Shown here: piece by piece, positions 1-64,000 of the stretch
How the letters are laid out: each line of letters begins with the position of its first letter
Position numbering within the stretch: the stretch's first letter is position 1
From: Microbulbifer sp. Q7
Lineage (GTDB): Bacteria > Pseudomonadota > Gammaproteobacteria > Pseudomonadales > Cellvibrionaceae
DNA: 64,000 nt
Assembly (NCBI RefSeq): GCF_001639145.1
Contig: NZ_LROY01000002.1
Coordinates: 124,001 to 188,000 of the forward strand
Direction of reading: 5' to 3'
The notes under the pieces: model-generated
What the model was told of the DNA's origin: nothing
Database searches by the model: none
The model's input: only the letters and a program-made list of their open reading frames with translations
Position numbers and translations under genes: made by a program

Positions 1-287
1 GCGTCCACATCGGCGGCCAGTGATTCCAGGTAACTTGCGTAGCGGGGGAGCTGGGTCTGGCGGTGCCAGCGGTGGAACTCGTCGACACGCTGGGAGAGGA
101 GGTCTTCCTCGGCGCCCTCCAGGTCCAGATATTTATTCAGGTTGCGGTCCATCCACCAGTCCAGGTGACCGTATACCAGGCGCACACTGGAACATCCGGA
201 GCCGAATATAAACAGCAGCAGGATAAACGCGCCAAGCAGCCGGGGAAGCGGTGCAGCAGAGAGCGAAAACGGGTTCGAGGCATTCAT
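1..287 (-). CDS. DUF6279-type lipoprotein, N-terminal part only (cut by window edge)
   Basis: The reverse strand reads from an ATG at 287 off the left edge without a stop, giving about 95 residues. The N-terminus is a lipoprotein signal: a hydrophobic stretch around residues 18-30, then G-S-G-C with the probable lipidated cysteine at residue 32. The mature start CSSVRLVYGHLDWWMDR resembles the DUF6279 lipoprotein family, whose function I do not know. The rest of the protein lies outside the window. It is on the same strand as the downstream-facing PstS/OmpA-like gene, 47 bp away, so the two may be co-transcribed. Family assignment is from memory of the N-terminal pattern and is moderately sure; that it is a lipoprotein is better supported. 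Confidence 0.7.
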   Translation of the reverse strand, partial: MNASNPFSLSAAPLPRLLGAFILLLFIFGSGCSSVRLVYGHLDWWMDRNLNKYLDLEGAEEDLLSQRVDEFHRWHRQTQLPRYASYLESLAADVD

Positions 288-334
288 GGCGTTAAATATA
301 GATCCTGCCAGATGCCCCCGCGACCCGCTTGCGG

Positions 335-1675
335 TCAATTGATCCAGACTTCCACACGACTGTTTTTTATCGGACTCTGTTCGCTGTCTCCGGTGAGCGG
401 CGCAAAGGCACCCACGGACATGATCCGGCTGTCGCCCATCTGGTGCTCCCGCAGTAGTGCACCCTGTACTTTCAGCGCGCGGAAGCGGGAAATCAGGTCG
501 GAAATATTGCGGTTCGCTTTGTAGTCAGAGAAGCCCACCAGTGTCAGCGACAGGTCGTGATTTTCCTCTTGTGCCATAAAGTCCTGCAACCGGTGCAGGT
601 CCCGCAGGGCCCGGTTATCCAGCTCGGTACTGCCGTCGGCAAAGCGGAACGAAATGCTCAAGCGCGATCCGGTTTCCATTAGCTCGCGGTAGTTGTCCGG
701 TGCATTGGCATAGGCTGGTACCTGCAAAGCCACCGGTGTCAGGTTGATAAACCCGACATCGGCCACGATCTGCTGACCGGCGTGGGATTCGACAAAGTGG
801 ATAAAGGCATCCACATGCGCGTTGTAGCGCCCTGGGTTGCGATACAGGTATAGGCGGCGGGTGAGCGGGAAATCCTCGGTGGCGATGATGCCGCGGTCGG
901 GCACAATGGCCGCCAGCTCACCGGCCTTGACCGCCACTTTCCGAAGGCCCTCGGCGTCCGCGTAGGGCAGGTAGCCAATGGCGGCCGGATCCCGTTGCAC
1001 CAGTGCGCGGGTCTCGTGGTTGCCGGAAACTTCATACGCAAACGCCTCTGTAGGTCGGCTGGCGTCGAACACTTCGCTGTCAAAGGTGGCGCGGGTGCCG
1101 GATTCGATATCTCGGTGCAGTGGCCGAATCGGTAGGTCTGGGCCACCCAGTTGTGCCCAGTTGCGAATGTCACCACGATAAATTCGCGCCAGCTGGTCCA
1201 GGCTCAGCTGGGATACCGGGTTGTGCGCGTGCACCGCCACGACCAGTGCATCAAGCCCGATCACGTGCTCCGCCTGGGGGCCGGTAAAGTCGCCAAAGCG
1301 CTTGAGCATGGCGATTTCCGCTGGCTTGATCCGCCGTGATGCCATACCGATGTCGGCACTGTTTTCGTTGAGGGCTTTAAAACCCGTGCTGGAACCCAGC
1401 GCAATGATAGGGACGACCACCGGCTTGCCCTGAAGCGTGGCGGTGATCCAGTGCTGTTCGCCCTCGCTGCGTTGAGCGATTTTTGTTGCGCCAATTGAGC
1501 GCAGGTAGCTTTTTACCTGCGCCGGGGCGAGATCGGCACCGATGGTGTTGGAGCCGGTAAGGCGGAAGAGCGTGGTGTCGCCTGGCTCAGACGCCATGCC
1601 GCTGGAACCCAGCAGGTAAAGTGCTGCGGCCACCAACGTGCGTGATACATACTTAAAGGCTCGGCAGCGTCCCAT
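335..1675 (-). CDS. PstS-like phosphate-binding protein fused to an OmpA-like domain
   Basis: A 446-residue exported protein. A signal peptide covers about residues 1-28, ending near GMASEP. Residues ~37-330 form a periplasmic binding protein of the phosphate/PstS class, with the LTGSNTIG start and the ESGTRATF motif typical of phosphate-binding loops. Residues ~335-446 look like an OmpA C-terminal peptidoglycan-binding domain, with FADGSTELD near its start and NSRVEVWI at its end. The start is supported by GGAG six bases before the ATG. No pstCAB permease genes are nearby, so it may act as an anchored phosphate sensor or scavenger rather than a classical transporter subunit; this is inference. 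The upstream gap to nagK is divergent, so it has its own promoter. Confidence 0.8.
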   Translation of the reverse strand: MGRCRAFKYVSRTLVAAALYLLGSSGMASEPGDTTLFRLTGSNTIGADLAPAQVKSYLRSIGATKIAQRSEGEQHWITATLQGKPVVVPIIALGSSTGFKALNENSADIGMASRRIKPAEIAMLKRFGDFTGPQAEHVIGLDALVVAVHAHNPVSQLSLDQLARIYRGDIRNWAQLGGPDLPIRPLHRDIESGTRATFDSEVFDASRPTEAFAYEVSGNHETRALVQRDPAAIGYLPYADAEGLRKVAVKAGELAAIVPDRGIIATEDFPLTRRLYLYRNPGRYNAHVDAFIHFVESHAGQQIVADVGFINLTPVALQVPAYANAPDNYRELMETGSRLSISFRFADGSTELDNRALRDLHRLQDFMAQEENHDLSLTLVGFSDYKANRNISDLISRFRALKVQGALLREHQMGDSRIMSVGAFAPLTGDSEQSPIKNSRVEVWIN

Positions 1676-1950
1676 CCCTATCTCCTGTTGCTTCTGATTC
1701 CTTGGGTTGCCTGGTGCAGGCAGTGCGTCGGGCTGTGCCCGGGCACTTCTTTATCAGACTGAGATGTCTGGTTGCCCTGCGCTGGGCGCGCGCTTTATCG
1801 CAGAAAAATGTGACAGATTTGTTTCAGTCGCGCCTGAGCTGGCTGGCGGCATGCCGGAGGCCGCGCCAGTCGGGCGTTGTCCGTGTCTATTGCTGATTTG
1901 CCAGGGGCGCTCAAAGCCCCCTCAGCGGCGGCTGATTCGGCTCTATTGCC

Positions 1951-1980
1951 TTCAGGTAGGGCAGAGAGGGGGCCTATAAT
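1951..1980 (+). promoter_or_regulatory. Candidate promoter of the nag operon
   Basis: A perfect TATAAT lies at 1975-1980, with a weak -35 candidate TTCAGG at 1951-1956 and 18 bp between. The operator at 2014-2029 sits just downstream, where a bound repressor would block initiation or early elongation. The remainder of the 489-bp gap between the divergent PstS/OmpA gene and nagK shows only a small GC hairpin around 1904-1920. Confidence 0.45.
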
Positions 1981-2013
1981 TCGGTGCTTGAGGGATTTTT
2001 TTTGAAAAAGGGC

Positions 2014-2029
2014 ATGACAACGCTGTCAT
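2014..2029. promoter_or_regulatory. LacI-type operator upstream of nagK
   Basis: ATGACAACGCTGTCAT, a 16-bp inverted repeat with one mismatched base pair. Its exact reverse complement is found upstream of pgi (8466-8481), and two close variants precede the TonB receptor gene. The motif has the central CG/GC dyad usual for LacI-family operators, and a LacI-family gene lies in the same locus. The assignment of this regulator to this site is inference. Confidence 0.75.
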
Positions 2030-2164
2030 TTGTCTTGTAGTATTTCTTCCATATTGGCACAGACGTCAATCAAGGCGTCGCGCCGGATCCTCTGGGGAGC
2101 AAGTGATTGCAGTGGGGAATCCGGTGAAGACAGATAACAATAGAATTCTTAGGGGCCGCTTCAG

Positions 2165-3115
2165 ATGGTTGCTTTGAGAGACAGTAGGGACATTCTTTAC
2201 GTTGGCGTCGATGGCGGTGGCAGTAAGTGCCGCGCGTCCATTTTTGATGCCGACAATCGTCTACTGGGTACCGGTGTGTCCGGACCTGCGAACCCCCTTC
2301 ACGGCTACGCACAGACCATTGACTCCATAGTCCGCTCGGCCGCACTGGCCGTGGCCGATGCCGGCATGCCCGCGGAAACGCTCGGGGAGCTGGTGGCGGG
2401 TGTTGGTCTGGCGGGCGTCAACATGCCCCGCCTGTTCAACGAGATGAATGCCTGGGCACACCCCTTCAAGCAGATGTTCCTCACCACCGACCAGCACTCC
2501 GCTTGCCTCGGCGCCCACCGTGGCGGCGACGGCGCAGTCATTATTGCCGGCACCGGTTCCGTCGGTTATTCCTGGGTCAACGGCCACAGCGAGATCGTCG
2601 GAGGCCACGGATTCCCGCACGGCGATAAAGGCAGCGGTGCCTGGCTGGGGATGGAAGCGGTGAAGTATCTGCTCATGGCCATGGAAGGGCTGGCGGCGAC
2701 GTCCATGCTGCAGCGTGAATTGCAAAAGGCGCTGGGTACCGATGACCCCTACGATGTGATCGAAATGATGGCGGGCAAGCCTTCCAGTCAGTACGCCAAG
2801 CTGGCGGTGCCGGTGGTGGAGTGCGCAGAGGCCGACTGCCCGGTTGCTGTTTCCATCATGCGCGGTGGTGCGGCCTACATCAGTGATCTCGCGGAAAAAT
2901 TAATGGAAAGCAAGCCGCCGCGGCTGGCCATGATCGGCGGTCTGGCGCCCCGTCTGAAGCCCTGGCTGAAGCCGCGGGTTGCCGAGCGGGTGTCCGACCC
3001 GCTGGATCCGCCGGAACTGGGCTGTGTCTACTTCGCGCAGCACTCACTGGCTGCGCTGGGCGAGGGTGAAACCCGGCCCGCGGAGAAGGGCGATGCAAAA
3101 GCGCTCTTTGGATAA
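2165..3115 (+). CDS. nagK: N-acetylglucosamine kinase, BadF/BadG/BcrA/BcrD ATPase family
   Basis: A 316-residue cytoplasmic sugar kinase of the ASKHA fold. The phosphate-1 loop is VDGGGSKCRA near residues 15-24, and GTGSVGY near residue 130 is the phosphate-2 region. The family phosphorylates N-acetylglucosamine to GlcNAc-6-phosphate in marine bacteria that lack a PTS for it. It is the first gene of a four-gene set nagK-nagB-nagA-nagP on the plus strand, directly below a LacI-type operator. That context makes GlcNAc the likely substrate rather than another amino sugar. The next gene begins about 100 bp after its stop. Confidence 0.88.
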   Translation: MVALRDSRDILYVGVDGGGSKCRASIFDADNRLLGTGVSGPANPLHGYAQTIDSIVRSAALAVADAGMPAETLGELVAGVGLAGVNMPRLFNEMNAWAHPFKQMFLTTDQHSACLGAHRGGDGAVIIAGTGSVGYSWVNGHSEIVGGHGFPHGDKGSGAWLGMEAVKYLLMAMEGLAATSMLQRELQKALGTDDPYDVIEMMAGKPSSQYAKLAVPVVECAEADCPVAVSIMRGGAAYISDLAEKLMESKPPRLAMIGGLAPRLKPWLKPRVAERVSDPLDPPELGCVYFAQHSLAALGEGETRPAEKGDAKALFG

Positions 3116-3212
3116 GGGCGCGAACGAGTTAGAACACACAGGTTGCCAGGCTGCAGTTTGTTAACTGCCCAGTCCGGTGACCGTAGCCATACGCATTTTA
3201 CGGACAGATTTT

Positions 3213-4256
3213 ATGAGCGCAGTGACTTCTGCTGAAGCCAGCAAGGCGGAAACCTCTATGACAATGACAGTAATGGAAACCGAGGCTCGTGAGGCCCCGA
3301 GCCGGATTGCCGAACAGCTGAAAAACAATGCGCCGATCATGGACGCGCTCGGCGAGCGCCTGCGCAACAAGCCGCCGCGATTTGTCATGATCGTTGGGCG
3401 TGGCTCCTCGGATCACGCCGGCGTATTTGCCAAGTACCTGATTGAAATCGAAACCGGCACGCCCACCTTTGCTGCGGCGCCGTCTGTCTCCAGTGTCTAT
3501 GGCAAAAAGCTGAAGCTGGAAGACGCACTGGTCATCGTTATTTCCCAGTCCGGGCGCAGCCCGGACATTCTGGCGCAGGCGCAGATGGCGAAGGATGCCG
3601 GCGCCTATACCGTGGCGCTGGTGAATGATGAGACTGCACCGATCAAAGACATTGTGGATCAGGTGGTGCCGCTGAAAGCCGGCCCTGAACTGGCGGTCGC
3701 CGCAACCAAGAGCTACCTGTGTACCCTGTCTGCGGTTCTGCAGCTGGTAGCCAACTGGACCCAGGACGACGACCTGATGGCCAGCGTGGAACAATTGCCG
3801 CAAACCCTGACTGACGCCATTGAATCCGACGTGCAGCTGCGCCCGGAAGACCTTGCCGCGGTGAAAAACCTGGTGGTCCTGGGGCGTGGTCCCGGTTACG
3901 GCATTACCCGTGAGCTGGCACTCAAGCTGAAAGAAGTGTGCAGCGTGCACGCGGAGTCCTTCTCCAGCGCCGAGTTTCTGCACGGCCCGGTCACTCTGGT
4001 GGAGCAGAAGCTCACGGTGGTGAATGTGCCCATCGAAGATGAGTCTTATCAGGCGCACAGTGAGCAGATCGCCGATATCATTCGCCGCGGCGGTACCCTG
4101 ATCAACCTGCACGTGCCGAGCAAAGGTGTACACCCGCGCGTTGCGCCACTGGCGCTGCTACAGCGCTTTTACCTCGACGTGGCACATGTTGCCGTCAGTC
4201 GCGGTATTAATCCGGACGAGCCGGCGGGCCTGAAGAAAGTTACCCAGACCGTGTGA
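3213..4256 (+). CDS. nagB-II: Glucosamine-6-phosphate deaminase, SIS-domain type (NagB-II)
   Basis: A ~347-residue protein with two SIS (sugar isomerase) domains, about residues 45-180 and 205-335. The first carries VGRGSSDHAG and ISQSGRSPD, the second LGRGPGYGITRELALKLKE and SAEFLHGP. It resembles the isomerase half of GlmS without the glutaminase domain. Such proteins convert glucosamine-6-phosphate to fructose-6-phosphate and ammonia, replacing the unrelated classical NagB. The start is uncertain: ATG 3213 is used here, GTG 3177 and ATG 3258 (preceded by AAGGCGGA) are in frame, and the SIS core begins well after all of them. It lies between nagK and nagA, which fits the deaminase step. Confidence 0.87.
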   Translation: MSAVTSAEASKAETSMTMTVMETEAREAPSRIAEQLKNNAPIMDALGERLRNKPPRFVMIVGRGSSDHAGVFAKYLIEIETGTPTFAAAPSVSSVYGKKLKLEDALVIVISQSGRSPDILAQAQMAKDAGAYTVALVNDETAPIKDIVDQVVPLKAGPELAVAATKSYLCTLSAVLQLVANWTQDDDLMASVEQLPQTLTDAIESDVQLRPEDLAAVKNLVVLGRGPGYGITRELALKLKEVCSVHAESFSSAEFLHGPVTLVEQKLTVVNVPIEDESYQAHSEQIADIIRRGGTLINLHVPSKGVHPRVAPLALLQRFYLDVAHVAVSRGINPDEPAGLKKVTQTV

Positions 4257-4317
4257 AGGCGCAGTGTGATGCTGCAGGTAGTTTGACGAACGGGTGATGG
4301 AGCGCAGGAGCGGGCAA

Positions 4318-5445
4318 GTGGTACAGACATTTATCGCAGACAAGTTATTCGACGGCGAGCAGCTGCATACCAATGCGGCGGTGTCTGTTGAGGGCGGTAA
4401 AGTGATTGCCCTCGGCGGCGAGCCGGCGGCCGGTGCGGTGCGCCTGAAAGGCATGCTGGCGCCCGGACTGATTGATGTCCAGGTTAATGGTGGCGGCGGT
4501 GCGCTGTTTAACAACGACACCACCGTCAACGCGCTTGGCAAAATGTCAGCGGCCCATGCCCGCTACGGTACCACCGGATTTATGCCCACCCTGATCACCG
4601 ATCAGGTGGACGTGATGCAAAGGGCGGCGGATGCCGTCAGTGCTGCACTCAAGGAGGGTGTGCCCGGGGTTCTAGGTGTGCACTTTGAAGGGCCGCACCT
4701 GAGCACGCCCAAAAAAGGCACCCACGAAGAAAAATTTATTCGCCCGCTTAGCGAAGAAGAGCTGGCGATTTATGGTCGCGACGACCTGGGCCTGAAAATG
4801 GTCACTCTGGCACCGGAAAATGTCTCGCCAGGGGATATTCGGAAGCTGGTCGATCTTGGGGTAAGGGTTTGCCTCGGGCACTCCAATGCCGATGGCAAGA
4901 CGGCCGCCGCGGCGGTTGCGGCGGGGGCCACCGGGTTCACGCATCTGTATAACGCCATGTCGCCGTTGCATTCGCGCGACCCGGGCATGGTGGGGACGGC
5001 ACTGATCAGCGATGGCTGCTGGTGTGGCCTGATCGCCGACGGCCACCATGTCAGTGCCGAAGCCATGACCCTGGCCCTGAAGGCCAAGCCGCGTGGCAAG
5101 ATCATGCTGGTGACTGACGCCATGTCACTGGTGGGGAGCGAAGAAAAAAGTTTTCCGCTGTTTGACCGCATCGTGACGCGCGATGGCGACAAGCTGACAT
5201 CCACCACCGGTGAGCTGGCTGGTTCACACCTCGACATGATCGGCGCAGTGCGCAATATCCGCGAGTGGTGCGGTGTGGAATTGACCGAAGCCCTGCGTAT
5301 GGCCGGGCTTTACCCAGCGCAGTATCTGGGTTGCGAGGGCGGCCGTATTGCCGCGGGCGCCAGCGCGGATCTGATTTTACTGAGCGACGATCTACAGGTG
5401 CAGCGAACCTGGATCGGCGGGCAGGAAGTGTTCTCTGCGGGCTGA
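4318..5445 (+). CDS. nagA: N-acetylglucosamine-6-phosphate deacetylase
   Basis: A ~375-residue amidohydrolase that removes acetate from GlcNAc-6-phosphate. Metal and substrate motifs are present: HFEGPH near residue 122-127, GHSNAD, THLYNAMSPL and VTDAMSL with the catalytic Asp near residue 266. The GTG at 4318 is chosen because AGGAG at 4306-4310 sits seven bases before it and it gives a family-like N-terminus (MVQTFIADKLFDGE). GTG 4294 and ATG 4297 are also in frame but lack a ribosome site and add an unusual basic leader. It is the third gene of the nag operon. Confidence 0.92.
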   Translation: MVQTFIADKLFDGEQLHTNAAVSVEGGKVIALGGEPAAGAVRLKGMLAPGLIDVQVNGGGGALFNNDTTVNALGKMSAAHARYGTTGFMPTLITDQVDVMQRAADAVSAALKEGVPGVLGVHFEGPHLSTPKKGTHEEKFIRPLSEEELAIYGRDDLGLKMVTLAPENVSPGDIRKLVDLGVRVCLGHSNADGKTAAAAVAAGATGFTHLYNAMSPLHSRDPGMVGTALISDGCWCGLIADGHHVSAEAMTLALKAKPRGKIMLVTDAMSLVGSEEKSFPLFDRIVTRDGDKLTSTTGELAGSHLDMIGAVRNIREWCGVELTEALRMAGLYPAQYLGCEGGRIAAGASADLILLSDDLQVQRTWIGGQEVFSAG

Positions 5446-5516
5446 TGCCCACGTATTCAACAACAACTGATGACGATGTTTAACGACGCTCAATAACGAT
5501 AATTAAAGGTGAATTT

Positions 5517-6848
5517 ATGACTACCGCAGCGATTACTCCAAGCGAAACGCGCAGCAGCGTTTTGCCGATGGCCATCATCGGTTTGCTGTTCTTTATCTTT
5601 GGTTTTGTGACCTGGTTAAACGGGGCGTTGATCCCCTTCCTGCAGACCATCTGTGAACTCAGTGCCTTCCAGGCCATGCTCGTAGCGTCGGCGTTCTATA
5701 TTGCCTATACCGTGATGGCGCTGCCGATGGCAGCCATTATCGAGCGCACCGGCTACAAAACCGGTATGGCGCTGGGGCTGGCGCTGGTTGCCGTCGGGGC
5801 CCTGATTTTTATTCCCGCCGCTTACAGTCGTATGTTCGGCATTTTCCTGTTGGCCCAGTTTGTGGTGGGTTCGGGTCTGACCATTCTGCAGACCGCTTCC
5901 AACCCCTACGTGGTGCGCGTCGGCTCTCCGGAAACCGCAGCGGTGCGGATCTGTGTCATGGGGCTGCTGAACAAGGGTGCCGGCATTGTGGCGCCGCTGG
6001 TATTCGCCGCACTGGTGATGTCTGGCATCAGCGGTGTCAGCGATGCCGAGCTGGCCGTGCTGTCTTCCACCGCCAAAGACGCCAAGCTGGACGAGCTGGC
6101 GGGGCAGCTGGTTTCTCCGTACATCGGTATGGCGATTCTCGGATTTGTACTGGCCGTCGCCATGATGTTCGCACCACTGCCGGATATTGAAGATGAAGTG
6201 GTGGAAGGTCAGGAAGAGATGGCGGTAAACCTGCCCGCGCTGCTGAAGTTTCCGCAGCTGATTCTGGGTTCCATCGCGCTGTTCTTCTACGTGGGCGTGG
6301 AGGTAATCGCCGGTGACGCTATTGGCTTGCTGGGCAAGCAGGCCGGGCTGGATACGGCGGTCGCGTCCGTGCTGACGTCCTACACGATGGTGTTCATGGT
6401 GCTGGGTTATATCTGGGGCACCATCGCTATTCCGCGCTTTATCAGCCAGCAGACTGCGCTGTTGATCTCTGCGGTCATGGGAATTGTGTTCACGTTCGCG
6501 GTAATGGCCGGCTCTATGGAAAGCACCGTAATGTCCTCCGCGACCCTGGCGCTGTTCGGCCTGCCCGAGATTCCCAATGCGGTCTACTTCGTTGCACTGT
6601 TGGGCTTCGCCAATGCCATGTGCTGGCCCGCAATCTGGCCGCTGGCGCTGGAAGGTTTGGGCAAGTTCACCTCCAAAGGTGCTGCGCTTCTGATCATGGG
6701 TATCTCCGGTGGTGCGGTCCTGCCGCCGCTGTACGGCCACTTTGCCGATACCGGCGACGGTCAGCTGGCCTACGTGATCTCGATTCCGGCTTACCTGTTT
6801 ATTCTGTTTTACGCGCTGAAAGGCCACAAGATGCGTAGCTGGAAGTAA
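5517..6848 (+). CDS. nagP: GlcNAc permease, FucP-family MFS sugar transporter
   Basis: A 443-residue inner-membrane protein with about 12 hydrophobic segments, of the FHS/FucP branch of the major facilitator superfamily. The family hallmarks are GLLFFIFGFVTWLNGALIPF at the N-terminus, NPYV near residue 128 and GISGGAVLPPLYG near the C-terminus. Members next to nagK and nagA in marine gammaproteobacteria are GlcNAc permeases (NagP), and the operon context here is the same. It is the last gene of the nag operon and is followed by a strong intrinsic terminator at 6986-7010. Confidence 0.88.
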   Translation: MTTAAITPSETRSSVLPMAIIGLLFFIFGFVTWLNGALIPFLQTICELSAFQAMLVASAFYIAYTVMALPMAAIIERTGYKTGMALGLALVAVGALIFIPAAYSRMFGIFLLAQFVVGSGLTILQTASNPYVVRVGSPETAAVRICVMGLLNKGAGIVAPLVFAALVMSGISGVSDAELAVLSSTAKDAKLDELAGQLVSPYIGMAILGFVLAVAMMFAPLPDIEDEVVEGQEEMAVNLPALLKFPQLILGSIALFFYVGVEVIAGDAIGLLGKQAGLDTAVASVLTSYTMVFMVLGYIWGTIAIPRFISQQTALLISAVMGIVFTFAVMAGSMESTVMSSATLALFGLPEIPNAVYFVALLGFANAMCWPAIWPLALEGLGKFTSKGAALLIMGISGGAVLPPLYGHFADTGDGQLAYVISIPAYLFILFYALKGHKMRSWK

Positions 6849-6985
6849 GTTGCCAGTACGTGCTACGGAATTCCAGGCGCATCGTAATTCGTCAGTTTTG
6901 AAAGTGTATTGGATGTTGTTTTGAAAAGGATTTTTTTTCTATCAACTTCTTTACGAAGTTTCTCTCTTTGGTTCTCGTCATCTTT

Positions 6986-7010
6986 GCCCTCCTTGTGAGG
7001 GCTTTTTTTT
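6986..7010 (+). terminator. Intrinsic terminator of the nag operon
   Basis: Stem GCCCTC (6986-6991) pairs with GAGGGC (6997-7002) around a five-base loop, followed by eight T residues. Confidence 0.85.
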
Positions 7011-7016
7011 GCCAAC

Positions 7017-7043
7017 AAAAAGCCCTCGATAGACAGAGGGCTT
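7017..7043 (-). terminator. Intrinsic terminator of the LacI-family gene
   Basis: Stem AAGCCCTC (7020-7027) pairs with GAGGGCTT (7036-7043). On the minus strand the stem runs into a T tract (A residues at 7017-7021 on the plus strand). It sits downstream of nagR and back-to-back with the nag operon terminator. Confidence 0.7.
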
Positions 7044-7151
7044 GTGGGTGTTCGCTGCGGGATGAACACTCCGGTGGGCGCTATACGCCAGCATAATGCA
7101 GGGGGAGAGAGACCAGGGAGGGGATAAGCGGCGACGAGGCCGCACATCGGT

Positions 7152-8201
7152 TTATCGTACGGGCGAGTCGCCGGTAGAGTCGCGCACCAGTAATTCGGGC
7201 ACGAATTTTTTGATGATCCCCGCATCTTTGTTGGCGGCGGCGCTTTCCGCCGCGCTCTTGCTGCGCGCCTTGTTCAATACCAGAGCCGCGGCACACTTGG
7301 CGATTTCATTATTTGGCTGGTGCGCGGTGGTCAGTTTGGGCCAGGTCTGGCGGGAGAAGGGGCTGTCCTCGAAGCCGACGATGGAAAGCTGCTCGGGAAT
7401 TTCGATGTGCATCAGTCGCGCAGCAAACAGCGCACCCGCCGCCATCTCGTCGTTACTGGCAAAAATAGCGGTGGGTGGGTTGTCCCGCTCCAGCAGTTGC
7501 TTCGCACCGGATACACCGGAGTCGAACGAGTACTCGCCGGCAACAATAAGCTCTGGCTCGATGGTGATTCCCGCCTGCTGCAGCGCTTCCTTGTAGCCAT
7601 CCAGTCGCCCGTGGGTGGAAATGTGTTCCTCACCACCACACAGAAAACCGATGCGCTTGTGGCCGTGCTCAATCAGGTGTTTGGTGATGTCGAAGGCGGC
7701 CGCGGTATCGTCGACCTGAATGCAGTTTTCTTCGTCGCCCTCGGCGGCGCCACTGGAAACAATGCGCACATAGTCGAGGCCGAGCTTTTTCACTTCATCG
7801 ATGACGGCCTGGGTTTCGGAGAAGGGCGGTGTGAGCACCACGCCGGCTACCTTGGAATGCTCCACCAGTGCTCGCAACTCGTCGTTTACGGTGTCGGACT
7901 TCGAGTTGCTGGGGTGAATGAGCAGCTCGTAACCCCGGGCCTTGCAGGCTTCAAGGATGCCGTTCTGCATATCGATCACATAGTAGGCATTGGGGTTGTC
8001 GTAGATCAGGGCAATGGTATAGCTGCGCGTACCGGCCAGGTTGCGCGCCGCCAGATTGGGCTGATAGTGAAGTTCCTCCACCGCATCCATCACTTTCTTG
8101 CGGGTGGCGGGCCGGACCGATGGCTCGTTATTGATGACCCGGGAAACGGTCTTGATCGACACGCCGGCGAGTGCCGCGACGTCGTTGATGGTGCTCTTCA
8201 T
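7152..8201 (-). CDS. nagR: LacI-family transcriptional repressor, probable regulator of the GlcNAc/ED regulon
   Basis: About 349 residues. Residues ~1-50 form a LacI helix-turn-helix (STINDVAALAGVSIKTVSRV, then the hinge helix QPNLAARNLAG). Residues ~60-340 form a periplasmic-binding-protein-like sugar sensor domain, with IFASNDEMAAGAL and SIVGFEDSPF typical of the family. ATG 8201 is chosen because it aligns with the usual LacI N-terminus; an in-frame TTG at 8210 is closer to the AAGGA site and cannot be excluded. The gene lies between the nag and pgi-edd operons, and LacI-type operators occur before both and before the TonB receptor. The effector, probably GlcNAc-6-phosphate or a related compound, is inferred. 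Confidence 0.85.
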   Translation of the reverse strand: MKSTINDVAALAGVSIKTVSRVINNEPSVRPATRKKVMDAVEELHYQPNLAARNLAGTRSYTIALIYDNPNAYYVIDMQNGILEACKARGYELLIHPSNSKSDTVNDELRALVEHSKVAGVVLTPPFSETQAVIDEVKKLGLDYVRIVSSGAAEGDEENCIQVDDTAAAFDITKHLIEHGHKRIGFLCGGEEHISTHGRLDGYKEALQQAGITIEPELIVAGEYSFDSGVSGAKQLLERDNPPTAIFASNDEMAAGALFAARLMHIEIPEQLSIVGFEDSPFSRQTWPKLTTAHQPNNEIAKCAAALVLNKARSKSAAESAAANKDAGIIKKFVPELLVRDSTGDSPVR

Positions 8202-8427
8202 GGTCGGCAATGTTCCTTATCCATACCCAGCCGCGCAGTTTACCTGTTTGCGGGCTGCGCGACGACGGCTTAGTAGTCATTTATTCCCAGTGCGGGGATG
8301 CCTGTGTAAAAAAACGGATTTTCCCGGCAAATCCCCTCAATCTTAGTGCTTTTTTGCGGCTGTTACCGTGTTCGACGGAATCGCGGGCGAGTGATAGAAG
8401 ATTTGTGAAACAAAACTACAAACGCGA

Positions 8428-8456
8428 TTGACAGGGTGTGAGGGCTATGTGACTCT
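8428..8456 (+). promoter_or_regulatory. Candidate promoter of the pgi-edd-zwf-pgl-eda operon
   Basis: A perfect TTGACA at 8428-8433 is followed after 17 bp by a poor -10 (GACTCT, 8451-8456), and the operator starts ten bases later. This lies in the 390-bp divergent gap between nagR and pgi. Apart from the operator and an imperfect TTGT...ACAA dyad at 8403-8421, I see no other structure in the gap. Confidence 0.35.
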
Positions 8457-8465
8457 TTGGGCTTC

Positions 8466-8481
8466 ATGACAGCGTTGTCAT
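8466..8481. promoter_or_regulatory. LacI-type operator in the nagR-pgi intergenic region
   Basis: ATGACAGCGTTGTCAT, the exact reverse complement of the operator before nagK. Its position between the divergent nagR and pgi genes would let one site control the Entner-Doudoroff operon and possibly the regulator's own gene. Confidence 0.75.
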
Positions 8482-8591
8482 TTTCTGTGGCGGCATGCCA
8501 AAACCGGCAGGCCAAAGCGCTGTCTGTACGACCAACAAGAATAACCGGTGCCCGCCACTAACCGGCGGGGGCCACTTTCAGGGGGCTCACC

Positions 8592-10319
8592 ATGCATAAC
8601 GCATCTTCTTATTCCGCCATTTCCCAGTCTGAGACCTGGCGTGCGCTGCAGGCGCAGGCGAAGCAGCTCAAGCAGCGCCGTCTTTCCGACCTGTTCGCCG
8701 ATGATCCTCTGCGGGCCAGGGACTTTTCCCTGGAACTGCCCCAGTTTTTGCTGGATTACTCGAAAAACCCGATCGACCGTCCGGTTTTTGTAAATTTATT
8801 ACGCTTAGCGCGGGAAGCCGGGCTGGAGCAGTGGCGGGACGATTTTTTCGCCGGCAAACCCATAAATGTCACCGAGGGGCGGCCGGTTCTGCATCCCGCG
8901 CTGCGCGGAGGTTTGAGCGCAGATGTTGAAGTTGACGGGGTATCCGTCACCGGGGCGGTTGAGGCTGAGCTGCAGCGCTTGAAAGAGCTTGTAGTTTTAC
9001 TACATAATGGCGACCTGACGGGCTGCAGCGGTAAAAGGATCACCAATGTGGTCAATCTTGGCGTCGGTGGCTCCCATCTCGGACCACAGACCGTCATCGA
9101 AGCGCTGCGTGCCCATCGGAAGGGTGATGTCGCAGTGCACTTTGTCTCCAATGTGGATGGAGCCCAGCTCACGGACGTGCTGGCCGGCCTGGATGCCGAA
9201 TCGACCCTGTTTATCGTTTCGTCGAAGACCTTCACGACCGGCGAAACAATGACCAACGCACGCAGTGCCCTCAGCTGGCTGCAGCGTGCGATGCCGGAGA
9301 GGCCGGCAGAAACGCTGCTGCAGCAACACTTTATTGGTGTGACTGCGAGCCCGGGCAAGGCGCAGCAGTTTGGCATCCCGCCTGAGCGGATCTATCGCTT
9401 CTGGGATTGGGTTGGCGGCCGCTACTCGCTGTGGTCGGCGATTGGGCTGCCCATCGCCATTGCCTGCGGCTTTGAGCATTTCCGCGCGCTGCTGGATGGC
9501 GCTGCAGAAATGGATCGCCACTTCCGGGAAGCGCCACTTGAGCACAATGCGCCGGTCATTCTGGCATTGCTGAGTGTCTGGCACTGCACGTTCATGGGCT
9601 ATCCCGCGCATGCGGTTTTGCCTTACAACCAGGCGCTGCACATGTTGCCTGCTTATCTGCAGCAGGCAGATATGGAGAGCAACGGCAAGTCGACCAATCG
9701 CGCTGGTGGGGAGGTGGATTACGCCACCGGCCCACTGATCTGGGGGCAGACCGGGATCAACGGGCAGCATGCGTTCTATCAGTATCTGCACCAGAGCCCG
9801 GAAGTGGTGCCGGCGGACTTTATCGGCACCGTGGCCCCCGGGCATGAGCTGAACGGGCATCACGAGGTGCTGCTGGCCAACATGTTCGCCCAGAGCCAGG
9901 CTCTGATGAACGGCGTGGATGCAGAGTCAGTGTCGCGAGAGCTGGCAGCCAGGGGGCTGTCGCAAGAAGAAATAAAAAGGCTTACTCCTTTCAAAGTGCA
10001 TAGGGGTGGAAAGCCCAGTAACACAATACTCTTGAAAGAGTTGGACCCCCGATCGCTGGGAGCGTTGATAGCACTCTACGAGCATAAAATTTTTGTTCAG
10101 GGTGTGATTCTACAAATTTATTCCTTTGATCAGTGGGGCGTGGAACTTGGTAAAGGTCTGGCCAGCAAGCTGGAGCCAAAATTGGCTGCCGGTGACCTGT
10201 CCGGCGAAGACGGTTCAACGGCCCAGCTGATCGAATACTACCGCCGGGTAAACGGCGCGGTTACGTCCACGGAGCTGCCTGAGGTTGGGGTGGCTGAGCC
10301 TGCTGGAGAACAGGCTTAA
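8592..10319 (+). CDS. pgi: Glucose-6-phosphate isomerase
   Basis: A 575-residue cytoplasmic enzyme interconverting fructose-6-phosphate and glucose-6-phosphate. The first signature is [15 protein letters not shown] near residues 273-287 and the second QWGVELGK near residue 515. ESNGKSTN (~360) holds the catalytic glutamate region. A clear AGGGGG ribosome site precedes the ATG. As first gene of the pgi-edd-zwf-pgl-eda operon it would run in the direction F6P to G6P, feeding the product of the nag pathway into the Entner-Doudoroff route. The length is slightly above the usual ~550 because of short terminal extensions. Confidence 0.96.
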
Positions 10320-10363
10320 CATCAGCGTGCGACGGACTGATAAAAAAACGAAGAGTTAAACAA

Positions 10364-12196
10364 ATGGCAAACAAAACAGTGGTAAACAGTCGCATTCAGG
10401 CGGTTACCGACCGGATCATCCGCCGTAGCGAAGACACCCGGGCCAGCTACCTGGCACAGGTGGAACATGCCCAGGGCAAGGGGCGCGCGCGCCACAAATT
10501 GTCCTGTGGGAATCTCGCGCACGCCATGGCGGCGTCCAGTGATCATGACAAGAACCTGATCGCCTCCGGACAGGGCCCCAACCTGGCCATCATTAATGCC
10601 TACAACGATATGTTGTCGGCCCACCAGCCCTACGGCACCTACCCGGAAATGCTCAAGGCGGAAGCGCTCCGCAACGGCGCCACCGCACAGGTGGCCGGTG
10701 GCGTGCCGGCCATGTGTGACGGCGTCACCCAGGGGCAGCCGGGGATGGAGTTGTCCCTGTTTTCACGCGACGTGATTGCCATGGCGACGGCCATCTCCCT
10801 GTCCCACGATATGTTCGATGGCGGCATGTACCTGGGTATTTGCGACAAGATCGTGCCCGGTCTGGTGATCGGCGCGCTCTCGTTCGGTCACCTGCCTGCT
10901 GTATTTATTCCCGCCGGCCCGATGCCCACCGGTTTGGCGAACGCGGAAAAAGTGCGCATTCGTCAGCTGTACGCGGAAGGTAAGGTCGGCCGTAAAGAGT
11001 TGCTGGAGGCGGAGAGCGCTTCTTACCACAGCCCGGGCACCTGCACCTTTTACGGCACCGCCAACAGCAACCAGATGCTGGTGGAAATCATGGGCCTGCA
11101 ACTGCCGGGCAGCTCTTTTGTCAATCCCGGCACCGAGCTGCGGGACGCGATGAACAAAGAGGCGGTCAAGCAACTGGTGCAGATCACCGAGCCCAGCAAT
11201 TACACGCCCATTGCCAAAATTCTCTCCGAAAAAGCGTTCGTCAACGGCATCATCGGCCTGCACGCAACCGGTGGTTCCACCAACCACACCATGCACCTGA
11301 TCGCCATGGCGCGAGCCGCCGGTATCCAGATTACCTGGCAGGACATGGCGGAACTCTCCGAAGTGGTGCCGCTGCTGTGCCACGTGTACCCGAACGGCAC
11401 CGCGGACATCAACCACTTCGCCGCCGCTGGCGGTATGCAATACCTGATTCGCGAACTGCTGAATGCGGGCCTGCTGCACAACGATGTGGCCACCGTACTC
11501 GGCGATTCCGGCATGGAGCCTTACACCTACGATCCGTTCCTGAATGATGGCAAGGACGGCTTGGTGTGGCGGCCAACCGCGGAAGAGTCCGGCAACCCGG
11601 ACATCATCCGCCCCGCGGCAGATCCTTTCTCCAGCCATGGTGGCCTGCAGTTGTTGAAGGGCAACCTGGGCAACAGCGTGATCAAGGTGTCCGCGCTGAA
11701 AACCCCGCAGCTGAAAGTCAAAGCGCCGGCGGTGGTGTTCAACAGCCAGGACGACATGCTGGATGCGTTCAAGGCGGGTGAGCTGGAAAAAGATTTTGTG
11801 GCCGTAGTGCGATTCCAGGGGCCGCAGGCCAATGGTATGCCGGAGCTACACAAATTGACGCCGTCCCTCGGCGTATTGCAGGACCGCGGTTTTAAAGTGG
11901 CGCTGGTTACCGACGGCCGTATGTCTGGCGCCTCCGGTAAAGTGCCGGCGGCCATCCATCTTTCTCCGGAAGCACTGGAAGGTGGCGTAATCGCAAAAAT
12001 CCAGGATGGAGATATTGTAGAGCTGGACGCGGAAGCCGGTGTTCTCAAAGTACATGTGAGTGATGAAGAGCTGGCGGCACGCGCGCCAGCGGAGTGCGAT
12101 CTGTCCGCCAATGCCACAGGCATGGGGCGCGACCTGTTTACCAATATGCGCAAGCTCGCCAGCGGCGCAGAAACTGGTGGCAGCATTCTTTTTTAA
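10364..12196 (+). CDS. edd: 6-Phosphogluconate dehydratase
   Basis: A 610-residue [4Fe-4S] dehydratase of the IlvD/Edd family, making 2-keto-3-deoxy-6-phosphogluconate (KDPG) from 6-phosphogluconate. The cluster-binding region is visible: [19 protein letters not shown] (cysteine ~117) and [12 protein letters not shown] (cysteine ~159). [19 protein letters not shown] near the C-terminus is a family signature. It starts 44 bp after pgi and 58 bp before zwf. Length and motifs match Edd rather than IlvD. Confidence 0.96.
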
Positions 12197-12254
12197 CTGA
12201 ATTCAGCAGCGCTCGCTGATAGGTGGGCGCGGCAATGGCTTGAGAGCAAAAACA

Positions 12255-13712
12255 ATGGCTAACGCATTCGACATGGTACTTTTTGGCGGTGGCGGCGATC
12301 TGTCACTGCGCAAACTGATCCCGGCCCTGTACCGGGCGTATATTGAAGGTGGCTTGAATCCGGATTCCCGTATCTTGCCGGTGTGTCGTCGCCAGGAAGA
12401 CGCGGACGTCTACCTGAAAACCGCACAACAGGCATTGAAGACCCATCTGCGTGATGGCGAGTACAGTGATAAAAACTGGAAAGGCTTTAGCGCACAGCTG
12501 CGCGCGGTAGCGCTGGATATTTCCAAGCCGGATGAGCAATGGGATAGCCTGGTGGATATCCTCGGCAAGGATACCGAGCGCACGCGCCTGTTTTACCTCG
12601 CCATCCCTCCGGCGGTATTCGGCCCCTGTTGTGAAAACCTGTCGGTAAAAGGTCTGATCCACGAGAACTCACGGGTAGTGGTAGAGAAGCCCCTGGGCTA
12701 TAACGCGAAAACTTCCGACGAAATCAACAGCAAAATTGCCGAGTTCTTCCCGGAAGAAAGCATTTTCCGCATCGACCACTACCTGGGTAAGGAAACCGTT
12801 CAGAACCTGCTGGCACTGCGTTTCAGCAATGTTTTGTTTGAACACCTGTGGGATGCGAAAACCATCGACCACATCCAGATCAGTATTTCCGAAACCGTGG
12901 GCCTCGAGGGGCGCGCGGGCTTTTACGATGACACCGGTGCAATGCGCGATATGGTGCAGAACCACCTGCTGCAGTTGCTGTGCCTGATTGCGATGGAGTC
13001 ACCCAACAGTATGTCCGCGCGCAATATCCGCTCGGAAAAAATCAAAGTGCTTGAAGCACTGCGCCCGCTGACCGAACAGGAAGTAGACCGGAATATTGTG
13101 CGTGGGCAATACGTAGCCGGTGGCCTGGGGACTGAACTGGTTCCGGGCTACCTGGAAGAGCTCAAGGCGCCTAACAGTACCACTGAGACGTTTGTGGCCA
13201 TTCGCGCGCACATTGATAACTGGCGCTGGACTGGTGTGCCTTTCTACCTGCGTACCGGCAAGCGTATGGAAAAGCGCTGCGCGGAAATCGTTATCCAGTA
13301 CAAAAATGTATCCCACAGTGTGTATCAGCCTGAAGCGGGCAAAGTGTTGCCCAATCGCTTGGTCATCCGCCTGCAGCCGGAAGAGAGCATCAAGCTGGTA
13401 TTGATGGCCAAGAAAATGGACAGCCTCACTATGGAGCTGCAGCCGGTGGAGTTGAACCTCACCCTGTCGGATACCTACGACAGCTTCAAGAGTGATGCTT
13501 ACAAGCGCCTGATGCTGGATGCTGCGGCGAATAATTCTGCACTGTTTATTCATCGTGAAGAGGTTGCTGCGGCCTGGGCCTGGGTTGATCCGATCATCGA
13601 TCACTGGCGCGACACCGCCAATCAGCCGCAGCTATATCGCGCTGGTACCTGGGGGCCGCAGGCATCCAATCAGCTATTAGCTGAAAACGGCCACCACTGG
13701 TTCAACCCCTGA
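12255..13712 (+). CDS. zwf: Glucose-6-phosphate 1-dehydrogenase
   Basis: A ~485-residue dehydrogenase oxidising glucose-6-phosphate to 6-phosphogluconolactone with NAD(P)+. The coenzyme-binding motif is FGGGGDLSLRKLIPALY near residues 10-26, a G-x-x-G-D-L variant of the more common GASGDL. The active-site motif RIDHYLGKE lies near residue 175, and VVEKPLG precedes it. ATG 12255 is chosen over the in-frame TTG 12240 because it gives the normal short N-terminus with GAGAG upstream. It sits between edd and pgl in the operon. Confidence 0.96.
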   Translation: MANAFDMVLFGGGGDLSLRKLIPALYRAYIEGGLNPDSRILPVCRRQEDADVYLKTAQQALKTHLRDGEYSDKNWKGFSAQLRAVALDISKPDEQWDSLVDILGKDTERTRLFYLAIPPAVFGPCCENLSVKGLIHENSRVVVEKPLGYNAKTSDEINSKIAEFFPEESIFRIDHYLGKETVQNLLALRFSNVLFEHLWDAKTIDHIQISISETVGLEGRAGFYDDTGAMRDMVQNHLLQLLCLIAMESPNSMSARNIRSEKIKVLEALRPLTEQEVDRNIVRGQYVAGGLGTELVPGYLEELKAPNSTTETFVAIRAHIDNWRWTGVPFYLRTGKRMEKRCAEIVIQYKNVSHSVYQPEAGKVLPNRLVIRLQPEESIKLVLMAKKMDSLTMELQPVELNLTLSDTYDSFKSDAYKRLMLDAAANNSALFIHREEVAAAWAWVDPIIDHWRDTANQPQLYRAGTWGPQASNQLLAENGHHWFNP

Positions 13713-13747
13713 GTGGTTGCGTAAACCATTAACAAGGTCTGATTGAC

Positions 13748-14458
13748 ATGGTTGAAGAGAAATTTTTTGCCGATCGAGAGCGACTCACTCTGGCGCTGGC
13801 CAATGAGTGCGCCGCAGCGTTGCACGCGGGAATCAAGGCCAATGGCCAGGCCACGTTCCTGGTCAGCGGTGGGAGCTCTCCCGAGCCGGTATACCGTGAG
13901 CTCTCCCGTCGCCCACTGCCGTGGAACAACGTCAACGTGGCGCTGGTGGATGAGCGCTGGGTGGAGAAAGGTGAGCCCGGCAGTAACCAGACATTTATCA
14001 GCAACAGCCTGTTGCAAAACGAAGCGGCGAAAGCGCCTTGCCTGGGAATGAAAAACGCTGCCCAGACACCGGCAGAGGGCGAGGCCGACTGCGAGCGCGC
14101 CTATCAAGAGCTGCCGAGGCCTTTCGATGTGTGCGTTCTGGGAATGGGGAACGATGGACACACGGCGTCTTTCTTCCCGTTCGCTGATGGATTGGCCGAA
14201 GCGCTGGATGTGAAATCCACCAAGCTGTGCAAGGCCATTACCGCGAAACAGAGTGCGGTAACTGGCGCGCACACTGAGCGAATGACCCTGACGCTTGCCG
14301 CGATTTTGCAGGCAAAGGAAATCAAGCTGCTGATCACTGGGGAAGAAAAACTGAAAGTTTATCGCCAGGCCCTGTTGGGCGATGACGAGCAGGAAATGCC
14401 AGTGCGCAGCATCCTCAAGCAGGGGCTAAAGCCTGTGACTGTGTACTGGGCCCCCTGA
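13748..14458 (+). CDS. pgl: 6-Phosphogluconolactonase
   Basis: A 236-residue member of the NagB/RpiA/DevB fold superfamily that hydrolyses 6-phosphogluconolactone. Motifs include LVSGGSSPEPVYREL near residues 38-52, ALVDERWV near 65 and VLGMGNDGHTASFFP near 131-145. It follows zwf by 35 bp and precedes eda by 36 bp. The fold is shared with GlcN-6-P deaminase NagB, but the GNDGHTASFFP motif and the position after zwf indicate the lactonase. The real deaminase step here is covered by the SIS-domain protein. Confidence 0.95.
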   Translation: MVEEKFFADRERLTLALANECAAALHAGIKANGQATFLVSGGSSPEPVYRELSRRPLPWNNVNVALVDERWVEKGEPGSNQTFISNSLLQNEAAKAPCLGMKNAAQTPAEGEADCERAYQELPRPFDVCVLGMGNDGHTASFFPFADGLAEALDVKSTKLCKAITAKQSAVTGAHTERMTLTLAAILQAKEIKLLITGEEKLKVYRQALLGDDEQEMPVRSILKQGLKPVTVYWAP

Positions 14459-14494
14459 AGAAATAAGCAAAAATTAAAGTTTTAGGAAGTGAAG

Positions 14495-15124
14495 ATGCAA
14501 CAGACTCTGGTACCCGTGTTGGAACAAGCTGGCGTAGTGCCGGTAATCGTAGTTGATAAGGTGAGCGACGCACTGCCACTGGCGCAGGCGCTGGTCGAAG
14601 GCGGCCTGAACGTGCTGGAAGTGACCTTGCGCACTGAGGCGGCACTGGCCGCCGTAGAGGAAATCGCCAAGCACTTACCGGATGCCCACGTGGGGACTGG
14701 CACTGTTCTGAACGGTGATGATATCCGTCGCTCTGTAAATGCTGGTGCCACCTTTATGGTCAGCCCTGGCGCAACCGAAGCGTTGCTGGATGCGGCCGAA
14801 GACACCGGTGTTCCGCTGCTGCCCGGTGCAGCAAATCCATCCGAAGTCATGCGTTTGCTGGAGCGCGGGTATCACTACCAGAAGTTTTTCCCCGCTGAAG
14901 CGGCCGGTGGCATCCCTATGCTGAAATCCATTGGTGGCCCTCTGGGTAAAGTGAAGTTCTGCCCAACGGGTGGTGTGAGCCCGCAGAATGCCAAGGATTA
15001 CCTCAACCTGTCCAACGTCGTTTGTGTGGGTGGGTCCTGGATGGCAGCACCGAAGCTGGTGGCGGAAAAGAACTGGGCGGAGATTACTCGCCTGGCAAAA
15101 GAGGCCTCCTTGCTGAAAGGCTAA
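14495..15124 (+). CDS. eda: KDPG aldolase (2-keto-3-deoxy-6-phosphogluconate aldolase)
   Basis: About 209 residues. A class I aldolase that splits KDPG into pyruvate and glyceraldehyde-3-phosphate. The Schiff-base lysine is in KFFPAEAAGG near residue 130, and LEVTLRTEAAL near residue 40 carries the general acid/base glutamate. ATG 14495 is preferred over GTG 14489 because AGGA ends seven bases before it. It closes the Entner-Doudoroff operon; gap follows after 106 bp that contain a G9 run and a GGGTATACCC palindrome at 15170-15179. Confidence 0.95.
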   Translation: MQQTLVPVLEQAGVVPVIVVDKVSDALPLAQALVEGGLNVLEVTLRTEAALAAVEEIAKHLPDAHVGTGTVLNGDDIRRSVNAGATFMVSPGATEALLDAAEDTGVPLLPGAANPSEVMRLLERGYHYQKFFPAEAAGGIPMLKSIGGPLGKVKFCPTGGVSPQNAKDYLNLSNVVCVGGSWMAAPKLVAEKNWAEITRLAKEASLLKG

Positions 15125-15230
15125 GGCCGCGCCTGGACTCGTTGCCGAATAGAACTGCGTGCCGGGGGGGGGTATACCCGGTGCCCCGATACAAAATCAT
15201 AAATTTTCAAAACACAGAGGGTGTAGCGAT

Positions 15231-16244
15231 ATGAAACTCAGAATTGCTATCAATGGCTATGGCCGAATCGGCCGCAATGTAACGCGTGCGATCTATGAAT
15301 CCGGATACAACGATCGCATCCAGCTGGTTGCCATCAATGATTTGGCTCCGGTGGAAGCCAACGCACACCTCACCCGGTTCGACACCGTGCACGGGCGCTT
15401 TACCACAGAGGTTGCCGTCGAAGGCGAAAACCTGGTGATTGGTGGTGACATGGTCAAGGTGTGCCAGGAGCGCAATCCTGCTGCGCTGCCCTGGGGCGAG
15501 TTGGAAGTAGATCTGGTGCTCGAATGCACCGGTCTGTTTACCGGTAAGGAAGCGGCTTCCCAGCACATGCAGGCTGGTGCCAAAGCGGTGCTGATTTCTG
15601 CTCCTTCTGGCGATGCCGACCTCACCGTGGTCTACGGTGTGAATGACGACAAACTGACCGCAGAGCACAAAGTTGTGTCCAATGCGTCCTGTACCACCAA
15701 CTGTCTGGCTCCGGTGGCCAAAGTGCTGAACGAAGCCATTGGCATCGAGCGCGGCTTCATGACCACGGTACACGCGTATACCAACGACCAGAATACCCAG
15801 GATGCGGTGCACAAGGATATTTACCGTGCACGCGCTGCCGCGGACAACATGATCCCGACCAAGACCGGCGCCGCCGCCGCTGTGGGCCTGGTGCTGCCAG
15901 AGCTGAAAGGCAAGCTGGATGGAATGGCGGTGCGAGTACCCGTCAACAATGTCTCCCTGGTGGACTGCCAGTTTATCGCCAGCCGCGAAACCACTGTGGA
16001 CGAGATCAATGCGATCATGAGCGACGCCGCGGGCACCATCAAGGGCGGTGTTCTGTCGTTCTGCGAGCAGCCGCTGGTATCTGTGGATTTCAACCACACT
16101 TCTGCTTCCAGCCACTTTGACGCCAATCACACCCGTGTAAACGGCAACCTTGTGAAAGTCATGGCCTGGTACGACAACGAGTGGGGATTCTCTCACCGTA
16201 TGCTCGACACCAGCCTGGCAATGGCCAAAGCGCTGGGCCTGTAA
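15231..16244 (+). CDS. gap: Glyceraldehyde-3-phosphate dehydrogenase, type I
   Basis: About 337 residues. The N-terminal Rossmann motif is [10 protein letters not shown] (residues 6-15), and the catalytic cysteine is Cys154 in ASCTTNC. ATG 15231 with AGAGGGTG upstream gives the normal GapA N-terminus; an upstream in-frame start would add an unrelated leader. It uses the glyceraldehyde-3-phosphate released by Eda. A strong terminator follows at 16300-16335, separating it from pyk. Erythrose-4-phosphate dehydrogenase is the nearest alternative, but the catabolic context favours GAPDH. Confidence 0.92.
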
Positions 16245-16299
16245 ACTGGCTCAATGCCTGTGGCTGCGGTAGCAGTCAGATAGCGGAAAAGCTATCGCG

Positions 16300-16335
16300 C
16301 CGGGGTGGGTGCAATACCCGCCCCGGTTTTGTTTT
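16300..16335 (+). terminator. Intrinsic terminator after gap
   Basis: An 11-bp stem (16300-16310 with 16316-16326, one G-T pair), a five-base loop, then TTTTGTTTT. It separates the gap transcript from pyk, which therefore needs its own promoter. Confidence 0.85.
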
Positions 16336-16406
16336 CTGCAGTCAGCGTTGGCTGCCATAAGAACAAAGTCCGTCTCACTCCCAATCGATAAACGAATACG
16401 ACCACT

Positions 16407-17843
16407 ATGATTCGCCATACAAAAATTGTTGCCACACTTGGCCCGGGTACCGACAAGCCTCGCGTCATCGACGAGATTATCCGCGCCGGCGTCAATGTCG
16501 TGCGCCTGAACTTTTCCCACGGCAGTGCCGACGATCACCGCAAGCGTGTGGAAGAGGTGCGTCGTGCATCCGCTGAGCAAAACCGTCTGGTCGCCGTACT
16601 GGGCGATCTGCAGGGCCCCAAGATCCGCATTGCCCGCTTCGCCGAGGGCAGCATCTTTCTCGAGAACAATGCCGAGTTCACCCTCGACGCCGACTGCCCG
16701 AAAGAGGGCGGAAACCAGCAGCGCGTTGGTGTGGACTATCCGTCGCTGATCGCTGACTGCAAACCGGGGAATATCCTGCTACTGGATGACGGCAAGATTC
16801 GCCTGGAAGTGACTGGCGGCACCCAAAGCAAGTTGTTCTGTCGGGTATTGCAGGGCGGCAAGCTCTCCAATAACAAGGGGATCAACTTGCTGGGTGGCGG
16901 GCTGTCGGCACCGGCACTGACCGAAAAAGATTACGAAGACATCAAACTTGCCGCTGAACTGGACGTGGATTTTCTGGCGGTAAGTTTTCCGCGCAGTGGC
17001 GAAGATCTGGAAATTGCGCGGCAAGCTCTGCGCAACGCTGGTAGCAATGCCGCGATCGTCGCCAAGGTCGAGCGTGCCGAGGCCGTGGGCAGCGATGAGC
17101 AGATGGACGATATTATCCTCGCGTCGGACGTCATTATGGTCGCGCGCGGAGATCTGGGTGTGGAGATCGGCGATGCCGCGCTGGTGGGCGTACAGAAAAA
17201 ACTGATCAATCGGGCCAATGCACTGAACCGCGGCGTAATCACCGCGACCCAGATGATGGAGTCGATGATTACCAATCCGACCCCGACGCGCGCCGAGGTG
17301 ATGGACGTGGCCAACGCGGTGCTCGACGGTACCGATGCGGTTATGTTGTCGGCGGAAACGGCCGCGGGCGACTTCCCGGTTGCGGCCGTCGAGTCCATGG
17401 CCGAAGTGGTGGTCGGTGCCGAACAGTATCTGGGCACCACCACACGTCCGGCGGCAGACCGCTCTGCATCGGAAACCATTGATACGGTCATTGCCCAGGC
17501 CGCAATCGAATCCGCAGCACGGGTGGAAAACCTGTGTGCGGTAGCGGCACTGACCGAGTCCGGTCGCACCCCGCGCATCATGTCCCGGGCCACTTCGCAG
17601 CTGCCGATTTACGCCCTGACCCGTCATCCGCGGGTCGCCCGTCAGCTGGTGCTGCTGCGCGGCGTGGAGCCCATCGAATTTGATCCCGCTTCCGTACCCC
17701 TCGGCCACCTGACCGATGCCATCGTCGAAGTTCTTGGCTCCCGCATTACCCTGCAGAAAGGCCAGCGCATCCTGATTACCCAGGGCGAGCGCCTGAATAT
17801 GGGGGGAGGCACCAGCTCCATGCGCATCAAGGAAATTGAATAG
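16407..17843 (+). CDS. pyk: Pyruvate kinase
   Basis: A 478-residue enzyme that transfers phosphate from phosphoenolpyruvate to ADP. Motifs in order: RHTKIVATLGPGTDKP at the N-terminus, VRLNFSHG near residue 35, VAKVERAEAV near 220, VARGDLGVEIG near 247 and ITATQMMESM near 280. A C-terminal allosteric domain covers about residues 350-478. ATG 16407 begins directly at the conserved N-terminus. It ends the sugar catabolism block; the remaining lower glycolytic enzymes (pgk, gpm, eno) are not in the window. Confidence 0.96.
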   Translation: MIRHTKIVATLGPGTDKPRVIDEIIRAGVNVVRLNFSHGSADDHRKRVEEVRRASAEQNRLVAVLGDLQGPKIRIARFAEGSIFLENNAEFTLDADCPKEGGNQQRVGVDYPSLIADCKPGNILLLDDGKIRLEVTGGTQSKLFCRVLQGGKLSNNKGINLLGGGLSAPALTEKDYEDIKLAAELDVDFLAVSFPRSGEDLEIARQALRNAGSNAAIVAKVERAEAVGSDEQMDDIILASDVIMVARGDLGVEIGDAALVGVQKKLINRANALNRGVITATQMMESMITNPTPTRAEVMDVANAVLDGTDAVMLSAETAAGDFPVAAVESMAEVVVGAEQYLGTTTRPAADRSASETIDTVIAQAAIESAARVENLCAVAALTESGRTPRIMSRATSQLPIYALTRHPRVARQLVLLRGVEPIEFDPASVPLGHLTDAIVEVLGSRITLQKGQRILITQGERLNMGGGTSSMRIKEIE

Positions 17844-17864
17844 CACTCTTTCACAAGGTGCCAG

Positions 17865-17892
17865 CCCACCCCGGCATGGAGGCCGGGGTGGG
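17865..17892 (+). terminator. GC-rich hairpin downstream of pyk
   Basis: A perfect 11-bp stem (17865-17875 with 17882-17892) and a six-base loop. No T tract follows, so it may be a transcript-end stabiliser rather than an intrinsic terminator. The rest of the 391-bp gap to the TonB receptor gene is AT-rich and holds the two operators described separately. Confidence 0.45.
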
Positions 17893-18124
17893 TGCCGGGA
17901 TAAGTATGTCCGCTGAGAAGCACCGTGAAGTAAAACCCTAAGTGGCCGGTCGGTCACAAAATTTGAACAATTTATATTCTATTTTTCTGGGAGAGCCGGC
18001 ACCTGTGGCGCATGAGATGTCATAAATGGCAGGTGGAAGTTACATAAAGCGACAAATTACCCGGATTTTTTCTCCCCCTGACGGTAGCTTTTTTATCGCA
18101 TTGTGTGTATTGTCGATCTTGAGA

Positions 18125-18140
18125 ATGACAGCGCTATCAT
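18125..18140. promoter_or_regulatory. LacI-type operator, distal copy before the TonB receptor
   Basis: ATGACAGCGCTATCAT, differing by two bases from the pgi-side operator. It is followed 24 bp further on (start to start) by an identical copy. Confidence 0.7.
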
Positions 18141-18148
18141 AAAAACGA

Positions 18149-18164
18149 ATGACAGCGCTATCAT
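18149..18164. promoter_or_regulatory. LacI-type operator, proximal copy before the TonB receptor
   Basis: ATGACAGCGCTATCAT, identical to 18125-18140. It lies 70 bp before the start codon. Both copies carry the same half-site change (TATCAT instead of TGTCAT). Confidence 0.7.
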
Positions 18165-18234
18165 TTGGCGGTACAAGGTGAATAAAAAGTTTCTAGCCAA
18201 ACCTTTATATCTATAAAAAAGGAAGGGGAAATCG

Positions 18235-20904
18235 ATGCTTAAGCGTAACAAACTCGCTCTCTCGATCAGCGCAGCTGTACTGAGTGGTGGCCTGATGGCT
18301 CCACTGGCAGTTGCTCAGCAAACTGAAGCTCTCGAAGAAGTAACCGTGACAGGTATTCGTGCTTCTCTGCAGGATGCTCTCAGTACAAAACGTGATGCAA
18401 ACGCCATCGTCGACGCAATCTCTGCGGAAGATGTAGGCAAGTTTCCGGACAAAAACGTCGCCGAATCTCTCTCTCGCGTGCCGGGCCTGGCGGTGAGCCG
18501 CGAGTTCGGCGAAGGCGAAAAGATTAGTATTCGTGGTGCCGGTCCAGATCTTAACCGTACTCTGCTCAATGGTCAGACTGTAGCCACCGCTGACTGGTTC
18601 ATCCTCGATGATCCTGCTCGTAGCTTTAACTACACCCTGCTGCCGTCAACCCTGATTTCTGGTTTGGAAGTCTACAAGTCTCCGATGGCATCCATCGATG
18701 AGGGTTCGATCGGTGGTACGGTAATCGTGAAAACTCGCCGTCCATTAGATATGGAAGCCAACGCAATCAATATTGCTGTGGAAAGCCAGTACTCCGATAA
18801 GTCTGGCGAGAATGACCCACAGTTGGCTGCTCAATACTCATGGAAGAACGAGTCTGAGACATTTGGTGTTCTTGTCTCTGCCGTTAAGCAAGACCGCACT
18901 TTGCAGCGTGAAGGCTTGGAAATTCTCGGGTGGAATGAATCCGATGCAGATGCCTACAGTGTGCCTAGTCACATAGGCATCGCAAAATTTGAGCAGGCAC
19001 GTGAACGCGAAACGTTCTTCTTGTCTGCGCAGGCTGCACCAAGCGAGGAGCTGACATTTACTTTCAACGCTTTGTCGTCTGAAATGAATGCGAACAACCA
19101 GAACCAGAACTTCTTGTTGCTGCCAAATAATACTCGCGACGAAATCATCGCAAACAGTGGCATCAGCGGCGGTAATGTTACTTCCTCCGCGGTAACAAAT
19201 AATAGTGGTGCCATTTTCCTTGATTTCATCAATCGTGTATCCAGCACCGAAACCGAATCTTACGACTTGTCTGTAGATTACGAAACCGACGCTTTTTCTC
19301 TGCACGGGGTGGTTGGTAAAACCGAAGCGGCTGGTGGTACCTACCGCGAGACCTCCTGGGAGTACGTAAATGCGACCGCTAACTATACCTATGATCTGAA
19401 TAGTCGCGAGGTTAATACCTCTCCTGAGACCACCGATGCCGATGCATTTGGCGCGGGCTGGATCTGGGGTGGTGAGCGTCCGACCACTGACGAAGAGTCA
19501 TACGCGCAGTTGGATCTGGATATTCCGGTCGAGTTCTCCGTTTTCACCAACATCAAAACCGGCCTCAAATATCGCGATGCGGAGCGTGCTCAAGAGCGTA
19601 CCGTTTACAGCTGGCACGGTCCCAATACGCTGCAGGATGAAAGTCTTGCTCCAGATTGGCCCGTTTACTTGCAGTATATTTTTGATAATTGCCCGACACT
19701 TGCATCTTGCGGATTGGATGCCAAGGGAACTGTGAACGTAGACGCGCCGGCTTCCGGTAGTCTGCTGAAGCAAATCGAGCAAAACCGCCAAGCGATGGAA
19801 GAGATGGCTTTTGTTGGCTTGAACGGTGTTCCTGCTGATTACGCTCGCTCTCTGGAGTTGGCGCAAAACTGGGCTGTTGGCGAAGAAATTACCGCGCTTT
19901 ATGTGCAGGGCGATTTCGAGGGTGAGAGCTTCCGCGGTAACGTAGGCCTGCGTTATGTCGATACTAAGCAGGCTTCCGGTGGCTATCGCTGGTTGGACGG
20001 AGCCTCTCCTTCTTGGGGCTTCTATACAGTTGATCGTGAGTGGCTGGCACCAGCAGAGCTGGATTGGGTAGTTGTAGATAATAACTACAGTGAAGTGCTG
20101 CCTAGCGCTAACTTTATTTACGATCTGGACGATGAAACTCAGCTGAAACTCGGTGTTGCTCGCGTAATGGCGCGTCGCAACCAGAGCACCTTGTCACCAT
20201 TCGAGACCTACGGTTCATTGAATCAGGCGAATCCGACTGGCCAGAAGGGCAACCCGATGTTGCCGCCGATGCTGGCAAATCAGTTTGATGCGTCTTACGA
20301 GTGGTACTATCAGGACGCTTCTCTGCTTGCGGCTACCTTCTTCTACAAGGACATTGACAGCTACATTTACGGTGAGGAAACCGTAGATGCACGCTATAAC
20401 GAACAGACTGATGAGATGGTTGATGTAACCTTCACTCAGCAAATTGCTGGCGAAGGCGGTACCACCACTGGTCTGGAAGTGAGCTGGCAGCATGACTTCG
20501 ATGGCTTTGGTGTTCAGGCGAATTACACCTATACAGATGCCTCCTCTGACCAGAAGCGAGAAGCAGATAAGGTAGGGTCCGGTCTTGTTGAGGGTGCTTC
20601 CGAGCACATGTACAACCTGACTGGATACTATGAAAACGACTGGGTGGGCGCGCGCCTGATGTATAACTACCGCACTGAGTGGTACAAAGGCCTTCACTTT
20701 AATGGTGATGAACTTTGGAATGACTCGTACGGTCAGTGGGACGCCAGCATCTCAGCTGCTGTTACCGACAATATCGACCTTGTTTTCGAGGCTGTGAACC
20801 TGACTGATGAAGAATTGGTTGAGTTCAACACCGATAGTGGACGTATTATGTCTGCATACGAGAACGGTCGTCGTTTTGTTCTGGGCGCTCGCATGAGCTT
20901 CTAA
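18235..20904 (+). CDS. TonB-dependent outer-membrane receptor (Xanthomonas/Caulobacter type), probable GlcNAc or chitooligosaccharide uptake
   Basis: An 889-residue outer-membrane protein. The signal peptide ends near residue 27 (LAVAQ). A TonB-box-like EEVTVTGIRASL follows directly. The plug domain covers about residues 45-180 (VGKFPDKNVAESLSRVPGLAVSRE, ISIRGAGPDLNRTLLNGQ) and the β-barrel about 190-889, ending in RFVLGARMSF with terminal phenylalanine. This is the TonB-Xanth-Caul subfamily, common in carbohydrate uptake loci. Two LacI-type operators directly upstream place it in the same inferred regulon as nagK and pgi, so an aminosugar ligand is likely. There is no SusD partner. A strong terminator follows before the halogenase gene. 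Confidence 0.93.
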   Translation: MLKRNKLALSISAAVLSGGLMAPLAVAQQTEALEEVTVTGIRASLQDALSTKRDANAIVDAISAEDVGKFPDKNVAESLSRVPGLAVSREFGEGEKISIRGAGPDLNRTLLNGQTVATADWFILDDPARSFNYTLLPSTLISGLEVYKSPMASIDEGSIGGTVIVKTRRPLDMEANAINIAVESQYSDKSGENDPQLAAQYSWKNESETFGVLVSAVKQDRTLQREGLEILGWNESDADAYSVPSHIGIAKFEQARERETFFLSAQAAPSEELTFTFNALSSEMNANNQNQNFLLLPNNTRDEIIANSGISGGNVTSSAVTNNSGAIFLDFINRVSSTETESYDLSVDYETDAFSLHGVVGKTEAAGGTYRETSWEYVNATANYTYDLNSREVNTSPETTDADAFGAGWIWGGERPTTDEESYAQLDLDIPVEFSVFTNIKTGLKYRDAERAQERTVYSWHGPNTLQDESLAPDWPVYLQYIFDNCPTLASCGLDAKGTVNVDAPASGSLLKQIEQNRQAMEEMAFVGLNGVPADYARSLELAQNWAVGEEITALYVQGDFEGESFRGNVGLRYVDTKQASGGYRWLDGASPSWGFYTVDREWLAPAELDWVVVDNNYSEVLPSANFIYDLDDETQLKLGVARVMARRNQSTLSPFETYGSLNQANPTGQKGNPMLPPMLANQFDASYEWYYQDASLLAATFFYKDIDSYIYGEETVDARYNEQTDEMVDVTFTQQIAGEGGTTTGLEVSWQHDFDGFGVQANYTYTDASSDQKREADKVGSGLVEGASEHMYNLTGYYENDWVGARLMYNYRTEWYKGLHFNGDELWNDSYGQWDASISAAVTDNIDLVFEAVNLTDEELVEFNTDSGRIMSAYENGRRFVLGARMSF

Positions 20905-20916
20905 GGCATAATGGCT

Positions 20917-20948
20917 AAAAAACCGGGTCTTTGACCCGGTTTTTTTTT
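20917..20948 (+). terminator. Intrinsic terminator after the TonB receptor
   Basis: AACCGGGTC (20921-20929), loop TTT, GACCCGGTT (20933-20941), then a T tract to 20948. A tracts also flank the stem on the left. Confidence 0.9.
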
Positions 20949-21045
20949 GCCTGTCGAAAAGCGTATGGACGCAAATTTTTCTTGGGGTTATCTTGGCTTA
21001 TAGGTGATTGGCTAGGTCTGGTGTGTCTTTATCTAGGAGGCAAAG

Positions 21046-22530
21046 TTGGAAACAGGCAACATTGGCAATATTGTGATTCTCGGTGGAGGCACAGCGGGGT
21101 GGATGACCGCGGCGCTATTGAGAAGGGCGCTTCCAGAGAAGATATCGATTACTTTGATTGAGTCGGACCAGATTGGCACTGTAGGTGTGGGCGAAGCCAC
21201 GATACCGCCGATACGACAATTAAACCAAGTGCTTGGTATCGACGAGAGGGAGTTTTTGCGGGAGACGCAAGGTACCGCAAAACTTGGAATCATGTTTGAA
21301 GGTTGGCGTGTCAATGGCGAAAGCTATATGCACGCATTCGGCCCAGTCGGTAAAAACTTCCCGTTCTGTGATTTCCATCATTATTGGGCTCGGGCTCGAA
21401 TAGAAGGAGATGGCAGCGATTATTGGGATTACTCATTAAACTACCAGGCCGCTATTGCCGGGAAGTTTTCTGCGGTGAGTAAGATTCCTGCAACTAACTT
21501 TTCAGGTCTATCTTACGCATATCATTTCGACGCCGGTTTGTATGCGAGTTTATTGCGTCGTCATGCAGAAGCTAAGGGCGTGCTCAGAATCGAAGGCAAG
21601 GTGGGTGACGTGCTTAACAGCTCCCGCCGTGATTTTCTCGCCGGTTTGCAGCTTGAAGATGGCCGTGAAGTCTGCGGCGATCTATTTGTCGACTGTTCCG
21701 GGTTTGCTGGATTGCTAATAGGACAATCACTGGGTGTTCGATATTTGAGCTGGGATGATTGGCTTCCCTGTGACCGTGCGATAGCTGTTCCTAGTAGTGG
21801 CGTTGCCCCGATCCCTCCGTTTACCCGTTCAATTGCACATGATGCAGGCTGGCAGTGGCAGATTCCGTTGCAGCACCGAACCGGTAATGGGTTGGTTTTT
21901 TCTAGTACGCATTGGGACGATGATCAGGCGCTTTCGGTGTTGATGCGCAATCTCCCCGGCGAACCGTTAGCCGAGCCGAAAATCATCCCATTTAAAACGG
22001 GGTGCCGGGAGAAGCAGTGGCAGGGTAATGTGGTGAGCATTGGACTATCGAGTGGCTTCCTCGAGCCGCTCGAATCTACTTCCATCCACCTAATTCAGAC
22101 CGGCGTAACTCGTTTAATCAATTTCTTTCCTCATCAAAAAATATGTGATGAAGAAATTGCGGAGTTTAATCGGCTGAGTCGTCTTGAGCTCGAATCGGTG
22201 CGTGACTTCATTATCTTGCATTACAAGCTAAACGAACGCAGAGATAGCAGCTTTTGGCAGGATTGTGCGTCGATGGATGTTCCCGATTCATTACATAGAA
22301 AAATTGAACTTTTCCGTAAAACTGGGAAGTTTCCGAAAGAAGCGGATAGCTTATTTTCTGATTCTGCTTGGTTGCAGGTGATGATCGGTCAGGGGGTTCG
22401 TCCTAAAAGTTACCATCCAGCTGCAGGCGACCTGACGGAAAAGCAGTTGCGTGCGTTTTTGCAGGGGATGAGGGCCATGATTGGCAGCTCGGTAGAATCG
22501 ATGCCGCCCCATGCACATTTTATTTTGTGA
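21046..22530 (+). CDS. Flavin-dependent 'tryptophan' halogenase family protein
   Basis: A 494-residue protein with every hallmark of flavin-dependent halogenases: the FAD-binding GGGTAGW at residues 13-19, Lys79 in GTAKLG at the position of the catalytic lysine of PrnA and RebH, WQWQIP near residue 269 that excludes monooxygenase chemistry, and FLEPLEST with Glu343-Ser344. The start is TTG 21046, with AGGAGG ending five bases before it. No tryptophan-derived natural product genes are nearby; the neighbours are a TonB receptor, a JmjC-like protein and SapC. Such halogenase homologues recur beside TonB receptors, and their substrate is not known to me. Codon use is more AT-rich than in the flanking sugar genes. 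Confidence 0.92.
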   Translation: METGNIGNIVILGGGTAGWMTAALLRRALPEKISITLIESDQIGTVGVGEATIPPIRQLNQVLGIDEREFLRETQGTAKLGIMFEGWRVNGESYMHAFGPVGKNFPFCDFHHYWARARIEGDGSDYWDYSLNYQAAIAGKFSAVSKIPATNFSGLSYAYHFDAGLYASLLRRHAEAKGVLRIEGKVGDVLNSSRRDFLAGLQLEDGREVCGDLFVDCSGFAGLLIGQSLGVRYLSWDDWLPCDRAIAVPSSGVAPIPPFTRSIAHDAGWQWQIPLQHRTGNGLVFSSTHWDDDQALSVLMRNLPGEPLAEPKIIPFKTGCREKQWQGNVVSIGLSSGFLEPLESTSIHLIQTGVTRLINFFPHQKICDEEIAEFNRLSRLELESVRDFIILHYKLNERRDSSFWQDCASMDVPDSLHRKIELFRKTGKFPKEADSLFSDSAWLQVMIGQGVRPKSYHPAAGDLTEKQLRAFLQGMRAMIGSSVESMPPHAHFIL

Positions 22531-22570
22531 GCTCCAGTGAGGATTTTTTTGGGTAACTTGGAGGTTTGAT

Positions 22571-23614
22571 TTGGACGCTGCTTTACTTGAAAGGATGAAA
22601 AATATCCCATCGATCCGTATGGGCTGTGGGCGAGAATTCCAGGATGAGATTGTTGCCAGGCATACGCCAGTGGTTTTTCGGGGGGGGGTAAAAGATTGGG
22701 AGCTGGTGAGAGCGGCAAGGCAGTCTGATGAACACTTGATCAAATATCTTAATAAGAGGGTGATACCTGGCCCGGTGAAAATAATAGAGGGGTCAAAGGA
22801 GTCTGGAGGCTATTTCTTCTACGATGACGTGATGTCTGGGTTTAATTTTAGACGTGTCCAAACCACATTTTTTGACTTTTCCGATAGGTTGTTGCGGGCG
22901 AAGAAGCAGGCTGATGCTCCGGTTCTATCTCTGCAAAGCGCCTACATCGATGAGTACTTTTCTGGTGTGCATGACGAAAACTCGCTTGATTTATTTGGTG
23001 CAGATGTTCGTCCAAGAATCTGGATCGGTGGTAAATCAATTGTCGCGACTCACTATGATGACGCTGAGAATTTGGCGTGTTGTGTCGCCGGTAGGCGTCG
23101 TTTTGTTTTGTTCCCACCCCAGCAAGTGGGAAATTTGTACATAGGTCCCATTGATAATACCCCTGCCGGTGCGCCTGTGAGTATGGTCTCCTTGATGGAG
23201 CCAGATTTTGAAAGGTTTCCCAGGTTTGAGCAGGCACTTGGACACGCTTGGGTCGCTGAGTTGGAGCCGGGCGATGTCATATATATCCCGGCTCTCTGGT
23301 GGCACCATGTGGAGTCACTTGAAGCTGTCAACGCTTTGGTGAACTATTGGCAGGGGGGCTCTATCGGTGGTGAGTTAGGTCCGAGTGCCGTTGATGCTAT
23401 GTTGTTGGGTATGCTTGCTCTCAAACATCGTTCTGCACCGGTGAAAGACGCGTGGAGGGCGCTGTTTGACCATTACGTTTTCGGTCAGAATGGTGATGCT
23501 GGAGAGCATATTCCAGCGGCAAAAAGGGGGTTTCTCGGTGATTTGGATGAGGAGAGAGTCAAAAACGTTAAAGCTTGGCTAATCAAGCAGTTATCTGATC
23601 CCGGTCGATTTTGA
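22571..23614 (+). CDS. JmjC/cupin-8 domain protein, probable Fe(II)/2-oxoglutarate-dependent hydroxylase
   Basis: A 347-residue protein of the cupin-8/JmjC (FIH-like) family. An N-terminal region with PVVFRGGVKDW (~33-43) is typical. The iron triad is visible: His161 and Asp163 in THYDD, and His245 in LWWHHVESL. Relatives hydroxylate side chains of proteins or small molecules. The start is TTG 22571, with GGAGG ending six bases upstream. It starts 40 bp after the halogenase, so the two are very probably co-transcribed. A run of nine G residues (22680-22688) lies inside codons 37-40. Base composition is AT-richer than in most of the window. The substrate is unknown. Confidence 0.87.
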   Translation: MDAALLERMKNIPSIRMGCGREFQDEIVARHTPVVFRGGVKDWELVRAARQSDEHLIKYLNKRVIPGPVKIIEGSKESGGYFFYDDVMSGFNFRRVQTTFFDFSDRLLRAKKQADAPVLSLQSAYIDEYFSGVHDENSLDLFGADVRPRIWIGGKSIVATHYDDAENLACCVAGRRRFVLFPPQQVGNLYIGPIDNTPAGAPVSMVSLMEPDFERFPRFEQALGHAWVAELEPGDVIYIPALWWHHVESLEAVNALVNYWQGGSIGGELGPSAVDAMLLGMLALKHRSAPVKDAWRALFDHYVFGQNGDAGEHIPAAKRGFLGDLDEERVKNVKAWLIKQLSDPGRF

Positions 23615-23781
23615 GCGTCTTCTGCGTCCAGGTTGGATCCTCTCGGGAAAAATGGTGAGCCGGAGTCGGAAATACTGGAATCTTTGGCTTTCCTGAGGTA
23701 ACTTTTTGCTTCCCTTTTTGAGTATAAAAAATATACTGAGCGGGTTTTTTAGAATAACTTCAAATTTCAATAAGGTGTTGT

Positions 23782-24498
23782 ATGGCCACTGTAGAAGCCC
23801 CAAAAATCGTACCTCTGCGCAGCGACGTCCACGGCAAGCTGAAAGTCCGTGAATTGGGGACCTTTGAGCACGTTAAGAATGCCCACATGGTGCCGGTAAC
23901 TGCTCACGAATTCTCCCGTCTGGGCGCTGAGTTCCCGATCGTGTTTGTCAAGAATTCCGACACGGACCAGTTCCAGTCTGTTGCGCTTCTTAGCCTGAAA
24001 GTGGGCGAAAACCTGTTCGTAGATGGCGATAAGTGGAAAGGTGTTTTTGTTCCTGGCGCTGTGCGCAATCATCCTTTCGTTCTGGCACCGGCTGGTGAGA
24101 ACAAAGAGCAGCTGATGGTGGGCCTGGTTGAAAACAGCCCGGTTGTCGGTGAAGAAGAGGGTGAAGCCCTGTTTACCGAGTCTGGTGAAGAGTCCGAATA
24201 CCTGAAAGCCAAGAAAGAGGCGCTGGTGGGTTACCTGGAAAGCGACCAGATGACCAAGGCGTTCATCACCATCCTCGCCGAAAAAGACCTGCTGACCACT
24301 CAGAACGTTGCGGTCAATGCCGGTGGTGAGAAGATCAACCTGACCGGTATCTACATGGTTGATGAGAAGAAACTGGGTGAGCTGAGTGAGGAAGACTACG
24401 CGGACTTCCGCAAGCGCGGCTTCCTGCCGCCGCTGTTCGCGCAGCTGGGCTCCATGCACCAGTTTTCGCGCCTGGCCAAAATGCAGGCTGACGCCTGA
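23782..24498 (+). CDS. SapC-family protein
   Basis: A 238-residue, probably cytoplasmic protein of the SapC family, named after a Campylobacter surface-array locus gene. Typical features are the N-terminal VPLRSDVHGKLKVRE and the middle region FPIVFVKNSDTDQFQSVALLSL, and the acidic, helix-rich C-terminal half. There is no signal peptide or membrane segment. Its biochemical role is not established. It sits 167 bp after the JmjC-like gene, and a TonB receptor-halogenase-cupin-SapC neighbourhood recurs in carbohydrate loci of marine and plant-associated proteobacteria. Its base composition is back to the window average. ATG 23782 has AAGGTG upstream. Confidence 0.85.
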   Translation: MATVEAPKIVPLRSDVHGKLKVRELGTFEHVKNAHMVPVTAHEFSRLGAEFPIVFVKNSDTDQFQSVALLSLKVGENLFVDGDKWKGVFVPGAVRNHPFVLAPAGENKEQLMVGLVENSPVVGEEEGEALFTESGEESEYLKAKKEALVGYLESDQMTKAFITILAEKDLLTTQNVAVNAGGEKINLTGIYMVDEKKLGELSEEDYADFRKRGFLPPLFAQLGSMHQFSRLAKMQADA

Positions 24499-24501
24499 TA
24501 T

Positions 24502-24558
24502 TGGCGCCCAGGGGGCGCCAGCTCCCTGATTATCCCGGCCTTGTCTGAGGCCGGGATA
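24502..24558 (+). terminator. Two successive hairpins after the SapC gene
   Basis: The first stem pairs TGGCGCCC (24502-24509) with GGGCGCCA (24513-24520). The second pairs 24531-24540 with 24549-24558, ten perfect base pairs. The T content after the second is only modest, so termination efficiency is uncertain. Confidence 0.55.
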
Positions 24559-24578
24559 TCCTTCCGGTTTACCTCATC

Positions 24579-25619
24579 ATGTCTGTTTCCCGTTACGTCC
24601 CCTGGCTTTTCTTTCTCGCCGCATTCTATGGCCTGTGGGCACTGTTCATCTCCAGTCAGGGCCTCTGGGCTGCGGTCGCTGAACACTGGCCGATGGCGTT
24701 GTCCATGGCTATTGGCAGTTATGCCGCGGGCTCTACCCCAATGGGGGGCGGTACTGTCGGTTTTCCGGTGCTGGTGCTGCTGTTTGATATGCCTGCCAGT
24801 CTCGGCCGGGATTTCAGTTTTGCGGTGCAGTCCATCGGTATGGTGAGCGCCAGTATTTTTATCTTCTGCCGTCGTCAGCTGCTGGCCTGGTCCATGCTCC
24901 GCGGCGCGCTTCTTGGCAGCCTGCTGGCGACGCCGTTGGGTATTCTCTATTTCGCGCCCCTGATCCCCGAGTTGTGGGTAAAGCTCTCGTTTGCGGTGAT
25001 CTGGGGCAGCTTCGGTATATTGCACCTGTATCGCCTGCGCGAAATCACCGCCCACGACCATGCCGGTGATCCGCGCTGTCCCAAGGATTTTCGCGTGGGG
25101 TTGTTACTGGGTGCGGCTTCTGGCTTCGCGGCGGTATCGGTGACCGGTGTGGGTATCGATATGGTGATTTACGCTGCCCTGGTATTGCTCAGTCGGGTGG
25201 ATTTGAAGGTGGCCATCCCTACATCTGTGGTGATCATGGCGTTTTCTTCAGTGGTCGGTGTGGTGGTGAAGAGCGTGACCGGGGACTGGCAGCCGGGGGT
25301 GTTGGGTAACTGGCTTGCGGCTGCGCCGGTGGTGGCTCTTGGAGCGCCGCTCGGGGTGTTTGTGGTTGGTCTGATTGGCCGCAAGCCCACCTTGCTGGTG
25401 GTGGCCCTGTTGTGCATTGTGCAGTTCATCTGGACCTGTGTGTCGGAGAGGGCGACGCTGGGGCTGGCGGGTACGTTCATCGCGTTGTGTTCAGTGCTGG
25501 TGTGTCTGGCCGGCTTCGAGGCGTTGCGGCTACTCGGCCTGCGCAGGGCGGACAATCGTAATGCGATGGTAGCTGGAGGCGACGCGCTTCCGGTGAGTCA
25601 TCTGGCAGCGGGTTCTTGA
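24579..25619 (+). CDS. TauE/SafE-family membrane permease
   Basis: A 346-residue inner-membrane protein with about eight hydrophobic segments, matching the sulfite exporter TauE/SafE family. The repeated glycine-rich turns GSTPMGGGTVGFPVL (~50-64) and GFAAVSVTGVGIDM (~182-195) are the two family half-repeats. Members move sulfite, sulfoacetate or other small organic anions, and the substrate cannot be told from sequence. It begins 80 bp after the SapC stop, with two hairpins between, so it is probably a separate unit. A bidirectional terminator follows. Confidence 0.82.
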   Translation: MSVSRYVPWLFFLAAFYGLWALFISSQGLWAAVAEHWPMALSMAIGSYAAGSTPMGGGTVGFPVLVLLFDMPASLGRDFSFAVQSIGMVSASIFIFCRRQLLAWSMLRGALLGSLLATPLGILYFAPLIPELWVKLSFAVIWGSFGILHLYRLREITAHDHAGDPRCPKDFRVGLLLGAASGFAAVSVTGVGIDMVIYAALVLLSRVDLKVAIPTSVVIMAFSSVVGVVVKSVTGDWQPGVLGNWLAAAPVVALGAPLGVFVVGLIGRKPTLLVVALLCIVQFIWTCVSERATLGLAGTFIALCSVLVCLAGFEALRLLGLRRADNRNAMVAGGDALPVSHLAAGS

Positions 25620-25656
25620 TTGCGCATACTGCGCGTACTGGAATTGGCGGCAAAAT

Positions 25657-25690
25657 AAAAAAGGCGATCTCATGTGAGATCGCCTTTTTC
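25657..25690 (+). terminator. Bidirectional intrinsic terminator
   Basis: GGCGATCTCA (25663-25672) pairs with TGAGATCGCC (25675-25684), with six A residues on the left and five T on the right. It serves the TauE-like gene on the plus strand and could end the tRNA transcript on the minus strand. Confidence 0.85.
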
Positions 25691-25694
25691 GTAT

Positions 25695-25804
25695 ATGGCT
25701 GGGGTGGAAGGATTAGCTTCGCCTGCGGCTCGCTGGTGTCCGTTGGCTGCGCCAACTTCGGCTCGAACCTGTCAGAGCGCGCTGCCTTCGCTGCGCCGAC
25801 TGCC
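25695..25804 (-). repeat. tRNA-Gln-derived repeat module, copy A
   Basis: It begins with 20 bases identical to the 3' end of tRNA-Gln as read on the plus strand (25695-25714) and continues with a segment containing the hairpin GTTGGC-TGC-GCCAAC. A second copy lies at 31031-31140 beside the other tRNA-Gln. The two agree base for base for the first 43 positions and well beyond. On the tRNA strand the module follows the tRNA directly. Confidence 0.8.
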
Positions 25805-25817
25805 ATATCGGGGAAAA

Positions 25818-25892
25818 TGGCTGGGGTGGAAGGATTCGAACCTTCGCATGACGGGATCAAAACCCGCTGCCTTACCGCTTGGCTACACCCCA
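25818..25892 (-). tRNA. tRNA-Gln (anticodon TTG)
   Basis: 75 nt including an encoded CCA. The acceptor stem TGGGGTG pairs with CACCCCA. The anticodon arm is CGGGT-TTTGA-TCCCG with anticodon TTG, and the T arm is GAAGG-TTCGAAT-CCTTC. The sequence is identical to the tRNA at 31155-31229. It lies 39 bp downstream of tRNA-Met on the minus strand and is probably co-transcribed with it from the promoter at 26039-26067. Confidence 0.96.
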
Positions 25893-25931
25893 GTAAAGGT
25901 GCTGTGAGTCTGGTTTCTCACAGAGGGAAAA

Positions 25932-26008
<77 letters not shown>

Positions 26009-26038
26009 ACTGAAAGTCTCGGCTAACCGAGGGCGCGC

Positions 26039-26067
26039 ATTATCGGGCGACCTCGGGGAGCTGTCAA
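26039..26067 (-). promoter_or_regulatory. Strong sigma-70 promoter of the tRNA-Met/tRNA-Gln operon
   Basis: On the minus strand TTGACA (26067-26062) and GATAAT (26044-26039) are separated by exactly 17 bp. A GC-rich discriminator follows, the type associated with growth-rate and stringent control of stable RNA genes. Confidence 0.85.
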
Positions 26068-26136
26068 TACTTTTTTAGTAAATTAATCAGTAGCTTAGCG
26101 CGTAAAGTACTTTTCACCGGGGATGGCCCGCGGAGA

Positions 26137-27051
26137 TCAGCGGCCGCGGCCGATGGCAGCCAGCAGGGAGCCCATTACGACGGTTATGGCGCCAACCCAG
26201 CTGATCCAGTTCATGGGTTCCACGGCAATGTATTCGGGCCACACAGTGCCGATAAGAGTACTCAGTGCCAGCGTCATCAAGGGCACCAGCGCCAGTGTGG
26301 CGCTTACCCGGGACGCCTCCCAGGCGCCCATGGCTTTGGCGAAGGCGCCATAGGCAATCAGGGTGTTGGCAGTCAGGAACAGCAGTAGTCCCCAGCCGAG
26401 GGCGTCCAGCTGCAGGGCGCTGGTGGGCTGTGCGATGGGAAGAAAGCACAGCGTCCCGGCGATGTAGATCAGCATCAGCAGGTTTTGCGGTCGCGACTGG
26501 GCGACAATCTTTTTCTGAAACAGTCCGTATACCGCCCAGGTGACTGCAGCGATGACCACCAGCCCCACGCCAATCAAGTACTCGCGGTCCTCCCCTGCGG
26601 CGAGCTCCTGAATACGCAGGTTGAAAAACAGCGGCAGGCCGAGACATACCAATCCCACGCCCATCCACTGGCGCGCGGAGAAGCGCTCCCCCAGGAAAGC
26701 CACGCTGAAAATAAGCAGTAGTAGCGGCGCCAGCTGAATCAGTACTTGCAAGGCGCCGGGGGTGATGTAGTTGAGTCCGGTGGCGTAGGCAATGTAGTTT
26801 CCGAGCAGGCCACCGACCGCCAGCAGGGAGTAGGGCAGCAGCTTGCCCTTGAGCAGGCTGCGCAAGTCCAGGTCCCTGCGCCAGCCGTACCAGATGCCGG
26901 CAAACACTGCGGCACCAAAGAAGCGAAACCAGGTCACGGTGGTGGAGTCCATGTCGACGATCAGGCCTTTCATGGCGATGGGCAGGAGCGCCCATAGAAA
27001 GGCGGTGGTCAGGGCCAGTGGCAGGCCGACTCTCCAGTTGGATTGGTGCAT
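26137..27051 (-). CDS. EamA/DMT-family permease
   Basis: A ~304-residue membrane protein with ten predicted hydrophobic segments in two EamA repeats, about residues 10-140 and 155-295, of the drug/metabolite transporter superfamily. ATG 27051 gives the N-terminus MHQSNWRVGLPLALTTAFLW, with AAAGGT seven bases upstream on the minus strand; a longer in-frame reading would add a non-membrane leader. Family members export amino acids, nucleosides or other metabolites, and the substrate is not evident. It ends 70 bp before the tRNA promoter. Confidence 0.82.
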   Translation of the reverse strand: MHQSNWRVGLPLALTTAFLWALLPIAMKGLIVDMDSTTVTWFRFFGAAVFAGIWYGWRRDLDLRSLLKGKLLPYSLLAVGGLLGNYIAYATGLNYITPGALQVLIQLAPLLLLIFSVAFLGERFSARQWMGVGLVCLGLPLFFNLRIQELAAGEDREYLIGVGLVVIAAVTWAVYGLFQKKIVAQSRPQNLLMLIYIAGTLCFLPIAQPTSALQLDALGWGLLLFLTANTLIAYGAFAKAMGAWEASRVSATLALVPLMTLALSTLIGTVWPEYIAVEPMNWISWVGAITVVMGSLLAAIGRGR

Positions 27052-27111
27052 GGCAACCTTTGGTGGTGCTGAAGTGGGTAGGGCGCGGGGCGCGAAATAG
27101 CGGGCGCTTGT

Positions 27112-27136
27112 TCCGGCGCCCACTGTGGGCGCCGGA
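27112..27136 (-). terminator. Hairpin downstream of ychF
   Basis: A perfect 11-bp GC stem (27112-27122 with 27126-27136) with a three-base loop, 27 bp past the ychF stop. No T tract follows on the minus strand, so it is not a textbook intrinsic terminator. Confidence 0.45.
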
Positions 27137-27163
27137 CTTGCCGAATGGCTGGTGGAAGGGGGT

Positions 27164-28255
27164 TTAGACGTTGAAGCGGAAGTGAATCACGTCGCCATCG
27201 ACCACCACATAGTCCTTGCCTTCCAGGCGCCATTTGCCGGCTTCCTTGGCTCCAGCTTCACCATTGTGCGCTACGAAGTCGTCATAGCTCACAACTTCTG
27301 CACGGATAAAGCCTTTTTCAAAGTCGGTGTGGATCTTGCCCGCGGCCTGCGGCGCGGTGGCGCCCTGAGGGATGGTCCACGCGCGTACTTCCTTGACGCC
27401 GGCGGTGAAGTAGGTGTGCAGGCTCAGCAGGTTGTAACCGGCGCGGATGACGCGGTTCAGGCCCGGCTCATCCATCCCCAGCTCTTCGAGGAACTCGGCT
27501 TTCTCGTCATCGTCCAGCTCGGCGATTTCCGATTCCAGCTTGTTGCAGATGGGCACCAGTACGGCATTCTCTTCCGCGGCGATTGCGGATACCGCATCCA
27601 GGTGCGGGTTGTTCTCAAAGCCGTCTTCATCCACGTTGGCAATGTACATGGTGGGCTTGACGGTGAGCAGGCTCAGCTCGCGCAGGCCCTCCAGTTCGTC
27701 TTCGGTGAGGCCGAAGGAGCGCAGCGGCTTGGCTTCATTGAGGTGCGGTTGCACTTTTTCCAGCAGCGCCTTCATTTTGATGGCGTGTTTGTCTTGGCCT
27801 TTGGCCGCGCGGGTGTAGCGCAGCAGGGCTTTATCTACGGTGTCGAGGTCCGCCAGTGCCAGTTCTGTGTTGATCACTTCGATGTCGGCGACTGGGTCTA
27901 CCTGATTGGCGACGTGGATGACATTGTCGTTTTCAAAGCAGCGCACCACGTGGGCAATGGCGTCGGTCTCGCGAATGTTGGCGAGAAACTTGTTGCCAAG
28001 GCCTTCACCCTTGGACGCGCCCGCCACCAGGCCCGCAATATCCGTGAATTCCATGGTGGTTGGAATGACTTTTTGCGGTTTGACAATCTCGGTGAGTTTG
28101 TCGAGGCGCGGGTCTGGTACCGGCACGATGCCGGCGTTCGGTTCAATGGTGCAGAAGGGGAAATTCTCTGCGTCGATCCCCGCTTTGGTCAGGGCATTGA
28201 ACAGAGTGGATTTGCCCACGTTGGGCAGGCCGACGATGCCGCAAGTAAAACCCAT
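27164..28255 (-). CDS. ychF: Redox-regulated ATPase YchF (Obg-related P-loop protein)
   Basis: A 363-residue cytoplasmic protein binding ATP in preference to GTP. The Walker A motif is [15 protein letters not shown] (residues 8-22), and [17 protein letters not shown] (~68-84) contains switch II. A coiled-coil insert follows near 130-200, and a TGS domain fills the C-terminus, ending [21 protein letters not shown]. It binds ribosomes and modulates stress responses in relatives. It lies just after pth, the standard gammaproteobacterial order. Confidence 0.97.
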
Positions 28256-28319
28256 GGTGTGAATCCTGTTGTGAATCTTGTGGTGCGTTGAGACAGGGTG
28301 CGCCGGTGGCAGACACTGT

Positions 28320-28919
28320 CTACTTGGATTTGGTGTGCAGTGCTTTCATGGCTCCGCTCCAGTCGCCGCTGGCCGCGGTGGGGAGCGCATCTACAGCGCG
28401 ATCGATGGCCTCGGCCAGTTGGTCCTGTTCCACTCGGGGCGCACGCTGGAGTACGTAATTGACCACGTCCCGGGCGTTGCCCGGATGGCCAACCCCAAGG
28501 CGCAGGCGCATGAAATCCCGATTATTTCCCAGGGCGGCGATGATATCGCGCAGGCCGTTATGCCCCCCGTGACCGCCGCCACTTTTCAGGCGTGCAGTGC
28601 CGCAGGGCAGGTCCAGCTCATCGTGAGCGACCAGAATAGCCTCAACGGGGATCTTGAAGAAATTCGCCAGCGGGCCCACTGCCTGGCCACTGCGGTTCAT
28701 AAAGGTGGTGGGAATCAGCAGGCGGATATCCTGCCCGCCGATTCGCACACGGCCGGTGAGGCCGTGGTACTTGCTGTCTGGCGCGAGCTGGGCACCGTGG
28801 ATACGGGCCAGCTCGGAGACGAAGTCGGCCCCGGCGTTGTGTCGCGTCCGGTCGTATTCGGGGCCTGGGTTTCCCAGGCCCACAATCAACTGGATGGGCG
28901 TGTCCGGAGCCTTGCTCAA
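28320..28919 (-). CDS. pth: Peptidyl-tRNA hydrolase
   Basis: A 199-residue enzyme that releases tRNA from stalled peptidyl-tRNA. The N-terminal signature [22 protein letters not shown] contains the catalytic histidine near residue 27. FMNRSGQAV and the [12 protein letters not shown] motif are also present. The first codon appears to be TTG 28919, with AGGT nine bases upstream on the minus strand. It lies between rplY and ychF. Confidence 0.96.
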
Positions 28920-28960
28920 GGTGCTTTACCTATAGTTAGGAGACCTGAACGAGAGTCGGC

Positions 28961-29599
28961 TTAGGCTTCGCCGGACTCTTCGCCTTCACCTTCGCCTTCT
29001 TCGGCGTCGGCTTCAACAGCACCGCGCGGCTTGTGCACGGAAGCGACAACCAGGTCGTGGTCTTCGCCGTGCGCCAGGTCCACAGACTCAACGCCAGCCG
29101 GCAGTTTGATGTCGGAGATGTGAACAGTGCCGTCCAGCTCCAGATCTGCCAGGTCTACCTCGATGAACTCAGGCAGCTTGGAGGCCGGTGCCTGGATGTC
29201 CAGCTCGGTCAGGGTGTGGGATACGATACCGCCGGCCTTAACACCTTTGCACATGTCTTCGTTCAGGAAGTGCAGGGGTACCTTAACGTGTACTTTGGTG
29301 TTGGCAGATACGCGCTGGAAGTCAGCGTGCAGCAGGATAGGCTTGGCCGGGTGACGCTGCAGATCGCGCAGGATCACGGTCTCTTCTTTGCCGTCAACGC
29401 TCAGGGTCAGAACGGAAGAGAAAACCGCTTCGTTTTCCAGGGCCTTGAACATTTCTTTTTGCAGCAGGGCGATGGATTGCGGTTCGGCCTTGCCACCGTA
29501 GATGATGGCCGGAACTTTTGCTTCCAGGCGACGCAGGCGGCGGCTCGCACCTTTCCCTTCGTCGCTGCGGACGCTGGCATTCAGTTTAAAATCAGACAT
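28961..29599 (-). CDS. rplY: 50S ribosomal protein L25 (general stress protein Ctc form)
   Basis: A 212-residue, two-domain form of bL25. The N-terminal domain (~1-95) binds 5S rRNA (SVRSDEGKGASRRLRR), and the β-rich TL5/Ctc domain covers ~100-185. The C-terminal tail from about residue 190 is very acidic (EADAEEGEGEGEE). It is longer than the ~94-residue enterobacterial L25 but normal for Pseudomonas-like species. It lies between prs and pth. Confidence 0.96.
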   Translation of the reverse strand: MSDFKLNASVRSDEGKGASRRLRRLEAKVPAIIYGGKAEPQSIALLQKEMFKALENEAVFSSVLTLSVDGKEETVILRDLQRHPAKPILLHADFQRVSANTKVHVKVPLHFLNEDMCKGVKAGGIVSHTLTELDIQAPASKLPEFIEVDLADLELDGTVHISDIKLPAGVESVDLAHGEDHDLVVASVHKPRGAVEADAEEGEGEGEESGEA

Positions 29600-29698
29600 G
29601 GGGTAAACCTCAGGTTGTCTGTCCAGAAGGACCTGCGACCGGAACCTTCTGGCATTGCTATAAAAGGGGCAGAATCTATTGAAACGCCCAATAGTAAA

Positions 29699-29717
29699 CG
29701 CCCGGCAGTGCCGGGCG
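29699..29717 (-). terminator. Probable terminator of prs
   Basis: CGCCCGGC (29699-29706), loop AGT, GCCGGGCG (29710-29717). On the minus strand it is followed by TTTACTATT, a partial T tract. It separates prs from rplY. Confidence 0.6.
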
Positions 29718-29784
29718 GGCGCGTATTCTAAGGGGAAGCGCGGGCGAATGCCAGCGCTTCACGAGAGAAGATTCAGGCCGGGTT

Positions 29785-30729
29785 TTACGACCGGAACATC
29801 GCGGACAGGGATTCTTCGTTGCTGATACGGCGCATGGATTCGGCCAGCATGGCGGAGAGGGTCAGCTGGCGGATTTTCGGCGCCTTTTCCATCTTGTCGC
29901 CCAGTGGGATGGAGTCGGTGACGACCAGCTCATCCATTACCGAGTTGTTCAGGTTCTCGATGGCTTTGCCGGACAGTACCGGGTGGGTACAGTAGGCCAC
30001 GACTTTCGTGGCGCCGTGGTCTTTCAGTGCACTGGCAGCGTTACACAGGGTGCCAGCGGTATCCACCATATCGTCGACCAGCAGGCAGGTGCGACCACTC
30101 ACTTCACCGATGATGTTCATGACTTCAGCCACATTGGCCGCCGGACGACGTTTGTCGATGATGGCCAGGTCGCAGTCCAGGCTCTTTGCCACCGCGCGGG
30201 CGCGCACCACACCGCCGATATCCGGGGACACGACCACTAGGTCCTGGTAGCCCTGGCGCTCGATATCGTCCAGCAGTACGGAGGAGCCGTATACGTTATC
30301 CACCGGTACGTCGAAGAAGCCCTGGATCTGCTCAGCGTGCAGATCGACGGTGAGAACGCGGTCGATGCCCACGCTGACCATCATGTCTGCGACCACCTTG
30401 GCGGAAATTGGCACGCGCTGCGACCGCACACGGCGATCCTGGCGGGCATAACCAAAGTAGGGTACGACGGCGGTGATGCGGCCCGCCGATGCGCGACGCA
30501 GCGCGTCCACCAGCAGGATCAGTTCCATAATGTTGCGGTTGGTGGGCTGGCAGGTGGACTGCACCACGAACACATCCCGGCCGCGCACGTTGTCGGTGAT
30601 TTCTACCGCAATCTCCCCGTCGGAGAAGCGTTTCACCACCGCCTCGCCCAGCGGTATCGCCATATGCTCAACAATCTTTTGTGCGAGTTCCGGGTTTGCG
30701 TTGCCGGTGAAGACCATTAAGTCAGCCAC
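29785..30729 (-). CDS. prs: Ribose-phosphate pyrophosphokinase (PRPP synthetase)
   Basis: A 314-residue enzyme making phosphoribosyl pyrophosphate from ribose-5-phosphate and ATP. Motifs: [20 protein letters not shown] (~35-55), the ATP loop [11 protein letters not shown] (~95), [12 protein letters not shown] (~130) and the PRPP loop [13 protein letters not shown] (~215-227). The start is GTG 30729, with AAGGT eight bases upstream. It lies downstream of tRNA-Gln and ispE, as in Pseudomonas. Confidence 0.97.
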
Positions 30730-30928
30730 TGCGAGTACCTTTTTCGTTGGGGGTAGAAGATAGTAGTGAAATTCAGCTGGATTGCGGAGCGGGAACTGCT
30801 TGCAGGATAGTGTGATGCCGTTTCATTGGGCGACCATTTGGTGCAAGTATTTGATGAGGGCTTTAAGCCTGAATATTAGCTCGGAAGGTGCCGAGTGCTC
30901 CGGTAGCGGGCCAAGGCGGGCCCGCCCG

Positions 30929-30949
30929 CAAATCAGCGTTGCTGATTTG
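30929..30949. repeat. Perfect 9-bp stem-loop in the prs upstream region
   Basis: CAAATCAGC (30929-30937), loop GTT, GCTGATTTG (30941-30949). It lies in the 425-bp gap between prs and tRNA-Gln, which also holds the inverted repeat at 30988-31019 and the tRNA-derived module. I see no open reading frame worth calling there. Confidence 0.6.
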
Positions 30950-30987
30950 TCGGGAGCTAAGGGCGGACATGCGCCGCGCTTAGCGTC

Positions 30988-31019
30988 TTTTCCGGAATTC
31001 ATGGATGAATTCCGGAAAA
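30988..31019. repeat. Perfect 15-bp inverted repeat
   Basis: TTTTCCGGAATTCAT (30988-31002), two bases GG, ATGAATTCCGGAAAA (31005-31019). No T tract follows on either strand, so it is not an obvious intrinsic terminator. Confidence 0.65.
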
Positions 31020-31030
31020 CTAAAAAGGAA

Positions 31031-31140
31031 ATGGCTGGGGTGGAAGGATTAGCTTCGCCTGCGGCTCGCTGGTCTCCGCTGGCTTCGCCAGCTCCGGCTC
31101 GAACCTGTCAGAGTGCGTCGCTATCGCTAAACTCACTGCC
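31031..31140 (-). repeat. tRNA-Gln-derived repeat module, copy B
   Basis: It has the same structure as the module at 25695-25804. It begins with 20 bases identical to the 3' end of tRNA-Gln (31031-31050) and contains the hairpin GCTGGC-TTC-GCCAGC. It lies immediately after tRNA-Gln on the minus strand. Confidence 0.8.
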
Positions 31141-31154
31141 AACCTGAAAAAATA

Positions 31155-31229
31155 TGGCTGGGGTGGAAGGATTCGAACCTTCGCATGACGGGATCAAAAC
31201 CCGCTGCCTTACCGCTTGGCTACACCCCA
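31155..31229 (-). tRNA. tRNA-Gln (anticodon TTG), second copy
   Basis: 75 nt, identical to the tRNA at 25818-25892, with encoded CCA. It starts 21 bp after the ispE stop and lies upstream of prs on the same strand. The ispE-tRNA-Gln-prs order is the ancestral one in Pseudomonas-like genomes, so this is probably the original copy. Confidence 0.96.
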
Positions 31230-31250
31230 GCAATATTGCAGTTAGTCAAT

Positions 31251-32147
31251 CTAGACGTTTGCTGCAAATTTCGCGAGTTGCCGGTGCGCGATCGATTCAT
31301 CCGCGCCGCGTGCAACGAAGCCTTCCCATCCCGCAGGTCGCTCAGCAAACACGTTGAGTGCCGCTGCTTCCGACTCGAAGCCGGTAAACACGCAGGCGCC
31401 GGTTCCTGTCAGATAAGCCTTTGCGTACTGTGCAAGCCACGCTCTGGCCCTGCCCACCTCGGGGTAGAGGTCTTCCACCAGGGGCTGAAAATCATTGCCG
31501 GCGTATTCATCCAGCCAGTGCGTATTCAGCCGCCTGTCGCGAAGGGCCGCTAATGTAATTGCGGCAGAATCTCTTGTCAAACGCGGATCGGAAAAAAGCG
31601 CCGCGGTGCTCACATGGCAGGCGGGTTTCAGTATCAGGTACCAGCGGGGAGCGATGGTGACCGGGGTCAGGCGCTCCCCCACGCCTTCGGCAAAAGCCGA
31701 GTGGCCGCGTACAAACACGGGCACGTCGGCGCCCAGCTGCCTGCCGAGTTCGGCCAGGCTATCGATATCCAGCTTGCAGTCCCACAGGTGGTTGAGTCCT
31801 AGCAGGGTGGTGGCTGCATCGCTACTGCCGCCGCCGATACCGCCGCCGGAGGGCAGGGCTTTATCCACAGCGATGGAGGCGCCGAGGTTCATCCGTCCGC
31901 AATGCTGCCGCAGCAATTGTGCCGCGCGGTAGATCAGGTTCTGCTCGGGAGCGACATCGACGTTGGGACAATGGAGGTGGATCCGGCCGTCGCGGGTGGC
32001 CTGAAAGTTGAGGGTGTCGCCGAAATCCAATAGTTGGAACACCGTCTGCAGTTCGTGGTAGCCATCGTCGCGGCGACCCAGGATGCGCAGCATCAGGTTC
32101 AGCTTAGCGGGAGCGGTGAGGGTCAGGCTTAGGGGGGACGCGTTCAT
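31251..32147 (-). CDS. ispE: 4-Diphosphocytidyl-2-C-methyl-D-erythritol kinase
   Basis: A 298-residue GHMP kinase of the MEP isoprenoid pathway. APAKLNLMLRILGRRDDGYHEL (~12-33) is the N-terminal substrate region, and PSGGGIGGGSSDAATTL (~95-111) is the ATP-binding glycine loop. It lies 82 bp after lolB on the same strand, and tRNA-Gln follows. The order lolB-ispE-tRNA-prs is conserved in related genera. Confidence 0.96.
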   Translation of the reverse strand: MNASPLSLTLTAPAKLNLMLRILGRRDDGYHELQTVFQLLDFGDTLNFQATRDGRIHLHCPNVDVAPEQNLIYRAAQLLRQHCGRMNLGASIAVDKALPSGGGIGGGSSDAATTLLGLNHLWDCKLDIDSLAELGRQLGADVPVFVRGHSAFAEGVGERLTPVTIAPRWYLILKPACHVSTAALFSDPRLTRDSAAITLAALRDRRLNTHWLDEYAGNDFQPLVEDLYPEVGRARAWLAQYAKAYLTGTGACVFTGFESEAAALNVFAERPAGWEGFVARGADESIAHRQLAKFAANV

Positions 32148-32228
32148 GAATGGAAAGGACTGGTGAATTCTGGCGGCCAGTGTACCAGCCGCCAGTCCAT
32201 TCGTGCGCTCTGTGTTGTCAGTAGTGCG

Positions 32229-32903
32229 CTACTTGGGGGTCCACTCCTTGATCACCACGGTGACACTCACCGGCCCCGCGGCATTGGTCGTTGCGGCCTT
32301 GATTTTGCTGGGAAGCTGATAGGGGCCGACGGCCTGATAGCCGCTGAAATTCAGCTGCCAGCCGGATTGCCGCAGGCTTTGCAGCCGGCCACGGGCGTCT
32401 TTTTGCTGTCCGGCGGCTGCCCCGGGTGCGGCGAGGCCGCGCACCCAGTAAAACATTTCGGACACCGGAAGCGGCCAACCCATGACCTCTTCGGTTAGCT
32501 GTGCAGGGTTGGAGGCAAACACCGCAGGATCACTGCCCTTTTGCAGGCTGACGCCGCTGGGGGAGCCGCTGATGGTGGTCGCGCCAGCACCCAGTGGGCC
32601 GCTCAGATGGATGCGGTAATTGGTGTTCGCCTGCTGCCACACCAGGTTTGCACTGCCGTTTTCTTTCGGCGAGCGCACACCCAGCTTGCCCTTCGCCTCC
32701 CAGCGCTGCAGCGCTGCGGCGGACTGGGATTGCGGGGGCTGTTGTACCGGCGGTTGTTGCGGTTGCGGTTTCTGCGCGCTACATGCCGCCAGGGTAAGCA
32801 GCAGAGTCGCGCCCAGAGCTTTCAGGGCGCGACGGGTACCTGTGAAGGAGGGGGCAATTCTGCGGGTAGACGAGAGAGAGAACACTTCAGCTTTCCGTAA
32901 CAT
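32229..32903 (-). CDS. lolB: Outer-membrane lipoprotein localisation protein LolB
   Basis: A 224-residue lipoprotein that receives lipoproteins from LolA and inserts them in the outer membrane. The signal is MLRKAEVF...LLLTLAAC, with the lipidated cysteine at residue 41. A Pro/Gln-rich linker (~44-62) follows, then the LolB β-barrel fold with RWEAKGKLGVRSP and ANLVWQQANTNYRIHLSGPLG. ATG 32903 is chosen: it lies inside the end of the TPR gene, overlapping it by 17 bp, and gives a normal lipoprotein leader. A longer reading from 33017 adds a basic segment that has no signal character. Confidence 0.93.
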   Translation of the reverse strand: MLRKAEVFSLSSTRRIAPSFTGTRRALKALGATLLLTLAACSAQKPQPQQPPVQQPPQSQSAAALQRWEAKGKLGVRSPKENGSANLVWQQANTNYRIHLSGPLGAGATTISGSPSGVSLQKGSDPAVFASNPAQLTEEVMGWPLPVSEMFYWVRGLAAPGAAAGQQKDARGRLQSLRQSGWQLNFSGYQAVGPYQLPSKIKAATTNAAGPVSVTVVIKEWTPK

Positions 32904-34878
32904 GCTGTTCCAGTCTTTGTTGATCCTGCAGCCGCTGCATGGCTTCCGGGATGAGTTTACTTTCCGGGTTGGCCTGCAATCCCTGCTCCCACACCTGCAT
33001 GGCCTGCTGGCGTTCACCGGCAGCCCACAGGGCTTCGCCCAGATGCGCGGCGATCTCGTGGTCCTGCAGCAGCTCGTACGCCCGCTGCAGGTGCTTTATT
33101 GCCTCGGTGTGGTTGCCCAGCCGGTGATGGGCCCAGCCCATGCTATCGATAATCGCGGGGTCATCCGGACTCAGCGCCAGCGCCTTGGTGATCAGCGCCA
33201 TTGCCTCGTCGAGGCGGTCGTCATAGGAAAGCAGTTTGTAACCCAACGTATTCAGCAGGTTCGCATTATCCGGGTCGCGGGACAACAATTTGCGTAAACC
33301 CAGTTCAAAGTTCTCCACGTCGCCCAGCTGCTCGCTGGTCATCGCATGGGCGTAGATCAGCCGATTGCTGTCATCGTTGGTTTTCAGTGCCTCGCTCAGC
33401 AGTGTGCGCGCTTCTTCCAGGTGTCCATATTTGGTGAGCAGCTCGGTCTGCAGCAGGTAGAACTGTTCCTGTTGCCCCGGGTGGCGCTGGCGCAGTTCGT
33501 CGAACCATTCCTGTGCTTCGCCGGTGTTGCCGCTGGCGGCCAGCAGGTTGGTGCCGCGGGTAATGGCCTGTACGTAGTCGCCGCCGGGGCGCACCATGCG
33601 GTAGTGGGTGACCGCAGACTCCTCATCGTTGGTCTGCTCCGCAATACCGGCCAGATAAAAGTGGGCCGCGGACTCATGCTCCTCGAGCGCCAGCAGTTTT
33701 TCTAGTAGTGGTTTGGCGTTGTCAAACTGGTTGGTTTCATACTGGATCAGCGCCAGAGAGAGAATCAGGTTTGCATCATTGGGGCGCTGCTTCACCAGCT
33801 CCACGAACTGTTGCTGGGCGAGTTCCAGATCATCCTGGATCAGCAGCCGGGCATACTGCAGGCGCAGGCGGCTTTCCCTGGGGTAGAGCGCCACGAGGTT
33901 CTCCAGCAGGCGCCGTGCCTCTCTATTGCGGCCCATATCAATCAAAATGTGGGATTCCAGCAGGGGGGCGTCGAGCAGAGTCGGGTCTCGCTCCTGTACC
34001 TGACGTGTCAGGGTCAGCGCCTCCTGGGCACGTTTGTTGGCCCGCAGCATCATTGCCAGGGCGAGTGAGACCTCGCTGTTGTCGGGGTGCTTCTGCGACA
34101 GGCGCTGGAATTCCGGCAGCACTTTGGCGGCCAGCTCGTCGTTATCCACGGCGGTGGCGGCGACCGACTGCAGGGGGGCGTCGCCGCCCAGGTCCAGAGC
34201 CAGCTCTGCGTGGCGGAGCGCATCGTCCAGCTCCCCGGCCAGGGTGAGTTCCGCGGTGGCCGCCAGCTGGGCGTCGGCGTTTTCTGGTTCCAGCTCAACC
34301 CACAGGAGTGCGGAGCGCAGTGCGGCGCGGCGGGCATTCAGAAAGCGTGCGATGCGCGTGGCACGGGCGGCAACCCCCGCATCCTTGGTGCGTTCGGCCT
34401 GAAAATAGTAGTGCGCCAGGGCCAGGTCGTACTGCTCCCGATTACCTGCCACTTCCGCTACCAGCAGGGTGTAAAAGGTCTCAATCGGGAAGGCTTTGGC
34501 TTTGTTTGCGGTGGTGTTGTTCCGGTCCGGGGCTCCAGCGGCGGCGTCAGCCGGCGGTGCGGTGGCTGCAGCCTGGTTACCGGGCGCGTCACCCGGGGTC
34601 GCCTCTATGTTTTCATCTGTGGTGTGAGTGGGCGCGCTGGATGCGGCGTCGGTTGTGGTGGGCTCGCTTGCGGGATAGGCCGCCTGGTGTGGTTGCTGGG
34701 TGCAGGCGCACAGGATGGCAGTGGTGATGGCAGCTGCCAGCAGTTTCCCCCGGTGACCGCCGCCCGGTTGTCGGGCCGGAATATCCCCAACACTGCCTGT
34801 GGCACGGTGGGTGGGCCGGGTAGACGAGGTGGTCTCTGTGGTCTGATTGATAGGTGCCGAGGTAGAGAAAAGCTGCAT
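32887..34878 (-). CDS. TPR-repeat lipoprotein
   Basis: A 663-residue protein that is mostly tetratricopeptide repeats from about residue 145 to 650 (LGYKLLSYDDRLDEAMALITKALAL, DSMGWAHHRLGNHTEAIKHLQRAYELL). A lipoprotein-like segment ILCAC sits at residues 55-59, unusually far in, after about 44 polar residues; no internal start codon shortens this. A Thr/Ala/Pro-rich low-complexity stretch (~62-140) links it to the repeats. It overlaps lolB by 17 bp, so the two are translationally linked, as with the TPR gene beside lolB in Pseudomonas. A role in envelope assembly is likely, but the exact function is unknown. Confidence 0.85.
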   Translation of the reverse strand: MQLFSTSAPINQTTETTSSTRPTHRATGSVGDIPARQPGGGHRGKLLAAAITTAILCACTQQPHQAAYPASEPTTTDAASSAPTHTTDENIEATPGDAPGNQAAATAPPADAAAGAPDRNNTTANKAKAFPIETFYTLLVAEVAGNREQYDLALAHYYFQAERTKDAGVAARATRIARFLNARRAALRSALLWVELEPENADAQLAATAELTLAGELDDALRHAELALDLGGDAPLQSVAATAVDNDELAAKVLPEFQRLSQKHPDNSEVSLALAMMLRANKRAQEALTLTRQVQERDPTLLDAPLLESHILIDMGRNREARRLLENLVALYPRESRLRLQYARLLIQDDLELAQQQFVELVKQRPNDANLILSLALIQYETNQFDNAKPLLEKLLALEEHESAAHFYLAGIAEQTNDEESAVTHYRMVRPGGDYVQAITRGTNLLAASGNTGEAQEWFDELRQRHPGQQEQFYLLQTELLTKYGHLEEARTLLSEALKTNDDSNRLIYAHAMTSEQLGDVENFELGLRKLLSRDPDNANLLNTLGYKLLSYDDRLDEAMALITKALALSPDDPAIIDSMGWAHHRLGNHTEAIKHLQRAYELLQDHEIAAHLGEALWAAGERQQAMQVWEQGLQANPESKLIPEAMQRLQDQQRLEQHVTES

Positions 34879-35274
34879 AGAAACGTGTCCGTACGTTCGC
34901 GCCAGGCACCGCCCAGTGGCCTGGGGGCGTACTGAGTTTTGGCGCTGCCGTCACTGCATCCGGCAGCAGCGGCGGGCCATTCCGTGTGGCAAGGCGTCTG
35001 TTGGCGTATTTTTCCGGGTTATCGCCGTATAATTCTAGTTCTGAATTCCATGTCCGGTGGTGGTGAGCCGGCTTCCACAGCAAAGTCAGCACCTATTTAA
35101 ACCGTCAAACCGCAGTCGGTCTGTGTGGCGGCGGGCGCGTGGCCTGCGGCTAAGATTGCGTGATACCGCTTGCACGCTGTGCGGCTGCCCCGGACAATGT
35201 GCGGCCTTTTTACCGAGAGAAACACCATTTCGGGGCAGGTGCGCCTGGGTGCCCGAACGAGACGACGAGAACCT
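34879..35274. other. Divergent intergenic region between the TPR gene and hemA
   Basis: 396 bp. A TATAAT hexamer lies at 35028-35033 facing hemA, without a convincing -35. The leader between it and hemA is about 240 bp, long and GC-rich, and I recognise no known riboswitch or small RNA in it. Confidence 0.4.
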
Positions 35275-36579
35275 ATGCCGATTTTAGCCCTGGGGATCAA
35301 TCACGACAGCGCGCCTGTGGCGGTGCGCGAGCGGGTGGCGTTTGCCCCCGAGATGATGCCCAGCGCCCTGGCGGAGGCCCGCGCAGCACTGGATTGCCCG
35401 GAGCTCGCAATTCTCTCCACATGTAACCGGACCGAGATCTACGGCGAGGCGACCCCGGAATCGGTGCTGGCGTGGATCGCCCAGTACCACGATGTTCCCA
35501 TGGAGCAGCTGACCAGCTGCCACTACCAGTTCACCGATGAAACCGCAGTGCGCCATATGATGCGCGTGGCTTGCGGGCTGGACTCCCTGGTGCTCGGTGA
35601 ACCGCAGATCCTCGGCCAGATGAAGTCCGCCTATGCGGTGGCGCGGGAGTGCGGCAGTGTCGGCTCTACCCTGCACAATGTATTCCAGCAAGTGTTCTCG
35701 GTAGCGAAAAAAGTGCGCACCGAAACCGCCATCGGTGAGAACCCGGTGTCCGTGGCCTTCGCTGCCGTTTCCCTGGCGTCACGTATTTTTACCGATCTCA
35801 GCCAGCAGACCGCGCTGCTGATCGGTGCCGGCGAAACCGTTGAACTGGTGGCGCGGCATTTGCTCGACAAGGGTGTGACCAAGCTGATTGTCGCCAACCG
35901 CACCCTGCACCGCGCGCAGTCACTCGCGGAGGAATTTGGCGCGGAAGCAATCCTGCTGGCGGATATCCCCGAATACCTGCCGCGCGCGGATATCGTCATC
36001 AGCTCCACCGCCAGTCAGCTGCCCATCCTCGGCAAAGGCGCGGTGGAAACCGCCCTCAAGAAACGCCGTCACAGCCCCATGTTTATGGTGGATATCGCGG
36101 TGCCGCGGGATATCGAGCCGCAAGTAGGCAAGCTGGACGACGTCTACCTGTATACCGTGGACGACCTGCGCGGCGTAATTGACGAGGGCAAGCGCTTGCG
36201 CGAGCAGGCAGCGGAAGCGGCCGACCTGATTGTTGATGCGGCGGCGCAGGATTTTATGCGCGAGCACCGCAGCCTGCGCGCGGTGGATTCTATCCGCAGC
36301 TATCGCCAGCAGGCTCAGGGTATCAGCAAGTGCGAACTGGAAAAGGCGCTGATTCAGCTGCGCACCGGTGGTGACCCGGAGCAGTTACTGGAGCAGCTGG
36401 CCCGCTCCCTGACCAACAAACTGATTCACGCACCCACCGTCGCATTGCGCCAAGCGACAGCCGATGGCGATATGGAACGGCTGCGCATTGCGCGGGAAAT
36501 CATTGGCCTGGCCCCGGACGATGGCGGCCAGCAAACAGATGTATCGGCCGCTGCGCCGGAAAAAAAGAAACTGAAATAA
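35275..36579 (+). CDS. hemA: Glutamyl-tRNA reductase
   Basis: A 434-residue enzyme making glutamate-1-semialdehyde from glutamyl-tRNA, the first committed step of tetrapyrrole synthesis. The catalytic cysteine is Cys50 in [10 protein letters not shown]. The NADPH-binding domain covers ~160-310 ([17 protein letters not shown]), and a helical dimerisation domain follows. ATG 35275 gives [15 protein letters not shown], the family N-terminus; an upstream GTG in frame would add 35 unrelated residues. The TAA overlaps the ATG of prfA by one base (TAATG). Confidence 0.96.
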
Positions 36580-37664
36580 TGAAAGCTTCTGTACAACAGA
36601 AACTCGAAAACCTGGTAGAGCGTCACGAGGAAGTGTCCGCTCTGCTGGGCGATGCGGAAATCATCAGCGATCAGGATAAATTCCGCGATCTCTCCCGGGA
36701 ATACTCCGAACTGGAGGAAGTGGTTCAGTGCTACACCCGCTATAAAACCCTGCAGGACGACATGGCGGCCGCCCGCGAAATGCTCGATGAGAGCGACGAG
36801 GACATGCGCGAAATGGCGCAGGAGGAGCTGCGCGAGGCCGAAGTGCAACTGGAGCCGCTGGAAAAAGAACTGCAGACCCTGCTGTTACCCCGCGACCCCA
36901 ACGATCGCAAAAATGTCTATCTGGAAATCCGCGCCGGCACCGGCGGCGACGAGGCCGCTATTTTTTCCGGGGACCTGTTCCGTATGTATTCGCGCTATGC
37001 AGAGAAGCAGGGCTGGCGCGTCGAGGTGATCAGCGAAAACGCCGGCGAACACGGTGGCTACAAGGAAATCATTACCCGGGTTTCCGGTGAAGACGTGTAC
37101 GCAAAGTTGAAGTTCGAGTCCGGTGCCCACCGGGTTCAGCGAGTGCCGGAAACCGAATCCCAGGGGCGTATTCATACCTCCGCGTGCACCGTCGCCGTGA
37201 TGCCCGAGCCGGACGAACGCGATGCCATCGAAATCAACAAGGCCGACTTGCGCGTGGACACCTACCGCGCCTCTGGCGCCGGTGGCCAGCACGTCAACAA
37301 AACCGATTCTGCGGTGCGCCTTACCCACATTCCCACCGGCATTGTGGTGGAGTGTCAGGATGAGCGCTCTCAGCACAAGAACCGCGCCAAGGCGATGGCG
37401 CTGCTGCAAGCCAAATTGAACAGCGCGCAGGAATCTGCGGCCGCCCAGGAAATCTCCGATGCCCGCAGAAACCTGGTGGGCAGTGGCGATCGCTCCGAGC
37501 GCATCCGCACCTACAACTTTCCCCAGGGACGTGTCACCGATCACCGTATCGGCCTCACCCTGTACAAGCTGGATGAGGTCGTGCAGGGCGCGCTGGACGA
37601 GGTTATCGGCCCATTGCGTAACGAGTACCAGGCAGATCAGCTGGCCGCGCTGGGGCAGCACTGA
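36579..37664 (+). CDS. prfA: Peptide chain release factor 1
   Basis: A 361-residue factor that releases peptides at UAA and UAG. The GGQ motif is at residues 235-237 in [16 protein letters not shown], the target of PrmC methylation. The second-domain motif [14 protein letters not shown] (~198-211) and the C-terminal [17 protein letters not shown] are present. It is coupled to hemA by a TAATG overlap and followed five bases later by prmC. Confidence 0.97.
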
Positions 37665-37669
37665 TCCCG

Positions 37670-38497
37670 ATGGCCACGGTGAAGGAAAACCTGCTGCGGG
37701 CTGCGGAACTGAGCGAGAGCGATAGCCCGCGGCTGGATCTGGAAGTGCTGCTCTGCCACCTGTTGGGCAAGTCCCGCGCCTGGCTGTATACCTGGCCCGA
37801 GCATCCGCTGAGTGATGCCCAGCAGGCGCAGTTCAATACCCTAATCGAACGCCGCATCGCCGGTGAACCGGTGGCCCATCTCACCGGCAGTCGGGAATTC
37901 TGGTCCCTGCCGTTAAAGGTCAATCGATCCACCCTGATCCCGCGCCCGGATACCGAGGTGCTGGTGGAAGTTGTGCTGGAACTCTGCCCGCAGAGCGAGG
38001 CGAATGTACTCGACCTTGGCACCGGCACTGGCGCCATTGCCCTGGCACTGGCGAGCGAACGACCGCACTGGCAGATCACCGCCGTGGACACCATGCCGGC
38101 GGCGCTGGCGCTGGCGGAGGAAAACCGTACCCAGCTCGGGTTTCGCAACGTAGAGGTCCGTCGCAGTGACTGGTTTTCGGCCCTGTCGGCGCGCACCTTC
38201 GATGTGATTGTGAGCAATCCGCCGTATATCGAACCCCGGGATCCGCATCTGCGTGAGGGGGATGTGCGCTTTGAGCCGCTGACCGCGCTGGTGGCGGAAG
38301 AACAGGGCTTGGCGGATATCCGCAAAATCGCCGAGGACGCGCGCGCGCATCTTGTGGAAAATGGCCTGCTTGCGGTGGAGCACGGCTGGGAGCAGGGCAA
38401 ACCGGTGCGGGCATTGTTTGCCGCACTCGGCTACCGCGAAGTTGAAACCCGCCCTGACTATGCGGGGCGGGAGCGTATTACGCTGGCTCGGCGTTAA
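37670..38497 (+). CDS. prmC: Release factor glutamine methyltransferase
   Basis: A 275-residue SAM-dependent methyltransferase that methylates the glutamine of the GGQ motif in release factors. The N-terminal helical domain covers ~1-75. The SAM-binding motif is VLDLGTGTGAIALALA (~113-128). The catalytic NPPY is at residues 183-186, followed by IEPRDPHL. It starts five bases after the prfA stop. Confidence 0.96.
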   Translation: MATVKENLLRAAELSESDSPRLDLEVLLCHLLGKSRAWLYTWPEHPLSDAQQAQFNTLIERRIAGEPVAHLTGSREFWSLPLKVNRSTLIPRPDTEVLVEVVLELCPQSEANVLDLGTGTGAIALALASERPHWQITAVDTMPAALALAEENRTQLGFRNVEVRRSDWFSALSARTFDVIVSNPPYIEPRDPHLREGDVRFEPLTALVAEEQGLADIRKIAEDARAHLVENGLLAVEHGWEQGKPVRALFAALGYREVETRPDYAGRERITLARR

Positions 38498-38539
38498 AGG
38501 CAATTTCCCAAGCCGGCGCGCAAACCGCAGGAAGGATCC

Positions 38540-39460
38540 ATGCACGATCACACCCACCACCGCGCTCACCACCACAGCGGAAGTGGTCATTTGAAACCCC
38601 TTGTGTGGGGTCTCATCATTACCCTGGTGTTTGCCGTCGTTGAAGCCATCGGCGGCTGGCTTTCCGGTTCGCTGGCCTTGCTGGGTGACGCGGGGCACAT
38701 GATTACCGACTCCTTCTCCCTCGCCCTGGGCGCGGTGGCCGCATGGCTGGCGCAAAAACCGGCAAGCCGGGAAATGTCGTTCGGCTGGGGGCGGGCCGAA
38801 GTGCTGGCGGCCATGATCAATGCGATGCTGATGCTGCTGATCGTAGTGGGGATTTCCATCGCCGCCTTTGATCGCCTGCGGAACCCGCAGCCGGTGCAGG
38901 GTGGCATGGTAATGGTGATTGCCGCGCTGGGCCTGCTGGTGAATATCGCCGTGGCCTGGGTGCTGCACCGCGGCGAGCAGACCCTGAATATCCGCGGTGC
39001 GCTGCTGCATGTGGTGGGCGATTTACTGGGCTCGGTGGCTGCCCTGATGGCCGGCGCGGTCATTTATTTCACCGGCTGGACACCGATCGACCCCCTGCTG
39101 TCGGTGTTGATCTGTATCCTGATTCTGTTTTCCAGTATCAAGCTGCTGCGGGATGCGGTGGATGTATTAATGGAGCGGGTACCGCGGGAGCTGAGCCTGC
39201 CAGTGGTGGGGGAATCCATGGCGATGGAAGCGGGTGTGCGTTCGGTGCACGATTTGCATATCTGGCGTCTGGACAGCCGTATGATTTCCCTGTCGGCGCA
39301 CATTGTTGTGGACGAGCTGTCCGACTGGCCGCAGGTGCTGGCGCGGCTGCGCAGAACACTGGTTCAGCGTTTTGACATCCACCATGTCACCCTGCAACCG
39401 GAGCCGCTGCATCTGGACCCGACCCCCATCATCGACCGGGTCAGCCCGTCCGATCACTAA
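38540..39460 (+). CDS. Cation diffusion facilitator family metal exporter
   Basis: A 306-residue inner-membrane protein with six hydrophobic segments of the CDF family (ZitB/CzcD type), exporting Zn2+ and related divalent ions against a proton gradient. The cytosolic N-terminus is a histidine cluster (MHDHTHHRAHHHSGSGH) likely to bind metal. The transport-site motifs are GDAGHMITDS (~49-58, H-D) and HVVGDLLGS (~155-163, H-D). A C-terminal ferredoxin-like domain starts near residue 205. It follows prmC by 42 bp and may be read through from it. The 3' end faces the next gene with only three bases between. Confidence 0.9.
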   Translation: MHDHTHHRAHHHSGSGHLKPLVWGLIITLVFAVVEAIGGWLSGSLALLGDAGHMITDSFSLALGAVAAWLAQKPASREMSFGWGRAEVLAAMINAMLMLLIVVGISIAAFDRLRNPQPVQGGMVMVIAALGLLVNIAVAWVLHRGEQTLNIRGALLHVVGDLLGSVAALMAGAVIYFTGWTPIDPLLSVLICILILFSSIKLLRDAVDVLMERVPRELSLPVVGESMAMEAGVRSVHDLHIWRLDSRMISLSAHIVVDELSDWPQVLARLRRTLVQRFDIHHVTLQPEPLHLDPTPIIDRVSPSDH

Positions 39461-39463
39461 GCT

Positions 39464-40954
39464 TCAGTCTTCTTCGCTGGCCTCGTCGCGCTCCTCAGAT
39501 GGGGGCGCGTCAATGGCTTGCGGGGTCTCACTCGCTTCTTCCTCGGTGGTTTCCTGCGGCCGGGGTTCGACTGCATTGGTTTTGTCTTCCGTTGACTCTG
39601 GCTCCGCTTCAGCGGTGACCTCTTCCGGTGCCGAAATCTGTTCCTCCGGCGCCTGAATACCAATGTGGTAGGCGGCAAACCCCGGCTGTACCACCTGGTT
39701 CATCGCCATGCCGAGAATGCGCCCGTTGTATTGGGAGCGGATCTCCTTGCGCACGTTGGTGATGGGGTTGGTGACTGTTCCCAGGAGGTCGCCCTTGCTT
39801 ACCGTTGAGCCCAGTTCCACCTTGCTGAAAATAATGCCGCCGGTGGTGGCGCGCTGCCAGGTGGAGTTGTAGTACACGGGTTCCGGGTCCCCCCACAGGC
39901 GGAATTTGCTCACCATACCCAGCTGATTGAGCAGGGTACGGATACCTTTGACACTGTGGCTGACCGAGCGCTCGTCCAGCACCATGGGGGCGCCGGCCTC
40001 CAGGGTAACTGTGGGAATGCCCGCTTCGACGGCCGCGCGCCGCAGGGTGCCCTTGGCGCCGTCGCTGTGCAGCACCACGGTAGAACCGAAGCCCTTGGTC
40101 AGCTTCACCACTTTCGGGTTTTTCAGGTCGCCGCGCAGCTGGGGCAGGTTGGTGCGGTAAAAGGAGCCGGTGTGCAGGTCCACGATAGCGTTGCAGTGCA
40201 CCACCACTTCGTCAAAAAACGAACGCGCGATACGCGAGGCGGAGGAGCCATTTTTATCCCCGGGGAAATGCCGGTTCAGGTCGCGGCGATCGGTGAGGTA
40301 GCGGGAGCTGCGGTGAAACCCCTGCATGTTCACGATGGGCACACCAATGACAGCCCCTTTCAGGGTTTGCGGGTTCAGGTTGTACATCACCCGGCGTACG
40401 GTTTCGATGCCGTTCAGTTCGTCACCGTGAATGGCCGCGGTGAGGCACAGGGTGGGCCCGGTTTCCGCGCCGTTTACCACCAGTACCGGGGTTGCGCTGT
40501 ATACCCCTTCAAAGTGCTGGCTCGGGGACCACGCCAGGCGGGTCGAGGTGCCTGCGGGAACCTCTGCACCCAGTAGCTGCAGCGGGTGGCCTGCCGGCTC
40601 CGCAGTTTGCGGTGTCTCTGGCTGGCTTTGGGATTCAGGTTCTGGCTGGGATTGTGGCGCAGGGGATGCCGCGGCCGGTTCGGTGGTATCCGGCTGGGAT
40701 GGTGCCACCAGATCCCGTTCCTTCACCGGTTTGTCCAGCTCGATGCTTTTCGCCTTCGGCATCGGTTTTTCCGGCTGCTTGCCTGCTTCCCGTCGTGTGC
40801 TTTCCTGCGGTTGTTCTGTTACACCTGCGGGCCCTGCCGAATTCTGAATCTCTACCGCTTCGTTACTTCCATCCATGTCACTGGCACCGGCAGTCGCAGC
40901 GACAAAACCGGACAGGACAAACAGCAGGGAAAAGCTCAGAGAGCGATGACGCAT
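39464..40954 (-). CDS. Exported succinylglutamate desuccinylase/aspartoacylase-like (AstE/AspA) zinc hydrolase
   Basis: A 496-residue protein. A signal peptide covers ~1-25. Residues ~30-120 are a low-complexity linker rich in Pro, Glu, Gln and Ser. The M14-like AstE/AspA domain spans ~128-425, with zinc ligands His176 and Glu179 (HGDE) and His261 (DLHTG), DLNR at 225-228 and a probable catalytic Glu319 in VTLEAGAP. The C-terminal ~70 residues are strongly acidic and repetitive. The family deacylates N-acyl amino acids or trims peptides; the exported form with disordered flanks is unusual and its substrate is unknown. It converges with the CDF gene. Confidence 0.8.
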   Translation of the reverse strand: MRHRSLSFSLLFVLSGFVAATAGASDMDGSNEAVEIQNSAGPAGVTEQPQESTRREAGKQPEKPMPKAKSIELDKPVKERDLVAPSQPDTTEPAAASPAPQSQPEPESQSQPETPQTAEPAGHPLQLLGAEVPAGTSTRLAWSPSQHFEGVYSATPVLVVNGAETGPTLCLTAAIHGDELNGIETVRRVMYNLNPQTLKGAVIGVPIVNMQGFHRSSRYLTDRRDLNRHFPGDKNGSSASRIARSFFDEVVVHCNAIVDLHTGSFYRTNLPQLRGDLKNPKVVKLTKGFGSTVVLHSDGAKGTLRRAAVEAGIPTVTLEAGAPMVLDERSVSHSVKGIRTLLNQLGMVSKFRLWGDPEPVYYNSTWQRATTGGIIFSKVELGSTVSKGDLLGTVTNPITNVRKEIRSQYNGRILGMAMNQVVQPGFAAYHIGIQAPEEQISAPEEVTAEAEPESTEDKTNAVEPRPQETTEEEASETPQAIDAPPSEERDEASEED

Positions 40955-41116
40955 GAAAAGCTCCGTTTACAGGGGTTGCGATGATCGATGCCAGCGGGTG
41001 GCAGGTTACCAGACAGGATATTGATGAGTCTGATGCCTGTTGCTGAGAGCGCGAGTATAGCCAATCGGTTCCGGGGAAATTGCGCGGCACTTGGCGATTG
41101 GTTAAATCCGCACGTG

Positions 41117-42481
41117 TTAGACGGGGGGTGAAGTGCCGGCCAGGGCCTTGCGGCTGGTGTTGCGCAGCCGCAGGATCAGCAGCACCGCAGCGGTGCCGAG
41201 ACCGACACAAATACCCACCCAGTAGCCGTAGACACCCCAGTATTGCTCTCCCATCCAGTAGGCGGCACTTAAGCCAACCAGCCAATAGGAAAACAACTGG
41301 ATGTACATGGGAACCCGGGTGTCCTTGTATCCGCGCAGTGCACCCCACGCCATGGCCTGGGCCACATCCACCAGTTGAAAGGCGGCGGCCAGCAACAGCA
41401 GGTTGGCGGCCACGGCGATGATTTCCGGGTTGCCGGTATACGCGAGTACCAGCAGATTGCGCAGGCTGATCAGGATCACGCCGGTACACAGGGCGTAGAT
41501 GAGCCCGCTGCCAACGCCCACAGTGCTGACAAAGCGCGCACGCCTGGGGCGCCCCTGGCCGAGCACCTGGGCGGTGCGGATGCTGACCGCCTGCGCCAGT
41601 GCCAGTGCCACCAGATAAAAAACAGAACCGATACTCATGGCAATCTGGTGGGCGGCGACAATGGTGGCCCCGTACGAGGCGAGCAGCAGGGTAAGGCTGG
41701 CGAAGAAGGTGACTTCACTGGCCGCACCGATACAGATGGGCATGCCCACCGCCAGCAGGTGCCTGAGGGTCGGCCAGTGGGGGCGGGGGGGGATCAGCGT
41801 CAGCTTGAGGGCGCGGTAGGCGGGATCCTGCCCCGCGTGCCAGTAAAGGGCGATGGCAATGCACCAGCACACCAGGCTGGTGGCCCAGCCGCAGCCAGCG
41901 CCACCCATGGCGGGAATGGGCCCCCAGCCGAACACGAGCAGAATATCCAGCGGGATGTTCAGTGCCGCGGCCGCGAGATAGATCCGCATTACCGGCCGCA
42001 CCTGTGCCATGCCTTCACAGTACCCGCGCAGGGCGCTGCCGAAGGCAAAGGGCAGGATGCCGGTGGCCAGTGCCAGCAGGTAGTGCACCATCACCTTGCG
42101 CACCGGTTCTTCGGTCTGAATCCACTGGCTCCAGAGCGGGGCGGCCAGCAGCGCTGCCGCTACCAGCAGGCCGCCAATCAGGGCGATCCAGACCGACTGG
42201 CTCATCTGCTGGGCACAGCCCTGCTCATCGCGGGCGCCGCGCAAATGGGCGACCACCGGAGAGACGGCCGCCAGCATGCCAATCAGCGTGACCGCGCAGA
42301 CCGCCCAGATACTGGAGCCCAGCGCCAGGCCGGCCAGATCTACCTCGCCGGAGCGTCCGGCCACGATGGTATCCGTAACCCCCATACTCACCACCGCCAG
42401 ATTGCTCACCACCAGCGGTCCACCCAGTTTGGTGAGGTGGCGCAGCTCCGTGGCTGTGGCGCGTTTGTAGATTCTGAGCAT
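41117..42481 (-). CDS. MATE-family multidrug exporter (NorM-like)
   Basis: A 454-residue membrane protein with 12 hydrophobic segments in two six-helix halves. MATE signatures include KLGGPLVVSNLAVVSMGVTDTIVAGR near the N-terminus and a second-half equivalent around GMPICIGAASEVTFFASLTLL (~250). NorM-type members export cationic drugs in exchange for Na+ or H+. There is no adjacent regulator or partner gene. It is divergent from the DoxX-like gene across a 143-bp gap. Confidence 0.9.
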   Translation of the reverse strand: MLRIYKRATATELRHLTKLGGPLVVSNLAVVSMGVTDTIVAGRSGEVDLAGLALGSSIWAVCAVTLIGMLAAVSPVVAHLRGARDEQGCAQQMSQSVWIALIGGLLVAAALLAAPLWSQWIQTEEPVRKVMVHYLLALATGILPFAFGSALRGYCEGMAQVRPVMRIYLAAAALNIPLDILLVFGWGPIPAMGGAGCGWATSLVCWCIAIALYWHAGQDPAYRALKLTLIPPRPHWPTLRHLLAVGMPICIGAASEVTFFASLTLLLASYGATIVAAHQIAMSIGSVFYLVALALAQAVSIRTAQVLGQGRPRRARFVSTVGVGSGLIYALCTGVILISLRNLLVLAYTGNPEIIAVAANLLLLAAAFQLVDVAQAMAWGALRGYKDTRVPMYIQLFSYWLVGLSAAYWMGEQYWGVYGYWVGICVGLGTAAVLLILRLRNTSRKALAGTSPPV

Positions 42482-42624
42482 GGATCGGATTCGGGCTGGC
42501 TAAACTGATCGAACGTTATCTTCACAAAGACCGGTGCGGCGTGTAAGAAAACGCGCACTCCGGCGACCACTCTTCAGTGAACAGTATGTTACTGAAACAG
42601 TATTGGTGAAAACGGGAGCGGATT

Positions 42625-43251
42625 ATGGATGGGGCACACAGCGGGATCAACGGAATTTACGGCTGTTTTCTGCGGGGCTTGCGGCCGCTGGATGGGCTGG
42701 GTCCGCTGGCGCTACGGCTGTTTCTCGGGCCCATTTTCATCCTCGCCGGCTGGAATAAACTCACCGGCATTGAGAATGTGGCGGCCTGGTTTGGCAACCC
42801 GGACTGGGGGTTGGGGCTGCCCGCGCCCCTGCTGTTGGCCTGGCTGGCGGCGCTGACGGAATTTTTGGGTGGCATCGCCCTGGTACTGGGGCTGGGGGTG
42901 CGCCTCGCAGCCATCCCGCTGATGTTCACCATGGTGGTGGCGGCGGTGACCGCGCACTGGCAGTACGGCTGGCACGCCCTGCCGGAGCAAACACTCACTA
43001 TGCCCTGGGAATGGCGCACGGACCTGATCGAAGAGGCGGCGGTGCGCAAGGAAAAGGCGGTGGAATTACTCAAGGCCCATGGGAACTACGGCTGGCTGAC
43101 CGAAGCGGGTAATTTCACCGTGCTGAAAAACGGCATCGAGTTTGCGGCCACTTACTTCGTGATGCTGCTGGCGTTGCTGTTTACCGGCGGCGGGCGCTTT
43201 GTAAGTCTCGATTACTGGATTGCCCGCCAGCGGGGTCTTCTGCAGGATTAG
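42625..43251 (+). CDS. DoxX-family membrane protein, HvfX-like
   Basis: A 208-residue protein with four hydrophobic segments of the DoxX family. The N-terminal part PLALRLFLGPIFILAGWNKLTG is typical. A polar insert of about 50 residues (WHALPEQT ... LKAHGNYGWL, ~118-172) lies before the last helix. This insert resembles DoxX proteins linked to HvfABC copper-binding peptide clusters, but no hvfA-, hvfB- or hvfC-like gene is seen here. Function is therefore unassigned. Base composition matches the neighbours. Confidence 0.75.
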   Translation: MDGAHSGINGIYGCFLRGLRPLDGLGPLALRLFLGPIFILAGWNKLTGIENVAAWFGNPDWGLGLPAPLLLAWLAALTEFLGGIALVLGLGVRLAAIPLMFTMVVAAVTAHWQYGWHALPEQTLTMPWEWRTDLIEEAAVRKEKAVELLKAHGNYGWLTEAGNFTVLKNGIEFAATYFVMLLALLFTGGGRFVSLDYWIARQRGLLQD

Positions 43252-43275
43252 GGCCGGGTGGGGCTGGCCCCGCTA

Positions 43276-43305
43276 TTGACTCGCGCCCTCCTTATAAATG
43301 ATATA
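43276..43305 (+). promoter_or_regulatory. Candidate promoter of rhlB
   Basis: TTGACT (43276-43281) and GATATA (43300-43305), 18 bp apart. It leaves a leader of about 95 nt before the helicase start codon. Confidence 0.5.
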
Positions 43306-43405
43306 CTCGCCGATTATTTAACCCGTTGCCGTGTCCAGTTGGTCACCGGCATATCCGGAGACGCACTGTTGCAGGGGCGCCCGGAGTAATTGAGCGAGCA
43401 ATCTT

Positions 43406-44932
43406 TTGATAGGCAAGTTTTTCCGTCGTTCCACTGACAAGTCTGAAAACGCATCCAAAGAGCCGAAGCCCGTGGCTGCAAAGCCCGATGACAGAGCTGG
43501 TAAGCGCTCGGCCGAAGAAGGCAAGTCGGCCGGCAGCGGCCGCCCGCGCAACCGTCGCCGCGGCGGCGCAGAAGATGGGCGTGACAAGGGCGGTAAACGT
43601 AAGGAGCCCCGCGCCAAGGCCCCGCAAAAGCCGTGGAGCCTGGACGAGTTCCAGGTGCCGGAGCAGGAAGGCAAGGTCCGTTTCCACGACCTGGACCTGC
43701 CGCTGCCACTGATGCATGCCATCGCCGACCTGGGTTTCGAGTACGCTTCCCCTATTCAGGGGCAGTCGCTGCCACATACCCTCAATGGCCACGATCTGGT
43801 GGGTAAGGCGCAGACCGGTACCGGTAAAACCGCGGCCTTCCTGATCACCGTGATCGACGATCTGCTCAAGCACCCGTTTGAGGGTGAGCGCTACGCCGGC
43901 GAGGCGCGCGCACTGATTATCGCGCCGACCCGAGAGCTGGTGATGCAGATTGCCGACGATGCCAAGGGCCTGTGCAAGTACACCGACCTGGAAATCCACA
44001 CGCTCGTGGGCGGTATGGATTACCAGAAGCAGCAAAAAGCGTTGAATGAGCGCTTTGTGGATATCCTCGTGGCCACCCCTGGCCGCCTGCTGGACTTCGT
44101 CAGCAAGCGGGATTGCTTCCTCGATCAGACCGAGATCCTGGTGATCGACGAGGCGGACCGCATGCTGGATATGGGCTTTATCCCCGATGTGCGCCGCATT
44201 GTCCGTCAGACTCCGCGCAAGACCCATCGCCAGACCATGTTCTTCTCCGCTACCTTTACTCCGGAAGTAGACGATCTGGTGGAGCAGTGGACGACCGATC
44301 CTGTCACGGTGGAAATCGAGCCGGAGCACGTGGCTACCGATACGGTGACCCAGCATGTGTACCTGGTGTCGGGCGACGAGAAATATCCGCTGTTGTTCAA
44401 CATTGTGCAGCAGGACGATGTCGAAAGCCTGATTGTGTTCGCCAACCGTCGTGACCAGTGTCGCCGCCTGCACGAAAACCTGGTGGCCCACGGTATCAAT
44501 GCCGGGTTGTTATCCGGTGAGGTGGCGCAGAACAAGCGTGTGCGCACCCTGGAAGATTTCAAAACCGGCAAGTCGAAAGTGCTGGTGGCCACCGATGTGG
44601 CGGGGCGGGGTATCCATATCGATGGCATCAGCCACGTGGTGAATTACACCTTGCCGGAAGAGCCGGAAGACTACGTACACCGTATCGGCCGTACCGGCCG
44701 CGCGGGCAAGAGCGGCACCTCCATCAGCTTTGCCTGTGAAGACGACGCCATGCGTCTGGAGCCTATCGAGAAGCTGCTGGGCAATAAACTGACGTGCGAG
44801 GTTCCGCCGGAGGAGCTGCTGGTAAAGCCGCCGCAGGTACATGTGAAACGCAGCAGCGGCGGCGATCGCAATGACCGCGGTGGCAATCGCGGTGGACGCC
44901 GCAGCGGAGGCGGCGGCCGGCCCCGTCGCTAA
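43406..44932 (+). CDS. rhlB: DEAD-box ATP-dependent RNA helicase, RhlB type
   Basis: A 508-residue helicase. Residues ~10-75 are a basic, disordered tail. The Q-motif region is [14 protein letters not shown] (~110-123), Walker A is AQTGTGKT with Lys141, DEAD is at 248-251, SAT follows in FFSATFT, and HRIGRTGR is motif VI. The C-terminal ~25 residues are Gly/Arg-rich ([14 protein letters not shown]), an RNA-binding tail. The core matches Pseudomonas RhlB more than RhlE or SrmB. The only usable start is TTG 43406: an in-frame TGA at 43391 lies five codons upstream. RhlB unwinds RNA and can partner RNase E. Confidence 0.9.
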
Positions 44933-44965
44933 GGCTTTGGGGCCTGTTTTTTCCTCTTTTGTGGC

Positions 44966-45077
44966 GACAAATCACCGGGTATCTGTTTTCAGAACCACTG
45001 TGAATACGTCCATGTACGCTGCGTCGGTGACGTCCCTGTCGCCGACGCTTCTGAAAACAGATGCCCGGTGATTTGTC
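44966..45077. repeat. Large stem-loop repeat element 1
   Basis: Outer arms of 29 bp (44966-44994 with 45049-45077) are complementary apart from one mismatch. An inner 11-bp hairpin lies at 45021-45048. The core 45002-45048 matches 46668-46714 in inverted orientation at 44 of 47 positions. It lies just after rhlB and before the shared terminator. Confidence 0.8.
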
Positions 45078-45110
45078 TTATCGTCTAGTCATATGCTTTG
45101 TTAGCAATAA

Positions 45111-45152
45111 AAAACGCGGGTAGCTGAGTTGGAGAGCTACCCGCGTTTTTTT
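45111..45152. terminator. Bidirectional terminator between rhlB and cysZ
   Basis: AACGCGGGTAGCT (45113-45125) pairs with AGCTACCCGCGTT (45135-45147). A residues flank the left side and seven T residues the right, so it can end both convergent transcripts. Confidence 0.9.
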
Positions 45153-45159
45153 ATGCCTG

Positions 45160-46065
45160 TCACTTTTTGTCGTTTGGGCCTTCAATGCCCTTGGGCCACT
45201 TTTTTGTTTCCACCGCCGGTTGTTGATCGAACGGAATATTCCGTCCGTTGGGGCCTTTGCCTGGGTCGCCTTCGGTCCAGATACGCTCTACCCACAATAC
45301 GGTTCCGCCGGCCACCGCCGCTGGCATCACGAAAATATTCAGGATCGGCACCATCTTTGCCAGCATCACGCTGCCGCCGAAGCCGAGGGTGGTGAACTTC
45401 TTGCGCAGCAGTACGCTTTTCAGTTCCGTGAACGAGCGCTGGTGGTTGTCCAGCGGGTAGTCCACGTACTGGATTGCCATACACCAGGCCCCCCAGAGTG
45501 CGCCGAGAATGGCGGGGATAAAGACCGTCCAGCTAGTGAGCAGGGCAATCACAAAGATCACAATGCCCCAGCCGATAAAATACATGAGCTTGCGCAGTTC
45601 CCGGCCCAGGGTGCGGAACACCATGCTGTGCAGTGCTTCCGGGGGCGGTGGGTGGCCGGTGAGGAGTTCTTCGACTTTTTCTGCGAGCAGGCCGTTAAAC
45701 GGTGCGGCAATGATGTTGGTGATGATGCCGAACAGGTAACCGTAGACAAAGAAGAACAACAGCACCACGACGATGGCGATCAGCCACGCCAGCCACTGAA
45801 ACACGCTTGCCGCCCAGTCTGCGCCCTTGGCCAGAATCGCTCGCCACCAGGACATGTCGGAGGTGTCGACGGGGGTGTCGGAGAGCAGGCTGCCGATATA
45901 GCGGCCGAGGTCGTCGAACTGGCTGACCATCAGGACGCCCAATGCGATAAACAGCACCAGGTTGATCAGCAGCGGCATAATGATAAACGGGCGCAGCTCC
46001 TTCCGGGTGAGCAGCTGCGCTCCCCGGACTAATGCGTGTGCGCCGTGTGCCGGGTTGGAAGTCAT
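45160..46065 (-). CDS. cysZ: Sulfate transporter CysZ-like (EI24/CysZ family) membrane protein
   Basis: A 301-residue inner-membrane protein with about four to five hydrophobic segments. It shares the CysZ pattern RPFIIMPLLINLVLF near the N-terminus, IAAPFNGLLAEKVEELLTG (~118-136), the AIQYVDYPLDNHQ motif (~198-210) and VPILNIFVMPAAVAGGTVLWVE (~238-259). CysZ takes up sulfate for assimilation. The hydrophilic C-terminal tail of about 40 residues makes it longer than the ~253-residue enterobacterial protein. It starts three bases after the PA4642-like gene ends, so the two form an operon. Confidence 0.88.
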   Translation of the reverse strand: MTSNPAHGAHALVRGAQLLTRKELRPFIIMPLLINLVLFIALGVLMVSQFDDLGRYIGSLLSDTPVDTSDMSWWRAILAKGADWAASVFQWLAWLIAIVVVLLFFFVYGYLFGIITNIIAAPFNGLLAEKVEELLTGHPPPPEALHSMVFRTLGRELRKLMYFIGWGIVIFVIALLTSWTVFIPAILGALWGAWCMAIQYVDYPLDNHQRSFTELKSVLLRKKFTTLGFGGSVMLAKMVPILNIFVMPAAVAGGTVLWVERIWTEGDPGKGPNGRNIPFDQQPAVETKKWPKGIEGPNDKK

Positions 46066-46068
46066 GTC

Positions 46069-46365
46069 TTACTGTGCTCCTGCGGCCTTCAGAATGTCGG
46101 CATACTCGGCACTCTGTTCGTGTTCACTGATCCGCGCCAGCAGTGTCTGGCCTTCAGGGCTCTGGCTGTTCAGGTCCAGCCCCTGTTTATTGAACAGGCG
46201 TACGAAGGTTTCAAAATTCTCAGCCTTCATGCCGCGGTAGGCGCGTTCCAGCAGGTAGAAATCCCGATTGAATCCTTCCGGTGCTTCTCCCACCAGAAAT
46301 CCGGCGATACGCTCGTCGTCGAAGACTTCACCGAGGACTTTTTGCTTGTCTTTTTTCAGGCTCAC
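46069..46365 (-). CDS. PA4642-family small protein of unknown function
   Basis: A 98-residue soluble protein beginning MSLKKDKQKVLGEVFDDERI, the family signature in Pseudomonas-like genomes. The middle LLERAYRGMKAENFETFVRLF and the end are helical and charged. There is no signal, membrane segment or catalytic motif. Its gene lies three bases upstream of cysZ. Function is unknown. Confidence 0.82.
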   Translation of the reverse strand: MSLKKDKQKVLGEVFDDERIAGFLVGEAPEGFNRDFYLLERAYRGMKAENFETFVRLFNKQGLDLNSQSPEGQTLLARISEHEQSAEYADILKAAGAQ

Positions 46366-46442
46366 TTGTTAATTCCTTTTGTGCTCTGATCTTAATTTAG
46401 TGCCTATCTTCAGGTCAGCCCGCTGCTGGGGTGCCTTGTGGC

Positions 46443-46568
46443 GGTGGTGCGGCCGGGGCTTGTTTGCGAAACACGAGCTAGGCGCCCCCCCGTTAACCCA
46501 TCCATGGGGACTCTTCCGCGAGGTCCCTCTCGCGGAAGGTTTCGCAAACAAGCCCCGGCCGCACCACC
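46443..46568. repeat. Very long inverted repeat (30-bp perfect arms)
   Basis: Arms 46443-46472 and 46539-46568 are perfect reverse complements over 30 bp. Inside is a second perfect hairpin, TTCCGCGAG (46514-46522) with CTCGCGGAA (46529-46537). It lies upstream of the PA4642-like gene in the 444-bp gap to gatB, which holds no gene that I can support. Confidence 0.85.
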
Positions 46569-46647
46569 TTCGCATCGAGGTATAGTGCTTCCGAGAAACT
46601 GTTGTGTATTGCTACGAAGCGCAATTGTTCAAATCTAAGGGCAAGTG

Positions 46648-46755
46648 CCGGGTGAGACTTTTCGAAAGCGTCGGCGACAGGGACGTCGCCGACGCAGCGT
46701 ACAGGGATGTATTCCCAGGGGGACGCCTAGTTCGGTTTCGAAAAGCTTTACCCGG
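46648..46755. repeat. Large stem-loop repeat element 2
   Basis: Outer arms begin CCGGGT (46648-46653) and end ACCCGG (46750-46755), with CTTTTCGAAA and TTTCGAAAAG inside. The core hairpin is 46668-46678 with 46685-46695. The core is an inverted, 44/47 match to the element at 44966-45077. It sits just past the gatB 3' end. Confidence 0.78.
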
Positions 46756-46809
46756 TGCCCGTCCGCCACCGGAGGCAGGGTAGAACCACCAATACCTCCG
46801 GGCTGGAAA

Positions 46810-48261
46810 TCAGAGCAAAGCGTCCAATTTCTCTTTCAGAATCTTGTTGATCATCTGCGGATTCGCCTGCCCCTTGGAGGCCTTCATGATCTGGCCCACA
46901 AAGAAGCCCATCATCTTGGGTCGCTTGTCCGGATCCGCGTTGCGGTAATTTTCCACCTGGGAAGCAGAAGCCGCGATCACATCGTCCACCATCTTCTCAA
47001 TGGCCCCGGTGTCGGAAACCTGCTTCAGTCCCTTGGCTTCAATCACCGTATCCGCATCACCGTCACCATTCGCCATCGCCTCAAACACCTGCTTGGCGAT
47101 CTTGGAGGAAATAGTGTTGTCCTTGATGCGTGCGATCAGGCCCGCCAGGTGCTCCGCAGACACCGGAGAGTCAGCGATGGACTTTTCCTCGCGGTTCAAC
47201 AGCGCCGCCAGCTCACCCATTACCCAGTTAGCCGCCAGCTTTGGTTCGCCACTCTTGGCCGCAACCTGCTCGAAATAATCCGCCGTCGCCCGCTCCTGGG
47301 TCAGCTGGTCCGCGTCGTAGGCAGAAAGTCCGTAGTCTTTCTCAAAGCGCGCGCACTTCGCATCTGGCAGCTCCGGCAATTCACCGCGCACCTGCTCGAT
47401 GTAATCGTCGGTGAGCACCACCGGCAGCAGGTCGGGGCAGGGGAAGTAGCGGTAATCGTTGGCCACTTCCTTGCTGCGCATGGAGCGGGTTTCGTTTTTG
47501 TCCGCGTCGTACAGGCGGGTTTCCTGTGTCACCTTACCGCCGTCTTCGATCAGATCGATCTGGCGCTGGGCCTCTACCTTGATCGCCTTCTCGATAAAGC
47601 GGAAGGAGTTCAGGTTCTTGATCTCGGTACGGGTGCCCAGTTCTTCCTCACCCTTGAGGCGCACTGACACGTTGGCGTCACAGCGCAGCGAGCCCTGGGA
47701 CATGTCGCCGTCGGAGATGCCGAGATAGGTCACGATGCTGTGGATTTTTTTCAGGTAGGCAACGGCCTCCGCGGCGCTGCGCATATCCGGTTCGGACACA
47801 ATTTCGATCAGTGGGGTGCCGGCGCGGTTGAGATCGATACCGGACATTCCATGAAAATCCTCATGGAGCGATTTGCCTGCGTCCTCTTCCAGATGCGCGT
47901 GATGCAAACGCACGGTCTTGCTGCTGCCGTCTTCCAGGTGAATTTCGATCTGGCCTTCGCCAACGATCGGCTTTTCCAGCTGGGTGGTCTGGTAGCCTTT
48001 GGGCAGGTCCGGGTAGAAATAGTTCTTGCGCTCGAACACCGAGCGCTTGCCGATTTCCGCGTTCATGGCGAGGCCGAACATCACCGCAAAACGGAAGGCT
48101 TCTTCGTTAGGAACCGGCAGGGTGCCCGGCATGGCCAGGTCGATGGCGCAGGCCTGGGTGTTGGGCTCGGCACCAAATGCGGTGCTGGCGCCGGAGAAAA
48201 TTTTCGATTGGGTGGCCAGTTGCACATGCACTTCCAGCCCGATAACGACTTCCCATTCCAC
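46810..48261 (-). CDS. gatB: Aspartyl/glutamyl-tRNA amidotransferase subunit B
   Basis: A 483-residue subunit that activates misacylated Glu-tRNA(Gln) or Asp-tRNA(Asn) for amidation. It begins [24 protein letters not shown], the family signature. [20 protein letters not shown] (~145-164) and [13 protein letters not shown] (~193-205) are conserved, and a YqeY-like C-terminal tail covers ~400-483. It is the last gene of gatC-gatA-gatB, 22 bp after gatA. Zinc-binding cysteines near residues 43-60 of some homologues are not evident. Confidence 0.97.
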
Positions 48262-48283
48262 GTCGTTTCTCCTTAATTTCTAC

Positions 48284-49738
48284 TTATTGTGCTGCCGGGG
48301 CGGTTTGCTGGTGCCAATCACTGGCGAGCTGGAACTGGTGCGCCACATTGAGCATGCGCGACTCGTCCAGGTAGTTGCCAATGATCTGCAGGCCAACGGG
48401 CAAGCCGTGGGCGAAACCGCAGGGGATGGACATGCCGGGCAGGCCGGCCAGATTGGTGGCGATGGTGTAAATGTCTTCCAGATACATGGCCACCGGGTCG
48501 GCATTTTTTTCGCCCAGCTTGAAGGCGGGGTTCGGGGCGGTGGGTCCCATGATGACGTCCACCTTGTCGAACGCGTCGACAAAGTCCTGTTTGATCAGGC
48601 GGCGCACCTGTTGGGCTTTGTTGTAGTAGGCGTCGTAGTAGCCGGCTGACAGGGCGTAGCTGCCTACTAAGATGCGGCGTTTTACTTCCTCGCCGAAGCC
48701 TTCACCGCGGGAGCGCATGTACAGGTCGCGCAGGTCGGCCGGATTCTCACAACGGTAGCCGTAGCGCACCCCGTCGAAACGGGACAGGTTGGCGGAGGCC
48801 TCTGCCGGGGCAATCACGTAATAGGCGGGTACCGCCAGCTTGCTGTGGGGCAGGCTGATTTCCACCAGTTCGGCGCCGAGCTGTTCGTACGCCTTGAGGG
48901 CTTCCTGCACCCGCGCGCCCACCTCGCTGTCGAGGCCTTCGCCAAAGTACTCGCTGGGTACGCCAATTTTGAGCCCTTTGATGGGGTCGCCAAGGCTGGC
49001 GGTGTAGTCCTGCGCAGGGCGGTCCAGGCAGGTGGAATCTTTTTTGTCCGGGCCCGCCATTACCGACAGCATCAGCGCGGCGTCTTCCGCGGTGCGGGCA
49101 ATGGGGCCGCCCTGATCGAGGCTGGAAGCAAACGCGATCATGCCCCAGCGTGATACGCGGCCGTAGGTGGGCTTGAGGCCGGTGGTACCGGTCATGGCCG
49201 CGGGCTGGCGGATGGAGCCGCCGGTGTCGGTGGCGGTGGTGCCGGGTACCAGTAATGCGGCCACCGCAGCGGCGGAACCGCCGGAAGAGCCGCCGGGAAT
49301 CCGCTCGATGTCCCAGGGGTTCTTCACCGCGCCATAAAAGCTGGATTCATTGGAGGAGCCCATGGCGAACTCGTCCATATTGGTTTTGCCCAGGCTCACC
49401 GCGCCCGCCTGCTGGAAGTTGTCCACCACCGTCGCGTCGTAGGGCGGCACGAAGTTGTCGAGCATTTTCGAGCCGCAGCTGGTGCGTACGCCACTGGTGC
49501 AGAAAATGTCCTTGTGGGCAATGGGCACGCCGCACAGGGCAGGGGCGTTGCCCTCGGCCAGGCGCGCATCCGCGGCGGCGGCCTGCTTGATGGCCTGGTC
49601 GCCGGTGACGCTGATGAAGCTGTTGAACTGGCTGTCCAGCTGCTGGATGCGCTCCAGCAGGTGGCTGGTGATCTCGACGCTGGAGAACTGTTTGTTGCGC
49701 AGGCCGCGCACGATCTCGGCGATGGTCAACTGATGCAT
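48284..49738 (-). CDS. gatA: Aspartyl/glutamyl-tRNA amidotransferase subunit A
   Basis: A 484-residue amidase that releases ammonia from glutamine for the GatB site. The Ser-cis-Ser-Lys triad is present: Lys76 in AHKDIF, Ser151 in PGGSSGGS and Ser175 in [10 protein letters not shown], with the spacing of characterised GatA. It lies between gatC and gatB. The 113-bp gap to gatC contains a 12-bp direct repeat. Confidence 0.97.
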
Positions 49739-49851
49739 GGGAAATCCGGTTTCTTGTCTATTCTGTATTCGCTTGCAGCGGGCGGGTCGCTGTTAGATTG
49801 TTGCTAGGTCGCGGTAAGGTCGCTGTTAGGTCAATGAATCGAATCGCTCGG

Positions 49852-50139
49852 TCAGTCGATGACCTTGGGTACCAGAAACAGGCCCGCTTCCGTTTGTGGC
49901 GCCAGGGCGAGGAATTCTTCACGGCGGTTGGGCTCGGTGACTTCGTCTTTGCGCAGCACCTGCACCTCCTCGAGGGGGTGGGCCATGGGCTCCACGCCGT
50001 CGGTGTTGACGGCCTGCAGCTGGTCGACCAGTTGCAGTACATCGCCCAAGCGGCTGCTGACTTCGTCGATGGTTTCTTCGGAAATGGCGATGCGGGCCAG
50101 TTCGGCCAGCTTTTCAACGGTTTGCGCGTCCACGGCCAT
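49852..50139 (-). CDS. gatC: Aspartyl/glutamyl-tRNA amidotransferase subunit C
   Basis: A 95-residue belt subunit that holds GatA and GatB together. The pattern VEKLAELARIAISEETIDEVSSRLGDVLQLVDQLQAVNTDGVEPMAHP is the family core. It is the first gene of the gat operon, divergent from mreB, a common arrangement in gammaproteobacteria. The presence of GatCAB beside two tRNA-Gln genes fits indirect Gln-tRNA or Asn-tRNA synthesis, though which one is used cannot be told here. Confidence 0.95.
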   Translation of the reverse strand: MAVDAQTVEKLAELARIAISEETIDEVSSRLGDVLQLVDQLQAVNTDGVEPMAHPLEEVQVLRKDEVTEPNRREEFLALAPQTEAGLFLVPKVID

Positions 50140-51539
<1,400 letters not shown>

Positions 51540-51717
51540 TTTTTTTGCGATAAGGATGCGGCGCTCAGGGACTGCAGGCGCCGCCGCCCGACAAGCGCAG
51601 GGAAATGCGCGAGCCAATAACAACAGCTGCTAACAACAGTACTGCGCAACAGGTCGATGGGGGCCGCCCATTAAACCGCTATTTACCCGAGGTCCGTCAC
51701 CGGAGTCCCGCATCATT

Positions 51718-52548
51718 GTGCTGGGCGCGCTGGCGACCGCACTCATCCTGATCAACCTCTATACCGACTGGCTGGATCCTGTGCGCGAGCGCCTGTCCAG
51801 CCTTTCCGCCCCCTTTTACTGGATTACCGGAACCCCCTCCCGCGTCGGCGGTTGGGCGGGCGAGCAGCTACGTACCCGTGAGGAGCTGCTGGAAGAAAAC
51901 AGCCGTCTCAAGCATCAGGTGATGCTGCTGGAGCAACAGACCCAGCTGCTGGCGTCGGTGCGTGCGGAAAATACCCAGCTCAAAGAACTCATGAACTCGG
52001 CCGAGAGTGTGGACCAGCGCGTGCTGGTGGCCCAGGTGATCGGTGTGTCTCCGGATCCGCTGGAGCATGTGGTGATCATCGACAAAGGGCGCAGCGATGG
52101 TGTGGAGCAGGGGTCGGCGATCATGGATGCCAGCGGCCTGCTTGGCCAGGTCATCGAAGCTGGGGATATTTCGAGCCGGGTGCTGCTGATAACTGACGCC
52201 AACCACGCGCTCCCCGTGCAGGTGCTGCGCAACAGTGTGCGTGCCGTGGCCGAGGGTACCGGTGATCTCTACCGCCTGAAGCTGCGCCACCTGGCCAATA
52301 CCAGCGATATCCGCGAAGGGGACCTGTTGCTCAGTTCCGGTCTCGGTGGCCGTTTCCCCGCCGGTTATCCAGTGGGCGAGGTCATTGCGGTCAAGCGTGA
52401 CCCCGGCCGCGCCTTCGCTGAAGTGGATGTACAGCCGCGGGGGCGTATGAATCGCAGTCGTTTTGTGCTGGCGGTGATCCCGGAAGAGCAAAATGGCGTC
52501 GGCGGCCTGGAACAGCCGCTTGGCGACGGTTTGGTGCCCCAGGACTGA
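51718..52548 (+). CDS. mreC: Rod-shape-determining protein MreC (start codon problem)
   Basis: At least 276 residues. A transmembrane segment near the N-terminus, a coiled coil (~45-85, EELLEENSRLKHQVMLLEQQ) and two β-domains (VIGVSPDPLEHVVIIDKGRSDGV, GDLLLSSGLGGRFPAGYPVGEV) identify MreC. GTG 51718 is the first standard start codon in frame, but the family N-terminus clearly extends upstream: the same frame from 51670 reads IKPLFTRGPSPESRII. A well-placed ATG at 51657 is one base out of frame because of a G5 run at 51659-51663. The true start is therefore probably 51657 after a one-base correction, or a rare codon. It follows mreB by about 120 bp. Confidence 0.9.
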   Translation: MLGALATALILINLYTDWLDPVRERLSSLSAPFYWITGTPSRVGGWAGEQLRTREELLEENSRLKHQVMLLEQQTQLLASVRAENTQLKELMNSAESVDQRVLVAQVIGVSPDPLEHVVIIDKGRSDGVEQGSAIMDASGLLGQVIEAGDISSRVLLITDANHALPVQVLRNSVRAVAEGTGDLYRLKLRHLANTSDIREGDLLLSSGLGGRFPAGYPVGEVIAVKRDPGRAFAEVDVQPRGRMNRSRFVLAVIPEEQNGVGGLEQPLGDGLVPQD

Positions 52549-52552
52549 ATCC

Positions 52553-53032
52553 ATGGAAGCCCATAACCGCTGGTTCATTCTGCTGACGATTTTTGTTGCC
52601 CTGTTGCTGGCGGTGATGCCACTGCCCACCAGCTGGCTCTGGTTTCGCCCGGCGTTCTGTGCACTGCTGGTGATCTTCTGGACCACCCGGATGCCCCAGG
52701 AACTGGGTGTTGGTTTTGCCTGGATGGTGGGCCTGGTGGAAGACCTGGTCACCGGGGCGACGCTGGGTGCGCATGCGCTGGCGCTGGCGGTGCTGGCGTA
52801 CTTCAGCCTGCTCACCTATCGCCGTACGCGGGCGTTCAACCCGGGGCAGCAGCTGATGTGGGTCTTTGTGCTGGTGGGGATCAATCAGCTTTTGGGTAAC
52901 TGGGTGCACAGTCTGGCGGGCAAGCCGGTACCGGGTCTGACCTTTTTGTGGCCGGCCCTGACTACGGCACTGTTGTGGCCGCTGATAACGCCCTGGCTGC
53001 ACGGCGCAGCCTCCCGGCTGCAGATACGCTGA
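52553..53032 (+). CDS. mreD: Rod-shape-determining protein MreD
   Basis: A 159-residue membrane protein with five to six hydrophobic segments. WLWFRPAFCALLVIFWTTRMPQELGVGFAWMVGLVEDLVTGATLGAHAL (read in parts) follows the MreD pattern, with GLVEDLVTG and LGAHAL as hallmarks. ATG 52553 is four bases after the mreC stop and gives the usual short N-terminus. It works with MreB and MreC in the elongasome. Confidence 0.93.
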   Translation: MEAHNRWFILLTIFVALLLAVMPLPTSWLWFRPAFCALLVIFWTTRMPQELGVGFAWMVGLVEDLVTGATLGAHALALAVLAYFSLLTYRRTRAFNPGQQLMWVFVLVGINQLLGNWVHSLAGKPVPGLTFLWPALTTALLWPLITPWLHGAASRLQIR

Positions 53033-53103
53033 CCCCGTCGGGGCAAAGCGTGCGCCTGTGCCCGATTCGCGCAAAATAATGTTAAGTAGCGCACGCGGCG
53101 CGG

Positions 53104-53130
53104 TTATTTTTCGAGCGATAACGCTATAAT
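53104..53130 (+). promoter_or_regulatory. Candidate promoter upstream of maf
   Basis: A perfect TATAAT lies at 53125-53130. The best -35 candidate (TTATTT at 53104) is weak and spaced only 15 bp away. It could give maf-rng-yhdP a start independent of mreBCD. Confidence 0.4.
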
Positions 53131-53175
53131 CGGGCCTTTAGCTGACCATACTTGCTTCACCAATAACCATAAGCC

Positions 53176-53823
53176 GTGCCTGTGCCAAATTCCGAAAAAG
53201 AACAGCGCCTGATTCTGGCCTCCGCATCCCCGCGGCGGGCGGAACTGCTGATGCAGATTGGTGTGCCTTTCTCGTCTGCCGCGACCTCGGTCGAAGAGCG
53301 GCGCCATCCCGATGAAACCCCTGAATCCTACGTATTACGCCTGGCCCAGGAAAAGTCCCGCGCCGGGCTCAAGCTGCTGGATGACCCCAATATCTGGTCC
53401 CTGGGTGCGGATACCCTGGGTGTCGTGGATGACGAAATCCTGGAAAAACCCCGCGACTTCACCGATTTTGCCCGCATGATGCGCCTGATGTCCGGTCGCG
53501 AGCATTCGGTATTGACCGCAATCTGCCTCACCGGTGCCGAGCAGTCGTTCAGCGAGGTGGTGGAGACCCGGGTGCGGTTCCGCGAGCTGGATCGGCGCCT
53601 GATCGAGGGGTACTGGAATACCGGGGAGCCGGCCGACAAGGCGGGTGGCTACGGCATTCAGGGCATGGGGGCGTTGCTGGTGGCCTCTATTCATGGCAGT
53701 TATAGCAATGTGGTGGGGTTGCCGCTGGAGACCCTCGGTGGGTTTCTGGAGCGAGCAGGTATTCCCTACTGGCAATTCGACAAGCGCGCTTTTGGCCATT
53801 CAAGTGGCGCAGGGACGATTTAG
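53176..53823 (+). CDS. maf: Maf-family nucleoside triphosphate pyrophosphatase (YhdE type)
   Basis: A 215-residue Maf/HAM1-fold enzyme. [21 protein letters not shown] (~13-33) is the N-terminal signature, [18 protein letters not shown] (~75-92) holds the metal-binding region, and [16 protein letters not shown] (~155-170) is the conserved C-terminal motif. YhdE-type members hydrolyse dTTP and UTP. The likely start is GTG 53176, with GTG 53182 also possible. Its place between mreD and rng is conserved. ADTLG here replaces the more usual ADT-V. Confidence 0.93.
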
Positions 53824-53835
53824 GAGTTACGCCCA

Positions 53836-55323
53836 GTGAGCGAAGAGCTACTTATCAACGTGGCGCCGATGGAAACCCGTGTCGCACTCGTCGAAAATGG
53901 CGTGCTACAGGAAGTGTATCTGGAGCGCACCGCCAGCCGCGGCATCGTGGGCAATATCTACAAGGGCAAGGTGGTGCGGGTGTTGCCCGGTATGCAGGCC
54001 GCTTTCGTGGATATCGGCCTGGAGCGGGCGGGCTTTATCCATGCATCGGATATTGCCCCGCTGGACGAGGACGGTATGGAGTCCCGCGAGGGCGATGTGG
54101 CCGACATCCGCGCCCTGGTGCGGGAGGGGCAGTCGCTGGTGGTGCAGGTGGTCAAGGACCCCATCTCCAGTAAGGGCGCCCGTCTCACCACGCACCTTTC
54201 GGTTTCCGCACGCTACCTGGTGTATATGCCGCAGACCCGGCACATCGGTATCTCCAACCGTATTGAAGACGAATCTGAACGCGAGCGCCTGCGGGAGCTG
54301 GTGGACCTGGCCTCGGCAAAACTCGCCGAGGAAGGTCACAGCGGCGATGGTGGCTTTATCTTGCGTACCGTGGCCGAAGGCGTAAGCGAGGAAGAGTTGC
54401 TGCGCGACATCCCATTCCTGTACAAACTCTGGATCGAGCTGGAACAGCGCATCAAGCTCGAGAAAGCGCCGGCGATCATCTACGAAGACCTGCCCCTGTT
54501 CATGCGCGCGCTGCGGGATCTGGCGCGTCCGCACACCGAAAAAATCCGTATCGACTCCCGCGAGGCCCACGCTCGCGCGGCAAAATTCACTGGCAAGTAC
54601 GCCCCGGAAATCGCTCCCAGAATCGAGCACTATCCCGGCGAACGGCCCCTATTTGACCTCTATGGCGTCGAAGAGGAAATCCGCAAGGCGCTGCAGAACA
54701 AAGTCACGCTCAAGTCCGGCGGGTACCTGATCGTCGAGCAGACCGAGGCCATGAGCACCATTGACGTGAATACCGGCGCTTTCGTGGGGCATCGCAATCT
54801 GGAAGAGACCATCTTCAAGACCAATCTGGAAGCGGCCACGGCCATTGCCCGGCAGCTGCGCCTGCGCAACCTCGGCGGCATCATCATCATCGACTTTATC
54901 GATATGCAGGATACCGAGCACCAGCGCCAGGTACTGCGCACCCTGGAAAAGTCACTGGAGCGGGACCACGCCAAGAGCAGTATCACCGGCGTTTCCGAGC
55001 TGGGCCTGGTGGAAATGACGCGCAAGCGCACCCGCGAATCCCTGGGTCAGATTCTCTGCGAACCCTGCCCGGTGTGCGCCGGGCGCGGTACGTTGAAAAC
55101 CGCGGAAACCGTGTGTTACGAAATTTTCCGGGAGATTATTCGTGAGGCGCGGGCCTACGACAGCGAAAAGATCATGGTGCTCGCCAGCCAGGTGGTGATT
55201 GACCTGTTGCTGGACGAGGAGTCCGCCAACGTGGCGGACCTGGAGGAGTTTATTGCGCGCCCCATCCAGTTCCAGGTGGAGCCCATTTACAACCAGGAGC
55301 AGTACGACATTGTACTGGTGTAA
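53836..55323 (+). CDS. rng: Ribonuclease G
   Basis: A 495-residue endoribonuclease that matures the 5' end of 16S rRNA. An S1-like RNA-binding domain covers ~35-125 (GNIYKGKVVRVLPGMQAAFVDIGLERAGFIHASDI). The DNase I-like catalytic part includes TIDVNTGAFVG (~312-322) and IIDFIDM (~355). The zinc-link motif is CEPCPVCAGRGT (~410-421). It lacks the long C-terminal tail of RNase E. GTG 53836 is preceded by AGGAG nine bases away. Confidence 0.97.
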   Translation: MSEELLINVAPMETRVALVENGVLQEVYLERTASRGIVGNIYKGKVVRVLPGMQAAFVDIGLERAGFIHASDIAPLDEDGMESREGDVADIRALVREGQSLVVQVVKDPISSKGARLTTHLSVSARYLVYMPQTRHIGISNRIEDESERERLRELVDLASAKLAEEGHSGDGGFILRTVAEGVSEEELLRDIPFLYKLWIELEQRIKLEKAPAIIYEDLPLFMRALRDLARPHTEKIRIDSREAHARAAKFTGKYAPEIAPRIEHYPGERPLFDLYGVEEEIRKALQNKVTLKSGGYLIVEQTEAMSTIDVNTGAFVGHRNLEETIFKTNLEAATAIARQLRLRNLGGIIIIDFIDMQDTEHQRQVLRTLEKSLERDHAKSSITGVSELGLVEMTRKRTRESLGQILCEPCPVCAGRGTLKTAETVCYEIFREIIREARAYDSEKIMVLASQVVIDLLLDEESANVADLEEFIARPIQFQVEPIYNQEQYDIVLV

Positions 55324-55389
55324 GTTCACCACTGGCACCGCTTGCGGCGGTCCCAACCTGTGCACCTGCGGTAGCGGGAGGGCATCCCG

Positions 55390-58300
55390 ATGCTGATGCT
55401 GCGCTGGTTCGCGCGCAAGTTCTGGCTGCTGGTGGTGGTTCTGGTGATCTCCCTGGCCATCCTGGTGCAGACGGGACGTATCCTGTCGCCGCAGGTGGGC
55501 AAATACAGCCCGGAAATTGGCCGCTGGCTCTCCGCGCGGCTGGGCGCACCGGTGCAACTGGAACACATCGCCCTGCGCTGGCAGGCGCTGGAAGTGGCGC
55601 TGCAGATCGACGGTCTGAACATCGGCGATTCGGGGCAGGTCAAACTGGCGCGGGGACTGTTTCACCTCGACCTGCTGGCCAGTCTCTGGAACCGGGAGCT
55701 GATCTGGAAAAACCTGGAGGTTGACGGCTTTTCCGCAGAGCTGGAGCAGCGCGCGGAAGGCGGCTGGCAGGTGCAGGGTTTCCCACTGGTGGCTGCGCCA
55801 GCTGACGCGGGTGCGGCACCCGCGGACACCGGACTGCGTCTGGGCGACCCGGCGCGGATTTTCCAGCTCGGCCCTAAAGTGCTGGTGCGCGATGCCAGTA
55901 TCGGCCTGACCCTCACTGGAGGACAGTCGGGCAACCTCGACTTGCGGGAAATCCAGCTGGAAAACAGTGGAGAGTTTCATCGCCTGGTTGCCCGGGCGTT
56001 CGTCACCGGGGCGATGGAAAGCCTGCACAGCGGTGAAGAAAGCCTGCGCCTGGTGTTGGAGGGGCGCGGCAACCCCCGCAACCACGACGAATTCTCCCTC
56101 AAGGGCTATGTGCAGCTAAATGAGCTGCTGGTGGATGCAGACCTGGTGGGCCTGCTGTACCAGCTGTTGCCGCTGCCAGAAAAACTCTACTGGCCCGGTC
56201 GCAAACTCGCGGGCGGTCGGCTGTGGCTCAGTTCCGATGCCCAGAATGGCTACAGCCTGCGGGGCGACCTGAGTCTTGCACAAGTCGCCGGCGACGGGCA
56301 GGGCGCGGGCGAAGGGGAGCGTGATGCCGATGCGGGGCGTGCTCTTGAAACCCTGAATGCCCTGTCCAGCCAACTATCCGGGCGCTGGCGTCCCGGGGAC
56401 TCCTGGGAACTGGTGTTGCAGGATCTGGGGCTCAACTGGCAGCAGCTGGAAGTGCCGGATGTGAATCTCCAGGCGAGCGGGGATCCGTCGGGTAACCTGC
56501 AGCTGGCGGTGGACCAGATCGAGCTGCAGGCCTGGCACCGGGTGCTGAAGGTGCTCGAACTGATACCGGAAAAAGCCGACGAGTGGCTCACTGCACTGGA
56601 CCCGACCGGTGAGCTGAAGAATGTGCGCCTGGCGCGCGTTGATGGCGAGCTCACCCTGGCGGCGAACCTGCAGGATGTGGTGGCGGGAGCGCACCGCGGC
56701 GCGCCGGCGGTTCGCGGGGTGAACGGTTATTTGTTCCTGAATGGCCAGGGTGGCCGTGTGGAGCTGGCCAGCAACCAGGGTTTCAGTGTGCATTTCCCGG
56801 TGCTCTACGACGCGCCCTTTGAGTTTGGCAGCGCTCGCGGCACCGTTGCGTGGGATATCGATCGCGCGCACAACACGGTTTCTATTTTCTCGGGCCCGAT
56901 TCAGCTGGACGCCATTGCTGACGAGCAGTCAGAGAGCGTGTCTGCTGGCGGCGACCATATTCCTGCCGCCGGTGCCTTTACCGGGCAGTTCCTGTTACAG
57001 ATTCCGGTGGTACCGCATACCCGTGCGGCGGATTTCACCCTCGCGCTGGGGCTGCGCAATGTCGCCGTTCAGGAGCAGCGCAATTTAGTACCTACCGTCG
57101 TCAGCGACGATCTGCGCCAGTGGCTCGATCAGAGTATCGGCAAGCGCAATGCCGGCCGTATTCCCGCGGCTGGGTTTATCTACCGCGGGTACAGCTATCG
57201 CGAAGGGGAAGACCGGGAGCTGCTGGCACTGGGCGCGCACGATTTCCGGGGTACGGTGCAGCTGCAGGCCGATATTCGCGACAGCAGCCTGGCCTACGCG
57301 CCTGACTGGCCGGCTGCAGAGAATGTGAACGGCCATCTGGGTATTAACGACCGTGAAGTGCTCGTGGCCGCCCCCAGTGCGAAACTGTGGGATGTCTCAG
57401 GGGCGAACGTGTCGGTGCGAATATCCCCGGAGCCCACCGGTTCCCGGCTGGATGTGCGTGCCGAGCTGGCGGGTCCCGCCGCCGATGGGTTGAAAATCCT
57501 GCGAGAGTCGCCGTTGCGTGAGCGCCTCGGTACGGCGTTCGATAGCTGGGATCTCGGCGGTGCCATGCAGGGAACCCTGCAGCTCAGCCAGCCACTGGGC
57601 GGCGCCGATTTTGCGCCCAGCCAGCAGGTAGACCTGGCGCTGTCGGGCGCGCGCCTGACCCTGCAAAACCTGAATCTGGATATCCATGGGCTCGACGGTA
57701 ATGTGCGCTACCACAGCCGCGACGGTCTCAAGGGGTCCCAATTCCGTGGCCGGTTATGGGGCAAGCCGCTGCGCGCTTCCATTCAGCATCTGGGGCAGGG
57801 CGAAGACCGTGATACCCAGGTGGTGGTGCGCGGTGAGGCGGTGACCGAAAGTATTGGCCAGTGGAGCGGGCGGCCGGAATTATTGTGGCTCGATGGTGCG
57901 CTGGATTACACCGCGCGCGTGACCATTCCGGCGCAGGCCAAAGCAAAACCTTATGCCGCCGTGTTGGAGCTGTCTTCCGACCTGGAGCAGGTGGCGGTCC
58001 GGCTGCCGGCACCGCTGGCCAAGCCCGCCGGCGAGAAGTCCCGGTTTGTGCTGCGTGTACCCATCGGCGAGCAGGGCAACCTGTATCACCTCAGTTATGG
58101 AGAGCACCTGCAGGGACAGATCTGGCAAGTGGACGGCAAATTGGAGCGTGCGGCGATTGCCCTGAATGCGGAGGCAACGCTGCCCGCGTCTCCCGGTATT
58201 GCCGTGATGGGGCACCTGCCGGTGGTGGATCTGCCGCCATGGAAAGAAGCGCTGTCGATCTATACCGAACCGGCGCCAGCAGTTGCTGGCGGGCAGGTAT

Positions 58301-59715
58301 CGGCGGCTGTCACCGACGGGGCTACTGCCGGTGCCGGGGATGAGAACCCGCTGCCGATTCGCCTCGATCTCAGCACGGATCTGTTGCAGGTGTCCGAGAC
58401 CACCCGCATCGACAATATCCACGTGCGAGGGCGCGGTCTTGGGGCAGACTGGCAGCTGGATTTCGATAGCGAGACCGCTGCGGGCAAGCTGAGCGGCACC
58501 CTCAATTCGGCGACGCCCATGCAACTGGCGCTGGAGCACCTGCGCCTGCCGCCGCTGGCGGCAAAAGAAGGCTCCGCGGCGCGTGACAGCGATACTGAGG
58601 CCCCCGCCACCTCGCTCGCGGCGCGCCTGCAGGATCGCTGGAAAGGATTTGATTTTGCCAGCCTGCCGAGTGTGGATTTCAGCACCGAAACTTTGTGGAT
58701 GGGTGATGAACCCATGGGCCCATGGTCCTTTCAGTTGCGCCCATCGGAGCAGCGCCTGGTGGTGAGTGATATTGAGGGCACCCTGCGTGGTATTCGCATC
58801 GAGGGCCGCACCACGGGAGAGAGCCGCCTGGGCGCGCAGCTGATGTGGATGCGCGATGAAGATGGCAGCGAGTCTTCCCAGTTTATTGGCCGCCTGCGCG
58901 GTGAAAACCTGGGTCAGGTACTGCAGTCGTGGGGGCAGGAAGCCGCCATCGAGAGCCGCAGCGCGGTCTTTGATACGGCGCTGCGCTGGCAGGGGTCTCC
59001 GGCCATGCTGAGCCCTAATAGCCTGAATGGTGAAATCCGTATCGATATCCGCAACGGGCGCTTTATGCGCGCCAGTGACAATGCCGGCACCTCCCTGCTG
59101 CGCCTGCTGTCTCTGTTCAATTTTGATACCTGGGCACGTCGCCTGCGCCTGGACTTCTCCGATCTGGTACAGAGTGGCCTGACCTTTGACCGGGTACACG
59201 GCGAGGTGTATTTCGAGGGCGATGGTGAGCTGTTGATCGCGGTGCCGATTCAGGTGGAGGGTCCCACCAGCGAGTTGCAAATGGCCGGGCGGGTCAATTT
59301 ACAGCGGGAAGACCTGAACCTGACTCTGGTGGCGACGTTGCCGGTGGGGAACAATCTGGCTTTTGTGGCGGCGCTGGCCGGTGGTTTGCCCGCTGCGGCG
59401 GGGGTGTACCTGATCAGTAAGGTGTTCAAGAAGCAGGTGGATCGGGTGGCCAGCGTCAGCTACCGCATCAACGGGGAGTGGGCGGATCCGGAAGTGCGCT
59501 TCGACAAGCTGTTCGATGACGGCGCTGCCGGGCGCGAAGGGCGCAGCGCGGTGGCACAGCGGCACAAGGAAAAAGCGGCGGGGGAGGCCGCAACCCGCAC
59601 GGTATCGGCGGGCGTGGCAGCCCCCGAACAGGGTGCACAGAAAGATTCCGGCGGTTTGCCCGTGGAGGCTTCCGGCTCGCAGCGCCCACAGCCACAGCCA
59701 TTCGGTGCTGGCTGA
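55390..59715 (+). CDS. yhdP: YhdP/AsmA-like intermembrane lipid transport protein
   Basis: A 1441-residue protein anchored by one N-terminal membrane segment (~12-32) with the rest in the periplasm. It begins with the AsmA/VPS13-like start (LSPQVGKYSPEIGRWLSARLGAPVQLEHIALRWQALEVALQIDGLNI) and consists of long β-groove repeats; the C-terminal AsmA-2 region around 1230-1370 includes LLRLLSLFNFDTWARRLRLDFSDL. YhdP-type proteins move phospholipids to the outer membrane. The family is usually ~1270 residues; here a Gly/Ala/Pro-rich C-terminal tail of ~60 residues extends it. It follows rng by 66 bp. tldD, the usual next gene, is absent. Confidence 0.94.
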   Translation: MLMLRWFARKFWLLVVVLVISLAILVQTGRILSPQVGKYSPEIGRWLSARLGAPVQLEHIALRWQALEVALQIDGLNIGDSGQVKLARGLFHLDLLASLWNRELIWKNLEVDGFSAELEQRAEGGWQVQGFPLVAAPADAGAAPADTGLRLGDPARIFQLGPKVLVRDASIGLTLTGGQSGNLDLREIQLENSGEFHRLVARAFVTGAMESLHSGEESLRLVLEGRGNPRNHDEFSLKGYVQLNELLVDADLVGLLYQLLPLPEKLYWPGRKLAGGRLWLSSDAQNGYSLRGDLSLAQVAGDGQGAGEGERDADAGRALETLNALSSQLSGRWRPGDSWELVLQDLGLNWQQLEVPDVNLQASGDPSGNLQLAVDQIELQAWHRVLKVLELIPEKADEWLTALDPTGELKNVRLARVDGELTLAANLQDVVAGAHRGAPAVRGVNGYLFLNGQGGRVELASNQGFSVHFPVLYDAPFEFGSARGTVAWDIDRAHNTVSIFSGPIQLDAIADEQSESVSAGGDHIPAAGAFTGQFLLQIPVVPHTRAADFTLALGLRNVAVQEQRNLVPTVVSDDLRQWLDQSIGKRNAGRIPAAGFIYRGYSYREGEDRELLALGAHDFRGTVQLQADIRDSSLAYAPDWPAAENVNGHLGINDREVLVAAPSAKLWDVSGANVSVRISPEPTGSRLDVRAELAGPAADGLKILRESPLRERLGTAFDSWDLGGAMQGTLQLSQPLGGADFAPSQQVDLALSGARLTLQNLNLDIHGLDGNVRYHSRDGLKGSQFRGRLWGKPLRASIQHLGQGEDRDTQVVVRGEAVTESIGQWSGRPELLWLDGALDYTARVTIPAQAKAKPYAAVLELSSDLEQVAVRLPAPLAKPAGEKSRFVLRVPIGEQGNLYHLSYGEHLQGQIWQVDGKLERAAIALNAEATLPASPGIAVMGHLPVVDLPPWKEALSIYTEPAPAVAGGQVSAAVTDGATAGAGDENPLPIRLDLSTDLLQVSETTRIDNIHVRGRGLGADWQLDFDSETAAGKLSGTLNSATPMQLALEHLRLPPLAAKEGSAARDSDTEAPATSLAARLQDRWKGFDFASLPSVDFSTETLWMGDEPMGPWSFQLRPSEQRLVVSDIEGTLRGIRIEGRTTGESRLGAQLMWMRDEDGSESSQFIGRLRGENLGQVLQSWGQEAAIESRSAVFDTALRWQGSPAMLSPNSLNGEIRIDIRNGRFMRASDNAGTSLLRLLSLFNFDTWARRLRLDFSDLVQSGLTFDRVHGEVYFEGDGELLIAVPIQVEGPTSELQMAGRVNLQREDLNLTLVATLPVGNNLAFVAALAGGLPAAAGVYLISKVFKKQVDRVASVSYRINGEWADPEVRFDKLFDDGAAGREGRSAVAQRHKEKAAGEAATRTVSAGVAAPEQGAQKDSGGLPVEASGSQRPQPQPFGAG

Positions 59716-59729
59716 TTTGATGCCAGCGG

Positions 59730-59758
59730 TTGCAAAAACCGAACAATTATTCGATATT
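59730..59758 (+). promoter_or_regulatory. Candidate promoter of the membrane protein gene
   Basis: TTGCAA (59730-59735) and GATATT (59753-59758) with a 17-bp spacer, in the 109-bp gap after yhdP. Confidence 0.45.
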
Positions 59759-59824
59759 TACCCGCAAGCGAATCGTCCATAGCGTTCGTACAACAATAAA
59801 GTCAGCATCAGAGGTGCGTCGCCA

Positions 59825-60664
59825 ATGTCTGAGGTGGTCTCTTTGGCCGGAATTCCGTTCAATCGCTACACACTGTTCAAACTCTTCAAGTACACGGTTT
59901 ACTGCCTGCTGGCGTACAACGTGTATGCCTTTTTTGTAGACAACCATGCGGCGGCCGGTACGGTCTTCGCGGATGGCGTGAGTCTGGGCAAAATTATTGA
60001 GGCGTATAACGACTCTATCGATACGCTGGCCTGGGTGGTATTGCTGCTGGTGTTTGAGCTGGAAACCTCGTTGCTTTCCGATGACCGCATCAAGGGTGGC
60101 ACCAAGTGGATGCTGAATGCGGTATCGGCCGTCTGTTATGTGTTCATTGTGTACTCGTTTTACGGATATGTGTCGGAGATGGTGTCGCTGACCCATCTGC
60201 TGCCGGTGAGCGGCACCGCGTGTGAGCTGGCCAATAGTGGCGGCTGGTCGATGGTGCTGGAGCAGGATGAATACACGGCATTGACGGCGGCCAATTGCGG
60301 TTCACTGGCCGATCTGCATTTGCTGCGTCTGGCGGATGCGCAGGTGCTGGGGGATGCGGCGGTCTGGCGGGAAATTCAGTGGCTGGCGTGGGTTGATGTG
60401 ATCAATGCTGGTGCCTGGCTGCTGGTGGTGGCGATTCTGGCGTTCGACGTGTGGCTGCAACTGCGCCACCAGCTGTCCGACTCCATCATGCGCTATTCCC
60501 AGGTTATCAAAGGGCTGCTGTATTTCACCCTGCTGCTGTGCGCCATCTACTGGGGAATCAACGGCAGCTTCCTAGACTTCTGGGATGCGTTCCTGTGGCT
60601 GGTGGCCTTCTTCTTTATCGAGATGAACCTGTTCGAATGGCAGGCTGAGACGAGCGCTGAGTAA
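59825..60664 (+). CDS. Uncharacterised inner-membrane protein
   Basis: A 279-residue protein I cannot assign to a named family. It has about five hydrophobic segments: ~20-40, ~65-85, ~100-120, ~195-215 and ~232-265. A polar, probably periplasmic segment of ~70 residues (125-190) contains two cysteines (CELANSGGW and ANCGSL) that could form a disulfide. Charged motifs in loops (ELETSLLSDDRIKGG and EMNLFEW) recall ion channel-like proteins, but this is weak. ATG 59825 has AGAGGTG upstream. It has its own candidate promoter and is followed by two hairpins. Confidence 0.75.
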   Translation: MSEVVSLAGIPFNRYTLFKLFKYTVYCLLAYNVYAFFVDNHAAAGTVFADGVSLGKIIEAYNDSIDTLAWVVLLLVFELETSLLSDDRIKGGTKWMLNAVSAVCYVFIVYSFYGYVSEMVSLTHLLPVSGTACELANSGGWSMVLEQDEYTALTAANCGSLADLHLLRLADAQVLGDAAVWREIQWLAWVDVINAGAWLLVVAILAFDVWLQLRHQLSDSIMRYSQVIKGLLYFTLLLCAIYWGINGSFLDFWDAFLWLVAFFFIEMNLFEWQAETSAE

Positions 60665-60712
60665 TTGTTCTGGTTTCGTGGTTCACGGGTGCTTCAAATC
60701 TTGCACTTTGGC

Positions 60713-60776
60713 GGTGTCGCTACCCGGTAGCGACACCTTCGCTTCAGGCATCAACACATTTGATTGATGCCTGAAG
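60713..60776. terminator. Two tandem perfect hairpins between convergent genes
   Basis: GGTGTCGCTAC (60713-60723) pairs with 60727-60737, and CTTCAGGCATCAA (60742-60754) pairs with 60764-60776. Neither has a T tract on either strand. They lie between the unassigned membrane protein gene and ppiC and probably mark both transcript ends. Confidence 0.6.
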
Positions 60777-60784
60777 TATCGATA

Positions 60785-61066
60785 TCAATCCTTGCGGCTG
60801 GTCACTTCCAGCAGGTGATAACCAAACTGGGTTTTCACCGGGCCGTGGACCTTATTCAGTTCGTCGTTGAATACCACCTTGTCGAATTCCGGCACCATCT
60901 GACCCTGGCTGAATTCACCCAGATCACCGCCGTTGCGGCCGGAAGGGCACTTGGAATGCTGCTGGGCAATCTTTCCGAAATCAGCGCCGTCTTCAATCTG
61001 CTTTTTCAGATCCTGACACTGGGCTTCGCTTTCAACGAGAATATGGCGGGCGGTTGCTTTTGGCAC
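60785..61066 (-). CDS. ppiC: Parvulin peptidyl-prolyl cis-trans isomerase C
   Basis: A 93-residue single-domain parvulin, the same length as E. coli Ppi[59 protein letters not shown] and the final FGYHLLEV give the whole fold, including the active-site His near residue 6 and His near the C-terminus. The start is GTG 61066, with GGGAG six bases upstream; a longer in-frame reading adds an unrelated leader. It is cytoplasmic, with no signal. Confidence 0.94.
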
Positions 61067-61140
61067 GGGTATCTCCCTTATTTCCACAACAAATAGATTC
61101 GTGAGCGGCAAGCTTAGTGTTTTACCGCCGATGGAGCCAG

Positions 61141-62055
61141 CTACTGGCCGGATAAAGCTGCAAAGGTGTTGCACTGGTTCACATCACCGCTGGTGAATCC
61201 TTCCCTGAACCAGTAGGCGCGCTGCTCGGCGCTGCCGTGGGTGAAGGCGTCGGGGGACACGGCGCGACCAGCACGGCGTTGCAGGTGGTCGTCACCCACT
61301 GCGGCAGCGGCGCGCAGCCCTTCCTCGATATCACCGGGTTCCAGCATATTGCGGTCGCGGTGGGCGTAAAAGGCCCATACGCCGGCGTAGCAGTCCGCCT
61401 GTAACTCGAGCATGACCGAGAGGCGGTTGGACGTGACTTTGTCCGCGCGCATACGGGCCTGCTGTACTTTTTCCGAGGTGCCCATCAGGTTCTGTACATG
61501 GTGGCCGACTTCATGTGCAATGACGTAGGCAAAAGCAAAGTCACCCGGTGCCCCGAGTTTCTTGAGTTCGTTCAAAAAGCTCAGGTCGAGGTATACCTTC
61601 TGGTCGCCGGGGCAGTAAAAGGGGCCCACGGCGGCCGAGCTCAGGCCGCAGGCGGAGCGCACCGCTTCGCTGTAAAGCACCAGCTTGGGTGGGGCGTATT
61701 GCGAGCCCGCTTGCTGAAAGAGGGTTCCCCAGGTGTCTTCGGTGTCGGCCAGCACCACCGAGACAAACTGCGCCACCTCGTCATCGGGCGCGACGCCCTG
61801 TGTGCCCGGGGCCTGCTGGGAATCCGGGCCGAGGCTCGGTGATTCGGTACTGGGCGTACCGCTGAACAGGTTGCCGCCAAAGTAATACAGCGCCCCCAAT
61901 GCGAGCAGGATGAGCCAGCCGCGTTTGCTGCGCAGTAAAAAGGGGGCGAGGGCGAGCAGGTTGCCGAGCCCTCCCATGCCACCGCCACCACCGGGGGCTT
62001 TTTCTCCGCGGCGATCTTCCACATTCGAACTTCTGCGACCCTGACGCCAGCGCAT
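61141..62055 (-). CDS. ypfJ: Neutral zinc metallopeptidase, YpfJ family
   Basis: A 304-residue membrane-anchored protein. The N-terminus is basic with a Gly-rich run (~20-32), followed by a membrane segment (~46-60). The zinc motif HEVGHH is at residues 181-186 and ELQADCYAG at 217-225 gives the third ligand region. The family is annotated as a putative neutral zinc metallopeptidase; its substrates are unknown. It lies 74 bp upstream of ppiC on the same strand and may share its transcript. Confidence 0.93.
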
Positions 62056-62214
62056 GGGAGCACCTCTCGTTTATCCTGCCGATTCACATCTGCGTATTGC
62101 TTTCAGCATAGAACAGTTGGCGCAGTTTTTTGTTTGGTGTGCGGGAGATTATCCTTGTACGCGGGATACCAGTGGCATCTTTATCGCTTATCCAACCACC
62201 AGTGAGCCGAAGCT

Positions 62215-62790
62215 TTGTCGTTGATACCTCTATTTCCTCTCAATATGGCGCTGTTTCCCGGCGTGACCTTGCCATTGCGGATTTTTGAGCAGCGTTACCT
62301 GCGCCTGGTGACCGAGTCCCTGAAAACCGACACCGGTTTCGGCGTGGTATTGATCCGCAGTGGGCGCGAAGTGGGGCAGGCGGACGTGTGGCCGCTGGGG
62401 CTGTACACGCGCATCGTTGACTGGAGCCAGGGAGAGGAGGGTTTGCTGCATATCGATGTGGCTGGCGATTCCCGTTTTCGCGTGCTGGACACCTTCCGCG
62501 AGGATGACGGGCTGCTGATGGCCGAGGTGGAATGGCTACCGGATGAAGAGACGCACCCGGTGCCGGAGAGCTGCGATGGCCTGCTGGCGGTCCTGAACGA
62601 ACTGAAGCAGCATGCCGCCTCGCTGGCACTGAAGTTCGCGCCGGTGGAGAGTGCCGAGGCGCTCTCCTGGCAGCTGGCGCAGCTGTTGCCCCTGGAAGAT
62701 GCTGCGCGGGTGGAGCTGCTGGCCAGTCACGACCCGTTAGAGCGGCTGGCGAGTATCGCCGCCAACCTCGATCGCTGGGCCCGGGAATAA
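62215..62790 (+). CDS. Stand-alone LON substrate-binding-domain protein
   Basis: A 191-residue protein matching the N-terminal domain of Lon protease (LIPLFPLNMALFPGVTLPLRIFEQRYLRLV), with no AAA+ ATPase or peptidase domain. Helical residues ~120-190 complete the fold. Such proteins are common in proteobacteria and their role is unproven. The start is TTG 62215; an in-frame TGA at 62203 rules out anything further upstream. The next gene starts 61 bp later. Confidence 0.88.
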   Translation: MSLIPLFPLNMALFPGVTLPLRIFEQRYLRLVTESLKTDTGFGVVLIRSGREVGQADVWPLGLYTRIVDWSQGEEGLLHIDVAGDSRFRVLDTFREDDGLLMAEVEWLPDEETHPVPESCDGLLAVLNELKQHAASLALKFAPVESAEALSWQLAQLLPLEDAARVELLASHDPLERLASIAANLDRWARE

Positions 62791-62851
62791 TCCCCTGCCA
62801 TTGGCCGATCGCGCTACGACAAAAATAATGCGGTAAACATTCTGGGTTGCT

Positions 62852-64000
62852 ATGGAAAACATTGTCTTGCTTGGCGTTCTGCTGGTCCTCACCGTGATTG
62901 TCGGGGCGTTTATGGGGATCTTTGCGTTTGCCGAGGTCAAAAGCCTGCGTGGAGAGGTGCGCCGGTTGCGCGCGATGATCGAGAGCCTGCAGGCGGCTGG
63001 ACTGGCTGTTGAGCCGCATCGCCCCGGCAAAGCGGCTTCCTCGCCGTCATCGACGCCACCGGCGCCGGTACCACCAGCGGAAGCCCCCGTGCGCACTCAA
63101 ATGCCCGATGCGGTAACCGACGAGGTGCCAACTAACGTACCGGAAGTGCCGAATAGCGTACCCAACCAGGTGCCGCCGGTAGCCACCGCGCGCAGCGGTG
63201 TCTCATCGCGGTCCGCCGCGGCCGCACGGCGCGCGCAGTTCTGGATGCGTGTTCAGGAAAACTGGATGGTCTGGCTGGGAGGCGCCTGTGTTGCACTCGC
63301 CGGGGTTTTCCTGGCGCGCTATGGCATTGAGCAGGGGCTGCTTGGGCCCAGAGTCCGTGTGGCCGCGGGCCTGCTGATGGCGTTGGCCCTGTACGTGGCC
63401 GCGGAGGTGTTGCGCCGCAAAACCGGTGGCAGCCATCCAACCTTCGCCGCACTCGCCGGCGGCGGGGCGATCACGGCCTTTGCCGCGATTCTGTCGGCGC
63501 TGCATCTGTATGACCTGATGGCGCCGGGATTGGCCTTCGGCCTGTTGGCGGTAGTGGCTCTGGTTACCCTGTGGTTGGCGCGGCTGCATGGGCCGGTACT
63601 GGCGGTGATCGGCATGCTGGGTGCTTACGGCGTGCCGGCGCTGGTTTCTACCGGCAGTGGCAATGTGCTTGGGGCGATGCTCTACGCGCTGATTATTTCC
63701 GTGTCGGTGTTGTTATTGCTGCGCCATGTCTACCGCAACTGGCTGTGGCTGGGGGTGCTCGTGGGAGCCCTCGCCTGGTGGTTGATCTCATTGCTGGGGC
63801 ACCAGGCCGATGACTGGCGGGGCCTGTATCTGGCCGCGCTGGCGTACCTGTTGCTGGCCGTGGTGCCTGGGGACTGGCTGCTGACCGGGGAGGACCCGGA
63901 GTCTGCCGGCGGCCCTGCGGCAAAGATCACCCCGCTGATCCTGCCGAGCCTGCTGGTGCTCGCGCTCGCCCAATGCCTGTCGATTTTGCGCGAGGGTTTC
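62852..64000 (+). CDS. DUF2339 multi-spanning membrane protein (cut by window edge)
   Basis: The first 383 codons of an open frame from ATG 62852. An N-terminal membrane segment (~3-25) is followed by a short coiled coil (EVKSLRGEVRRLRAMIESLQ), then a Pro/Val-rich linker (~50-120), then RAQFWMRVQENWMVWLGGACVALAG, the usual entry to the DUF2339 membrane core. From there hydrophobic segments repeat to the edge. DUF2339 proteins are large predicted inner-membrane proteins of unknown function, usually ~900 residues, so more than half is outside the window. Confidence 0.85.
   Translation, partial: MENIVLLGVLLVLTVIVGAFMGIFAFAEVKSLRGEVRRLRAMIESLQAAGLAVEPHRPGKAASSPSSTPPAPVPPAEAPVRTQMPDAVTDEVPTNVPEVPNSVPNQVPPVATARSGVSSRSAAAARRAQFWMRVQENWMVWLGGACVALAGVFLARYGIEQGLLGPRVRVAAGLLMALALYVAAEVLRRKTGGSHPTFAALAGGGAITAFAAILSALHLYDLMAPGLAFGLLAVVALVTLWLARLHGPVLAVIGMLGAYGVPALVSTGSGNVLGAMLYALIISVSVLLLLRHVYRNWLWLGVLVGALAWWLISLLGHQADDWRGLYLAALAYLLLAVVPGDWLLTGEDPESAGGPAAKITPLILPSLLVLALAQCLSILREGF

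Follow-up and report, generated by a model that had tools for sequence, protein, structure and literature searches.

A TonB Receptor Barrel and Its Neighboring Oxygenase Genes Change as One Block at the nag Locus of Microbulbifer

Gene Content of the Locus and Its Place in the GlcNAc Regulon

The window analyzed here is a stretch of 64,000 nucleotides from Microbulbifer sp. Q7. Between positions 18235 and 24498 it carries four genes, all on the + strand, which encode a TonB receptor, a BrvH-like flavin halogenase, an FIH-like Cupin_8/JmjC protein and a SapC protein. An earlier note, made from the sequence alone, had named these four genes, and profile matches to TIGR01782, PF04820, PF13621 and PF07277 place each of them where it had been read. 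The features of the locus and of the genes sharing its operator are:

2014..2029, both strands: operator copy upstream of the nagK-nagB-nagA-nagP run, exact match
7152..8210, - strand: regulator of the LacI family, presumed to be a NagR-like repressor (LacI domain PF00356, periplasmic-binding domain)
8466..8481, both strands: operator copy upstream of pgi, exact match
18125..18140, + strand: first operator copy upstream of the receptor, exact match
18149..18164, + strand: second operator copy upstream of the receptor, exact match
18235..20904, + strand: TonB receptor, type A among the nag-locus receptors (TIGR01782, Plug and barrel domains)
20917..20945, + strand: hairpin followed by a T run, between receptor and enzymes (-18.6 kcal/mol, z -5.8)
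21046..22530, + strand: flavin-dependent halogenase, assigned to group C (BrvH-like), called start TTG (PF04820, 613.5 bits)
22571..23614, + strand: Cupin_8/JmjC protein, FIH-like probable 2-oxoglutarate hydroxylase, called start TTG (PF13621, 229.1 bits)
23782..24498, + strand: SapC family protein, the constant right-hand neighbor (PF07277, 221.4 bits)
24579..25619, + strand: TauE/SafE-type membrane protein, next after SapC (PF01925)

The gene order receptor, halogenase, cupin, SapC is unusual, the order elsewhere being SapC, cupin, halogenase; SapC stands last in the nag loci of Microbulbifer. The TauE/SafE-type protein probably lies outside the receptor-enzyme system. The receptor scores 637.7 bits against TIGR01782 (curated cut-off 310) and is made up of a signal peptide-like leader, a plug (residues 52-162) and a barrel.

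Membership of the receptor in the GlcNAc regulon, as the earlier note had it, is supported by the LacI-type operator that it has in common with nagK and pgi: the pattern ATGACANCGNTNTCAT occurs ahead of nagK (2014), ahead of pgi (8466) and in two copies ahead of the receptor (18125, 18149), and the window holds 8 strand-matches with at most one mismatch against 0.11 expected. One or two operator matches are present in all 34 of the nag loci described below that have a receptor, and elsewhere in the genome a one-mismatch site precedes an LPMO_10/GbpA_2 gene. NagK, NagB-II and NagA score above curated NCBIfam cut-offs, and the NagP-like permease reaches 527.7 bits, below its cut-off of 625. The LacI-family protein has no specific NCBIfam model above its cut-off; we infer that it binds the operator. 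The hairpin, of a kind found in 32 of the 34 loci, is probably a leaky terminator that separates the receptor from the enzymes. In Shewanella, the LacI-type NagR regulons comprise nagK, nagB-II, nagP and an outer-membrane receptor gene, according to the main text of PMC2996990, and the window shares with them these four genes and a LacI regulator; the words halogenase, SapC and Pass1 do not occur in that main text.

Halogenase, Cupin_8 and SapC Proteins

The halogenase displays the glycines of the GxGxxG FAD motif (G13, G15, G18), the catalytic Lys (K79), the WxWxIP motif (W269, W271, I273, P274) and E340, and has the same active-site motifs as BrvH and Xcc4156 (PDB 6frl and 6y1w). It scores 494.5 bits to 6frl, 514.3 to 6y1w and 610.1 to the nearest chain, 9luq, compared with at most 279.8 bits to chains named tryptophan 5-, 6- or 7-halogenase, PrnA or RebH. 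Judged on these sequence comparisons the protein belongs to group C, nearer to BrvH/Xcc4156 than to the tryptophan halogenases, and its ATIPPI and HAFGP segments resemble the group C motifs tabulated in PMC8269204. For BrvH and Xcc4156, the portions of PMC5945002 and PMC7336383 drawn on here give in vitro activity on indoles and name no native substrate; a peptide substrate has been proposed for both (PMC7336383), and entry of larger substrates is described as possible (PMC5945002).

The iron triad of the cupin (HxD...H) is formed by H161, D163 and H245, each present in at least 95% of 120 relatives. Among solved structures it is closest to FIH, which ranks first with 80.1 bits, and to further JmjC proteins; with FIH it shares the Cupin_8 domain and its HxD...H motif, in an alignment that covers cupin residues 156-264 only. 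The conserved R176 seems to lie near the position of the 2-oxoglutarate-binding lysine in FIH. The cupin is a probable FIH-like 2-oxoglutarate hydroxylase. SapC covers the whole PF07277 model with 221.4 bits (cut-off 28.9), and its predicted fold found no match in the PDB. The name of the SapC family is tied to an S-layer role, which finds no support here, where the protein is a constant neighbor of a TonB receptor. A class-wide sample of 143 genomes, sparse and left out of the co-occurrence counts, has SapC in 21, some of them without any halogenase match.

Halogenases Adjoin TonB Receptors Across Proteobacteria

The earlier note had stated that halogenase homologues recur next to TonB receptors, and their association proved to be more than chance. 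PF04820-family halogenases are abundant, with up to 27 matches in one Cellvibrionaceae genome. In six complete Cellvibrionaceae genomes, 46 of 50 have a TIGR01782-type receptor no more than 5 kb away, whereas random placement (1000 runs) gave a mean of 3.0 and a maximum of 10. The receptor list behind this count comprises 103 places, of which 94 exceed the family cut-off and 9 score lower; it excludes still weaker partial matches, in three of the six genomes the candidates were only partly scored, and one of the 46 linked halogenases has no neighboring receptor other than one below the cut-off. Among 80 named proteobacterial loci, a TIGR01782-type receptor is present in the fetched DNA of 71, and 66 show a same-strand run from receptor to halogenase. 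Halogenase and receptor also show signs of a shared history: their distances correlate (0.42 over 32 pairs, permuted mean 0.04, none of 2000 permutations as high), and they agree in nearest neighbor in 15 of 20 cases (mean 1.5). In one locus, L219, a halogenase is fused to DUF6445. Random association of the families, which the earlier note had set beforehand as refuting its proposal, was tested in this way, and the association is far from random.

TonB does not occur in the main texts of PMC5945002, PMC7336383 or PMC8269204. A link between group C halogenases and TonB receptors is likewise absent from the titles and abstract openings searched, a scope that leaves most subscription journals outside. 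The co-occurrence may already be familiar to specialists, because regulon databases presumably include the halogenase and SapC genes of loci like these.

Receptor Barrel and Enzymes Change Together at the nag Locus

A closer comparison is offered by the nag locus itself. A SapC of 65% identity or more was present in 37 genomes, from which we obtained a set of 36 loci (the window and 35 others; G234, on a short contig, was left out); five further loci with a SapC of 39-40% identity were excluded. Two of the 36 (L285 and L290) have no receptor yet keep SapC. A short halogenase-like ORF follows SapC in L285. In the remaining 34, the left side (operators, leader and plug) and the right side (SapC) are conserved, while the receptor barrel and the intervening genes vary as one block. 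The intervening set may be halogenase plus DUF6445, Cupin_8, DUF6445 or others, and in 15 of the 34 loci no enzyme stands beside the receptor.

The enzyme set follows receptor identity (difference 0.33, none of 5000 permutations as high, kinship among the 34 loci being ignored). In the 165 pairs whose SapC identity reaches 90% or more, receptor identity averages 0.88 where the enzymes are the same and 0.45 where they differ; L262 and L263, for instance, have SapC proteins 99% identical and receptors 39% identical, and carry halogenase plus DUF6445 and a cupin, respectively. This block-wise change of receptor barrel and enzymes at the nag locus, in 34 genomes of marine Microbulbifer, is new. 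The window halogenase itself is an optional addition that changes partner, because type A receptors 83-84% identical to that of the window occur without it, and because it is 64% identical to a halogenase whose receptor is only 26% like the window's.

The SusC/SusD shufflons of Bacteroides, which are invertible, likewise vary outer-membrane sugar receptors by exchange of parts; unlike them, the exchange here is seen between genomes and takes the enzymes along. A phase-variable receptor shufflon was considered and set aside, there being no inverted repeat of at least 18 nt within positions 17600-25800 of the window.

Search for a Receptor Residue Tracking the Halogenase

The 94 receptors over the cut-off (33 linked to a halogenase, 61 unlinked) were compared column by column, and no Trp, Tyr or His was found that marks the linked receptors. 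The best residue was a Thr (p 4.4e-6) and the best aromatic reached p 1.6e-5, in 1620 tests and before correction for descent; on the receptor tree the linked receptors group together, with 19 changes where 200 shuffles gave a mean of 27.6 and a minimum of 22. Columns 1435, 2414, 1747 and 2462, four of nine picked, were not significant in 17 phylogenetically independent pairs, of which few were informative, so that power was low. Trp content is equal in linked and unlinked receptors (1.49 and 1.36%, p 0.24), and Tyr and His are also without difference. Linked receptors are slightly longer (median 1016 against 972, p 0.02), richer in Gly and Pro and poorer in Leu and Arg.

Within type B, none of the invariant residues (13 Trp, 32 Tyr, 6 His, 29 Phe) separates seven halogenase-bearing from three halogenase-free receptors. 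Compared with two close halogenase-free receptors, that of the window differs at 1 of 19 Trp, 6 of 41 Tyr, 1 of 6 His and 2 of 35 Phe, in line with the general divergence of these sequences.

Possible Roles of the Enzymes

The change of barrel and enzymes together, while the neighboring genes stay constant, suggests that it is the receptor, and not the sugar, for which the enzymes work. We lean, with somewhat less than even confidence, to a reading in which they tailor the receptor or a receptor-specific partner in the cytoplasm before export. The GlcNAc regulon would switch on the TonB receptor, and the enzymes and SapC, behind the leaky terminator, would be expressed more weakly. Halogenase and FIH-like hydroxylase would remain cytoplasmic and consume oxygen, the former using FADH2 and halide, the latter Fe(II) and 2-oxoglutarate, and the cognate receptor, or its specific partner, would acquire halogenated and hydroxylated side chains before Sec export. 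SapC could be a common partner, perhaps with a holding or presenting role. Belonging together, enzymes and barrel would pass from strain to strain as a single unit flanked by the conserved plug and SapC, and the benefit could be tuning to the ligand or escape from phages or bacteriocins.

A fuller version, possible but distinctly doubtful, would see the locus as a diversifying receptor island in which the barrel is swapped together with cognate protein-halogenating and protein-hydroxylating enzymes, giving each strain its own chemical receptor surface through dedicated enzymatic halogenation of a surface protein. SapC would then be a common adaptor with a fold new to the PDB, and DUF6445 would join the two enzymes as a third oxygenase open to exchange.

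It is rather unlikely that the enzymes modify, in place of the receptor, another protein that depends on receptor type, be it a partner in the periplasm or at the surface, or even SapC. Such a target would fit the failure to find a receptor residue that tracks the halogenase, and SapC is the most regular nag neighbor (36 of 36, by selection), kept even where the receptor is gone. However, SapC does not vary with the enzyme set (identity 0.83 with the same set and 0.84 with a different one; 3331 of 5000 permutations as high, kinship ignored) and is kept where there are no enzymes, and a search for five families found no further gene exchanged with the enzymes between receptor and SapC. For a secreted peptide, another target put forward in the earlier note, no gene was noticed in an unsystematic look at short ORFs.

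We would give a similarly small chance to mere linkage, in which adjacency alone accounts for the joint exchange and the enzymes have a separate job, such as oxygen or redox sensing or the making of a signal, for which they borrow a sugar-induced promoter. Exchange as one block carries all its contents, so that neighbors are expected to travel together regardless of function; the presence or absence of the halogenase beside receptors 82-84% identical, and its change of partner, agree with this, and the tests used fit function and linkage alike. Against it, halogenases are linked to receptors time and again in records from alpha-, beta- and gammaproteobacteria, different kinds of halogenase have been recruited to the same locus (31-35% identity between that of the window and those of type B loci), and 43 of the 50 halogenases in the six genomes lie downstream of the receptor on its strand, which is not expected of chance neighbors.

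Of the roles that the earlier note had put forward, action linked to the receptor gains from these data, whereas the tailoring of a small ligand loses, for the same two reasons: the enzyme set follows receptor type where sugar pathway, operator and SapC are constant, and the same halogenase family adjoins receptors in loci for different sugars. That the enzymes act on a small aromatic ligand or signal entering or leaving through the receptor is improbable, although free indole is a substrate for in vitro bromination by group C halogenases (PMC5945002, in the part drawn on here) and a TonB receptor could transport such a compound. The loci serve ordinary sugars (of 53 neighbors scanned, 13 have alpha-amylase and 6 have GH97; here the genes are nag) and point to no common aromatic compound. 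Other flavin halogenases are natural-product enzymes, but that this one belongs to such a pathway and stands here by chance is hardly credible, given the receptors beside 46 of 50 halogenases and the absence of any biosynthetic core gene noticed on inspection of the ORFs in positions 1-34000 of the window.

Implications

The nag locus provides a natural controlled comparison, in which the sugar pathway, the operator and SapC are constant and the barrel and the oxygenases differ. It thereby points to the protein to take for mass spectrometry and to the genomes to compare. Should halogenation or hydroxylation of the receptor prove true, a function would be in hand for these orphan enzymes, and a new type of surface-protein modification would be added to those of bacteria.

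Gene content and location of the cassette

The earlier note had assigned four genes to one cassette, and both their positions and their families proved correct against the ORF list and profile matches:

18235-24498, forward strand: TonB receptor of the TIGR01782 type, halogenase, Cupin_8/JmjC protein (cupin) and SapC

Upstream lie nagK, nagB-II and nagA, all NCBIfam equivalogs above cut-off, a NagP-like permease scoring under its cut-off, a LacI regulator and pgi, and the interval from pgi to the receptor holds Entner-Doudoroff genes and pyk (named from reading the ORFs). The halogenase carries the FAD motif, K79, WxWxIP and E340, and is closer to 9luq, Xcc4156 and BrvH than to tryptophan halogenases; the native substrate of BrvH and Xcc4156 is left open in the available text of their reports (PMC5945002, PMC7336383). 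The same gene (21046-22530) matches the phage family PHROG 2928 (tryptophan halogenase, 333 bits); in the available part of a metatranscriptome study, such transcripts are assigned to Pelagibacter phages, cyanobacterial phages and Colwellia (PMC11337851). The cupin carries HxD...H, and its top solved relatives are FIH, then JMJD5. SapC, for which a fold without PDB relative is predicted with high confidence, is 95-96% identical to proteins of M. hydrolyticus and uncultured Microbulbifer. Visual inspection and a simple hydropathy score showed no signal-like N-terminus in halogenase, cupin or SapC, so all three are probably cytoplasmic.

A 16-bp palindrome occurs in single copy upstream of nagK and of pgi and in two copies upstream of the receptor, and we infer that the LacI protein binds it. 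With up to one mismatch, this operator has 18 forward matches in the whole genome (reversed control: 0), one of them preceding an LPMO_10/GbpA_2 gene; a one-mismatch copy precedes a further receptor, beside which are two halogenases, one of these on the opposite strand (G000:C2:636182-642196, on contig C2 of the window's own genome). Two exact copies 30 bp apart occur at G000:C2:239652-239697.

Association of halogenases with TonB receptors

Each of the seven halogenases of the window's genome has a receptor no more than 3 kb away. Across six complete genomes from the family, 46 of 50 halogenases have a TIGR01782-type receptor at a distance of 5 kb or less, and 43 of the 50 are downstream of it on the same strand; of the 103 receptors, 34 have a halogenase at such a distance. 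A halogenase is close by for 8 of 15 SapC genes (0.3 expected) and for 9 of 16 Cupin_8 genes; SapC and cupin are therefore regular, not obligate, partners of the halogenase. A third SapC-cupin pair of the window's genome (G000:C2:1712267-1713825) has no halogenase within 38 kb, the nearest listed receptor being about 4 kb away.

Among public genomes, the 80 loci with the best 80 relatives among the matches listed include 71 with a TIGR01782-type receptor, 66 with a same-strand run from receptor to halogenase (direct in 56) and 11 with SapC and cupin together, and two of the nine without such a receptor (L201, L237) hold another kind of TonB receptor. Scanning 53 of the 209 listed neighbours, mostly downstream and co-directional, gave 13 alpha-amylases, six GH97, one each of GH3, GH31, GH43, GH68 and LPMO, and three DUF6445 proteins, one as a fusion with a halogenase; GH16 is present in locus L209. 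DUF6445, with its invariant HxD...H plus an Arg, is probably a 2OG-Fe(II) oxygenase. The natural halogenase-DUF6445 (PF20043) fusion is encoded in a Comamonadaceae MAG (L219:7989-10214).

Eighteen halogenases follow a cupin, 16 of them within one clade of 20; the window halogenase falls outside this clade and groups with halogenases directly after receptors. The catalytic lysine is missing in 3 of 156 halogenases (L081:5319-6779, L103:5236-6843, L226:6530-8011), each directly after another halogenase, and these are possible pseudo-enzyme partners.

For 32 receptor-halogenase pairs, between-genome distances correlate at 0.42, as against a mean of 0.04 when partners were shuffled within genomes (0 of 2000 trials reached 0.42). 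The window is one exception: its halogenase is 64% identical to that at 2.495 Mb, the corresponding receptors being 26% identical.

Block exchange at the nag locus

Of 48 genomes in the window's genus, 37 encode a SapC at 65% identity or more, and 36 of these loci, window included, form the nag-locus set. In 34 the receptor stands upstream of SapC and has one operator match or two; in L285 and L290, receptor and enzymes are missing from the interval between pyk and SapC, and SapC is kept. Because SapC is retained even without receptor or enzymes, its role must be wider than this set of genes. Beyond the receptor stop codon is a hairpin plus T run, present at this place in 32 of 34 loci versus 27 of 720 random segments from those loci, for which reason the receptor is probably made in excess of the enzymes.

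When five families were sought between receptor and SapC, the interval was empty in 15 of the 34 loci and otherwise held halogenase-DUF6445 (7), cupin (4), DUF6445 (3), SapC-cupin (2) or, in one locus each, halogenase-cupin (the window), two halogenases, or halogenase-SapC-halogenase. At 60% identity the receptors form types A (8, the window's included), B (10) and C (14) and two singletons. The types share about 80% identity over the first 51 residues, 56-68% in the plug and 32-41% in the barrel. In three pairs of loci, the DNA is alike from the left flank across the operators into the receptor gene up to the plug region; similarity is gone over barrel and enzymes except for short patches, and returns 81-88 nt before SapC.

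In permutations that ignore the shared descent of receptor types, the enzyme set tracks receptor identity (0 of 5000 as high) and not SapC (3331 of 5000 as high); receptor and SapC identities are uncorrelated (0.05). On the SapC tree, no fewer than 13 changes of receptor type are needed, as against a mean of 16.8 and a lowest value of 13 over 300 sets of random labels, and since this is near random, exchange seems frequent, although a one-gene tree is weak evidence. The window halogenase is only 31-34% identical to type B halogenases, which indicates that halogenases were recruited separately to this locus.

Possible role of the oxygenases

Barrel and oxygenases change jointly against an unchanging sugar pathway, operator and SapC, and for this reason we favor a role of the oxygenases in service of the receptor; the evidence argues against chemistry on a sugar or small ligand, the latter among the roles raised in the earlier note. 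Linkage alone could also be considered, as neighboring genes can travel together without joint function. The target could instead be a partner other than the receptor. No residue tracking the halogenase was found in linked versus unlinked receptors or in nag-locus receptors, and closely related receptors of the nag loci occur both with and without halogenase (none of the enzymes accompanies the type A receptor of L280, and the halogenase is absent beside three type B receptors). The simplest chemistry would be modification of the receptor before export, as enzymes that depend on reduced flavin, iron and 2-oxoglutarate are expected to act in the cytoplasm. Such modification is hypothetical, and it would be no general requirement of receptors, as about two-thirds of those in the six genomes lack a halogenase at up to 5 kb.

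Every gene family involved is already known, as is the TonB-receptor sugar locus as a kind. A literature search with partial coverage (titles and abstract openings) found no halogenase-TonB receptor link and, as far as it shows, block exchange of receptor barrel and oxygenases is undescribed. The nag locus offers a natural experiment, in which barrel and oxygenases vary against a constant pathway, operator and SapC.
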